Source: a virus. Taken from it: DNA of 34,810 bases. The stretch is taken from positions 1 to 34,810 of the IMG/VR virus record IMGVR_UViG_3300048837_002292, one strand, 5' to 3'. Below the pieces are notes generated by a model, which saw nothing but the letters and a program-made list of their open reading frames with translations, was not told where the DNA came from and made no database searches. A program made the position numbers and the translations under genes. How positions within the stretch are numbered: the stretch's first letter is position 1; each line of letters starts with the position of its first letter. Below are positions 1 to 34,810 of this stretch, one piece after another.

Positions 1-368
1 ATGCAGAATTTTTCAAATGCTACGATCGAAGGTTTTGTAACACACGACCCGTTGGCAAAAACAACAAAAACAGGGAAAACACTATGCACTTTTGCCCTTG
101 CCATCAACCATTATTCCAAGGCTGATGAGCCTCCCCGCGTTTCATTTATTGAAGTAGAGACCTGGGAAAAAATGGCCGAGGTATGTTCAAAAAACATAAC
201 TAAAGGCAAGAGGGTGCTTGTAACCGGTTCTCTCCGTCAGGACAGATAGATGCCAGCCAAACGAAAATAGCATTAGTTATTACCGATACAACCTCGCTCA
301 TTATTAAGCCTTCATTCCCTATAGATACCAATCAAAACAGAGGTCAATATGACAACAGACGAATGTGA
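1..368 (+). pseudogene. ssb: Single-stranded DNA-binding protein, frameshifted
   Basis: OB-fold SSB that would coat single-stranded DNA during phage replication. The first 82 codons end in a TAG at 247-249, far shorter than the usual core of about 105 residues. They carry the expected strands, with VSFIEVETW and LVTGSLRQDR, which resemble spirochaete SSBs as I know the family. The missing end lies in the -1 frame: from about base 246 it reads DASQTKIALVITDTTSLIIK and continues to a TGA at 366-368. SSBs normally have a Trp after QDR; restoring four bases (for example AGATGGATAGATGCC instead of AGATAGATGCC) would rejoin the frames as QDRWIDASQTK. The repeated AGAT/GATA makes a slippage deletion likely. 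The joined protein would be about 122 residues and lacks an obvious acidic C-terminal tip. Its end overlaps the next gene start. It is either a real lesion or a sequencing error. Confidence 0.8.
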
Positions 369-762
369 TGGAATAGTTTATGCCGCACTCAATACTATTA
401 ATGGAAAGATGTATGTCGGTAAGACTATTGGAACTTTTGAAGAAAGACGTAAAGGACACTTACATCCGACAACTACAAGTCTTATAAGTGTAGCTATCCG
501 TAAATACGGTGCGGAGCATTTTCGATGGATGATAATAGATCAAGCTAACAGTAAGAAGGAACTAAACAAGCTGGAAGCACACTGGATCAAAGAGTATAAT
601 ACTTACTTTGATAATGTAAATGATAATTCCCAGGGGTACAATCTCACTACCGGATCAGAAAACGGAGGTGGAAAACACAGTCAGATAACAAGCATAAGAG
701 TATTTAAAGATCGAACGTTTGTTGGTTATAGATATAGCGATGAAGTTTTAAATCGTTTATAA
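349..762 (+). CDS. GIY-YIG family endonuclease
   Basis: Small 137-residue nuclease of the GIY-YIG superfamily, the type found in free-standing phage homing endonucleases. Visible motifs: GIVYAALNTINGKMYVG near residues 8-23 (the GIY and YIG strands), the Arg-bearing helix FEERRKGHL around residue 30-38, the catalytic-type Glu in LEAHWIKEYN near 75, and the GYNLTTG strand near 97-103. After that comes a short tail (SIRVFKDRTFVGYR) that may bind DNA. The start is set by AGAGGTCAAT just upstream of the ATG at 349. It overlaps the out-of-frame end of ssb, so a homing endonuclease may have settled next to ssb, possibly trimming the ssb tail. A homing role is inference; host-takeover nuclease is an alternative. 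Confidence 0.85.
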   Translation: MTTDECDGIVYAALNTINGKMYVGKTIGTFEERRKGHLHPTTTSLISVAIRKYGAEHFRWMIIDQANSKKELNKLEAHWIKEYNTYFDNVNDNSQGYNLTTGSENGGGKHSQITSIRVFKDRTFVGYRYSDEVLNRL

Positions 763-784
763 TAAATTATTCGGAGGTACGATT

Positions 785-1036
785 ATGTATAGTGAATCAA
801 TAGCTGATAAAATTAATTCTTTAGAAGCAAAGAGAAGCCAGATACATAAGCTGATTCTTCAGGGATGGACAGATAAATCCATAGCTAACTACTTAGCTAC
901 CGATGCAAAGACTATTTCCCGATTTAGATTAGCTTTTAATCAGATAGGCCCGGATGTAACGCCGGAACAGATAATTCATATAGCAATGGCACCTATATTA
1001 AAATACAGAGCTGTAGCAACGTGCGGTAATAGATAA
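785..1036 (+). CDS. Small helix-turn-helix protein
   Basis: 83-residue protein with a helix-turn-helix at about residues 26-52 (GWTDKSIANYLATDAKTISR), the pattern of resolvase/LuxR-type HTH segments. The N-terminal helix (INSLEAKRSQIHKLIL) could pair subunits. A strong ribosome site CGGAGGT lies before the ATG. It starts 23 bases after the nuclease gene and is followed by a TATAAT box (1047-1052) and the leader of the initiator gene, so it may regulate replication-gene expression. No family name can be assigned from sequence alone; a transcription regulator is the likeliest role. Confidence 0.6.
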   Translation: MYSESIADKINSLEAKRSQIHKLILQGWTDKSIANYLATDAKTISRFRLAFNQIGPDVTPEQIIHIAMAPILKYRAVATCGNR

Positions 1037-1052
1037 AGGAATAGTGTATAAT
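1011..1052 (+). promoter_or_regulatory. Candidate promoter with CTGTAGCAA element
   Basis: A perfect TATAAT at 1047-1052 lies 36 bases after a CTGTAGCAA element (1011-1019). The same element occurs 36-38 bases before -10-like boxes at 2936 and 4018. No good -35 hexamer is visible at the standard distance, so the element may be bound by an activator or repressor. It overlaps the end of the HTH gene. Confidence 0.4.
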
Positions 1053-1074
1053 ATATAATTAGTTAAGGAGGTAT

Positions 1075-1090
1075 CCGGGTATAGACCCGG
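1075..1090 (+). other. CCGGGT/ACCCGG leader hairpin
   Basis: Perfect 6-bp inverted repeat with a four-base ATAG loop in the untranslated leader between the HTH gene and the initiator gene. There is no following T-run, so it is more likely an RNA-stability or regulatory hairpin than a terminator. Confidence 0.55.
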
Positions 1091-1112
1091 TTAGTCCGGA
1101 GAATTGTGAAAG

Positions 1113-1142
1113 TTGCAATGAATATAATCGGTATGTTATACT
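1113..1142 (+). promoter_or_regulatory. Sigma-70-type promoter for the initiator gene
   Basis: TTGCAA at 1113-1118 and TATACT at 1137-1142 with an 18-base spacer (17 if TTATAC at 1136 is used). Transcription would start near 1150 and run through the strong hairpin at 1161-1199 into the replication gene at 1226/1265. A second TATAAT at 1123-1128 sits inside the spacer. Confidence 0.45.
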
Positions 1143-1160
1143 GTTTATATAAAGTTTCAT

Positions 1161-1199
1161 CCTCCTGGGGAATCATAGCCGGCCAGCTACCCCAGGGGG
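1161..1199 (+). other. Strong leader hairpin upstream of initiator
   Basis: Ten-base-pair stem, CCTCCTGGGG (1161-1170) with CCCCAGGGGG (1190-1199), one T-G wobble, enclosing 19 bases that hold a GCCGGC core. The stem contains CCTCC, an anti-Shine-Dalgarno-like run, so it could control translation or act as a weak terminator; there is no T-run after it. Confidence 0.55.
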
Positions 1200-1225
1200 C
1201 TTACCTCTAACTCTAACGGGGAAAT

Positions 1226-2884
1226 ATGAGTAAGGGGTATAATAAAATAACAGAGGTAAGAATTATGAACAAATTACAGACCCACCACATTAGACTTAAT
1301 AATGAGATTTACGAATGTGTATTTACCCGTATGTTTGAAAATGGAGTAAATATCAAATCAGCAACAAGTATAGGAATAAATCCATTAGATAGTACCTTCC
1401 TTTTATGGTTTATGAGTTATATAGAAAGTAACAGGATGGAAATACGTAATATAGGTAATCAGGTTGGATTTATGGTTAACTATAAAACCGCCGCAGAACA
1501 GGTCGGGGAATATATGCAGAAAGATTCAGATAGGAAAATAGCTGATTATCTTAAAGGTCATTTATATAAAACAATATATACTGATGCTACTGGTAAAGTA
1601 AGACAAATAGTTAAACCATATGAATTGTCTAATTCAAAAGGACATACTACTATATATTTAACCCTGGATTATGCACTTTGTAATATGGCTTATAGAGATG
1701 TATATAATACAAGAATGTCATATGAAGCTATTGATTATTTCCCATCCCAGCAAACAGCAGATTATTATGGTATCAATAGAACATCTGTGATTAAAGATGT
1801 ATTAGGAATGGTTGATAGAGTAGAATTAGTACCATTTCAAACCAGAAAAACATTAGTTAAAGACACTACTTTAATACCACTTGGTAGTATAATAGATGTA
1901 GAAAATATGGAAGATTATAACTATAAATTAGCTAAAATGGTATGTAATAGGGAAATCCCGGAATCCCATGTCGGAAAAAGCGACAAGGCGATTACAGAAG
2001 AGCAACATGGAACTGACGATTTTCCCCTAAAAACGGAATCCCATGTCGGAAAAAGCGACACAATAGAACAGTATATAGATAAGGATATAGAAACAACAGT
2101 AGAAAAAATAGAAGTTGTTAGTTTGGAATCGGTTTCTGAGAAACCTTCCATTACCACCTTAAAGGAAAACTATGATAATGATACTTTAAGGGATACTACT
2201 TTAGAAGAAGTTCTCCAATCATTGGGTTGTGATATTAAAGAAGCAATAGCTATTATAGATGCTTATGGTAAAGTTATAACAAAGGCCGCTATAGATATGA
2301 CTGTTTCCAATATAAAGGCTGGTACTAAAGTAAATTCTCCTGCACTTTATATATCTAAGATGGCTACAGTAGCTAAAGATAAGGCTAAGAGTAACTTTAG
2401 TATTCCGAGTGTTCCGGTTTCCACTATTAGCGTTCCGAATGTTCCGACCCCGGAGCCTGTAAGAGTTAAGCCTACACGGCTGGAAAGAATCAGGCCTACT
2501 GATCTAAGCAATCCTCAGGCTGACTATACTAACTTTAAATACCAGTGTGAATGTGGACATATATATTCCGGCGGTAAATGGAAATGCCAGAAATGTAACT
2601 CACTCACTGATTATAGGGATGCTGGTAAGGAAATACAGGAAGAAATACTACAGCTTTCTATTGAAAGGAATAACAAGCCATCGGCTAAAATCGAGATAAC
2701 AAGTGGTTTTACAGGTGGTATCAGAGATGATAGAGACAATATTAAGCATTATAATTTCAAATGTGAGTGTGGAAATAAAATATACCATACCGATAAAATA
2801 TGTCAAAACTGTAATACAAATATAGACCGCCGGGACTTCGATATTCTGGTGGAAGCTTTAAACCTCGACTTAGTAGCCGTATAA
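1226..2884 (+). CDS. Replication-initiator-like protein, two zinc ribbons
   Basis: 552-residue protein with an N-terminal region (about 30-215) resembling winged-helix replication initiators of phages and plasmids, including a helix-turn-helix-like QTADYYGINRTSVIKDV. Next is a variable linker holding the octapeptide ESHVGKSD twice, encoded by two identical 27-bp DNA repeats that look like origin iterons. A helical segment (about 325-390) follows. Two zinc ribbons end the protein: CECG...CQKC near 440-455 and CECG...CQNC near 513-530. Its position beside ssb fits a replication role. The initiator role is inference from architecture and the internal repeats. Two starts are possible: ATG 1226 (after ACGGGGAAAT) and ATG 1265 (after AGAGGTAAGAATT), the latter having the better ribosome site. 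Confidence 0.6.
   Translation: MSKGYNKITEVRIMNKLQTHHIRLNNEIYECVFTRMFENGVNIKSATSIGINPLDSTFLLWFMSYIESNRMEIRNIGNQVGFMVNYKTAAEQVGEYMQKDSDRKIADYLKGHLYKTIYTDATGKVRQIVKPYELSNSKGHTTIYLTLDYALCNMAYRDVYNTRMSYEAIDYFPSQQTADYYGINRTSVIKDVLGMVDRVELVPFQTRKTLVKDTTLIPLGSIIDVENMEDYNYKLAKMVCNREIPESHVGKSDKAITEEQHGTDDFPLKTESHVGKSDTIEQYIDKDIETTVEKIEVVSLESVSEKPSITTLKENYDNDTLRDTTLEEVLQSLGCDIKEAIAIIDAYGKVITKAAIDMTVSNIKAGTKVNSPALYISKMATVAKDKAKSNFSIPSVPVSTISVPNVPTPEPVRVKPTRLERIRPTDLSNPQADYTNFKYQCECGHIYSGGKWKCQKCNSLTDYRDAGKEIQEEILQLSIERNNKPSAKIEITSGFTGGIRDDRDNIKHYNFKCECGNKIYHTDKICQNCNTNIDRRDFDILVEALNLDLVAV
1959..2060 (+). repeat. Two 27-bp iteron-like repeats inside the initiator gene
   Basis: Identical 27-bp direct repeats at 1959-1985 and 2034-2060, spaced 75 bases start to start. 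Each contains an inverted repeat TGTCG-7-CGACA (1969-1973/1981-1985 and 2044-2048/2056-2060). Exact nucleotide identity within an otherwise variable linker suggests selection on the DNA, as in lambda-type origins placed inside the initiator gene. Candidate replication origin. Confidence 0.6.
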
Positions 2885-2893
2885 ATCTCCTAT

Positions 2894-2915
2894 CCCCTGG
2901 CTCGTATAGCAGGGG
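2894..2915 (+). terminator. Hairpin after initiator gene
   Basis: CCCCTGGCT (2894-2902) pairs with AGCAGGGG (2908-2915) with one bulged G and a five-base CGTAT loop, ten bases after the initiator stop codon. No T-run follows, so it may be a factor-dependent terminator or a 3'-end protecting structure. Confidence 0.5.
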
Positions 2916-2935
2916 TAAATCCTCTTCACTAAATC

Positions 2936-2979
2936 CTGTAGCAAGAAAGTTGCGAACTCCTACATGTCTGTGATAAAAT
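2936..2979 (+). promoter_or_regulatory. Candidate promoter for 3012-4016
   Basis: Carries the shared CTGTAGCAA element (2936-2944), a -35-like TTGCGA (2950-2955) and a -10-like TAAAAT (2974-2979), spacer 18. It precedes the small membrane protein and phosphoesterase genes. Confidence 0.45.
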
Positions 2980-3011
2980 ATAGCCAGAGACTAAAAAATA
3001 GGAGAAACTAA

Positions 3012-3203
3012 ATGAAAACAATAATTAAACTGGTACTGGTAGTAATCTCATTCGTTCCGCTGTTTTGCGTGGCGATGTATCTGCCGGATTTTATACCGGC
3101 CGGGTTCTCTATTCAAAACATAGTAGATGTTACTTTTAATCTGACAATGTTGGCAGTCATCTTCACGCACATTATGGATAAGATCATCACTAAAATACAA
3201 TAA
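3012..3203 (+). CDS. Small membrane protein, two TM segments
   Basis: 63 residues with two hydrophobic stretches: about 4-26 (IIKLVLVVISFVPLFCVAMY) and about 36-56 (NIVDVTFNLTMLAVIFTHIM). Ribosome site ATAGGAGAAACTAA precedes the ATG. It lies in an early-looking promoter unit with the phosphoesterase gene. Function unknown; holin-like or exclusion roles cannot be told apart from sequence, and its distance from the lysis cassette argues against a main holin. Confidence 0.6.
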   Translation: MKTIIKLVLVVISFVPLFCVAMYLPDFIPAGFSIQNIVDVTFNLTMLAVIFTHIMDKIITKIQ

Positions 3204-3227
3204 ACCTACCTACAAGGAGACACAATA

Positions 3228-4016
3228 TTGAAAAAGCCCACGCTCTCAGATTACAGTATGGCGGTAGTATTTGGAGACCGCCATGCTCCTACCAATGACT
3301 TAAGATACGATTCCATCTTGTTACAGATCATTGCTGATTATACAGAATCAATAAGATACATCTGTGACCTCGGAGATGGTCTAAATATGGACTCGATATC
3401 CGATTATACAAAGAGTCTGGAACAGATTTCAGGTCTACAAAAAGAATTAGAAAATGATTATGCTTTCAGAACTCAGATAAACGAACGCTCGCCGGATTCC
3501 ATAAAGATACTGCTTACGTCAAATCATATATCCAGCAGGCTTGCTAAAGCTAAAGCCAGGGAATTATGGCTCTCCGATCTTAAAGTTATGGAAGAAGCTA
3601 ACTTATTGAAGCTTGCAGAACTCGGCTGGGAATTGAAAGAAGAATGGATATGGGGAAAGAAGAAAATCCTCTTTATACATGGAGATGGTAACTCAGCCGG
3701 TAGTCAGAAGAATGTAATTAACGAAGCCCGGAACCTCGTAAAAGAGAATAACATTTCTATAGTCCGTGGTCATAGCCATACTCAAGGCTGGGAAATCAGT
3801 AGAAAATTAGGCGAATATTTCCAGGCGATACAAATCGGGACAGGATACAATCTACGAAAAGCCCCTTCATACGTTAAGACAGGACATCTACTTTCAAATT
3901 GGGTTAATGGGTTCGGAGTATTTTATCTACGCCGGGACGGTAAACAGTTCTTTTATGTTCCCATAGTAATAGAAGATGGAGCCTGTATTTTTAACAATAA
4001 ATTGTATGTCGGTTGA
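3228..4016 (+). CDS. Calcineurin-like metallophosphoesterase
   Basis: 262-residue phosphoesterase of the calcineurin/Mre11 superfamily. Metal-site motifs run in the family order: GDRH at 16-19, LGDGLN at 48-53, SNH at 98-100 (usually GNH followed by D or E, here Ile), HGDG from about 151, and GHSH at 181-184. Such enzymes hydrolyse phosphoester bonds in nucleic acids or nucleotides with two metal ions; the phage substrate is unknown. The reading frame begins with TTG at 3228 after the strong site AAGGAGACACAATA; no ATG is better placed. It follows the small membrane gene by 24 bases and probably shares its transcript. Confidence 0.8.
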   Translation: MKKPTLSDYSMAVVFGDRHAPTNDLRYDSILLQIIADYTESIRYICDLGDGLNMDSISDYTKSLEQISGLQKELENDYAFRTQINERSPDSIKILLTSNHISSRLAKAKARELWLSDLKVMEEANLLKLAELGWELKEEWIWGKKKILFIHGDGNSAGSQKNVINEARNLVKENNISIVRGHSHTQGWEISRKLGEYFQAIQIGTGYNLRKAPSYVKTGHLLSNWVNGFGVFYLRRDGKQFFYVPIVIEDGACIFNNKLYVG

Positions 4017-4017
4017 T

Positions 4018-4061
4018 CTGTAGCAACACCGTTGTTTTGCAAAGGTGATTCGTACTATAAT
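4018..4061 (+). promoter_or_regulatory. Candidate promoter for the winged-helix/sigma genes
   Basis: CTGTAGCAA at 4018-4026, TTGTTT at 4032-4037 and perfect TATAAT at 4056-4061 (spacer 18). A small dyad CAAC-ACC-GTTG overlaps the -35. Third copy of the CTGTAGCAA arrangement; it starts just after the phosphoesterase stop codon. Confidence 0.55.
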
Positions 4062-4103
4062 ATTTATAATGAGATTTATAAATAATTAATTGGAGATTTA
4101 ACT

Positions 4104-4451
4104 ATGAGACAAATTACAAAAACAGAAGCACCAGAACTTACAAGAGAAGAAAAACTTCAGGAACTTGTAGTATCAACACTTGGAAAATCAACAAAGCCTA
4201 TAAGCGGAAGCTGGCTTGCGGAGCTTGGTTCTCACAAACTTAATCTTAATATTTCCGATGTGGAAATTAGACGAGTAATCCGTGAACTCAGAGCCAGCGG
4301 TTCGATCATTATCGCTAATAATCGTGGCTATGTAGTGGCACAAAGTAAAAGCGAAGTTCAGGACTATGTGGAAGCCAGGAAGAGAGAGTTACGCAGGGAG
4401 CAGAAAGCATTATCCGCAATGTTAAACAGTTACGAGAGAGCGACAGTATAA
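4104..4451 (+). CDS. Winged-helix DNA-binding protein
   Basis: 115 residues. Residues about 18-75 look like a winged helix: helix one around ELVVSTLGKSTK, a recognition-type helix at SDVEIRRVIRELRASG and a beta wing SIIIANNRGYVVA. This is followed by a charged helix (EVQDYVEARKRELRREQKAL), likely a coiled coil for pairing. Preceded by a promoter and by TTGGAGATTTAACT. Its place directly before the sigma-factor gene suggests a middle-phase regulator. A divergent small terminase would also have an HTH and helix, but a better small-terminase candidate exists at 8498-8968. Confidence 0.6.
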   Translation: MRQITKTEAPELTREEKLQELVVSTLGKSTKPISGSWLAELGSHKLNLNISDVEIRRVIRELRASGSIIIANNRGYVVAQSKSEVQDYVEARKRELRREQKALSAMLNSYERATV

Positions 4452-4462
4452 CGATTGTAAAT

Positions 4463-4483
4463 GGTCGGGCATATAGCCCGGCC
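4463..4483 (+). other. Hairpin between winged-helix and sigma genes
   Basis: GGTCGGGC (4463-4470) and GCCCGGCC (4476-4483) form an 8-bp stem with one T-G wobble and an ATATA loop. No T-run follows; it probably tunes relative expression or RNA decay rather than ending transcription. Confidence 0.5.
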
Positions 4484-4502
4484 TCCCAACTAAGGAGATC
4501 AT

Positions 4503-4967
4503 ATGAGCATATTAAATAAGCAGAGAATAGAGAAAATAGAGAAACTTACCTGGAGCATGGCAAAGGCAAAGGGGATTCCGATAGATGATATATACGATTT
4601 AACTCAGGATATTTTACTTGATGTCCATGAACGAGATACACAAGGGAAACTCCCGGCAGATGGCGTTGACGCATACATTACGGTAATGATTAAAAGTACA
4701 ATTGTAGATTGGCTTAGAGTTAATAAATCAACGGTAAGTTTAGATGAAATTGATATTGCGGATGAACATAATTCTATAGATGACATGGAAGTTAAAGTTA
4801 CGCTGGATCAATTGCGTAAGAATCTGACTCCCTGGGAATGTAAAATCTATGACAGGATCAGACAGGGACTAAGCAATGCGGAAATTGCAGAAGAACTTAA
4901 TACCACGAAGGCAACAATCGAAACTGCAAGTAGTAATATTATCAAAAAGCTAAAAAACTGTATCTGA
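4503..4967 (+). CDS. Phage sigma-70-family (ECF-size) sigma factor
   Basis: 154-residue protein with the two-domain layout of small sigma factors. The region-2-like part is about 10-80 (DDIYDLTQDILLDVHER, then YITVMIKSTIVDWLRV). A short acidic linker follows. The region-4 HTH is at about 104-152 (LTPWECKIYDRIRQGLSNAE, then NTTKATIETASSNI). It would redirect host RNA polymerase to phage promoters. The start is fixed by CTAAGGAGATCAT. It is the last gene before the terminase, so control of the late block is the natural inference. Region 2 is divergent, so a non-sigma HTH regulator remains possible. Confidence 0.7.
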   Translation: MSILNKQRIEKIEKLTWSMAKAKGIPIDDIYDLTQDILLDVHERDTQGKLPADGVDAYITVMIKSTIVDWLRVNKSTVSLDEIDIADEHNSIDDMEVKVTLDQLRKNLTPWECKIYDRIRQGLSNAEIAEELNTTKATIETASSNIIKKLKNCI

Positions 4968-4983
4968 TATATTTTTTTACATA

Positions 4984-5036
4984 AGTATTTCGCTTCTAAA
5001 ACGTTATTAATAATAGAGACACAAAAGTGAAATACT
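4984..5036 (+). promoter_or_regulatory. Long dyad upstream of late operon
   Basis: AGTATTTCGCTT (4984-4995) is an inverted copy of AAGTGAAATACT (5025-5036), 11 of 12 positions matching, separated by 29 bases containing CGTTATTAATAATAG. It sits between the sigma gene and the terminase, where a late promoter or operator is expected. The element's actual role is inference. Confidence 0.45.
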
Positions 5037-5056
5037 CCAGTTAAGTTAAGCCTTCC

Positions 5057-5086
5057 GCCTTCCAGAGAGACAAAGCTCTGGGAGGC
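5057..5086 (+). other. Stable hairpin just before the terminase gene
   Basis: GCCTTCCAGAG (5057-5067) pairs with CTCTGGGAGGC (5076-5086), 11 bp with one T-G wobble and an eight-base loop. An alternative pairing of GGGAG with CTCCC downstream is also possible. The terminase ATG at 5107 has no clear Shine-Dalgarno sequence, and the only GGGAGG lies inside this stem, so translation control is plausible. Confidence 0.5.
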
Positions 5087-5106
5087 AGTCTCTCCCCCGT
5101 TAAACA

Positions 5107-6768
5107 ATGCCGAAAGAATTTAAAAATCAGAAATATAACGCCCTCCTACACCCTGATTTAGTGACGCTGGGAATACACCTCCCAGCTTTATTACACAAAT
5201 ACGATTATGAAAAGCTCATGATACACTTACAAGAGCTGGAAGATAAAGGGCAAAAGAAACAATACCTCGCACTTGTAAAACAGATAGCAGAATCAGACTT
5301 CTGGTTTTTCATGTATTACGTTTTAGACTTCCCGATTGCTCACCCGTATTTAGTAGCACTTGCGTACAGACTACAGGATCACAAAGACGATCCGTATCTT
5401 TACCTTGCAGCAGGCCGGGGATCATGGAAGAGTACCTTCTTAACTATAGGCTTAAGCTTATGGGAAACTGCTTTAGATGCCAATATGACAACGCTGATTG
5501 TTTCGTATCAGAGACAAATGGCTACAAAACAATTACTCGGTGTCAAGCGTAATGTAGAAAACAATCCGCTTCTTTCACAGCTTTGGCCTGATATATTTTA
5601 TTCCTCCGGTGATTTCCGATCTAAGCTTACTGATAAATGGAATGAATACGCTGGGCTTTTCGTAAAACGATCTTTGAACTCTTCCGATCCTACCTTTGCA
5701 GCCTTTGGCTTCATCGAGGGAATGCCTACAGGAATGCACTTCAAAAGAGTTATTATCGACGATCCCGTTACTTTGGATAATTCTGCTACAATAGAATCTA
5801 TTGAAAAGGTCAGAAATGGGTTCAGGATGCTTACTGGACTCAAAGATAAAGTAAATGGTTGCACTACAAGGGTGGCAACAACTCGATATGATGTAAATGA
5901 CATATCAAAAGATATTATACAAAATAAGAAATATGTACATATAATCATTCCGGCAGAAGTTGACTCAAATGGGGAAGCTAAATTCGATTCTATCCCCTGT
6001 TATATGACAAGAGAACAGCTCGACCAGGAAAGAGAGGATTACGGCGACGCATATTATGCCGCACAGATGCTTCAGAATCCGACATTAGGTGGCGGCTCTG
6101 CACTTGATCCGGCCTGGTTAGACAACTGTTACTACGAAACATTACCTACTACGCTGAACTACTACATACTTATTGACCCTGCTGGTAGTAAATCAAAGAG
6201 ATCAGACTTTTCAGTCTTTGTTGTTATTGGTGTAAGCCCGGATAAACAGTTCTTCTTAATTGATATGGTGCGTGATAAGTTGGACGTTTACGAAAGATGG
6301 GCTACCCTTAAAGACTTACACAAACACTATAGACCAGACGGTGTATTCTACGAACAACAGGGTATGCAGTCAGACCTTGAAGTTTTTGAAAGAGAACAGA
6401 GAACAGATAAGTATTACATCCACATAGAAAGATACAGCTCTAACGTATCCGGGAACAAACACCGCAGAATTATGGCACTTGGCGCAATGTTCCGTAAAGG
6501 AGAATACTTCCTACCAAATGCAATATTTTACAATGGCCGGGACTTGATAGAAGAATTTGTTCAGGAAGAGTATTCCAAATATCCACACAACAGAGCGCAT
6601 GACGATATGCTCGACGCAATGAGCATGATAACACAAGTCTCAGTTATAGTCCCCGAACCATCAGCAGAAGATAAACAAAAGAACATATATCCAGTAAATC
6701 CACGCAATCCCCTTTCAGACAACTCCGGTAATGGCACATGGATGTCCGACTTTTGCCAGACCTGGTAA
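5107..6768 (+). CDS. terL: Terminase large subunit
   Basis: 553-residue packaging motor that pumps DNA into the procapsid with ATP and cuts it. ATPase: Walker-A-like GRGSWKST near 102-109 (Trp where Gly is common), Walker B VIIDDP near 215-220, and a TTR coupling motif (TRVATTRYD) near 255. RNase H-like nuclease: LIDPAG near 354-359, VFYEQQGMQSD near 418, and the final acidic HDDMLDAM near 498-505. Length is normal for the family. It opens the structural operon behind a hairpin and a long dyad. The start has no obvious ribosome site, but no better methionine precedes the conserved part. Confidence 0.93.
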   Translation: MPKEFKNQKYNALLHPDLVTLGIHLPALLHKYDYEKLMIHLQELEDKGQKKQYLALVKQIAESDFWFFMYYVLDFPIAHPYLVALAYRLQDHKDDPYLYLAAGRGSWKSTFLTIGLSLWETALDANMTTLIVSYQRQMATKQLLGVKRNVENNPLLSQLWPDIFYSSGDFRSKLTDKWNEYAGLFVKRSLNSSDPTFAAFGFIEGMPTGMHFKRVIIDDPVTLDNSATIESIEKVRNGFRMLTGLKDKVNGCTTRVATTRYDVNDISKDIIQNKKYVHIIIPAEVDSNGEAKFDSIPCYMTREQLDQEREDYGDAYYAAQMLQNPTLGGGSALDPAWLDNCYYETLPTTLNYYILIDPAGSKSKRSDFSVFVVIGVSPDKQFFLIDMVRDKLDVYERWATLKDLHKHYRPDGVFYEQQGMQSDLEVFEREQRTDKYYIHIERYSSNVSGNKHRRIMALGAMFRKGEYFLPNAIFYNGRDLIEEFVQEEYSKYPHNRAHDDMLDAMSMITQVSVIVPEPSAEDKQKNIYPVNPRNPLSDNSGNGTWMSDFCQTW

Positions 6769-6791
6769 ATCCCCCACATAACGAGTAAATA

Positions 6792-8498
6792 ATGAGCGAA
6801 GAAAAAGACATATTATCAGAGATAAAAGAAGCCTCCGCAGAATGTGAAGAAATATATTCTAATTTGTACGATGAGATGGAAGAAGACCTATTATTTTATA
6901 GTGGCAGTCAGTGGGGCACGGCAGATGCTAATAATGTCAGTTCTACGCATAACAAGAAGATAACTATCAACTGGCTTAAAAAGCAAGTCGACACATTGGT
7001 CGGGAGACGTGAGGCCACTTTGACAGACTTGAAGTGCTATCCTATTGAGAATGACGATGCCGTAATGTCTTCTATCTCAACCAGGCTCTTGAAGTGGACT
7101 TTAGACACAGCAGACTCACAGATATTTATCTCGCAAGCATATAAGAACCAGATAGCGGCTTCGCTGGGCTGGGTATTTATACACATTGATTCAGAAAAGA
7201 ATATAAGATTATCCTCAGAATCCCCATTGAATGTATATGTTGATCCGCTTTGCCATGATTTAATGGGGCTAAGCGATGCCGATTATATTCTCCGCTTTAA
7301 ATCCACAGATGAAAGATCATTAACTAAAGCTTTCCCCGACAAAGCAGATGAGATAAAGGGCTTAAAAGATGTAAATGAAACTCTTTATCGCTATGAAACT
7401 AACACTAAGAAGAAAAGAAAGAGTAAAGTTGTAATAAAGGAATATTGGTATCGTTCAGAAGAAACACGAACATGGATCGTCAATACTGAAGACCCGACTG
7501 ATGCAGAAGTCTGGCCGGGAGAAGATGACGAAACTCTCACATATTTCTTAACTTTAAATCCCCACCTTACAAAAGAATCTCGTACTTCAGATGTTATTAA
7601 AGTTGCAACAATCGCTGGTGACATCCTTCTTCAAGATGCGGTATATTGCACAGGCTCAGACTATCCGTTTATCCCTTTCGTCGGCTATTACACAGATAGC
7701 TTGGATGAATGGGAAAACAAGCTTATAAGCTTTATTCGTCCATTAAAGGACATACAAAGAGAAGGTAACGCAAGACACTCCGCTTTATGGGCTGTTACTT
7801 CCAAACTACCTTTTGCAACCTGGATACATGAAGAAGGTTCCATTTCAGATAACGTAAAGCTGAAACAGCTTGGCGGTAAAGTAGGATCACTCCCTTTCCG
7901 TAAAGGTGCTACACCTCCGCAATTAGTACCACAATCCCAATTACCACAAGCTGAAATACAATTACTCCAGCTCTTAGGATCAGATGCTAATCTGGTCGGA
8001 TTAAGCCCGGAGATAACAGGCAATCCCAGCAACCTTGAATCTGCCAAAGCTATCTCACTCGTTCAGGCCGTCGGCTTGACTTCATGTGCTGAGATTAATA
8101 GCCACTTGAATTATGCCCTTAAGAAGCTGGGACTATTCGTACTAAAACTAATCACAGAAAACTATTCCCTTCAGAAGATGCAGAGAATTATAGGCAACCA
8201 GCTTATTATTGATGAAGCAACATATTCAGCTCTTAGAGATGATATAAGATTCAATGTCGTAATAGATGAAACTGCTCATTCTGTCACACACCAAATGGCG
8301 GCTTACGATACCCTCGTACAACAAGCACAATACGGCGATTTGATGATTCAAGGTATGCTCACAGAGAATAACCCGTACCTTACCCCGGAACAGAAACAGT
8401 CTATGTCTGCAAAACTACAACAAGCACAAGAACAACAAATGCAGATGCAACAACAGCAGATTATGGCGCAGATGCCACAGAATAACGGACAACAATAA
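6792..8498 (+). CDS. Portal protein, P22-like
   Basis: 568-residue portal that forms the dodecameric ring through which DNA enters and leaves the head. It matches the P22-type portal pattern: an acidic N-terminus, LLFYSGSQWG near 33-42, INWLKKQVDTLVGRREA near 56-72, then the long wing and stem (GLSPEITGNPSNLESAKAIS region near 400-420). The C-terminal tail is a Gln/Met-rich helix (QQAQEQQMQMQQQQ), as expected for a barrel. It lies 23 bases after the terminase and its stop overlaps the next start (TAATG). The SD is weak. Confidence 0.88.
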   Translation: MSEEKDILSEIKEASAECEEIYSNLYDEMEEDLLFYSGSQWGTADANNVSSTHNKKITINWLKKQVDTLVGRREATLTDLKCYPIENDDAVMSSISTRLLKWTLDTADSQIFISQAYKNQIAASLGWVFIHIDSEKNIRLSSESPLNVYVDPLCHDLMGLSDADYILRFKSTDERSLTKAFPDKADEIKGLKDVNETLYRYETNTKKKRKSKVVIKEYWYRSEETRTWIVNTEDPTDAEVWPGEDDETLTYFLTLNPHLTKESRTSDVIKVATIAGDILLQDAVYCTGSDYPFIPFVGYYTDSLDEWENKLISFIRPLKDIQREGNARHSALWAVTSKLPFATWIHEEGSISDNVKLKQLGGKVGSLPFRKGATPPQLVPQSQLPQAEIQLLQLLGSDANLVGLSPEITGNPSNLESAKAISLVQAVGLTSCAEINSHLNYALKKLGLFVLKLITENYSLQKMQRIIGNQLIIDEATYSALRDDIRFNVVIDETAHSVTHQMAAYDTLVQQAQYGDLMIQGMLTENNPYLTPEQKQSMSAKLQQAQEQQMQMQQQQIMAQMPQNNGQQ

Positions 8499-8968
8499 TG
8501 AAAAAAGATACAGACTCTACCCCAGCAGATGATCTCGATCTGAAACCTCAGATGCCAAAGAAGCTTATCGAACGCTTTGAAAATCTCCCGTCTGACTGGA
8601 AACAGAAGCTTTATGATCTGGCCTTAGAAGGGGAATCGGACACCGGACTATATACTTCTTTAGCTCTTACCAGACGTAAGCATGAAACATTACTCAAAGT
8701 GGAAGAATATTCAGAATGGTTCGATTACTGTCACGATGTTTCTCTAAACTGGTGGTTCAACTTCGCTAAGATCGTATGCCGTAGAAAAGACTATAACGGT
8801 GCTACATTCAACTTAGTTATGCAGAATCGTGCAGGCTGGGGACAACAACCTAAAACAGCAGATAAGCCACCGGATGAAACACCATCGCCGGAACCTACTA
8901 AAAACCTCGAAGACTTTAAACCAGCAGTACCAACACCAGAAGCAAAACCCGAAACAGCTAATCACTAA
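8498..8968 (+). CDS. Small-terminase-like DNA-packaging protein
   Basis: 156 residues. Residues about 25-110 resemble small terminases: an N-terminal helical HTH-like part (LYDLALEGESDTGLYTSLAL), then a segment with aromatic positions (SLNWWFNFAKI) and FNLVMQNRAGWG near 105-116, reminiscent of the MKNRFGW motif of many small terminases. The tail is Pro/Glu-rich and disordered. Small terminases recognise phage DNA and load the large subunit. The gene sits after the portal and before the scaffold, not before terL as usual. Assignment rests on motif resemblance; a head-assembly factor is the alternative. Confidence 0.5.
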   Translation: MKKDTDSTPADDLDLKPQMPKKLIERFENLPSDWKQKLYDLALEGESDTGLYTSLALTRRKHETLLKVEEYSEWFDYCHDVSLNWWFNFAKIVCRRKDYNGATFNLVMQNRAGWGQQPKTADKPPDETPSPEPTKNLEDFKPAVPTPEAKPETANH

Positions 8969-8997
8969 AATATCAATATAACAAACAGGATGAAGCA

Positions 8998-9729
8998 ATG
9001 GCCGACACTGATTATGACGTAATAATGGACGATTCGTCAACGTTCGATGATTCACAGTTTGAAGAGACTTCCGAATCCTCGGAGGTAGAAACCGACTTCA
9101 CAGATCAATCCGAAGGACAGGCCGACATACAGGACGGCTCGCAGGGCGAACAAAATATCCCATACGATAGATTCTCAGAAGTTAACGAACGACTTAAAGC
9201 AGCTGAAGCACGTGAGCAAAGGCTTATTGAACTGCTTGGTAGGAATCCTTCACAAGCACCGGCACAGAATCAACAAGAGCCGGAAATCGACATAATAGAT
9301 AAGATTGTTGGTGAAGACCTTTTTGTCACACGCGACCAGATGAAAGAGATACTAAAGTATCAGAAACAACACACGGATCAAGTATTACAATCAACCACAC
9401 AATCAAGCCGGGAACAGAATCTTATACAGACTGAAACAGCCTTCAGGCAAGCAAATGCTGATTATGACAGTGTAATCGCAAATATCCCGCCAAAACTGAT
9501 ACAGTCTCTTTACATGGCCTATGATAGCCCGGCAGAACTCGTACAGGCCGCTTATAATGTCGGTAAATCTTTTGCACCTCAAAAACCAACAGCAGCATCC
9601 GTCGTAAAACAAGCCGGACAGAATACCCAAGCACTACCAAAGGCCGTAGTAGCAAACGAGATCAAAGGTGGCGGTGCCGGGAATAAGTCCGTAGATCAGT
9701 ACCTCGATGAAAACTTCAATCGTTGGTAA
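8998..9729 (+). CDS. Capsid scaffolding protein
   Basis: 243 residues, very acidic at the N-terminus (many D/E/S in the first 60), a predicted coiled coil around 55-80 (FSEVNERLKAAEAREQRLIE), a central helical part and a C-terminal KSVDQYLDENFNRW. Such proteins guide capsid assembly and leave before DNA fills the head. It lies immediately upstream of the major capsid gene, the standard scaffold position; no protease domain is visible. Ribosome site AGGATGAAGCA precedes the ATG. Confidence 0.75.
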   Translation: MADTDYDVIMDDSSTFDDSQFEETSESSEVETDFTDQSEGQADIQDGSQGEQNIPYDRFSEVNERLKAAEAREQRLIELLGRNPSQAPAQNQQEPEIDIIDKIVGEDLFVTRDQMKEILKYQKQHTDQVLQSTTQSSREQNLIQTETAFRQANADYDSVIANIPPKLIQSLYMAYDSPAELVQAAYNVGKSFAPQKPTAASVVKQAGQNTQALPKAVVANEIKGGGAGNKSVDQYLDENFNRW

Positions 9730-9757
9730 ATATTAAAAATAACAGGACAATAATAAT

Positions 9758-10750
9758 ATGGCAACTTTCGTAAAAGCAAACGCAGGGAATACAAATACCC
9801 TGTTTCACAAAACCCTACTTAGGGCTTTCTCACTCAACCCCGTTTACAGACAATTTGCGTTAAGCCCAACTGTAAAAGGCGTGGATTCAATCACTTTTTA
9901 CAGAGTCAATGACCTTGACTCTACAGTACATCCAACTCTGGTTGATGGTGTTAATCCTTCAAGCCTTGATGCAGATGTAGATACAGTCAAGATAACTCTC
10001 GCTCAATATGGAGCTTACCTTGAGTACGCCGCTTCAGTAGCTGACATTCAGCCAGTTGATTTGATCGGTTCTTTCACAAAGAAAATAGGTAAACTCGGAG
10101 CTGATGTATTAGAGCAGATCATACAGGACGAACTTTTAACGGCCGCAAATATTAATTTTGCTTCTTCCGCAGCTAATAGGGGCGCAGTTGGTGCAGCTCT
10201 TACAGCAGATGATATCTATGCAGTTTACACAGACCTTGAAGTAGGTGGTGCTGAACTTATAACAGATATCGTACCAGCTTCCGACAAGACAGCAACTATC
10301 CCGGTCGATGCGTGTTACATCCTCGTTGTAACTCCATACCAGGCACACACAGTTAAAAAGCTTACTGGTTTTGAGCCTCGCTACAAATATGCAAATCCTA
10401 ACGCAGCCTTTGTTGGTGAGATAGGAAGCATCGGCGGAATGAGAATCATATCCAATCATATACTTAATGGTGGTATAGTACCTGGTTCTGCAACTGTTGG
10501 TTCTGCTACAATAACTGGCTTAAGATCAACTGCAAGTCATTGCGACGTTCACAGAGCAATTGCGTTCGGTAAAGAGGCCTTCGGTGCTGGTATCGGAGCA
10601 AACGGTATAAAATCAATCGTTAAGTCCCCAGCTGAGATCGGTGGCGCACTTGAGATGACTGGCACAACTGGCTACAAGGCCGATTTTGCTTGTGAGATAC
10701 TGAATCAGGATTACGTAGCAATCATCGAATCAGCAGCAGTACTCGCTTAA
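9758..10750 (+). CDS. Major capsid protein, N4-gp56 type
   Basis: 330-residue HK97-fold shell protein of the N4-gp56 family. Visible family features: N-terminal helix with HKTLLRAFSLNPVYRQF, the extended arm DSITFYRVNDL, the spine helix DLIGSFTKKIGKLGADVLEQ near 100-125, and the late segment VVTPYQAHTVKKL plus GEIGSIGGMRIISN near 215-235. It would form the icosahedral head. The site ACAGGACAATAAT lies just upstream. It is followed by a GC hairpin without T-run, which may protect an abundant mRNA end. Confidence 0.92.
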   Translation: MATFVKANAGNTNTLFHKTLLRAFSLNPVYRQFALSPTVKGVDSITFYRVNDLDSTVHPTLVDGVNPSSLDADVDTVKITLAQYGAYLEYAASVADIQPVDLIGSFTKKIGKLGADVLEQIIQDELLTAANINFASSAANRGAVGAALTADDIYAVYTDLEVGGAELITDIVPASDKTATIPVDACYILVVTPYQAHTVKKLTGFEPRYKYANPNAAFVGEIGSIGGMRIISNHILNGGIVPGSATVGSATITGLRSTASHCDVHRAIAFGKEAFGAGIGANGIKSIVKSPAEIGGALEMTGTTGYKADFACEILNQDYVAIIESAAVLA

Positions 10751-10756
10751 TCAAAT

Positions 10757-10774
10757 GCCGGGGTAACTCCCGGC
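10757..10774 (+). other. Hairpin after the capsid gene
   Basis: GCCGGG (10757-10762) and CCCGGC (10769-10774) with loop GTAACT, preceded by TCAAAT. No T-run follows. It is one of a pair of similarly placed hairpins flanking the next gene. Confidence 0.55.
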
Positions 10775-10799
10775 TTACTAAAATAAGGATAATAATATT

Positions 10800-11090
10800 A
10801 TGGATAAGATGCATACACAAAAAGTAACAGGTACCGGCGCAGTTATTACCGTTAAGCCTGGTTTCAAACCTTCAGCTATTGAAATATTAAACGTTGAAGG
10901 TCTTTGTAGTCTAAACTACGTACCTGATCTGATGGATGCAGGGTATGGTTTTAAAAGAGTAACAGATGGTACAACAAGCTTTATAACAAGCGGCGGAATC
11001 GAAGTTGTAAACGATCTATCCTTTACAATCGGTACCGATACTGACGTTAACGTTTCAGGTGAAGACATGATAGTTCTGGCTTACAGATAG
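10800..11090 (+). CDS. Small virion protein, possible head decoration
   Basis: 96 residues, rich in beta-forming and Gly/Thr residues (GTGAVITVKPGFKPSAIEIL; GTTSFITSGGIEVV), no membrane segment, no catalytic motif. It has its own ribosome site AATAAGGATAATAATATT and is bounded by two GC hairpins, as for a highly made structural protein. Position directly after the capsid gene suggests a decoration or capsid-stabilising protein; this is inference from context only. Confidence 0.5.
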   Translation: MDKMHTQKVTGTGAVITVKPGFKPSAIEILNVEGLCSLNYVPDLMDAGYGFKRVTDGTTSFITSGGIEVVNDLSFTIGTDTDVNVSGEDMIVLAYR

Positions 11091-11107
11091 TATTCCTCTG
11101 TTTCAAA

Positions 11108-11123
11108 TGCCCCTTCGGGGGCA
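11108..11123 (+). other. TGCCCC-TTCG-GGGGCA tetraloop hairpin
   Basis: Six perfect pairs closing a TTCG (UUCG in RNA) tetraloop, one of the most stable RNA hairpins known. It lies 18 bases after the stop codon of the small virion protein. No T-run follows, so RNA stabilisation or polar control is likelier than termination. Confidence 0.65.
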
Positions 11124-11166
11124 ACTGCAATAATAAATTAAAATCATAACTAAAAGGAAAACTATA

Positions 11167-11454
11167 ATGGCTGAAGCTAAAATCAAAGAAGTGAAAGACG
11201 TAATCTTGTGCAAGGTGATTGCAAAGAATCCCAAACTCACAAGGCTCAGAGGTGACAAGAGGATGATCTCATTTGGATACAATCACATTAAGTTCAACTT
11301 CCAGGAAGGGGTAGAAGTAGAACTCCCGGCTGGTCTTGTTGATACACTTAAGAGCCACATTACTGATAAGATCGTACCTACTGGTACCGGATCAGTCAAA
11401 GGCAGAAACTTCAAGCGTGAAACGTACAATTCTTTTGAAGTGATAATCCTCTAA
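11167..11454 (+). CDS. Hypothetical head/neck protein
   Basis: 95 residues, basic and beta-rich (MISFGYNHIKFNFQEGVEVE; ETYNSFEVIIL). No motif recognised. The gene follows a UUCG hairpin, has the site AAAAGGAAAACTATA, and ends 13 bases before the adaptor-like gene, so it probably belongs to the head or neck set. No firm function. Confidence 0.5.
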   Translation: MAEAKIKEVKDVILCKVIAKNPKLTRLRGDKRMISFGYNHIKFNFQEGVEVELPAGLVDTLKSHITDKIVPTGTGSVKGRNFKRETYNSFEVIIL

Positions 11455-11467
11455 GGCTGGGTAACCG

Positions 11468-12004
11468 ATGACACTCCTGGAAATATATAATAACGTTGCC
11501 GGGCTTGTTTATGGAGACATAGTAGCAAGTCCTCCCCCAGTACATGAAGTAATTACGATGCAAACTCTAATCCTGGCAAAGCATAGGGAGTGTCAGCTTG
11601 GTTATAATTATTGGTTCCAACTCGTTACAGGTACAATCAATATAGTAACGGGAACTGATACTTACGTATGGCCAGCAGACTTTAAGGAACTTATCTCAAC
11701 TACCATAAGCGGATATACTGAAACTGCAACTGGTTTCAAACTGAGTGCAGTACCTACCGCAGATACTACAGCTGATATAAAATATTGGTCTATTATACCT
11801 ACTCCGGCCTGGACGGACGCTTATACCGATGCAGTAACGCTATACCTTAACTGGTTTCTCATCTTCTCCGTAGTTGGTGACATGATGCTGAAGCGATCCG
11901 AAAAGACAGAAGCTTCCAACTACTACTCCCTTGCAGATGCCGCAAGATTCACTACAGAACAGCAAGATTACCACCGTAGACAAGTAAAAGGCGAGATAAT
12001 ATAG
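11468..12004 (+). CDS. Head-tail adaptor-like protein
   Basis: 178 residues with N-terminal helices (LLEIYNNVAGLVY, ITMQTLILAKHRECQLGYNY), a central beta segment (GTINIVTGTDTYVWPADFKE) and C-terminal helices (NWFLIFSVVGDMMLKRSEKT; YYSLADAARFTTEQQDYHRR). This resembles small connector or adaptor proteins that sit under the portal in podoviruses (gp4/gp11-like class). It lies between head and lysis genes. The fold assignment is by pattern only. Confidence 0.55.
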   Translation: MTLLEIYNNVAGLVYGDIVASPPPVHEVITMQTLILAKHRECQLGYNYWFQLVTGTINIVTGTDTYVWPADFKELISTTISGYTETATGFKLSAVPTADTTADIKYWSIIPTPAWTDAYTDAVTLYLNWFLIFSVVGDMMLKRSEKTEASNYYSLADAARFTTEQQDYHRRQVKGEII

Positions 12005-12018
12005 GGGATGGGTAATGC

Positions 12019-12297
12019 ATGGAATCAATTATAAAACTGATAACTCCGACATTACTTACTCTGTCAGTGGGTTTATTCGCCTGGATTATCCGCAAGATTT
12101 ACAAGATCGAGGGACAAGTGCAAACCCACGATAAAGAAATTGATACACTCAAAGAAAATCAGAAAGAAGAGATCAAGGACATTAAGTTCAAGATTGATAA
12201 GATGTCTGATAAGCTGACGGAATTGTGTGTTTCATTCGGAGAACTCGCCGGGTATATGAAAGGTAAAGAGTGTAAAGATGAAAGAAGCCATCCTTAA
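12019..12297 (+). CDS. Membrane-anchored coiled-coil protein, lysis cassette
   Basis: 92 residues: one N-terminal transmembrane helix (about 5-26, IKLITPTLLTLSVGLFAWII) followed by a long charged coiled coil (about 28-75, with KEIDTLKENQKEEIKDIKFK). This resembles XhlA-type membrane lysis accessory proteins. Its last bases overlap the next gene by 20. As first gene of the cassette it may be a holin partner or a regulator of the hydrolase; exact role is inference. Confidence 0.6.
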   Translation: MESIIKLITPTLLTLSVGLFAWIIRKIYKIEGQVQTHDKEIDTLKENQKEEIKDIKFKIDKMSDKLTELCVSFGELAGYMKGKECKDERSHP

Positions 12298-12793
12298 AAT
12301 AGACAGATTCGTAGCAGAATATAACCAGTGCGGTATCAAGTCAAAGCTGATCCCGGCGGTAATGTCTGTAATGAAATGCGATCAAAAGCAAGCCCTCAAG
12401 TACGCACATTCACACTGTAACCTTCTAAGTACATACGCATTACTTTATGGGCCTGGATATATTGAAATGTCATATGAAGACTGGTTTCGTTACTTACTGG
12501 ATGAAAAGGCTACAGATGCTTATGGCTGGTTCAAAGCTGAGAAACCGGACATATACCACAAACTTGGCCACGATATCAATCTCGTAAAATATACCAGCAT
12601 AGACAATCTCCCGGACGGTTTATATCAGATTCTTATTAACAACGCAAAGGGCGGCACTCATTTTATGGCCGGGTATGTCGTTGATAACATACTGTATGTA
12701 GCTGACACCAGCTTCCGGGGAATAAAAGTCCCGGCTCATATAGCACTACAAGATGATACACTTGTATGGGCTAAGCAATACGTTCACGCCTAA
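12278..12793 (+). CDS. Possible papain-like cysteine hydrolase (endolysin candidate)
   Basis: 171 residues. The C-terminal half has GGTHFMAGYVVDNILYVADT (126-144 region), the His strand and Asp turn typical of papain/C39/NlpC-type folds (candidate H128, D143). The partner cysteine could be C18 (NQCGIKS), C34 or C47 (HCNLLSTYALLYG). In a lysis cassette, a peptidoglycan peptidase or amidase is the natural role. No signal peptide, so a holin would be needed for export. The start overlaps the preceding gene within its frame end. No standard lysozyme motif is present anywhere else, which supports this gene as endolysin, though the active site is unproven. Confidence 0.5.
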   Translation: MKEAILKIDRFVAEYNQCGIKSKLIPAVMSVMKCDQKQALKYAHSHCNLLSTYALLYGPGYIEMSYEDWFRYLLDEKATDAYGWFKAEKPDIYHKLGHDINLVKYTSIDNLPDGLYQILINNAKGGTHFMAGYVVDNILYVADTSFRGIKVPAHIALQDDTLVWAKQYVHA

Positions 12794-12803
12794 GAGGTAA
12801 ACC

Positions 12804-12968
12804 ATGTCATATATAGCATCACTTCCTTTATGGTTCACTATGCCGATAATCGGGGGCTTTGCATTAGCAATAATCTACAGACTCGTTAAGCATGGTATAA
12901 AAATCAAAGTCGGATCAGCTGAGATAGATGCAACAGATGAAGCAGAACATAAAGGAATACAAGAATGA
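12804..12968 (+). CDS. Small holin-like membrane protein
   Basis: 54-residue reading frame starting at ATG 12804 after AAGAGGTAAACC, ending TGA 12966-12968 and overlapping the next start by ATGA. It has one transmembrane helix at about 8-27 (PLWFTMPIIGGFALAIIYRL) and a basic then acidic tail (KHGIKIKVGSAEIDATDEAE). Size, single membrane span, tight overlap and position between the hydrolase and the spanin candidate fit a small holin or pinholin. It is shorter than most annotation cut-offs and easily missed. Confidence 0.65.
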   Translation: MSYIASLPLWFTMPIIGGFALAIIYRLVKHGIKIKVGSAEIDATDEAEHKGIQE

Positions 12969-13333
12969 TCCTATATAACTATCCGAAACAACAGTTTTTA
13001 ACTTACGTACTAATGGTACTTATACTCGGACTGATGATCCTTACTACCGGATGTACTACTACTCCGGTTATCCCTGCTGATTATTCTAATATGATAAAGA
13101 ATGTAGAAGATATCTCCAATGCCGGGAACATCACACCAGAACAGAAAGAAGTATTACAGCATACAATCGCCGGGCTAAATCAGTTAGACGAACTTGCAAA
13201 GGAAAACGCCACACTCCGGGATGATGTAATATCTGCTTCGAAAACTACCAGCCGGGTTATCTATGTAATAGTAGGTGGCGCAATCATTATAATAATATTG
13301 CTCGGCATATCCCGTTTACTGAGGCCTGTATAA
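12965..13333 (+). CDS. Candidate unimolecular spanin (lipoprotein with C-terminal TM)
   Basis: 122 residues. The N-terminus is a lipoprotein signal: hydrophobic VLMVLILGLMILTTGC with lipid-type Cys at residue 30. A periplasmic helical stretch follows (about 40-95, with EQKEVLQHTIAGLNQLDELA). It ends with a C-terminal membrane helix (about 97-118, VIYVIVGGAIIIIILLGI). A lipid anchor in the outer membrane plus a C-terminal anchor in the inner membrane is the layout of phage u-spanins, which fuse the two membranes at lysis. The lipobox is loose (Thr at -3), as allowed in spirochaetes. It is the last gene of the cassette. A diderm host follows if this is right. Confidence 0.6.
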   Translation: MILYNYPKQQFLTYVLMVLILGLMILTTGCTTTPVIPADYSNMIKNVEDISNAGNITPEQKEVLQHTIAGLNQLDELAKENATLRDDVISASKTTSRVIYVIVGGAIIIIILLGISRLLRPV

Positions 13334-14536
13334 ATGCTTACTGAATTTAATATAAATACTCCATATCCACCTGATCCCTTTGAAAATATTTATTCACACA
13401 TTAGAGATATAAAAGAGAGATTCGGAGAAAGGTTCGCACTCGATCACTATATAGGATCAAGCACAGATACTACTTCTGCTGAAGCAGATGGCTATCATAA
13501 GCAACTTACACTTTACGGTCTTGATGCTTCTCCAAATGCAATTAGTGATTCTTCAATACTGTTCTGTAAGATGATATCAGATATACCAGAGTTATGTTGT
13601 AGAAAGAGTGATGGTGTATATCAACTAACAAAAAATGGAAATAAAAACATAGGTAATTCATATAATGTAATGCAAACGTTTACTAATTATATGAAGATGG
13701 TGAAATGTTTTAATGATTTATTTATAGCAATAGATTATACTGGAATATTCACATCAACAGACGGAGAAACATGGACTTTAAGACAGTCTGTTAATTTACT
13801 TAATCCAATAGGTATGCAATTTAATGGAACATATTATTTAATAGTTGGGACAAGATTTATAACAGATACAACTTATTATTATTCATATACATCAACAGAC
13901 GGAATAACTTGGACAGAAAAACAGCATAGTTCAAGTGGAAACTATTTTAAAGGACTATTCCTTATCGGTACAGATTTTGCAACTTTAAGCTTGGGGTATA
14001 TTAATAAATCTTCTGATGGCGGAACAACTTGGGTTAGGGGTCAATATTTACATTCATCATATTCTCCCAATGCTTTTGTCTATGGAAATGGTAAATATGT
14101 TGGTGTAGGTTACAGTACATGGATTTCGTATGATGGGTCAATATGGACAAAAATAGATCCGAATCCATTACCTGTTGCTAATCTTAAGTTAAGCTTTGGA
14201 GCAGGTGTATTTATAGCCTCAAATCAGGGAAAAATATACAGATCAACTGACGGAGAAAGTTGGACAGAAGTATATACAGCAGTTTTTCCTGTAGATCAAG
14301 GAGTTCTTATACGAGATATTATTTTTGACGGAGTTCAGTTTATTGCCGTAACAGATGGGATGCAGTTTTTTACATCTTTTGATGGACTGACATGGGTAAA
14401 GCAATTACAACTTAGTTCAGCTAAAGCTGATGTAATTGAGTCTATTTGTTATAATGATTTTAAATATATTTTTACAATATATATTCAAACCTCATCCTCT
14501 CATAAAATTGGCAAACTATCTATAAAGGTGGAGTAA
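13334..14536 (+). CDS. Tail fibre with six-bladed Asp-box propeller
   Basis: 400 residues in two parts. Residues about 20-105 (DIKERFGERFALDHYIG ... KSDGVYQLTKNG) match the neighbouring 97-residue protein and probably form a virion-attachment module. Residues about 110-395 carry six Asp-box repeats of the pattern S-x-D-G-x-x-W: near 140 (STDGETW), 186 (STDGITW), 226 (SSDGGTTW), 265 (SYDGSIW), 304 (STDGESW) and 348 (SFDGLTW). Six such repeats fit a six-bladed sialidase-type propeller. No catalytic residues of sialidase are evident, so host glycan binding (receptor recognition) is likelier than cleavage. Its DNA looks more AT-rich than flanking genes, hinting at acquisition. Confidence 0.75.
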   Translation: MLTEFNINTPYPPDPFENIYSHIRDIKERFGERFALDHYIGSSTDTTSAEADGYHKQLTLYGLDASPNAISDSSILFCKMISDIPELCCRKSDGVYQLTKNGNKNIGNSYNVMQTFTNYMKMVKCFNDLFIAIDYTGIFTSTDGETWTLRQSVNLLNPIGMQFNGTYYLIVGTRFITDTTYYYSYTSTDGITWTEKQHSSSGNYFKGLFLIGTDFATLSLGYINKSSDGGTTWVRGQYLHSSYSPNAFVYGNGKYVGVGYSTWISYDGSIWTKIDPNPLPVANLKLSFGAGVFIASNQGKIYRSTDGESWTEVYTAVFPVDQGVLIRDIIFDGVQFIAVTDGMQFFTSFDGLTWVKQLQLSSAKADVIESICYNDFKYIFTIYIQTSSSHKIGKLSIKVE

Positions 14537-14829
14537 TGGCACATACAAATACATGGTCTACAACAATCCCAACTAACGATCAACTCGCAGGTAAAGGAGC
14601 TGAAGAACTCGTTAAGGTAAAAACAGATATAAAAGAAAGACTCACCTTAGATCATTATATGGATGGGGAGATTGATGATACTCAAGCTGATGCTGAAGGA
14701 AGACACCGCAAGGTAACTCTTACAGTTCTGACTTCCGATCCTACCGCAATTACAAATGCAGGAATTGTATATGCCAAATCAGATGGTATATACTTCAGAA
14801 ACTCTACCGGAGTAACTAAGCTAATATAA
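14536..14829 (+). CDS. Short tail fibre attachment-module protein
   Basis: 97 residues whose middle and end (DIKERLTLDHYMDGEIDDTQ ... AGIVYAKSDGIYFRNSTG) align with residues about 25-105 of the preceding 400-residue tail fibre. It looks like the same module without a receptor domain. Starts overlap (TAATG) the preceding stop. It may be a spare base for swapping fibre tips or a structural subunit of the fibre collar. Confidence 0.65.
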   Translation: MAHTNTWSTTIPTNDQLAGKGAEELVKVKTDIKERLTLDHYMDGEIDDTQADAEGRHRKVTLTVLTSDPTAITNAGIVYAKSDGIYFRNSTGVTKLI

Positions 14830-15374
14830 TGAATCCGACTATACAGATTCCGCAACTACCTCCACTGAAACCAGATGGTACTTTTGACACCCCGGCACTA
14901 CAGCGATTCTTTCAGGATATGCAAACTACTCTAAGGGATAAGCAGTTAACAGATTATCAATCGAATGTTTCTTTGTCATCATCTATACAACCTCCTCATC
15001 CTGTCGGTACATGGTACACTCAATACCCGTCAGTAAAATCAAATGATGAAGCTGTTGCTTTTCCAGAGAGCGAAGAACCTGCTAATAAATTCGGCGGAGT
15101 ATGGACAGAACCTTTTGCTGGAGAAGATGTTTTCTTCAGAACAGACGGTACACTATCAGAGGAATCACGTTTAAATGGATTACAACCGCACGCAATGAAA
15201 ATACATACTCATGGCATGGTTGTCACAGTAACAGGTTCCACTGTCAGCAATAGTTATTTATATAGAGGTTCCACTGCCAGCGCATTTTATCAGTACACCA
15301 CTGGTACTGGAGATAGTGATAACGAGAACAGGAGTAAAAATAGATTGGTAAAGGTATGGTATAGGGAGTCATGA
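14829..15374 (+). CDS. Tail-collar-like fibre protein
   Basis: 181 residues: a Pro-rich N-terminal piece with a short helix (FFQDMQTTLRDKQ), then VGTWYTQYPSVKSNDEAVA and PANKFGGVWTE, and a histidine-rich HAMKIHTHGM near 120-129, ending ENRSKNRLVKVWYRES. The combination of GG.W, HxHxH and a terminal R-x-K-N-x-hydrophobic motif is typical of phage tail-collar/tail-fibre tips. It probably takes part in receptor contact. Overlaps the next gene by four bases. Confidence 0.65.
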   Translation: MNPTIQIPQLPPLKPDGTFDTPALQRFFQDMQTTLRDKQLTDYQSNVSLSSSIQPPHPVGTWYTQYPSVKSNDEAVAFPESEEPANKFGGVWTEPFAGEDVFFRTDGTLSEESRLNGLQPHAMKIHTHGMVVTVTGSTVSNSYLYRGSTASAFYQYTTGTGDSDNENRSKNRLVKVWYRES

Positions 15375-16078
15375 AATATATCGTTATAAAATCAAATAAG
15401 ATATTGAGAGTGTATGATACAAATGAAGGCGAATCCGGAGTCAGGAAAGCTTTATCTAATATTGGTATTATAGAATATGATGGAATAAAACTTATAGATA
15501 AATATGAAACTTTTATAAACATAGATGAAAACAAGTTTTATTCAGGTAAAATAAAACCATATAACGGAATGGAGCTTATAACTATTGAACCGGAAATCAA
15601 AGACGGTTATCTTGTTAAATGGAACGGTAAATCTTGGGATTACATTAAAGATATTAATGGTGAATGGTATCATAAAGAAACACAAGAGATGATTCAAATT
15701 TCAAATAACGAAACTGATGAAGATATAAATCTTTATACAAAATTAAAGCCTGATGATTTATCAAAATGGGACACTGATAAGTGGGTATTCGATTATGAGT
15801 TATACAGAAACATGACATCTGAACAGCTTCGTTTTAAATGCAGACAAGAGCGGGAAGTGTTTTTCCCTGATTCTGTAAAAGATAATCTTCTTACCGGAAT
15901 TACTTACAACAATCCACTTCTAACAATAGAGAATTACAAAGCGATAGCTTCTATATATATGAATATAGTTCATACTAACGAACCGGAGATACAATCAGCT
16001 ACTACTAAAACCGAAATTGATACATTATTTGGAAGTATTAAGTTCCCAACACTTGATGATATAATGAGAGCTATCTAA
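15371..16078 (+). CDS. Tail fibre assembly-like protein
   Basis: 235 residues, rich in Asp/Lys/Tyr with repeated tryptophan units (LVKWNGKSWDYIKD, WYHKETQE, KWDTDKWVFDYEL) and a C-terminal helical stretch (MTSEQLRFKCRQEREVFF onward). Tail-fibre assembly chaperones often follow the fibre genes and share such Trp-spaced segments and a helical end. Placement between the fibre tip and the tail hub supports this. No catalytic motif. A virion component remains possible. The start overlaps the previous stop by ATGA-type coupling. Confidence 0.5.
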   Translation: MKYIVIKSNKILRVYDTNEGESGVRKALSNIGIIEYDGIKLIDKYETFINIDENKFYSGKIKPYNGMELITIEPEIKDGYLVKWNGKSWDYIKDINGEWYHKETQEMIQISNNETDEDINLYTKLKPDDLSKWDTDKWVFDYELYRNMTSEQLRFKCRQEREVFFPDSVKDNLLTGITYNNPLLTIENYKAIASIYMNIVHTNEPEIQSATTKTEIDTLFGSIKFPTLDDIMRAI

Positions 16079-18307
16079 ATGGAAAACTTCGCAGTACCAT
16101 ATTTTAATAATATATTAAGAGATATCCCGGCTCGAAATCTTGGCGACAGTATGCTGCAAGCCGGACAAAACATTGTCTTTCAGGATTCTACTGTAAAACA
16201 GAGAAGCGGAGTTCAACTATTCGCATCTACTTCTTTACCTTTACAGCAGATCACCGGACTATCCTTATACGTTAAACTGAGGGATATTGAACAGTATCTA
16301 ATAGCATTTACATCTTCAGATATATATGTATATGATGCACCGGCAAATAAGTTTAAGTTAAAAACACAGAATTATAACACGGGAACTGTTACTTCATCCG
16401 GTACTGGAAACAGAACAGTAACGCTTAACGTCACTACTTACACACCAACCGGAACTTTTGACGCAGAATCTAAATTAGTAACAGTATCTTCCGCAACTGG
16501 TTTACTGATCGGAATGATAGTTTCAGGTACAGGAATAACCACTGGTTCAAGAATACTTAGTATAAATGGAAGCATATTAAGATTAGATAGAAAGACTACA
16601 GCTGCCGGAACTACAGTAGCGTTAACAATAAAAGCCGCTTTTGATTCAACATGGACTAAACAGAACTTATATAAAATATCTTATGACTCAGCAGATATTA
16701 CTCTTTGTAATACATGGTATAGTGTAGCATCAGTTAATGGAAGTACCGGAGTAGTAACTATAGCTGATACCGAAACACCACCAGCTAAAACAACTTCCGC
16801 TTATTGTCTCAGACTCTGTTATGATGGTGACATGGATGATACATGGAGTATAGCTTACCCTTATGATCCTGAACTTAACGAAAGAATAATTGTGGCAACT
16901 AACGGAATTGATAAAGTGCAGTACTGGAACTCTGAAGGAAGCTTTAAAGATTTAGTAGAATATAATGACAGATGTAAATATGTAGGGTTCATGGGTTCAG
17001 TCGGATATGAACATTTGATATTCGGTTCTACGTACACAGTTGATAATGTTAATCTCGCCCAGACTATAGATTATTCAAAGGCCGGGAGCCTTGACTATGG
17101 TGGATTCTTTGAACTATTAGATTCAAACTCTCCAGTCGTCGGGATGCTTAGTTTACAAAACTTGCTCGTAATATATAAATCAAAAAGTATATCAATAGCC
17201 CAGCCGAATCCAAGTGGCGGTAATGATGATCCATTTATTATTCAACAGGATATGGTCAGGAACATCGGAACACCAAGTATCCGCACAGTATGTGATATAG
17301 GACAGAAGCACATTTTCTTTAGTGGAGATAATATATATACTTTCAACGGTATGCAAACAGAAGCTATCGGTACTGGTAATATTCAATATATTCTAAGGAA
17401 TCTGAACAAGTCTTTTGAACACCGATCTTTTGCTTTCCTGATCCCAGAAAAGAATCTATATTGTTTATTTGTACCGTTCAAACCTTCTGAATACTGCAAC
17501 ATGTGTATCGTACATAACTACGTCGAAGATACCTGGAGTTACTGGACTTTCTCCGATAAAAATGGAGCAGAACTATTTCCTTCTGCCTACGGATATTTCA
17601 TTAAGACTTATGCACCAACATGGGATGATCTTATATTTAAACCTACAGGTGACACAACACTAAATAGTAACATAATATCGAACTTATCAAGCATGACCGG
17701 GATCGAAAATGGTATGCGTATAGTCGGGACTAATATTCCAGATGTATCTTATATCACCGGAATAGGAGCAGACTCAGTAACTATAGACCATAATACAACA
17801 GCTTCAGCTACTGGAACCAATCTTGAAATCGGGTGGACTGCTGCTCAGATGCCACAGCGTTGGAGTGACTTAATAGTAAATGAATCATTCTCACGGCTTG
17901 TACTTGGTGACGTTGCCGGATATTTATATGAGTTCTCTAATGAGAATACTACAGACACGACACATCCTATAGTATCAACAATGACTACTAAGGATTTTCC
18001 TCTAAATCTCCCGACATTCGATTTCCGTTTACTTGAAGTGGTTATGACACTCGAACAGCTACAGTCAGACACCGGATATTATACCGGAACATTAGACGTA
18101 AGAGCTTCCGTTGACTTTGGTAACCATTGGTCTACATGGATCACAGTTCCACTCGATGGGAATGAATCATACCAGGAGAAGCGAGTTCACTTCAATTTGG
18201 TCGGAAAACAAGTTAGATTTGAAGTCCGTTTCTCCAATCCTCTTGTGATAGAAGGTCTGAGAATAGGATTTAATGCATCATATAAAAGCATGAAGTTTGA
18301 TAATTAA
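16079..18307 (+). CDS. Tail hub / DNA-stabilisation protein with inserted domains
   Basis: 742 residues. The framework (QRSGVQLFASTSLPLQQITG; ERIIVATNGIDKVQYWNSEG; LQNLLVIYKSKSISIA; GQKHIFFSGDNIYTFNG; MCIVHNYVEDTWSYWTF) has the repeating beta-blade pattern of podovirus tail-hub or packaged-DNA-stabilisation (P22 gp10-like) proteins that plug and extend the portal. Two stretches interrupt it, about 100-195 and about 515-590. Each has the pattern GM.(V/I)VG/SGT.I followed by TTA-x-GT, likely beta-sandwich inserts exposed on the tail. It follows the fibre genes and precedes the ejection genes. Confidence 0.65.
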   Translation: MENFAVPYFNNILRDIPARNLGDSMLQAGQNIVFQDSTVKQRSGVQLFASTSLPLQQITGLSLYVKLRDIEQYLIAFTSSDIYVYDAPANKFKLKTQNYNTGTVTSSGTGNRTVTLNVTTYTPTGTFDAESKLVTVSSATGLLIGMIVSGTGITTGSRILSINGSILRLDRKTTAAGTTVALTIKAAFDSTWTKQNLYKISYDSADITLCNTWYSVASVNGSTGVVTIADTETPPAKTTSAYCLRLCYDGDMDDTWSIAYPYDPELNERIIVATNGIDKVQYWNSEGSFKDLVEYNDRCKYVGFMGSVGYEHLIFGSTYTVDNVNLAQTIDYSKAGSLDYGGFFELLDSNSPVVGMLSLQNLLVIYKSKSISIAQPNPSGGNDDPFIIQQDMVRNIGTPSIRTVCDIGQKHIFFSGDNIYTFNGMQTEAIGTGNIQYILRNLNKSFEHRSFAFLIPEKNLYCLFVPFKPSEYCNMCIVHNYVEDTWSYWTFSDKNGAELFPSAYGYFIKTYAPTWDDLIFKPTGDTTLNSNIISNLSSMTGIENGMRIVGTNIPDVSYITGIGADSVTIDHNTTASATGTNLEIGWTAAQMPQRWSDLIVNESFSRLVLGDVAGYLYEFSNENTTDTTHPIVSTMTTKDFPLNLPTFDFRLLEVVMTLEQLQSDTGYYTGTLDVRASVDFGNHWSTWITVPLDGNESYQEKRVHFNLVGKQVRFEVRFSNPLVIEGLRIGFNASYKSMKFDN

Positions 18308-18319
18308 GCGAGGTAATAG

Positions 18320-19018
18320 ATGGGACTCGGAAAAGCATGGAAGAAAGCGAAGAAGAAAACACAGAATAAATGGGATGATTTTGCTGATTCTAAATGGAAT
18401 TATACTAAGAAAACTGGTGGATGGAGTGGTTTTCTCCCACTTGATATGCACACCAAAGGCAAAGAATATTATAACGATTATAAAGACAGTAAGAAGAAAG
18501 ACAAAGTAGATGCTGAATCAACTCTTACTCCCGAACAGCAAGGTTATTTAGCCAACCTTACGGACTTAAACAGTAATTATCTTCCGAGTACAATGTCGGC
18601 ACTTGGAGGACTGGCTTATATGCCCCAAAATAATTACGATAAACTCGCTAATGCGCAAACAGCCTTTCAAACTGGTGTGGCTGATCCTTCAACTAATCTG
18701 ATGAATCAGGCAATAGCTGGAACACAACACAGTTCAACTTTACACGCAATGGCAAATACAAACGCACAGAATCAAATGCGTAGTAACTTAGGGGATCAGC
18801 TCGCCGGACTCAGGTATGACCAGATCGGCAAAGAACGAACAATGCAGTTGAAAGGTATTGATACTGCACAGGCGAATCAAATGTCTGCTTTAACAGCATT
18901 GAATAACCTCAGCGGCCAAGCATTAGGCGTAAGAGGAGTAGAGAATATAGTATCAAGAAATCCATCAAATCTTGATTATATAAACACAGGAATAAATGCT
19001 TACGGAGCGATGCGATAA
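18320..19018 (+). CDS. Ejection-type virion protein 1
   Basis: 232 residues: a basic, Trp-containing N-terminus (MGLGKAWKKAKKKTQNKWDD), then STLTPEQQGYLANLTDLN, a Gln/Asn/Ala-rich helical body, and an end (LTALNNLSGQALGVRGVENI ... INAYGAMR) almost the same as that of the next gene. This fits small internal virion proteins that leave the head with the DNA and help cross the envelope. A paralogue of 19018-19683. Overlaps the next start (TAATG). Confidence 0.6.
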   Translation: MGLGKAWKKAKKKTQNKWDDFADSKWNYTKKTGGWSGFLPLDMHTKGKEYYNDYKDSKKKDKVDAESTLTPEQQGYLANLTDLNSNYLPSTMSALGGLAYMPQNNYDKLANAQTAFQTGVADPSTNLMNQAIAGTQHSSTLHAMANTNAQNQMRSNLGDQLAGLRYDQIGKERTMQLKGIDTAQANQMSALTALNNLSGQALGVRGVENIVSRNPSNLDYINTGINAYGAMR

Positions 19019-19683
19019 TGTCAAATACAAATTATGGCGGTTTAATAGGTGGCACGATTGGTGCAGTTGGAGGAGCGTATGTAGGTGGGCCAGCCGGTGC
19101 AGTAGCAGGTGCCGGGATAGGATACGGTATAGGTTCACAAGCCACCGGATATGACCCCAATGCAGGAAATAAAGTCCAGACTGCTTCTACTCTTACACCT
19201 GAACAGAAAGCATATCTTGCACAGTTGATTGGACAAAATGCACAATACATGCCGAGTACTATGTCGGTACTTGGTAGTTATGGTTATTATCCGCAAAGTA
19301 ACTATGTTAATACATATAATGAAGGTAACTTCCAGACTGGTGTAATAAATCCGGCTCTGAATACGATGAATAAGAATATAGCTAATCTAAGACATAGTAA
19401 TAATCTGCATAGTTCAGCCAACAGAAACTACCAGGATCAAGTAAGAAATAAAACAATAAGTGAACTATCTAATCTTAGATACAATCAAGTTCAGACTGAC
19501 AGAAGTAATGAAATACAAGGTTACAATAATGCTCAGAGTAACCAGCTATCAGCACTTACAGCACTGAATAATCTTAGTGGACAGGCACTTGGAGTTCAGG
19601 GTGTAGAGAATATAGTATCACAGAATCCCAATTACCTTGATTATATCAATACCGGAATAAACGCATATGGAGCGATGAGATAA
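19018..19683 (+). CDS. Ejection-type virion protein 2, glycine zipper
   Basis: 221 residues. The N-terminus is a long glycine-zipper segment (about 7-45: GGLIGGTIGAVGGAYVGGPA and AGAVAGAGIGYGIG), a type that inserts into membranes. The rest aligns with the preceding gene from STLTPEQ onward, including TMSVLGSYGYYPQSNY and the terminal LSGQALGVQGVENIVSQNP. Probably the membrane-entering partner of an injection complex. The pair arose by tandem duplication, with only the N-terminal domains differing. Confidence 0.62.
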   Translation: MSNTNYGGLIGGTIGAVGGAYVGGPAGAVAGAGIGYGIGSQATGYDPNAGNKVQTASTLTPEQKAYLAQLIGQNAQYMPSTMSVLGSYGYYPQSNYVNTYNEGNFQTGVINPALNTMNKNIANLRHSNNLHSSANRNYQDQVRNKTISELSNLRYNQVQTDRSNEIQGYNNAQSNQLSALTALNNLSGQALGVQGVENIVSQNPNYLDYINTGINAYGAMR

Positions 19684-20904
19684 ATGGCAACTTATATCCC
19701 GAACAACAACTACGATAATATAAATCAAAGTCTGCAATTTCTTGCACAACAAAATGCAAGACGTAAAGCGCAGGATTTAGAAACAGCTATGGCACTTAAC
19801 CGTATGGGTAAGAACAAGGAAGCTGAAGAACTACTGCTTTCTTCTCAACGTGGAATACTCGGAAATCTCTTCGGTAAAGATGCGGAAGAATGGCAAGCAC
19901 AAAATCCATATGCAAAAGAAAATATGGGGCTAAAACAACTTATATCTTCTCCGGAAGCGGACAGAGCATCTGCAATAAATACGGGAGAACTAAAAGGTAA
20001 AATCGGGCTTGATACTGAAATGATAACTGAGCTTGAAAAACAATACAAGGGCAATCCCGAAGCATTAAAAGCACAAATCCAACTTATGGGATTACAGTCA
20101 CAGGGGGCAAGTGCAAAAACAGCTCTATCAGATGTTAAAACCCTCCGTAATCAGAACCTTCAAAATGCAGATATATCTAATTATAACAAAAAAGCTGAAG
20201 CATTTAACAAAGCAAATGACCTGGTAAAGAAAGTATATTCGGGTAACGAAATTGATCAGCAACAGCAACTAATAGATGATACTATGTTAGCTATGGAAAA
20301 TGCGGCTTCAGATAGTGAAAGGCTTAAAGCATACAACAAGTATTACACTACCGGGAAAGCTGTATCAGATCATTATGGTCATAAGTTTGATGCACAATCC
20401 CCGGCCTACTTCGGTATAGGTGCAAACAAAGGTAGCGGTAAAGGTGTTGAAATGGTAGATTACTACTATGGAACACCGGGATCAACTTCTACTGACTTAG
20501 TACAGATTCCTAAGTATATGCTTGGAGATGACTCAAAAATCCAAGCATGGATAAGCAAGAAATACAACAGATTCTACTCACCTGATAAAGCACTGATATC
20601 TAAAGCTGGTACAGATCAGGGAGGATACCTTAATCCTCTGGAAGCAACTAAGAAACGTGGTGAAGACCTCGTATATAACTCTGCACTCGCAGATCAGATT
20701 CAGAAACAGATCGATGAAAGCGGAACAGGATTGTTTACAAGGGATTCAGTAAAAGAACAGAACTTCAGAAATACTATAAGTAAAGAAGGACTCGATATAA
20801 CAAAAGACCCTATAACCGGTAGGTGGAAAATAGTTCCACTTGGTACAACTCCAGCTTCCAATGGTGGAGAGATGAAACACTTAGACAAATTCAGGGTAAG
20901 ATAA
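19684..20904 (+). CDS. Ejection-type virion protein 3
   Basis: 406 residues, mostly helical, Gln/Ala/Lys-rich. The start (MATYIPNNNYDNINQSLQFL) recalls coiled-coil internal proteins. Repeats of charged helices run through about 20-215 (RRKAQDLETAMALNRMGKNK; AEAFNKANDLVKKVYSG). A less helical C-terminal part follows. No enzyme motif seen. Position between the paralogous pair and the 1374-residue protein places it in the podovirus internal-core/ejection cluster (compare P22 gp7/gp20/gp16 in function, not sequence). Confidence 0.55.
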   Translation: MATYIPNNNYDNINQSLQFLAQQNARRKAQDLETAMALNRMGKNKEAEELLLSSQRGILGNLFGKDAEEWQAQNPYAKENMGLKQLISSPEADRASAINTGELKGKIGLDTEMITELEKQYKGNPEALKAQIQLMGLQSQGASAKTALSDVKTLRNQNLQNADISNYNKKAEAFNKANDLVKKVYSGNEIDQQQQLIDDTMLAMENAASDSERLKAYNKYYTTGKAVSDHYGHKFDAQSPAYFGIGANKGSGKGVEMVDYYYGTPGSTSTDLVQIPKYMLGDDSKIQAWISKKYNRFYSPDKALISKAGTDQGGYLNPLEATKKRGEDLVYNSALADQIQKQIDESGTGLFTRDSVKEQNFRNTISKEGLDITKDPITGRWKIVPLGTTPASNGGEMKHLDKFRVR

Positions 20905-20905
20905 T

Positions 20906-23900
20906 ATGCCATACATGGACTGGACTGATATAATCAAGACCCAGGACTACCGGGATATGGACGACAATTCCCGGAAAGAACTACGAGGTGAATACTTCAA
21001 CAATGTAGTAAAGCCGAAGTGTAAAGCTGAAGAGATTCCAGAAGCTTACCGAGAATTTAATATGTACACCGATGGACTTGATTCTAATCCGCTCAATCAT
21101 CTACGCCCGGAAGAGATAGCTGATCTAAAGAATAGAGACTTCCACTCGATGGGATTGTTAAACCTGAACGAACAGCCGTCTCAGGAATACTTAGATGCAG
21201 AGAAAGCACAGTACGAAGATCAACGTGGTATAGTAAACGCTGCTCTCAAAGGCCGTTATGGCAGCACTACAGCTAAACTCGTTAAAAATTATGCTGGGGA
21301 TACTGCATCTGGCCGTGGAGTACAGGAGTTTGAAGACTCCGGTTATCAGCCTGAGACTATGGGTGAGAAGATCGCTTATGGTACTACTTCTATGTTTACT
21401 GATCTTCCCCTTTTCGTAGCTGGTGGTGGTATCACCACTGGTGGTGCATTAGCTAAAACTGCCGGATCGTTCGCTTTGCCTGGTACAGTTGGTAAGATGC
21501 TCGAACTCAAAGAGCAGAATGGCGGTACTCTTACCCTGGAAGACTTACCGGAAGCATTGCCGGAAGTTGCTAAAGAGGGAGCAATCAGCGGAGCTACAGG
21601 CGCATTAGTTAATATAGCTGGTATTCCCGGAAAAGCAATTGCTGGCGGTATTACTAATCCTCTAAAAGCTCTTGCAGTTGAGAAAGCGATTAATATCCCA
21701 GGCGTAACTACTGCACTACTTGGCGTAGAACAAGCCAAAGGTAATGAGATAACAGCCGACACAGTTGGCGAAACTTTAGGCACAATTGCAATCATGGAAC
21801 TCTTGGGAGCTAATCCTTTTGCTAAGAGTAGAGTTGAGACTAAAGCAAGAGAACTTGGTGTACCAGTTGAGAAAGTAGCACAGAATATTGATCCTGATAT
21901 GATGAGTAGAATCAAGTCTGTTCAAGATACGGAAATAGTAATTAATAATGCCGCTGTTAAGACAGAAGCACAACTAAAGCAAGAACACATTAACACAGTA
22001 CAAACAGAAATTATAAATAAGCAACTCAAAGCAAACTGGAAACAAGGAAAACCAGCAGAAGAAGTAATACAACTTACTCAGATACCGAAAGAGTATCTTC
22101 CATATGTAGCTGTAGAAGTTGATGGAGTCTTAAGACCGAAACCTGAAGTAGTGGCAAAGGTGAAATCCTTTCTGGAAAACAAGGCTGACCCGGCGAATAA
22201 TCCATTCGGAGATGCCGGAGTACTAATAAGTGCTAAATCTCCTGTTGAGAAGTACCAGGAAATCAAAGATTATCATACCGCCGCAATTACTAAATACGAA
22301 CAGTTCAAAGCTGAAGCAGATAATATCCGTAAACAACACGTTGACGAATACATAGCCAAGCTTGGAGAACGTAGATACGAACATCTACCGAATATCCGTA
22401 GTGCTATGGATCACGCTATCGACTACGCTTTAGGTCATATGACAAATACACAAATGGTTCGTATGATCGAGAATCCAGAGACTATAAAATCTGTACTCCC
22501 GGCAGAAGCAAAATACGATTCTCTGAAACCGACATATCAAAAGTCTTTAGATACAGAACTAACCTATGCAATGATGCAGAAGACTGGATATCTGCCGGAA
22601 ACCTTAAAGCAGAAAGCATACAAGCAAGCTGAGTTTAAGATGAATCGTGCTGAAGGGGAACTGCTTAAACCTATTAAAGCTACTTCCCAGGCCGGGAACG
22701 CTATAAAATCAGATCCTGAATTTCAGGCCGAAGTAGAAAACGCAAAGTTTCAGCGTATGGACGACAGAGAAAGACAGGCATATCTTGGCAAACAACTCAG
22801 CGATATTACTAAAGACTATACTGGTCAGATAATGGAGTCCAACGAGTATCACCAGCCTGGACTACAGAAAGTATTAGGAACCTCACCAGAGTTCGGAGAT
22901 CGTGCGCTTGATCCAAAGACTACATATGGTTCGCACTTCAACAATCTGGTAGAATGGTATAAAACACCACTCGAAAGTCTGACTAAAACATTTGAAGGTA
23001 TGGGATATCTAAACTTTAAAGCCAATGCAAAAGCCGGTATAGATAATAAAAGCCGTATCATACAGACAAGGCTGGGAGAAAAAGCTTATCGTGCTTTCGC
23101 TGATCCGATAAGGGAAGCTACATATACATTCACAAAAGAGCTTTCAACATATAAAGATAAACTTAAAGTTATGAAAGAAGGTTTAGACGGTAAGGCCAGA
23201 GAGCAGATCGGTGCATATATGCTTGGTTCCCAGCATGAAGCATTGGAAACCTTACAAAGAATGAAAATAGAAGTTCCTAAGTGGGAACAACTCTCTTCAA
23301 AACAGCAAGCAGTAATAAATGAATTTAACCGCATAAATAAAATGACATTCGATAGAATCAATGCTTCAAGGGAACTTGCCGGGCTTGAACCTATTAAAAA
23401 AGTAGATAACTATTTTACCTTCATACGTAAATTCAATATGATCGAGAAGCTTGGCTTTGATCCTTTAAGAGTCAAGACCTCGGTTTTTGATGATGTGAAG
23501 ATAGAGGATGTAAATACCCGTAGTCTATCATTTTCATTTGCTAAAGAAAGAGGAACGTCTCAGCGTGGATTAGAACTGGATGCATTCAACGTAATGGATA
23601 AGTACCTTTACGCCGCATTACGAACTACCCATTTAACTCCTATAATCGGTAAATTACGAATGGCTATAGAATCTGAGAAACTACAGCTAACTAATCCTAA
23701 CGGTTACGATTATTTAAACATGACTCTCGATGTAGTATCCGGTAAAAAGATATCAGAAGCTAAAGAGATAACAAATTATCTGGCAAATATAGTACATCGT
23801 AACCTAACCTCGGCTACGCTGGCTTATAACGCCCACACAATAGCAGTACAGCCATCATCTGCCGGGCTTGCCGGGATAGAGATTGGCCCGAAATATCTCG

Positions 23901-25030
23901 CAATGGGAGCAAAAGACTTCTTCAATCCTGTAATGCGTAACTTTGCTATGAAAGAAGCTAAAACTCTGCTTACCAGAACTTACGATACAACGATGGATGA
24001 AGTTAAGAAAGGCGTAACGGGTAGTATCTCTAAGGCACAGGCTAAAGCAATTGAGATCGGTAACATTCCTACTAAATACACTGACCTCTTCGCTGCTGAA
24101 GTAACATGGCTCGGTGGTTATAGATACGCAAAAGACGAACTTAATCTGAATCATAAAGGTTGTGTTACATATGCGGATGATCTTGTAGTAAAAACACAAG
24201 GTTCAGCCGATAGGCTTGACCTCAGTCCCATTCAACATACGCCTTTAGGTAAGCTCGCAACGACCTTCCAGACTTTCGCAATAAACCAATTCGGATATCT
24301 GAAAGATGAAGTTCTCGGCCTTGGTAAAGAACACAAAATGGTAGCACAAGGTATCAGTAAAAAAGAAGCATTAGAGAAGTTTGACTCTACCGGATATATC
24401 CGTAAGCCTAATGGAGAAGGTAGATTCAATATCTATGAGACTAAAAGGCTGAAAGAGACACCAGAAGCACTTAAGAAAGCGGCTATGTTCGCTGTTACTG
24501 TGGGGATAATGAATACTATATATGAACTATTTGGTATCAATCCCCCGAACCCGGCACCAGCTTCTGCATTTTACGAAGGACTTACAGGTCAAGGCTGGGT
24601 AGATACTTTATACGGACAGAATCCATCTAAAAAGGATGCTCAACTTACCGATGCGTTCCTTGCTTCCATAAGAGAAACTGGTATGATAGTACCTATAATA
24701 GGCGGTGCCGGTAAGTATGGTGGATCAAACGCTGGTGGGGCTTTCGGATCATTATTAACAGATACTTTTGATATACTGGCAGATAGACCGGCGGCTAAAC
24801 CGTGGGGATTCATCTTAGCTAAATGGGCTGGAATACCAGGAGCAACACAAACCTATAAGATACTTAAAGAGCTTAAAGCTGTAAGAACCTCGGATCATAA
24901 ACAAGCACAACGAAACGCCGATCCAATGGGCTATATGAAAAGGGAAATGTACAAGAACAGCCCTTTCAAGAAGGAAAGATACAAAGACCCCGGCCTGGTA
25001 GAAGGAGCCATAGATCAGCTGTTAGAATGA
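20906..25030 (+). CDS. Very large internal virion (ejection) protein
   Basis: 1374 residues. The N-terminal part (about 1-150) is charged. About 155-300 is Gly/Ala-rich and hydrophobic (LFVAGGGITTGGALAKTAGS; GALVNIAGIPGKAIAGG), which could enter membranes. A long helical central part follows (about 330-900). The C-terminal third has ADDLVVKTQGSADRLDLSPI near 1090 and TPLGKLATTFQTFAINQFGY, resembling a pattern seen in large phage virion and polyvalent proteins (A-D-x-x-V-x-x-T-Q-G-S). No lysozyme motif is obvious. Likely the main protein pushed through the envelope ahead of DNA. Last gene of the late block; its stop is followed by a promoter. Confidence 0.65.
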   Translation: MPYMDWTDIIKTQDYRDMDDNSRKELRGEYFNNVVKPKCKAEEIPEAYREFNMYTDGLDSNPLNHLRPEEIADLKNRDFHSMGLLNLNEQPSQEYLDAEKAQYEDQRGIVNAALKGRYGSTTAKLVKNYAGDTASGRGVQEFEDSGYQPETMGEKIAYGTTSMFTDLPLFVAGGGITTGGALAKTAGSFALPGTVGKMLELKEQNGGTLTLEDLPEALPEVAKEGAISGATGALVNIAGIPGKAIAGGITNPLKALAVEKAINIPGVTTALLGVEQAKGNEITADTVGETLGTIAIMELLGANPFAKSRVETKARELGVPVEKVAQNIDPDMMSRIKSVQDTEIVINNAAVKTEAQLKQEHINTVQTEIINKQLKANWKQGKPAEEVIQLTQIPKEYLPYVAVEVDGVLRPKPEVVAKVKSFLENKADPANNPFGDAGVLISAKSPVEKYQEIKDYHTAAITKYEQFKAEADNIRKQHVDEYIAKLGERRYEHLPNIRSAMDHAIDYALGHMTNTQMVRMIENPETIKSVLPAEAKYDSLKPTYQKSLDTELTYAMMQKTGYLPETLKQKAYKQAEFKMNRAEGELLKPIKATSQAGNAIKSDPEFQAEVENAKFQRMDDRERQAYLGKQLSDITKDYTGQIMESNEYHQPGLQKVLGTSPEFGDRALDPKTTYGSHFNNLVEWYKTPLESLTKTFEGMGYLNFKANAKAGIDNKSRIIQTRLGEKAYRAFADPIREATYTFTKELSTYKDKLKVMKEGLDGKAREQIGAYMLGSQHEALETLQRMKIEVPKWEQLSSKQQAVINEFNRINKMTFDRINASRELAGLEPIKKVDNYFTFIRKFNMIEKLGFDPLRVKTSVFDDVKIEDVNTRSLSFSFAKERGTSQRGLELDAFNVMDKYLYAALRTTHLTPIIGKLRMAIESEKLQLTNPNGYDYLNMTLDVVSGKKISEAKEITNYLANIVHRNLTSATLAYNAHTIAVQPSSAGLAGIEIGPKYLAMGAKDFFNPVMRNFAMKEAKTLLTRTYDTTMDEVKKGVTGSISKAQAKAIEIGNIPTKYTDLFAAEVTWLGGYRYAKDELNLNHKGCVTYADDLVVKTQGSADRLDLSPIQHTPLGKLATTFQTFAINQFGYLKDEVLGLGKEHKMVAQGISKKEALEKFDSTGYIRKPNGEGRFNIYETKRLKETPEALKKAAMFAVTVGIMNTIYELFGINPPNPAPASAFYEGLTGQGWVDTLYGQNPSKKDAQLTDAFLASIRETGMIVPIIGGAGKYGGSNAGGAFGSLLTDTFDILADRPAAKPWGFILAKWAGIPGATQTYKILKELKAVRTSDHKQAQRNADPMGYMKREMYKNSPFKKERYKDPGLVEGAIDQLLE

Positions 25031-25043
25031 TATGGTGTCGGGA

Positions 25044-25070
25044 ATAGTACCTATGATATAATGGTACTAT
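25044..25070 (+). promoter_or_regulatory. -10 box inside a perfect 8-bp dyad
   Basis: ATAGTACC (25044-25051) and GGTACTAT (25063-25070) are perfect inverted repeats, and the TATAAT at 25057-25062 sits between them. It lies 20 bases before the TTG start at 25091. A repressor bound here, or a cruciform, would block the promoter directly. No good -35 is visible. Confidence 0.6.
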
Positions 25071-25090
25071 CATAATATAGGAGACGAACC

Positions 25091-25891
25091 TTGAACATAA
25101 GACAAGAGATAGCATTGGCCTTGAAGTGTCAGATGAATGTACCAGACTTTAAAGTGGTAAGCACCTTAGAAGATACACAAGCAATCGAACTATTACAAAC
25201 ACCAGGCTGGGAACAAAGAGAAGATGTAATAATACATGCGCCGGACTTAAACGTTACACAATATTACTATTTCAACGGAGAGCAGCTATTACATCCACTT
25301 ATCGGAATAGACGATCCTTACTTATTTGCCGGTAAACAAGGCGGTAGATTAGACGGAAATCTATTTACTCTATTCCCCGGAGAGCTTAAAATATCAAAGC
25401 ATACTCCCTTACTGATAGAGTATCTTACATCTATTAAATACAAGGGATTTATTAGTATTACCTTTAGCATTTTTAAAGACGGCTTGTACTATAACGCTAT
25501 CTCGCTGGGAATATCAGATGATTTCCTACAGAACGCTTTAAACCTATACAATCAATCTTTCGACTGGTTCATTGCAGACTTAGAAAATAATTCACTTCCT
25601 ACTCCTAAAGGAATATCAGTATCCGCAAGATTATATGGATCAACTTATTATGCCGATAACAATATGAATCTATTGTATAATTTTCCAGTTCCCGGCGCAT
25701 ACGAATTAGAAGATTGTTTTGCTATAAGCTACTGGCAAGAACGCTTCCATATCAAGGATGCATGGGCTGGGCTTTATAAACAGATTAACGATCCCATATA
25801 TGCACATAATGGAATATGCTATAATACGGACGGCGGCAAGCAAGCCCGTAAAGTATTCGATCTGCTGAAGAAACAGAAGCTAATCCTCTAA
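25091..25891 (+). CDS. Unknown protein, faint ATP-grasp/PurD-like resemblance
   Basis: 266 residues, TTG start after ATAGGAGACGAACC. It has its own operator-like promoter and its own terminator, so it is controlled apart from the late block. N-terminal region with LLQTPGWEQREDVIIHAPDL, middle FISITFSIFKDGLYYNAISL, and end GICYNTDGGKQARKVFDLLK. The middle and end recall the substrate-binding parts of PurD-type ATP-grasp proteins reported in some phages, but I see no clear ATP-binding residues. Treat that resemblance as weak. It may be a nucleotide-metabolism relic, a modification partner or a moron gene. Confidence 0.55.
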   Translation: MNIRQEIALALKCQMNVPDFKVVSTLEDTQAIELLQTPGWEQREDVIIHAPDLNVTQYYYFNGEQLLHPLIGIDDPYLFAGKQGGRLDGNLFTLFPGELKISKHTPLLIEYLTSIKYKGFISITFSIFKDGLYYNAISLGISDDFLQNALNLYNQSFDWFIADLENNSLPTPKGISVSARLYGSTYYADNNMNLLYNFPVPGAYELEDCFAISYWQERFHIKDAWAGLYKQINDPIYAHNGICYNTDGGKQARKVFDLLKKQKLIL

Positions 25892-25923
25892 CCTACTAAT
25901 AAAACCTCCCGTTCCACTTAAGG

Positions 25924-25957
25924 AAACCATCCAAAGCCATCCCTACCCGGATGGTTT
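25924..25957 (+). terminator. Rho-independent terminator
   Basis: AAACCATCC (25924-25932) pairs with GGATGGTTT (25949-25957), a 9-bp stem with a 16-base loop, followed by TCTGCG after a run of four T. It lies 33 bases after the stop at 25891 and closes the rightward transcript. Confidence 0.75.
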
Positions 25958-26024
25958 TCTGCGTTCTAAGCCCTATATAATATTGGAGAAACGGCTATAT
26001 GGAGGACGTTTTACGCCCGTAACG

Positions 26025-26040
26025 GTCTGTTAAAACAGAC
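26025..26040. repeat. GTCTGTT-AA-AACAGAC palindrome
   Basis: Seven-base perfect arms around two A. In RNA it forms a short tight hairpin; in DNA it could be a dimer binding site. It sits just downstream of a TATAAT and GGCTATA element. Confidence 0.6.
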
Positions 26041-26088
26041 TTAATCACTACAAAACGACAGGATTAACTTCGAGGAAATAGCTATCCT

Positions 26089-26128
26089 TATAGCCAATAC
26101 CCGACAATATTGGCGTAGAAGGGCTATA
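26089..26128 (+). ncRNA. Nested alternative hairpins, possible structured RNA
   Basis: GCTAT-CCTT-ATAGC (26081-26094), GCCAATA-8-TATTGGC (26093-26114) and TATAGCC/GGCTATA (26089-26095/26122-26128) overlap and compete, so at most some can form at once. This switch-like overlap, downstream of a TATAAT at 25976, suggests a structured or regulatory RNA. No known RNA family is recognised, so the call is tentative. Confidence 0.25.
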
Positions 26129-26468
26129 AAGTGGCTACAAAAGGGACATATCGGGTGCCTAACGGTGATATAGGTACCAGAAACGCCATAATTGGTACAG
26201 ATAATAGCTGCTAACTACTACAAGATAGGCCCCGAAATATGCCATTTTCTATTGTGATATATGTGAGTGCTTAATGGTATTTCCAGCTATTAGAGCAGGC
26301 ATCCACCCCCCTGGTACCCACCCCCTCTATGTGTCGTTATTGTCCATCGGAAGCACTCATGTGTTATCTATGCTATTCACCTATCCACGGGGGAATGTAT
26401 GCTCTGGATATCGACGGGAGAAATTCCGGGGGAATGGGGGAAGGATGTGCTTAACCGAATCAAGCTTT

Positions 26469-26568
26469 AGTATTTGCTAAAATACTGTATTAATTATATA
26501 TAGCTGTTCGGGATTGTTTCCAATGTAGGCACTATTAGCAAGAGTGTTTCAGTATTTGCTTAAATACT
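26469..26568. repeat. Twin AGTATTT palindromes
   Basis: Copy one AGTATTT-GCTA-AAATACT at 26469-26486 and copy two AGTATTT-GCTT-AAATACT at 26551-26568, 82 bases apart, nearly identical including the loop. Paired identical dyads of this size look like operators or replication-protein sites. Confidence 0.6.
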
Positions 26569-26656
26569 CAATTAGTCCGGTATGTAGCCACTTGTTACCA
26601 CTTGCGGATTGATTCCAGCTTGTAGGGGATTATTACCAGTTGCATATTAACCGGGA

Positions 26657-26674
26657 AACGAGTTTACACTCGTT
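26657..26674. repeat. AACGAGT-TTAC-ACTCGTT palindrome
   Basis: Seven perfect pairs with a four-base loop, about 100 bases beyond the end of the minus-strand repressor gene. May be a terminator stem for that gene (no T-run) or a protein-binding dyad. Confidence 0.5.
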
Positions 26675-26771
26675 CGGGTTAGTATCTGGTAACCATAAAA
26701 GAATAATAGTGTATTACCCTATGTAATAAGTATAAACTCCCGGCCTGCGTTTTTCACTTGTCCGGGGATTG

Positions 26772-26951
26772 TTACTTGTTCGCTTTATGCTGTTTAATAT
26801 AGTCCGTTAAGGCTTTACGCATAATATCTGAACGGTCAATATCAAAGCCGGTTTTCTCTGTTTCTTCAATACATATTTGATCTATCATATTAAGTATATC
26901 AGTATCAATTCTGACCGTTAATGATGATTTACTTTTTGCTGTTTCTGCCAT
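26772..26951 (-). CDS. Ribbon-helix-helix (CopG/Arc-type) repressor
   Basis: 59-residue protein on the minus strand, shorter than common gene-calling limits. After a Lys/Ser-rich start (MAETAKSKSS) comes the beta strand SLTVRIDTDI (alternating residues that read DNA), helix A (LNMIDQICIEETEKTG) and helix B (DRSDIMRKALTDYIKQHK) with the SDIMRKAL pattern of RHH dimers. Such proteins bind as dimers to short palindromic repeats. The ATG at 26951 follows GGGAGAATTTATTAA. It is the only gene between the noncoding region and a divergent rightward operon, and the spacer is full of ATTACAA elements, so it likely represses that operon and itself. Confidence 0.75.
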   Translation of the reverse strand: MAETAKSKSSLTVRIDTDILNMIDQICIEETEKTGFDIDRSDIMRKALTDYIKQHKANK

Positions 26952-27032
26952 TTAATAAATTCTCCCTGATACTGTAATTGTATTAATAATATCCCAAGAC
27001 AAGCAAAATTTCCATAAAAACACAAAAAAATA

Positions 27033-27119
27033 TTACTTTGTAATAAAATAATTACAAAACTACTTGACTTTATTTATATATTGTATTTAATTGATTACAG
27101 TTAGTTAAAACGATTACAA
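27033..27119. promoter_or_regulatory. Operator array and rightward promoter
   Basis: Half-sites ATTACAA/TTGTAAT cluster here: TTGTAAT (27038-27044) and ATTACAA (27051-27057) form a perfect dyad with six spacer bases, ATTACTTTGTAAT (27033-27044) is another small dyad, and GATTACA recurs at 27093 and 27112. Between them lies a sigma-70 promoter, TTGACT (27064-27069), 16 bases, TTTAAT (27086-27091), reading rightward. The array fits binding by the RHH repressor encoded at 26772-26951. Confidence 0.65.
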
Positions 27120-27138
27120 ATTTAAAAGGGGGGTAAAC

Positions 27139-27291
27139 ATGCCACAAGTAACAAAGATTAAGCGAATAGATGACGGCTTTATTATCTACACAAGCAAGAT
27201 TCTATTAGCACAAGAGCAAGAAGTTATCAAAGCAGAGTTAAAGCGCATAAGTGCTGAAAGACTCGGACACTTATTTTTCAGAGTAGCATAA
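27139..27291 (+). CDS. Small basic helical protein, first gene of accessory operon
   Basis: 50 residues from ATG 27139 after a very strong site AAAGGGGGGTAAAC to TAA 27289-27291. Sequence MPQVTKIKRIDDGFIIYTSK followed by a charged helix (LLAQEQEVIKAELKRISAER). No motif recognised. Its position directly behind the RHH operator promoter and in front of the large ArdC-like gene marks it as the leader gene of the accessory operon. The near-identical leader AAAGGGGG occurs before the minus-strand gene at 32852. Confidence 0.6.
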   Translation: MPQVTKIKRIDDGFIIYTSKILLAQEQEVIKAELKRISAERLGHLFFRVA

Positions 27292-27326
27292 CAAACAAAA
27301 TAAAACAAATAGAAGGAGTTACACCC

Positions 27327-29372
27327 ATGAACGTTAAACAAATAGTAATTGAAAGAATTCAAGAAGAACTTAAGGCCGGGCGCGTACCTTGGCAAAGTCC
27401 CTATCTAAAAGGGAAAGATGGACAGACTAAATGTAATTTTATATCCGGGCATAGTTACCGGGGAACTAATGAATTGTTACTCGCTTATAATCCAGATACT
27501 TACTATATGACTTTCCGACAAGCTCAAGAGATAGGCGCACAGATTAAAAAGGGCGCAAAAAGTGAAATAGTTACTTTCTGGAAAATGCTTGAAACTACCG
27601 ACACAAGCACAGGCGAGAAGAAGACAGTTCCGATCCTTAACTATTACCGTGTTTTCGGAGTCTCACAGGTAGACTTTACCGGAGTAGAAGAAAAGTATCA
27701 GCATTATATTAATAAACGTCAAGCAGATATAAAACATAATCCTTTCATAAATGACATTGAACAGTTTCTATATTATACACAAGCTACAATTAAGCATGAA
27801 AGAAAGGGAATAGCTTTTTATAGTCCTACACTTGATTATATTAATATGCCCCCGATCAATACTTTTGAAAATAGCACTTCATATTATGAAACACTATTTC
27901 ACGAGTTAACACACTGGACAGGGTACGAGTCAAGAAACAATAGATTACCGTCTGTTATACATAAAAGAAGTGAAGAATACAGCAAGGAAGAATTAATTGC
28001 TGAGCTGGGAAGTTGTTTCCTAAGTGCTGAATTTAACTTGAAAGTGAATTATAAAAACTCAGCTTCTTATATAGCTTCATGGAGTCAGTTTCTAAAGGAT
28101 AATCAAAACGCTTTATTTTCAGCAAGTACGGAAGCGAGTAAAGCAGTTGAATATCTTAAAGAAATTACTGTTAAGAATATGGAAGCTATCCCGGCACCAG
28201 CGGAAACAGAAGTCACGGAAGCCCCGGAAGTAATAGCGGAACCAGTTACAGAAGTTAAACCAGTTAAAAAACCAAAGTCACCAAAGAAGACAAAGCCGGT
28301 TAAAGAAGAAGTTAAGCCGGAACCGGAACCAGTACAAGTCCCGGAAATAAAAGAGCCTGTATCCGGTCAGATACAAGCTGTCAATAAGTCTTTAAATGTC
28401 GCTCTCTTGAAAAGATACATAACAGACTCAACTATACTTTTAGAAGTCTCACAGAATGAAGTCAAGTATTTTACACATGATAATACAGTTATAATATTTG
28501 CTGTTAAAGTGGATACTGACAAGCCTTATGTAATAGCTGTTAATCCTATAAGAACAAACTTAAAGAAGTGTAAAGGTCAGATACTTTTCAGGGATAATAA
28601 GATTATTACTGATTCTATTATAGTAAACTTTGAACCTATCCCGGAAGATGAAAAACTATTAATCCCTGTTAAAGTACCTGATACAGATTATGTGTCAGGG
28701 CTTTATTCAGCAGTTAAGAAAGTAATTCATGCTTCAGCTACTGACAATATAAAGCCGGTCTTTCATTCAGTATGCTTTACAGATAATAGTATTGTTGCTA
28801 CTGATTCAAGGCGTTTAGCGTTAACAGAATTTCATCTTTTTAATAGTGTTGCTGATATAATAGTTGATAGGTCAGTGATTGACATTGCAATAAAAGATAA
28901 ACTGGATTATATCAATGTTGTTACACTAAAAGAAAAAGTAGACACTGCTTTAATAATAGATATTCATTATGTTGTAATAACTAACCGTCAAGACATAACA
29001 ATAATATCTAAAGAAGTCCCCGGACAATTCCCTAACTTCATACAGATTATACCAAGTAAGAAAAGTATAGTTCAGACAGTAAAATTCAATCCGGCAAGCC
29101 TTATGCCATTCTTACAATTCAAGAAAGGTACAGTTATATTCAATGGTGATACTTTAACACATAAGGACACTGGACACTCAATTAAAACTCCATTTCATTC
29201 TACTTTAGAAATAGGTGTTAATGCTGAATTCCTTAAGGACTGTTTAAAGGACAAGAAAGAAGTATCAATGTCTTTCACTGGCGTAATGTCGCCCTTTATG
29301 ATTAAGGACGGGGATTTAACAAACATTATAATGCCTATTCAGTTGAAGAAGAAAGAAGAGCAAGCCGCATAA
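27327..29372 (+). CDS. ArdC-type anti-restriction protein fused to a sliding-clamp-like domain
   Basis: 681 residues in three parts. About 1-120 is an ArdC N-terminal single-strand DNA-binding domain (VPWQSPYLKG, SYRGTNELLL, MTFRQAQEIGAQIKKGAKSE). About 180-285 is a zinc metallopeptidase-like domain with HELTH at 192-196 and the later EELIAELGSCFL; proteins of this class protect incoming DNA from restriction. A Pro/Lys/Glu linker (290-345) follows. About 350-675 resembles the bacterial DNA polymerase III beta clamp: SVCFTDNSIVATDSRRLALT near 480-499, VPGQFPNFIQIIPS near 563-576, and a C-terminal SPFMIKDGDL...NIIMPIQL near 654-672. All three match the order and spacing of clamp domains 2 and 3. 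I know no phage gene joining these. Site AGAAGGAGTTACACCC precedes the ATG. Confidence 0.8.
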   Translation: MNVKQIVIERIQEELKAGRVPWQSPYLKGKDGQTKCNFISGHSYRGTNELLLAYNPDTYYMTFRQAQEIGAQIKKGAKSEIVTFWKMLETTDTSTGEKKTVPILNYYRVFGVSQVDFTGVEEKYQHYINKRQADIKHNPFINDIEQFLYYTQATIKHERKGIAFYSPTLDYINMPPINTFENSTSYYETLFHELTHWTGYESRNNRLPSVIHKRSEEYSKEELIAELGSCFLSAEFNLKVNYKNSASYIASWSQFLKDNQNALFSASTEASKAVEYLKEITVKNMEAIPAPAETEVTEAPEVIAEPVTEVKPVKKPKSPKKTKPVKEEVKPEPEPVQVPEIKEPVSGQIQAVNKSLNVALLKRYITDSTILLEVSQNEVKYFTHDNTVIIFAVKVDTDKPYVIAVNPIRTNLKKCKGQILFRDNKIITDSIIVNFEPIPEDEKLLIPVKVPDTDYVSGLYSAVKKVIHASATDNIKPVFHSVCFTDNSIVATDSRRLALTEFHLFNSVADIIVDRSVIDIAIKDKLDYINVVTLKEKVDTALIIDIHYVVITNRQDITIISKEVPGQFPNFIQIIPSKKSIVQTVKFNPASLMPFLQFKKGTVIFNGDTLTHKDTGHSIKTPFHSTLEIGVNAEFLKDCLKDKKEVSMSFTGVMSPFMIKDGDLTNIIMPIQLKKKEEQAA

Positions 29373-29378
29373 TATTAA

Positions 29379-29398
29379 GCCGGGTGTAAAAGCCCGGC
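29379..29398 (+). other. GCCGGG/CCCGGC intergenic hairpin
   Basis: GCCGGG (29379-29384) and CCCGGC (29393-29398) with an eight-base loop, right after the ArdC/clamp gene. Similar CCGGG hairpins recur in this genome, again without T-run. Confidence 0.55.
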
Positions 29399-29420
29399 AA
29401 TAACTAAAGGAGTTAAGAGA

Positions 29421-29660
29421 ATGAATACAATTAAATTTGAAAATAAAGAATATGAAGTAAAGGAAATTACTTTAGATGAAATAGGCTCTGTTTTAATTGG
29501 CTCTGAAAGTCTATGCAAAGAATTAATTCCAGATTGTAAAGACTTCAAAAGTGATGAAGCAAGAAATATTGACGAGCATATTTATTTTTATGTCAGTGAC
29601 GAGATACTCCAATCGGATAACAAGTCATTAACTGAATATGTAGAACGTAATAGCAACTAA
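29421..29660 (+). CDS. Hypothetical mobile-element protein
   Basis: 79 residues, acidic. Contains DEARNIDEHIYFYVSDEIL, a pattern seen among small accessory genes of plasmids and phages near ArdC-type genes. No enzymatic motif. Site AAAGGAGTTAAGAG precedes the ATG. Likely co-transcribed with the gene before and after. Possible anti-restriction helper; function unknown. Confidence 0.55.
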   Translation: MNTIKFENKEYEVKEITLDEIGSVLIGSESLCKELIPDCKDFKSDEARNIDEHIYFYVSDEILQSDNKSLTEYVERNSN

Positions 29661-29683
29661 TATATATTAAAGGGGTTAAATAC

Positions 29684-30004
29684 ATGAAGACATTAGAGAT
29701 TAAAATCAATATAGATAATTCAGCCTATGATTATGAGTGCGAGCAAGACATTTTAATACAAGTCATGCACGACATAGAGAAAAGTATTCAGAAACGGTCA
29801 AGTATCATTAAGGACATTAACGGGAATACAGTAGGGGAAATTAAAAACAATCAGGAAGAAACAATCAGTATCCCAGTGTCATTATATCAGGCGGTCAGAT
29901 ATGCTTTTAATATGATACCTAATAAAAAGATGTCAGGGCATATAGGATACCGGGACACATACGAGATTGTATCCAGCCTTGAAAAGTTCGGGGGTAGAAT
30001 ATGA
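29684..30004 (+). CDS. Hypothetical accessory protein
   Basis: 106 residues. A charged mixed alpha/beta pattern with DINGNTVGEIKNNQEETI and a C-terminal SGHIGYRDTYEIVSSLEKFG. Ribosome site AAAGGGGTTAAATAC precedes it; the stop overlaps the next start (ATGA-type). No recognised domain. Part of the small-gene run that follows the ArdC/clamp gene. Confidence 0.5.
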   Translation: MKTLEIKINIDNSAYDYECEQDILIQVMHDIEKSIQKRSSIIKDINGNTVGEIKNNQEETISIPVSLYQAVRYAFNMIPNKKMSGHIGYRDTYEIVSSLEKFGGRI

Positions 30005-30222
30005 AACGATTAACTATAGTAGTTAAGAATGGCAGAGTTGAAGAACTAATAGCTGATACTGATATGATGATAGATGTATATGACCTTGATTGTATCAATG
30101 CCGGGTATGATCCAGAGTTTAATGTCTATATGTCAGCTGATAAGCCCGGTACATATAAATCAAGAATGAAGGACTTAGAAGAAACCATAGACAATATGAT
30201 TAAGGAGGTAGAGCCATGTTAA
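30001..30222 (+). CDS. Small mobile-element protein with GRVEEL start
   Basis: 73 residues. Starts MKRLTIVVKNGRVEELIADT then MMIDVYDLDCINAGY; this strand-turn-strand with a valine-rich start and DLD is common in little accessory proteins of conjugative elements and phages. Overlaps its neighbours at both ends, so translation is coupled. Function unknown. Confidence 0.5.
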   Translation: MKRLTIVVKNGRVEELIADTDMMIDVYDLDCINAGYDPEFNVYMSADKPGTYKSRMKDLEETIDNMIKEVEPC

Positions 30223-30524
30223 TATTAGATATAGACAAGTTCCCTATTGGTCAATTAGTTATGACTGCCGGAGTAAATGAGAGAGTAGCAGAAGATAAAC
30301 AATTTGCTAAGTTTGTATTTAAGTCACTCCGGCGGCATATGAAATGTGACTGGGGGGATTTATGCCAGTCAGATAAAGACCTGAACGACCAGGCACTAAC
30401 AGACAAAGAATATCCCGGCAGATTGTTTTCTGCTTATGAGTTCAACGGAAAGTCAGACCGCATATATATAATTACTGAATGGGACAGGAGTTCAACCTGT
30501 ATATTATTCCCTTCGGAATACTGA
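30216..30524 (+). CDS. Conserved plasmid/ICE-type protein
   Basis: 102 residues resembling the widespread plasmid-related small protein of mobile elements: GQLVMTAGVNERVAED, then a helix RRHMKCDWGDLCQSDK, then a conserved RLFSAYE and IYIITEWDRSSTCILFPSEY. Often found beside ArdC-type genes in integrative elements. Its biochemical role is not known to me. SD AAGGAGGTAGAGCC precedes the ATG, which overlaps the previous gene. Confidence 0.65.
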   Translation: MLILDIDKFPIGQLVMTAGVNERVAEDKQFAKFVFKSLRRHMKCDWGDLCQSDKDLNDQALTDKEYPGRLFSAYEFNGKSDRIYIITEWDRSSTCILFPSEY

Positions 30525-30533
30525 TTGACGAAA

Positions 30534-30561
30534 CAGGCCGGAGGTTTAAAACTTCGGCCTG
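30534..30561 (+). terminator. Stem-loop after 30524
   Basis: CAGGCCGGAG (30534-30543) pairs with CTTCGGCCTG (30552-30561), ten positions with one G-T wobble, loop of eight. It ends the small-gene run; ATATTATAATT follows rather than a clean T-run, so termination may be partial and the next gene may be read through. Confidence 0.5.
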
Positions 30562-30588
30562 ATATTATAATTAAACAGGAGTCAAGGA

Positions 30589-31191
30589 ATGACCAAAAAG
30601 AAAGTTATTGAAGAAATAAATTTACCGTTTTCAGTTACCAGAATGGGAGTAGATTTACCGCCGGAATATTATACATGGGATGCAAAGAAGAGAATATTTA
30701 AAACAGAAATGCACGAACTAACTATAGATTGCTGGGAAGATGGTATTACTTTTCATACTAAAGGCGGTTCGACTTTTCTATTAAAGAATAATTGCCATGT
30801 TTCCACCGATTATTATTGTAATATTATAGCCGGGGATAATTGCACTTTATCTACTATAGGAATGTGTAACTTTACAACTGGTAATAATTGTAAATTTCAC
30901 ACTCAGGATGCTTGTAACTTTATAACTGGTGATGATTGTACTTTTAAAACTGGTAGTGCGTGTTTCTTTATTACTGGTGATAATTGTACTTTCGATGTCG
31001 GGGAAGCTTGTATTTTCCAGACAAAAACAAATTGCACTTTCAAAAATGAATCACATTGTATTTATATAACAGAAGAAAACTGTAAATTCAAATCAAAAAA
31101 GCCGGGACTATTGATTGACTGGAATAAATTAACTTCTATTCAAATACCAGAAGCCCCGGCAGCTAAAAAGGCAGTAGTTAAGAAGAAGTAA
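30589..31191 (+). CDS. Cysteine-ladder octapeptide-repeat protein
   Basis: 200 residues. After about 65 ordinary residues comes a perfect repeat: 13 cysteines spaced exactly eight apart (C69 to C165), mostly of the form N-C-x-F-x-T-G-x, for example NNCKFHTQDACNF and DDCTFKTGSACFF. This implies a right-handed beta-helix with stacked cysteines, akin to pentapeptide-repeat or hexapeptide folds but with eight-residue rungs. It may bind metal, mimic DNA or resist host proteins. The tail is basic (PAAKKAVVKKK). DNA repeats are imperfect 24/48-base units. Site AACAGGAGTCAAGGA precedes the ATG. Function unknown. Confidence 0.65.
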   Translation: MTKKKVIEEINLPFSVTRMGVDLPPEYYTWDAKKRIFKTEMHELTIDCWEDGITFHTKGGSTFLLKNNCHVSTDYYCNIIAGDNCTLSTIGMCNFTTGNNCKFHTQDACNFITGDDCTFKTGSACFFITGDNCTFDVGEACIFQTKTNCTFKNESHCIYITEENCKFKSKKPGLLIDWNKLTSIQIPEAPAAKKAVVKKK

Positions 31192-31192
31192 G

Positions 31193-31221
31193 TTGTCTCA
31201 CAATTATATTTATGCTATACT
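31193..31221 (+). promoter_or_regulatory. Sigma-70 promoter
   Basis: TTGTCT (31193-31198), 17-base spacer, TATACT (31216-31221), a good match to the housekeeping consensus. It starts right after the cysteine-ladder stop codon and faces the membrane-protein gene, with a terminator-like hairpin in between. Confidence 0.65.
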
Positions 31222-31239
31222 TACAATAACGTTCGGTGT

Positions 31240-31271
31240 CCCTGATGCTCTCACAGGTCAGGGAACTTTTT
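31240..31271 (+). terminator. Leader terminator (attenuator candidate)
   Basis: CCCTGA (31240-31245) and TCAGGG (31258-31263), loop of 12, then AACTTTTT ending at 31271. It lies between the promoter at 31193-31221 and the ATG at 31286, so it would stop transcripts early unless antitermination or another fold prevents it. The CACAGG within the loop can compete with CCTG. Confidence 0.6.
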
Positions 31272-31285
31272 AACGGAGGTAACAG

Positions 31286-31777
31286 ATGATCGGAAGAATG
31301 GGAGCAAGTGCCTTATATAGTTTACTCATGCTGTTTTATAATATCGGTACAGGTAAACATCCTAAGTTCGTGAAGTTTACTAAATGGATATGTTATGCCA
31401 TATTATTTATTATGGTACTCGGCTTACATAGATATGGAGCTTCTGATTATTGGAGATTATGGGCGAATATAGCTATTCCAATTATGAGTATCCCTATAAT
31501 AACTTTATGTCTAAGCATGATGACAGTATGGGTAGCCCGGACTAACAGATTCCGTATGATAGGTATCTTTATTTCCTGTCTGTTGTTCTGGCTACTTACT
31601 TTCTGGATGTTCGGGGATGTATATATTGACAAGCAGTTTCCTGATCCCGGCTACTTCTATGGATTTATTAGATCGGACTTACAATTCTGGAAGACATTCT
31701 TAATCAGCTTTGCACTGTTCTTTGTAATGCCGTTCTGTGTGTTCTACTACTTTGTAAAACCAGAGCCGGAAGAGTAA
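31286..31777 (+). CDS. Four-helix membrane protein
   Basis: 163 residues with hydrophobic segments at about 28-46 (ICYAILFIMVLGLHRYG), 55-79 (NIAIPIMSIPIITLCLSMM), 87-107 (GIFISCLLFWLLTFWMFG) and 133-156 (FLISFALFFVMPFCVFYYFV). Behind a promoter plus attenuator-like hairpin, so expression seems controlled. Ribosome site ACGGAGGTAACAG. Possible superinfection-exclusion or envelope-altering protein; no family recognised. Confidence 0.6.
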   Translation: MIGRMGASALYSLLMLFYNIGTGKHPKFVKFTKWICYAILFIMVLGLHRYGASDYWRLWANIAIPIMSIPIITLCLSMMTVWVARTNRFRMIGIFISCLLFWLLTFWMFGDVYIDKQFPDPGYFYGFIRSDLQFWKTFLISFALFFVMPFCVFYYFVKPEPEE

Positions 31778-31802
31778 GCCCCGGCTGTTATACCGGGGTT
31801 TA
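31776..31802. terminator. Bidirectional terminator between convergent genes
   Basis: CCCCGG (31779-31784) and CCGGGG (31793-31798) with eight-base loop; flanking AAG and TTT extend the stem. Faces the ends of the plus-strand gene stopping at 31777 and the minus-strand gene ending at 31815. Confidence 0.65.
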
Positions 31803-31814
31803 TTAATTCTTTAG

Positions 31815-32852
31815 TTAATCAACGAAAACTTTATAATAGTAAGTACCATCAGTACCAGCACCCTCTAATTCACAATTTACAACATATGTTCTACCCTTAT
31901 ATTCATAAGAACCTATTAATTTATAACGGAGATTATTACCATAATCATTCTTCACAAAATCAGAAGAGGTTACCTTGAAATTTAATCTACCTACTAATTT
32001 ATCTTTTATTTCATGTAGATAACCACCGTACTTAATAAAGCTTTCTATTTTGCTTTTCACAGCTATTCTATCGGCAGCTTCTACTGCATCTTGCTTATCT
32101 TTAGCTTTTGCAACTGCTAATGAAATATTATAAGCTTTTATAATCCTCGCATCTGTTACTTTTGTTTTATCAATATCTTTTCTGAGATCAACTGCATCTA
32201 ATGCAAGGGTTATCTGTTGAGCTAATTTTGATAACTCATCGTAGGTCTTTTTGAAATTACCACCAAAATACTTTGTGTCATTTTCAGTGCTGACTCCATT
32301 AATTTTAAAGTAATTAGCATCGGGAACAGAAACACTAACAATTCCACCTTTTGCAATACTTTGTGCTTTTTGAAGATTAAGTTCTTCTAATGCGGCATTT
32401 ACATCAGCAAGGGATTTTATAAGTTTACTGCCATATACCGTAGCAGCGTTTTGTGTTGGAGTATTATGTATAATATAATCATAAGATATATAACCACCTA
32501 TCAGTATACCTGCGACACCAATAGTGATTGCTGCATGTTTTGGATATTTTCTTATAAGACGAATGATACCAGTAATCAATGCAACAACAGACGATATAAG
32601 ACCAACATTCGCTGTTTCTCCGTTTGTGTTAGCTTTAGCATATGGACTAACTGGATTAGGATTTATAGTTTTGCAGTAGGGGCACTTACCTGCATTTTTA
32701 TAGTAAGATTTACCACAACTTGCACAAATTGTATTACTACCAGTTGGTTGTACAGGTGGAGTTACTTTAGCTACTTTGAAACCACAATGTGGACAGGCTT
32801 CTAAAGTATCAGACATTTCTTTTTGACATTCTTTACATTTAATCAAAGCCAT
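31815..32852 (-). CDS. Zinc-ribbon membrane protein, minus strand
   Basis: 345 residues on the opposite strand to neighbours. N-terminus has two zinc ribbons (CKEC...CPHC at about 6-23, CASC...CPYC at about 43-59). Two membrane spans follow near 84-100 and 107-128. The long C-terminal domain (about 140-345) is charged and ends YEYKGRTYVVNCELEG and GTYYYKVFVD. This zinc-ribbon-then-membrane layout is common in bacterial stress and envelope proteins. As an isolated minus-strand gene it fits a lysogenic-conversion or exclusion gene. The start has AAAGGGGGTAAATAT. No known name. Confidence 0.6.
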   Translation of the reverse strand: MALIKCKECQKEMSDTLEACPHCGFKVAKVTPPVQPTGSNTICASCGKSYYKNAGKCPYCKTINPNPVSPYAKANTNGETANVGLISSVVALITGIIRLIRKYPKHAAITIGVAGILIGGYISYDYIIHNTPTQNAATVYGSKLIKSLADVNAALEELNLQKAQSIAKGGIVSVSVPDANYFKINGVSTENDTKYFGGNFKKTYDELSKLAQQITLALDAVDLRKDIDKTKVTDARIIKAYNISLAVAKAKDKQDAVEAADRIAVKSKIESFIKYGGYLHEIKDKLVGRLNFKVTSSDFVKNDYGNNLRYKLIGSYEYKGRTYVVNCELEGAGTDGTYYYKVFVD

Positions 32853-32980
32853 ATATTTACCCCCTTTTAATTTGTATGTTTTATATCAATAATACACTAA
32901 GGTAAAGCACTATTTTTTAATAATGGAGTAAAAACTTTGTGCATTTTCCTTCTATTTCTCACATACTAATAGAGGTAGTT

Positions 32981-33184
32981 ATGGAATTAGTAGAATGTAT
33001 TACTTGCAGATATTACTTAGGTCATTCCGAAACAGTAGTCCGATGTAAGTATTTCCCGGATCAGATAATCGAAAGGGTACTTGTATTATATGAAATACCC
33101 GGAGAAAGCTGGATAATAGACTGCCCTTTTATTCCCACAATTTTATCAATAAAACATAAAAATGTTTGGACAAAACAAACATAA
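32981..33184 (+). CDS. Small cysteine-containing protein
   Basis: 67 residues from ATG 32981 after AGAGGTAGTT; the frame stays open back to GTG 32939 but that start lacks a ribosome site. Has CITCRYY near 6-12, RCKYFPD near 21-27 and DCPF near 46-49, which could bind one metal ion. It lies just before the recombinase and might be a directionality factor for it, as small genes beside serine integrases often are. That is inference from position only. Confidence 0.5.
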   Translation: MELVECITCRYYLGHSETVVRCKYFPDQIIERVLVLYEIPGESWIIDCPFIPTILSIKHKNVWTKQT

Positions 33185-33203
33185 AGTTATATTATATCCA
33201 AAC
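33164..33203 (+). promoter_or_regulatory. Recombinase promoter inside a dyad
   Basis: TTGGAC (33166-33171), 16 bases, TATATT (33188-33193; TATTAT at 33190 also possible). The whole promoter lies between GTTTGGA (33164-33170) and TCCAAAC (33197-33203), a perfect seven-base inverted repeat, so a regulator could shut off integrase expression here. Confidence 0.55.
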
Positions 33204-33217
33204 TAAAGGGGTATAAT

Positions 33218-34810
33218 ATGAATGTTGCAATATATTGCCGGGTAAGTACGGATCAACAGCTTAGAGATGAAGGCAGTCTTAAGAATCAGGAACAGGCCTG
33301 CCGGGCTTATGTTGATTATAAATACAAGGATAAGTCCCCGAAAGTTGAACTATATGTAGATGAAGCCATATCCGCTAAGAATATTACCGATCGCCCATCT
33401 ATGCAAAGGCTTATTAAAGATATACATAACGATAAAGTAAATGCAGTTATAATAAATAAGTTAGACCGGGCCTTCCGTAATGTAATAGATACACTTGATT
33501 TCGTAAAACTAACTTCTCATAAGAATATAATATTCCACTCTTTGAAAGAAGACATCGATACAAAATCTGCTTCCGGTAAGATGTTCCTTACTGTACTTGC
33601 TGCACTTGCTGAAATGGAAAGGGAACAAACCAGTGAGAGATTAAAGTTCTCAGTCCGGGAGAAGGCAAAGCGTGGTATTAGGAGTTCGGGGAATGTTCCT
33701 TATGGATACAGACTAAGACCCGGCGGTGTAATAGAAGATGTTCCGGCTGAACAGGAAGTAGTCCGAAAGATGTTTGAATTATACTTCGAGACTGGCAGTT
33801 TTTCTGTTGTCCGGGATCGTATTAATGCATTAGGGCACACACATACCGACCGCAGACAAGGCGGAGAAAGGGATGAAGGTAAATTTATAGCTCAAACTAT
33901 TAATAACCTGATCCGTAATAAATTTTATATCAATATATTAGAATGTAATAAAGCGAATGTTTATTTAGATCAAAGTACTCTCCCGGAAGATAAAAGATAT
34001 TATACTATGCCGGGATCGTGGAATCCATGTGTTGACGAAGAACTGTTCTACAAATGCCAGGCTATAGCAGATAAGAATAAAGAATCCAGGCATAACAGTA
34101 TTACCGTATCAGAGATAACACCTTTAATATTCAGCGGTTTAATCTTTTGTGATTGTGGTAAACAGATGGTAGGACATACATCCCGGCGGCCTAAGTCTGT
34201 AAAGAAATACGGAACTGGTGAGAAGTGGATGTACACTTATTATCGATGTAAGCCATGTAAACGACTTCTTAAATCAGCTAAACTTGAAGAAGTTATAGAT
34301 AAACTGGCGGACGATCTACTTGATAAGGATAATACTATCTTAAAAGATGCTTATAGGAATTATGAAGAAGAGATGCAAGCATATCATAAATATAACGAAG
34401 ACCAGTTAGTAAAGACGATTAAGAATCTGAATAAAGCGACTAAAGAAAAAGAGAAGATAATAAATGTTCTTACTAAAATAGATGATCCGGGAACTATAGA
34501 ACAGCTTAATACTAAGTTGAAAGAGTTATCAAAATTAATCACTGGATTCAATAACGGGATAGAGTACTTAAACAGTAGTAAAGAAAACAAGTTAGCAATA
34601 GATATATTCTCAGACTTCGTTAAAATGCGAGTAGCAGAAAAAAGCGACTTTAAAAATCTATCTGCTAAAGATAAGAAACAAGTAGTTAATGCCCTATTCT
34701 CCCGGATCACAGTTAAAGAAGACCGGGTAGAAGCGGAACTTAAGACATCAGATGTAATATCATTACAGTTTGGCCAGAAGAAAGCCCTGTCAGGACAGAT
34801 GGGAGGATGA
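33218..34810 (+). CDS. Large serine recombinase (integrase)
   Basis: 530-residue serine integrase that joins phage and host DNA at att sites. Catalytic domain about 1-150 with YCRVSTDQQ and nucleophile Ser10, INKLDRAFRN near 87-96, and the FLTVLAALAEMEREQTSERL helix near 125-145. Recombinase domain follows about 160-290 (VPYGYRLRPGGVIEDVPAEQ). A zinc ribbon (CDCGKQ near 311-316, CKPCKR near 344-349) and a coiled coil about 370-460 mark the C-terminus. Length and all parts look intact. The gene ends exactly at the last base of the window, so the flanking att site, usually next to int, is not visible. A ribosome site AAAGGGG precedes the ATG. Confidence 0.95.
   Translation: MNVAIYCRVSTDQQLRDEGSLKNQEQACRAYVDYKYKDKSPKVELYVDEAISAKNITDRPSMQRLIKDIHNDKVNAVIINKLDRAFRNVIDTLDFVKLTSHKNIIFHSLKEDIDTKSASGKMFLTVLAALAEMEREQTSERLKFSVREKAKRGIRSSGNVPYGYRLRPGGVIEDVPAEQEVVRKMFELYFETGSFSVVRDRINALGHTHTDRRQGGERDEGKFIAQTINNLIRNKFYINILECNKANVYLDQSTLPEDKRYYTMPGSWNPCVDEELFYKCQAIADKNKESRHNSITVSEITPLIFSGLIFCDCGKQMVGHTSRRPKSVKKYGTGEKWMYTYYRCKPCKRLLKSAKLEEVIDKLADDLLDKDNTILKDAYRNYEEEMQAYHKYNEDQLVKTIKNLNKATKEKEKIINVLTKIDDPGTIEQLNTKLKELSKLITGFNNGIEYLNSSKENKLAIDIFSDFVKMRVAEKSDFKNLSAKDKKQVVNALFSRITVKEDRVEAELKTSDVISLQFGQKKALSGQMGG

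Follow-up and report, generated by a model that had tools for sequence, protein, structure and literature searches.

The gene-free region at positions 25892-26771 of the window (the whole 34,810-nucleotide stretch of viral DNA analysed here) is best explained, with a probability of roughly 0.55, as the point at which two opposing transcription units of a prophage converge and as a slot for moron cargo, which carries a conserved intergenic element and from which, in the window, protein cargo is absent. The preliminary description had held that nothing in the neighbouring genes explains the dense structure of this region; the structure is real, whereas the statement on the neighbours requires correction, as the region is a convergence point and relatives hold variable cargo there.

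As read from its sequence, the window is a prophage that extends from attL to attR within a spirochaete ssb gene. Positions 1-247 correspond to the 5' part of ssb, the encoded protein being 85% identical to that of the MAG HGW-Spirochaetae-5. The 12-base att core, GTCAGGACAGAT, is found at 236-247 and is repeated at 34789-34800, where ssb continues with its following codons (DRWED) in a different frame, judged with the uninterrupted L043 gene as guide. A serine integrase at 33218-34810 was assigned as the enzyme inserting the prophage. The last codons and the stop of its ORF are host ssb DNA (window end, 34789-34810), and its C-terminus would consequently change upon excision. A GIY-YIG-type homing endonuclease is encoded close to the prophage's left end, at 349-762.

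The slot and its surroundings comprise the following features:
25892-26771, no strand assigned: gene-free slot separating the late operon from the convergent ribbon-helix-helix (RHH) gene, from the ORF map, coding score and dyad count
25091-25891, + strand: conserved 266-aa protein, encoded last in the rightward late operon and used as synteny anchor, from the ORF map and homology searches
26772-26951, - strand: 59-aa RHH protein, conserved neighbour (Pfam RHH_3, E 5.6e-4, just under the curated cutoff)
26952-27138, no strand assigned: divergent promoter region from the RHH gene to the first rightward early gene, a candidate RHH operator

The 880 bases are bounded exactly by two facing stops, one ending the rightward ORF 25091-25891 and the other the leftward ORF 26772-26951. 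By our reading of which ORFs are genes, those of the window run mostly rightward, the exceptions being 26772-26951 and 31815-32852. The longest ORF within the region has 68 aa (26274-26480), and the five short frames compared with Pfam matched nothing. The hexamer coding score is near the shuffle range (best 0.353 vs a 95% shuffle value of 0.344), while the gene at 31815-32852, excluded from training, scored 0.50-0.84. Rfam returned no family at gathering score over the whole window and only chance matches on the region at E ≤ 10; a tRNA search of the window found none, and promoter and terminator scans of the slot gave nothing beyond chance. Two candidates were set aside: a 40-codon open frame at 26045-26164, protein-like by eye, matched nothing, and a purine-rich G-run that resembled a ribosome site by eye, with short ORFs after it, was dropped because the peptides were dissimilar. 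In combination, the exact convergent-gene limits and the absence of a coding signal and of Pfam, Rfam and tRNA matches bear out the original view of the region as noncoding.

Homologs of the 59-aa RHH protein are 32-36% identical, and those of the related prophages L060 and L052 exceed the cutoff for Pfam RHH_1; the RHH profile was not found in 10 virus records, most of which are fragments. The adjoining promoter region contains 6 GTAAT/ATTAC words in 187 bases vs 0.75 expected from the window frequency, an expectation that overstates the excess because this stretch is AT-rich. At 27327-29372, a single ORF combines two halves, the N-terminal one of the ArdC antirestriction type and the other a sliding clamp (DNA polymerase III beta C-terminal).

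Related prophages were located through the terminase in the spirochaete genomes G034 and G221 (48%; 50% and 35%), a match at E ≤ 1e-30 being present in 4 of 392 spirochaete genomes. The 266-aa protein occurs in G034, at two places in G221 and, as a weak match, in G060 (3/392 genomes), as well as in 2 of the 10 virus records tried, which were chosen from 79 loci and comprised the five closest by terminase and five more. The order 266-aa gene, slot, convergent RHH gene is kept in L052, L060 and L061, three prophages from two spirochaete genomes, with slot lengths of 3090, about 2230 and 623 bases, respectively; in L166 the 266-aa gene is followed by a response regulator and other cargo until the contig ends. 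The cargo found in these relatives is as follows:
L052: PAS/HisKA_2 kinase and a 142-aa ORF
L060: response regulator and ORFs of 134 and 271 aa
L061: cysteine-rich 69-aa ORF
L166: response regulator and ORFs of 117 and 220 aa

Thus the same flanking phage genes enclose variable non-phage genes in L052, L060, L061 and L166, vs the window, where the slot holds no protein cargo (ORFs of at most 68 aa, no domain and no coding signal). The full slot is represented by four prophages including the window. The other three come from two genomes, and since one or both of these are MAGs, misassembly is possible. Cargo orientation is mixed, in part along the RHH gene and in part along the late genes: two of the L060 cargo ORFs and the L166 regulator are oriented opposite to leftward, and the cargo is consequently not always leftward. 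In L061, a site resembling an intrinsic terminator (9-bp stem and T-run) ends a leftward unit of RHH gene, noncoding element and 69-aa ORF; promoter scans on the relatives remained at chance level. Imperfect inverted repeats lie beside the cargo in L052 (15690-15770) and L166 (1340-1400), and may resemble integron attC sites. At the DNA level, phage records, plasmids and the 392 spirochaete genomes contained no relatives of the window region beyond chance matches of 23-31 nt, seen in 7/392 spirochaete genomes at E ≤ 0.01 per genome.

A noncoding element of about 135 nt adjoining the RHH gene is common to L052, L060 and L061. It starts AT-rich and continues with a C-run and a G-run, set apart by a short loop, and with GGGTGAGCTTC, which all three copies have; words resembling TGTNTGGGCTTAT are present in two of the three. 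Pairwise local scores exceeded those of all 200 shuffles in each comparison (L052-L060, 107 vs 33 ± 4; L060-L061, 71 vs 26 ± 3; L052-L061, 56 vs 32 ± 5). The corresponding features of the window are:
26244-26343, + strand (window orientation): probable diverged element copy, left arm and C-run, from the local score with L052
26306-26325, + strand: C-runs, candidate 5' arm of a long C/G hairpin
26389-26454, + strand: G-runs ending GGGGGAAGGATGTGCTT, candidate 3' arm (compare GGGGGGAAGATGTGGGTGAGCTT in L052)

The opposing C-runs and the four G-runs of three or more noted originally were both located, the former at 26306-26311, 26317-26319 and 26321-26325, the latter at 26389-26393, 26416-26418, 26428-26432 and 26436-26440. 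Against L052, the window scored 49 over 26244-26343 (shuffles 31 ± 4, 0/200). When the L052 element was compared with the whole window, this score was reached at the syntenic place only (next best 32), and 2002 unrelated tiles gave a maximum of 35. The comparisons with L060 and L061 were not significant, 53/200 and 44/200 shuffles reaching the score. A left-half HMM placed its top match at 26257-26312 (E 0.26), and a covariance model and a full-length HMM, both built without the window, did not detect the window copy. From sequence comparison, we regard the window copy as probably homologous but strongly diverged, with an insertion between the C-run and the G-runs. The C/G helix is no stabler than its composition predicts, and folding of the core does not surpass that of shuffles.

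The element matched no Rfam family, and an RNA model run over 46 genomes of the class found only its own three source sequences. The pattern GGNNAGANGNGGGTGAGCTTC occurred at five places in viral contigs, which look unrelated. With a looser pattern, the 46 genomes yielded the three known prophages at 0 mismatches and a further 12 places that differed at 2 positions; the latter were not taken as relatives, eight of them being a genome-wide palindromic repeat of the spirochaete genome G132. These eight interspersed copies (L064, L069, L071-L076), of the form CCCTCCCTTGATGGGAGGGG..GGGAGGGTGA, resemble the element in composition only. Neither the slot nor the element was found described in open-licence PubMed Central.

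Outside the element, the slot is rich in inverted repeats, the main ones being:
25924-25957, no strand assigned: 9-bp hairpin with a 16-nt loop, then TTTT on the + strand, just past the last late gene
25985-26243, no strand assigned: left flank found in the window only, with most of the excess dyads and the alternative TATAGCC pairings
26469-26486, no strand assigned: first twin palindrome, arms AGTATTT and AAATACT, loop GCTA
26551-26568, no strand assigned: second twin palindrome, same arms, loop GCTT
26633-26692, no strand assigned: 60-nt imperfect hairpin, outer arms TTACCAG and CTGGTAA, inner arms AACGAGT and ACTCGTT, loop TTAC, predicted on both strands

The high density of palindromes was confirmed against both shuffles and tiles. 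Dyads were counted as perfect inverted repeats whose arms have 6 or more bases and whose loops have 3-20. The region contains 12 of them vs 4.18 ± 2.03 in dinucleotide shuffles, and 0/300 shuffles and 0/39 window tiles of 880 bases reach 12. The excess is concentrated in the left part (25892-26243, 7 vs 1.5 expected, 1/200 shuffles), where dyads lie at 26025-26040, 26041-26067, 26093-26114 and 26174-26198; it is weak in the right part (26466-26771, 4 vs 1.5, 14/200) and absent from the middle with its C/G-runs (1 vs 1.0). Similarly, the slots of L052 (10 vs 4.6, 4/200 shuffles) and L061 (8 vs 2.0, 0/200) show an excess, while that of L060 shows no clear one (3 vs 1.8, 46/200). The twin AGTATTT palindromes, AGTATTTGCTAAAATACT and AGTATTTGCTTAAATACT, are indeed 82 bases apart, with identical arms; their loops differ by one base. 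No further copies within 4 mismatches exist elsewhere in the window, and the palindrome pattern hit five records among viral contigs that shared only the palindrome or one extra 20-nt match, and were attributed to chance. The alternative hairpins likewise proved to be present as competing pairings: TATAGCC (26089-26095) is able to pair with GGCTATA either downstream or upstream, and GCCAATA, which overlaps TATAGCC by GCC, has its own partner in TATTGGC. The hairpin at 25924-25957 is probably the terminator of the late operon; the terminator scan, which admits loops of 3-8 only, did not flag it.

These structures invite a reading of the slot as a free-standing gene, on either strand, for a structured noncoding RNA in the style of the large phage RNAs or of prophage regulatory RNAs, which we consider possible and on balance unlikely. 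In its favour, both strands of 25960-26775 fold moderately better than their shuffles (z -2.35 on + and -3.41 on -, 0/20 shuffles each), windows of 120 nt go down to z -3.4, the background being -0.27 ± 1.01 (120 random windows of the same genome), and the TATAGCC segment offers its alternative pairings. The left and right flanks fold moderately on either strand, with z between -2.2 and -2.6 (left flank 25985-26244, -2.41 on + and -2.56 on -), and the middle folds no better than shuffles. However, DNA dyads would look the same as RNA and give similar folding on both strands. Rfam matches above chance and a promoter above chance were both lacking, DNA searches of collections and genomes gave no homolog for covariation, and the window's own hairpins are not conserved in any relative examined. 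The initial proposal of a structured RNA may still be right, given the moderately better folding, though neither a family match nor preservation of the hairpins in relatives accompanies it.

Neutral or decaying DNA left after cargo loss, with hairpins contributed by terminators and chance, would fit the relatives, which hold genes exactly in this slot, as well as the window-only flanks and the lack of any surviving ORF or domain. We nevertheless regard it as quite doubtful: the dyad count lies above 300/300 shuffles and the excess returns in 2/3 relatives, and tblastx with the relatives' cargo genes found no trace of them in the window region. A phage replication origin, with an initiator or host proteins binding to the repeats and hairpins, appears very unlikely. 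The convergence point lies near the divergent early promoters on the phage map, perfect dyads and twin palindromes are present, and in L060 an exact TTATCCACA stands beside the shared element, but this DnaA box is missing from L052, L061 and the window and was dropped as a candidate. The region itself has no exact DnaA box and one box with 1 mismatch, such boxes are at chance level in the window (50 vs 47 ± 7), and both a GC-skew turn at the site and high-identity iterons are absent; the suggestion of an origin is thus unsupported. Some partition proteins have an RHH fold, and the palindromes together with the RHH protein next door could be read as an attachment or partition site. This is highly improbable. 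The att core maps to host ssb at both window ends, so that the region is not the attachment site and that earlier reading is refuted. As to partition, no ParA- or ParM-like NTPase partner was present among the window proteins scanned (several small ORFs lay outside the scan), and the RHH protein alone is insufficient for a partition system.

The convergence point with its cargo slot resembles the rexAB locus of lambda and the bstA locus of BTP1, where variable host-benefit genes likewise stand beside a regulator gene; the cargo of L052, L060 and L061 includes a gene in RHH orientation. According to PMC7067206, bstA is transcribed from the cI promoter and its region is a common moron site. Unlike these loci, the window group has an RHH protein in place of a CI-type repressor and a conserved noncoding element between regulator and cargo, and the window lacks protein cargo. 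The same source describes STnc6030, an antisense RNA of prophage BTP1 that acts in superinfection exclusion; it would set a precedent for an accessory function of a prophage being exerted by a noncoding RNA. ROOL and GOLLD RNAs, which according to PMC12286853 form large noncoding stretches in phages and prophages, often near tRNA islands, are similar in that the window region is also a large noncoding stretch, and different in that the window has neither an Rfam model match nor a tRNA. Intrinsic terminators of convergent operons share with the slot the placement of hairpins between opposing units, e.g. 25924-25957; in contrast to such terminators, the conserved C/G-run element has no T-run after its arm on either strand.

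At the region, the rightward late operon of this spirochaete prophage converges with the leftward RHH gene. We propose that the RHH protein may regulate the early promoter and help to hold lysogeny. Cargo beyond the element could be read leftward with the RHH gene in the lysogen, by analogy with rex and bstA downstream of the repressor. Between the opposing units, the element and its surrounding hairpins would mark a transcription boundary or serve in processing or as a leader. What remains of the slot in the window is the diverged element and about 560 nt of window-only, dyad-rich sequence, which may be either an untranslated RNA extending the RHH transcript or a remnant of cargo since lost; the flanks may also hold operators. 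A more specific form, in which the RHH transcript has a long, structured 3' extension whose alternative hairpins are built around the conserved element, and which acts as an RNA moron on the host or on superinfecting phages, is rather doubtful.

The comparison with relatives turns what seemed an isolated oddity into the variable slot of a small phage group. Cargo slots reveal the functions that prophages lend to their hosts, and in this little-studied group of spirochaete prophages it is two-component signalling genes that appear to be swapped in and out beside a small regulator, next to which an undescribed noncoding element is kept. If the gene-free slot does make an RNA, the window would provide a case of an RNA moron.

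Follow-up and report, generated by a model that had tools for sequence, protein, structure and literature searches.

A phage protein predicted to join a full-length ArdC anti-restriction module to a DnaN-derived sliding-clamp module

The ArdC protein of plasmid R388 binds single-stranded DNA (ssDNA), counters HsdRMS and acts in the recipient; its protease domain is closest to those of Spartan and IrrE, and its protease activity is unnecessary for antirestriction in conjugation (PMC7213743). The same N-terminal ArdC-N domain and MPTase occur in the polyvalent proteins, i.e., multi-domain proteins of mobile elements (Iyer et al. 2017, PMC5512222). In eukaryotes, Spartan (SPRTN) has a PIP box through which it binds PCNA, and it is present at replication forks (PMC9240642). 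The bacterial clamp DnaN is described by three Pfam domains (PF00712, PF02767, and PF02768) and its phage counterparts by phrog_947, and many phages and Bacillota plasmids carry their own DnaN gene. In the window analysed here, which is the whole 34,810-base record IMGVR_UViG_3300048837_002292, a single gene combines ArdC with such a clamp. The clamp partner had been called unfamiliar in a preliminary description of this DNA, and the main text of the polyvalent-protein catalogue (PMC5512222) bears this out, as the terms clamp, DnaN, PCNA, polymerase III and processivity never appear in it; both ArdC and the sliding clamp are mentioned, separately, in PMC7824862. The pairing was recognised once from sequence, and as our literature coverage was partial, an earlier description is possible. 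The gene and its parts are as follows.

27327 to 29372, plus strand: ArdC-clamp fusion gene, 681 aa, a single open reading frame with an ATG start
27330 to 27656, plus strand: ArdC N-terminal ssDNA-binding domain, residues 2-110 (PF08401, E 2.4e-22)
27753 to 28130, plus strand: zincin-like metallopeptidase domain, residues 143-268 (PF18818, MPTase-PolyVal, E 3.5e-37)
28182 to 28361, plus strand: Pro/Lys/Glu-rich linker, about residues 286-345 (60 residues), read from the sequence; the folded module after it starts at pLDDT <50
28371 to 28667, plus strand: clamp domain I, about residues 349-447, divergent and shortened, from the model only (pLDDT 50-80) and with no sequence match
28701 to 29048, plus strand: clamp domain II, about residues 459-574 (clamp-only HMM 5e-12, PF02767 sub-threshold, core pLDDT >90)
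29049 to 29348, plus strand: clamp domain III, about residues 575-674 (PF02768 over cut-off), with a 16-residue deletion at the dimer-interface helix

By its gene content the record reads as a tailed phage, judged temperate from its serine integrase. It also encodes a GIY-YIG endonuclease, and much of the remaining gene content is without recognised function. None of the proteins tested in this possibly incomplete record was recognised as a DNA polymerase, clamp loader, helicase or primase; the ends of the record coincide with gene boundaries (an ATG at base 1, a stop at the last base), so that it looks trimmed. A DNA-similarity search brought up no close relative of the phage. The ATG of the fusion gene has a good ribosome-binding site, AGAAGGAG, 8 nt ahead of it, and the 50-aa ORF that lies upstream across a gap of 35 nt is probably the first gene of a shared transcript. 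A small divergent protein of the ribbon-helix-helix (RHH) type possibly regulates this operon, and repression of the fusion gene in lysogeny would then be possible.

5107 to 6768: terminase large subunit
6792 to 8498: portal
9758 to 10750: major head protein
33218 to 34810: serine integrase, at the right edge of the record
27139 to 27291, plus strand: 50-aa ORF directly upstream of the fusion gene
26772 to 26951, minus strand: 59-aa ribbon-helix-helix protein (PF12651 E 5.6e-4 and PF01402 E 2.3e-3, both just below their cut-offs)

Three independent profiles assign residues 2-285 to a full-length ArdC with ArdcN followed by MPTase-PolyVal: PF08401 (79.9 bits against a cut-off of 22.6), PF18818 (127.7 against 27.5) and phrog_7245 antirestriction, which matches residues 3-285 with E 4.3e-71. 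The HELTH active site is intact at residues 192-196, the glutamate helix with its conserved EELxAE is kept, and H192, E193, H196, E222, and E226 are invariant columns of the ArdC alignment. This half, which is about 33-43% identical to plasmid and phage ArdC proteins, shares with the ArdC of pSa and R388 the full-length module, the domain order, the HExxH motif and the glutamate helix. It differs in that 396 further residues, the linker and the clamp, follow at the C-terminus and in that it resides in a temperate phage and not in a conjugative plasmid. As a multi-domain protein with ArdC-N at its N-terminus and MPTase, in a phage record with terminase, portal, capsid and integrase, it resembles the polyvalent proteins, and it departs from them in its clamp partner.

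Residues from about 346 to 674 are identified, by profile and by model, as a bacterial beta sliding clamp module. PF02768 (DNA_pol3_beta_3) matches residues 625-671 with E 2.8e-6 and a score of 27.6 bits, just above its curated cut-off of 27 bits, and phrog_947 (DNA polymerase processivity factor) matches residues 433-675 with E 2e-18. PF02768 is the only one of the three DnaN domains to pass its cut-off; the central domain PF02767 is sub-threshold (E 0.05-0.23) and PF00712 is not among the Pfam matches of the protein. To avoid circularity, a clamp-only profile was built from 25 other clamps with the fusion protein left out, and it matched residues 459-586 and then 626-674, in this order. Comparison of the clamp half with the 25-clamp profile in hhalign gave 98.4% probability and E 8e-15, and a phmmer search of the PDB matched solved beta clamps with E 3.6e-4. 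A match to phrog_3007, labelled RusA-like Holliday junction resolvase, was dismissed, the family being read as a clamp fragment with a wrong label; many clamps (L209, L217, L200, L194, and others) also match it with their domain II region, and since ordinary clamps do so, the label is probably wrong. The preliminary description had read the first 285 residues as ArdC and the C-terminal half as a clamp, and the profile searches agree with it on both halves. The three clamp hallmarks it named also sit at equivalent positions of E. coli DnaN: VATDSRRLAL (residues 490-499) at T172-D173-..-R176-L177 and FPNFIQIIPS at F241-P242, both in domain II, and NIIMPIQL, with MPIQL kept at residues 669-673 of domain III, at M362-P363-..-L366.

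An AlphaFold monomer model of the clamp half, made with an input alignment containing 27 IMG/VR phage clamps, reached a mean pLDDT of 74 and a pTM of 0.75, with the cores of domains II and III above 90 and domain I at 50-80. All 50 of the 50 Foldseek matches listed were DnaN-type clamps or their complexes (best E 2.7e-18), and VIA-align superposed model residues 1-333 on residues 4-366 of E. coli beta (7azc_C; Z 26.0, rmsd 3.0, 310 residues). As the input alignment consisted of clamps, the model was steered toward a clamp, and domain I in particular rests on it. The clamp half is accordingly modelled with the three-domain fold of DnaN and of the phrog_947 phage clamps, with domain I at low confidence. 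It is only about 15-20% identical to DnaN over the whole module, its domain I is degenerate (109 residues versus 121 in E. coli) and its domain III is shorter (94 versus 114); a further difference is the eight extra residues after MPIQL.

The partner-pocket and dimer-interface positions defined for E. coli DnaN (PMC11139829) were transferred to the aligned clamp half, and the two sites gave opposite pictures. The pocket comprises K476, F479, T492, S494, R495, R496, L497, P569, I574, N632, F635, M654, I667, M669, P670, I671, and Q672, while E. coli R246 is replaced by Gln. At 15 of the 18 positions the residues are BLOSUM-similar to those of E. coli, against a background of 40% (p ~1e-4, 20,000 random draws), and seven of the 18 are identical (p 0.02). 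The T-R-L, the P and the C-terminal MPxxL of DnaN are all present, and the pocket for clamp-binding motifs is, judging from the alignment, kept. Independent phage clamps conserve it about equally, so the pocket of the fusion looks to be under the same constraint.

Of the dimer-interface hydrophobics, Ile78 is replaced by Asn and Phe106 by Val, and Ile272 and Leu273 are deleted. The Ile78 and Phe106 readings rest on the uncertain alignment of domain I, whereas the deletion in domain III is less alignment-dependent because both its flanks are recognised by the clamp-only profile. The stretch matching E. coli residues 258-292 has 19 residues in the fusion versus 30-43 in all 53 other clamps, which makes the fusion the shortest of the 54 at the dimer-forming part of domain III. 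The interface thus appears to be lost, and a closed homodimeric ring, or sliding as a ring, is doubtful. The loss of these four conserved hydrophobics also counts against the earlier proposal that the protein could replace the host clamp. A role of the protein as a ring-shaped processivity clamp for phage replication, with ArdC simply travelling on each subunit, would accord with the modelled three-domain fold and with the frequency of own DnaN genes among phages and Bacillota plasmids. We consider it improbable, given the lost interface residues, the shortened domains I and III and the lack of other recognised replication genes in a record that may be incomplete.

The same deletion, being unique, together with a barely recognisable domain I and a very long branch in the clamp tree, could also mark the clamp half as a decaying remnant of host origin or as a plain DNA-binding tail without clamp function. 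This, too, we regard as improbable, since the frame has stayed open over 341 codons, the pocket residues are kept far above background and the model gives both domain II and domain III a core with pLDDT >90.

Our preferred reading, for which we see roughly even chances, is a phage anti-restriction protein of the polyvalent type, in which a flexible linker connects a complete ArdC module to a DnaN-derived clamp that would deliver it to the replisome or to freshly replicated phage DNA. The clamp could do so as a ring or half-ring that the host clamp loader handles, or else by docking on proteins of the host that have clamp-binding motifs. Recruitment would depend on host proteins, as no phage polymerase, clamp loader or helicase was recognised in the record. 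Once there, ArdC would coat the ssDNA of the fork and shield it from restriction or other nucleases, and its Spartan-like metalloprotease may strip proteins from DNA. A phage with a double-stranded genome exposes ssDNA mainly at forks, and a clamp tether would therefore put ArdC where it can bind. The tether to the fork that the preliminary description had suggested is plausible in the light of the kept pocket and of the binding of ssDNA by ArdC (PMC7213743). The apparent loss of the dimer interface, the dispensability of the R388 ArdC protease for antirestriction in conjugation, and the finding of a single ArdC-clamp protein, which leaves no evolutionary record of selection, speak against this explanation.

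A monomeric clamp half would tether ArdC to clamp-binding proteins. The E. coli clamp with I272A/L273A is a monomer (PMC3022782), and the delta subunit prefers this monomer to the dimer, binding it about 50-fold more tightly (PMC11139829). Taken together with the interface deletion, this suggests that the module may dock on clamp partners and not encircle DNA. We tentatively propose a monomeric docking module whose pocket is used in reverse, to hold a Spartan-like ssDNA-binding protease against proteins with clamp-binding motifs, such as the clamp loader, polymerases, and repair enzymes. If true, it would be a novel type of phage protein, directed against restriction or at the replisome.

With a monomer, the main rival becomes a replisome decoy, a clamp mimic with a working pocket that captures the host delta subunit and polymerases and so slows host replication or diverts it to the phage; the ArdC protease may cut the captured proteins. 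Retention of the pocket with deletion of Ile272 and Leu273 fits a decoy, the tight binding of the E. coli monomer by delta does so as well, and a monomeric clamp with a working cleft could not be cloned, suggesting a dominant-negative effect (PMC3022782). We nevertheless hold a decoy to be unlikely. The phage is temperate and a decoy expressed in lysogeny would harm the host, though the divergent RHH protein could repress it, and with the uncertain alignment of domain I, compensating contacts could still yield a dimer.

Recruitment of ArdC by a clamp would have a functional parallel in Spartan and PCNA, where a DNA-dependent HExxH protease is likewise linked to a sliding clamp at forks. Spartan uses a short peptide for this purpose, while the phage clamp is part of the same chain, and we do not claim common descent. 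For the phage version of ArdC, its natural fusion to a clamp points to replication forks as the site of action.

No second ArdC-clamp protein was found in searches of about 985 genomes, nor in phages or plasmids, where an empty search in one bacterial phylum carries no weight alone. A fused relative was retrieved neither when the entire protein or its clamp half was scanned against IMG/VR and GTDB genomes nor when two-row clamp alignments served as queries. A recognised clamp was in frame with ArdC in none of the closest 80 of 548 IMG/VR ArdC loci and in none of 78 genome ArdC loci; when 50 of these virus records were searched for a clamp, one proved to encode it in a gene of its own, at a distance of about 7 kb from ardC. 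The ~985 genomes, from three bacterial groups, had solely ordinary dnaN genes where checked, and two open frames of 793 and 818 aa at dnaN proved to be ordinary dnaN inside long frames. The best matches to the clamp half, at up to 35% identity, came from one phylum, with 46 of 398 genomes, whereas the other groups gave 1 of 291 and 0 of 296, and this concentration suggests that the clamp half could descend from a host dnaN there. The tree, with weak forks and a branch of 3.1 changes per site for the clamp half, gives it no firm place. An assembly chimera of an ardC and a dnaN gene, which a single copy in a metagenome-derived record might suggest, is hardly credible: the junction is in-frame and lies within a linker of low complexity, as is typical where proteins have fused naturally, no chromosomal dnaN found comes close to the clamp in sequence (at best 35% identity across the part that matched), and the base composition has no sharp break at 2-kb resolution.

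ArdC also takes other partners, as predicted for a Clostridia MAG (AH.12_9, L157 5764-7911), where it is joined to a phage primase-like domain of the replication type (phrog_19458, E 4e-113). In another virus (IMGVR_UViG_3300033463_005705, L014 5727-6293), ArdC has a 170-residue C-terminal extension, the last ~47 residues of which weakly resemble the closing part of clamp domain III (hhalign E 0.004). This protein was rejected as a second ArdC-clamp, having no family match, no relatives and a poor single-sequence model (pLDDT 40).

Clamps, too, have another partner. A 719-aa protein (IMGVR_UViG_3300037047_000308, L212 1897-4056) consists of a DNA methyltransferase-like domain at the N-terminus, a linker rich in Pro and Ala, and a complete clamp, with PF00712 and PF02767 over their cut-offs and phrog_947 at E 8.6e-47; ParB-like and RadC-like genes lie at the same locus. 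The same clamp occurs without the methyltransferase on another contig (L204/L225). Both fusions have an N-terminal DNA-modifying enzyme, a Pro-rich linker and a C-terminal clamp; they differ in the enzyme, in the completeness of the clamp, which is readily recognised in L212, and apparently in the clamp lineage, so L212 looks like an independent enzyme-clamp fusion. We know of no described system with a methyltransferase-clamp fusion, and the part of the literature that we searched yielded no relevant description of clamp-methyltransferase or ArdC-polymerase combinations. From these two sequences, protective enzymes may have been tethered to clamps more than once, which suggests that phages may use sliding clamps as tethers for enzymes that protect DNA, in parallel to Spartan and PCNA. 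If the docking proposal is true, L212 would show that phages have repeatedly turned clamps into delivery modules.

Three further regions of the phage record are worth recording. Upstream of the terminase and beside the GIY-YIG endonuclease, 1226-2884 encodes a 552-aa protein without a PHROG or significant Pfam match. The ~0.9 kb at 25892-26771, where the sole recognised gene is a 68-aa ORF, contain a direct repeat of 27 nt as well as an inverted one of 38 nt, which is imperfect (26119-26156 / 26566-26603). The 200-aa protein encoded at 30589-31191, which has no family match, carries a repeated C-x-F-x-T-G-x-x-C pattern and resembles a small beta-helix repeat protein.
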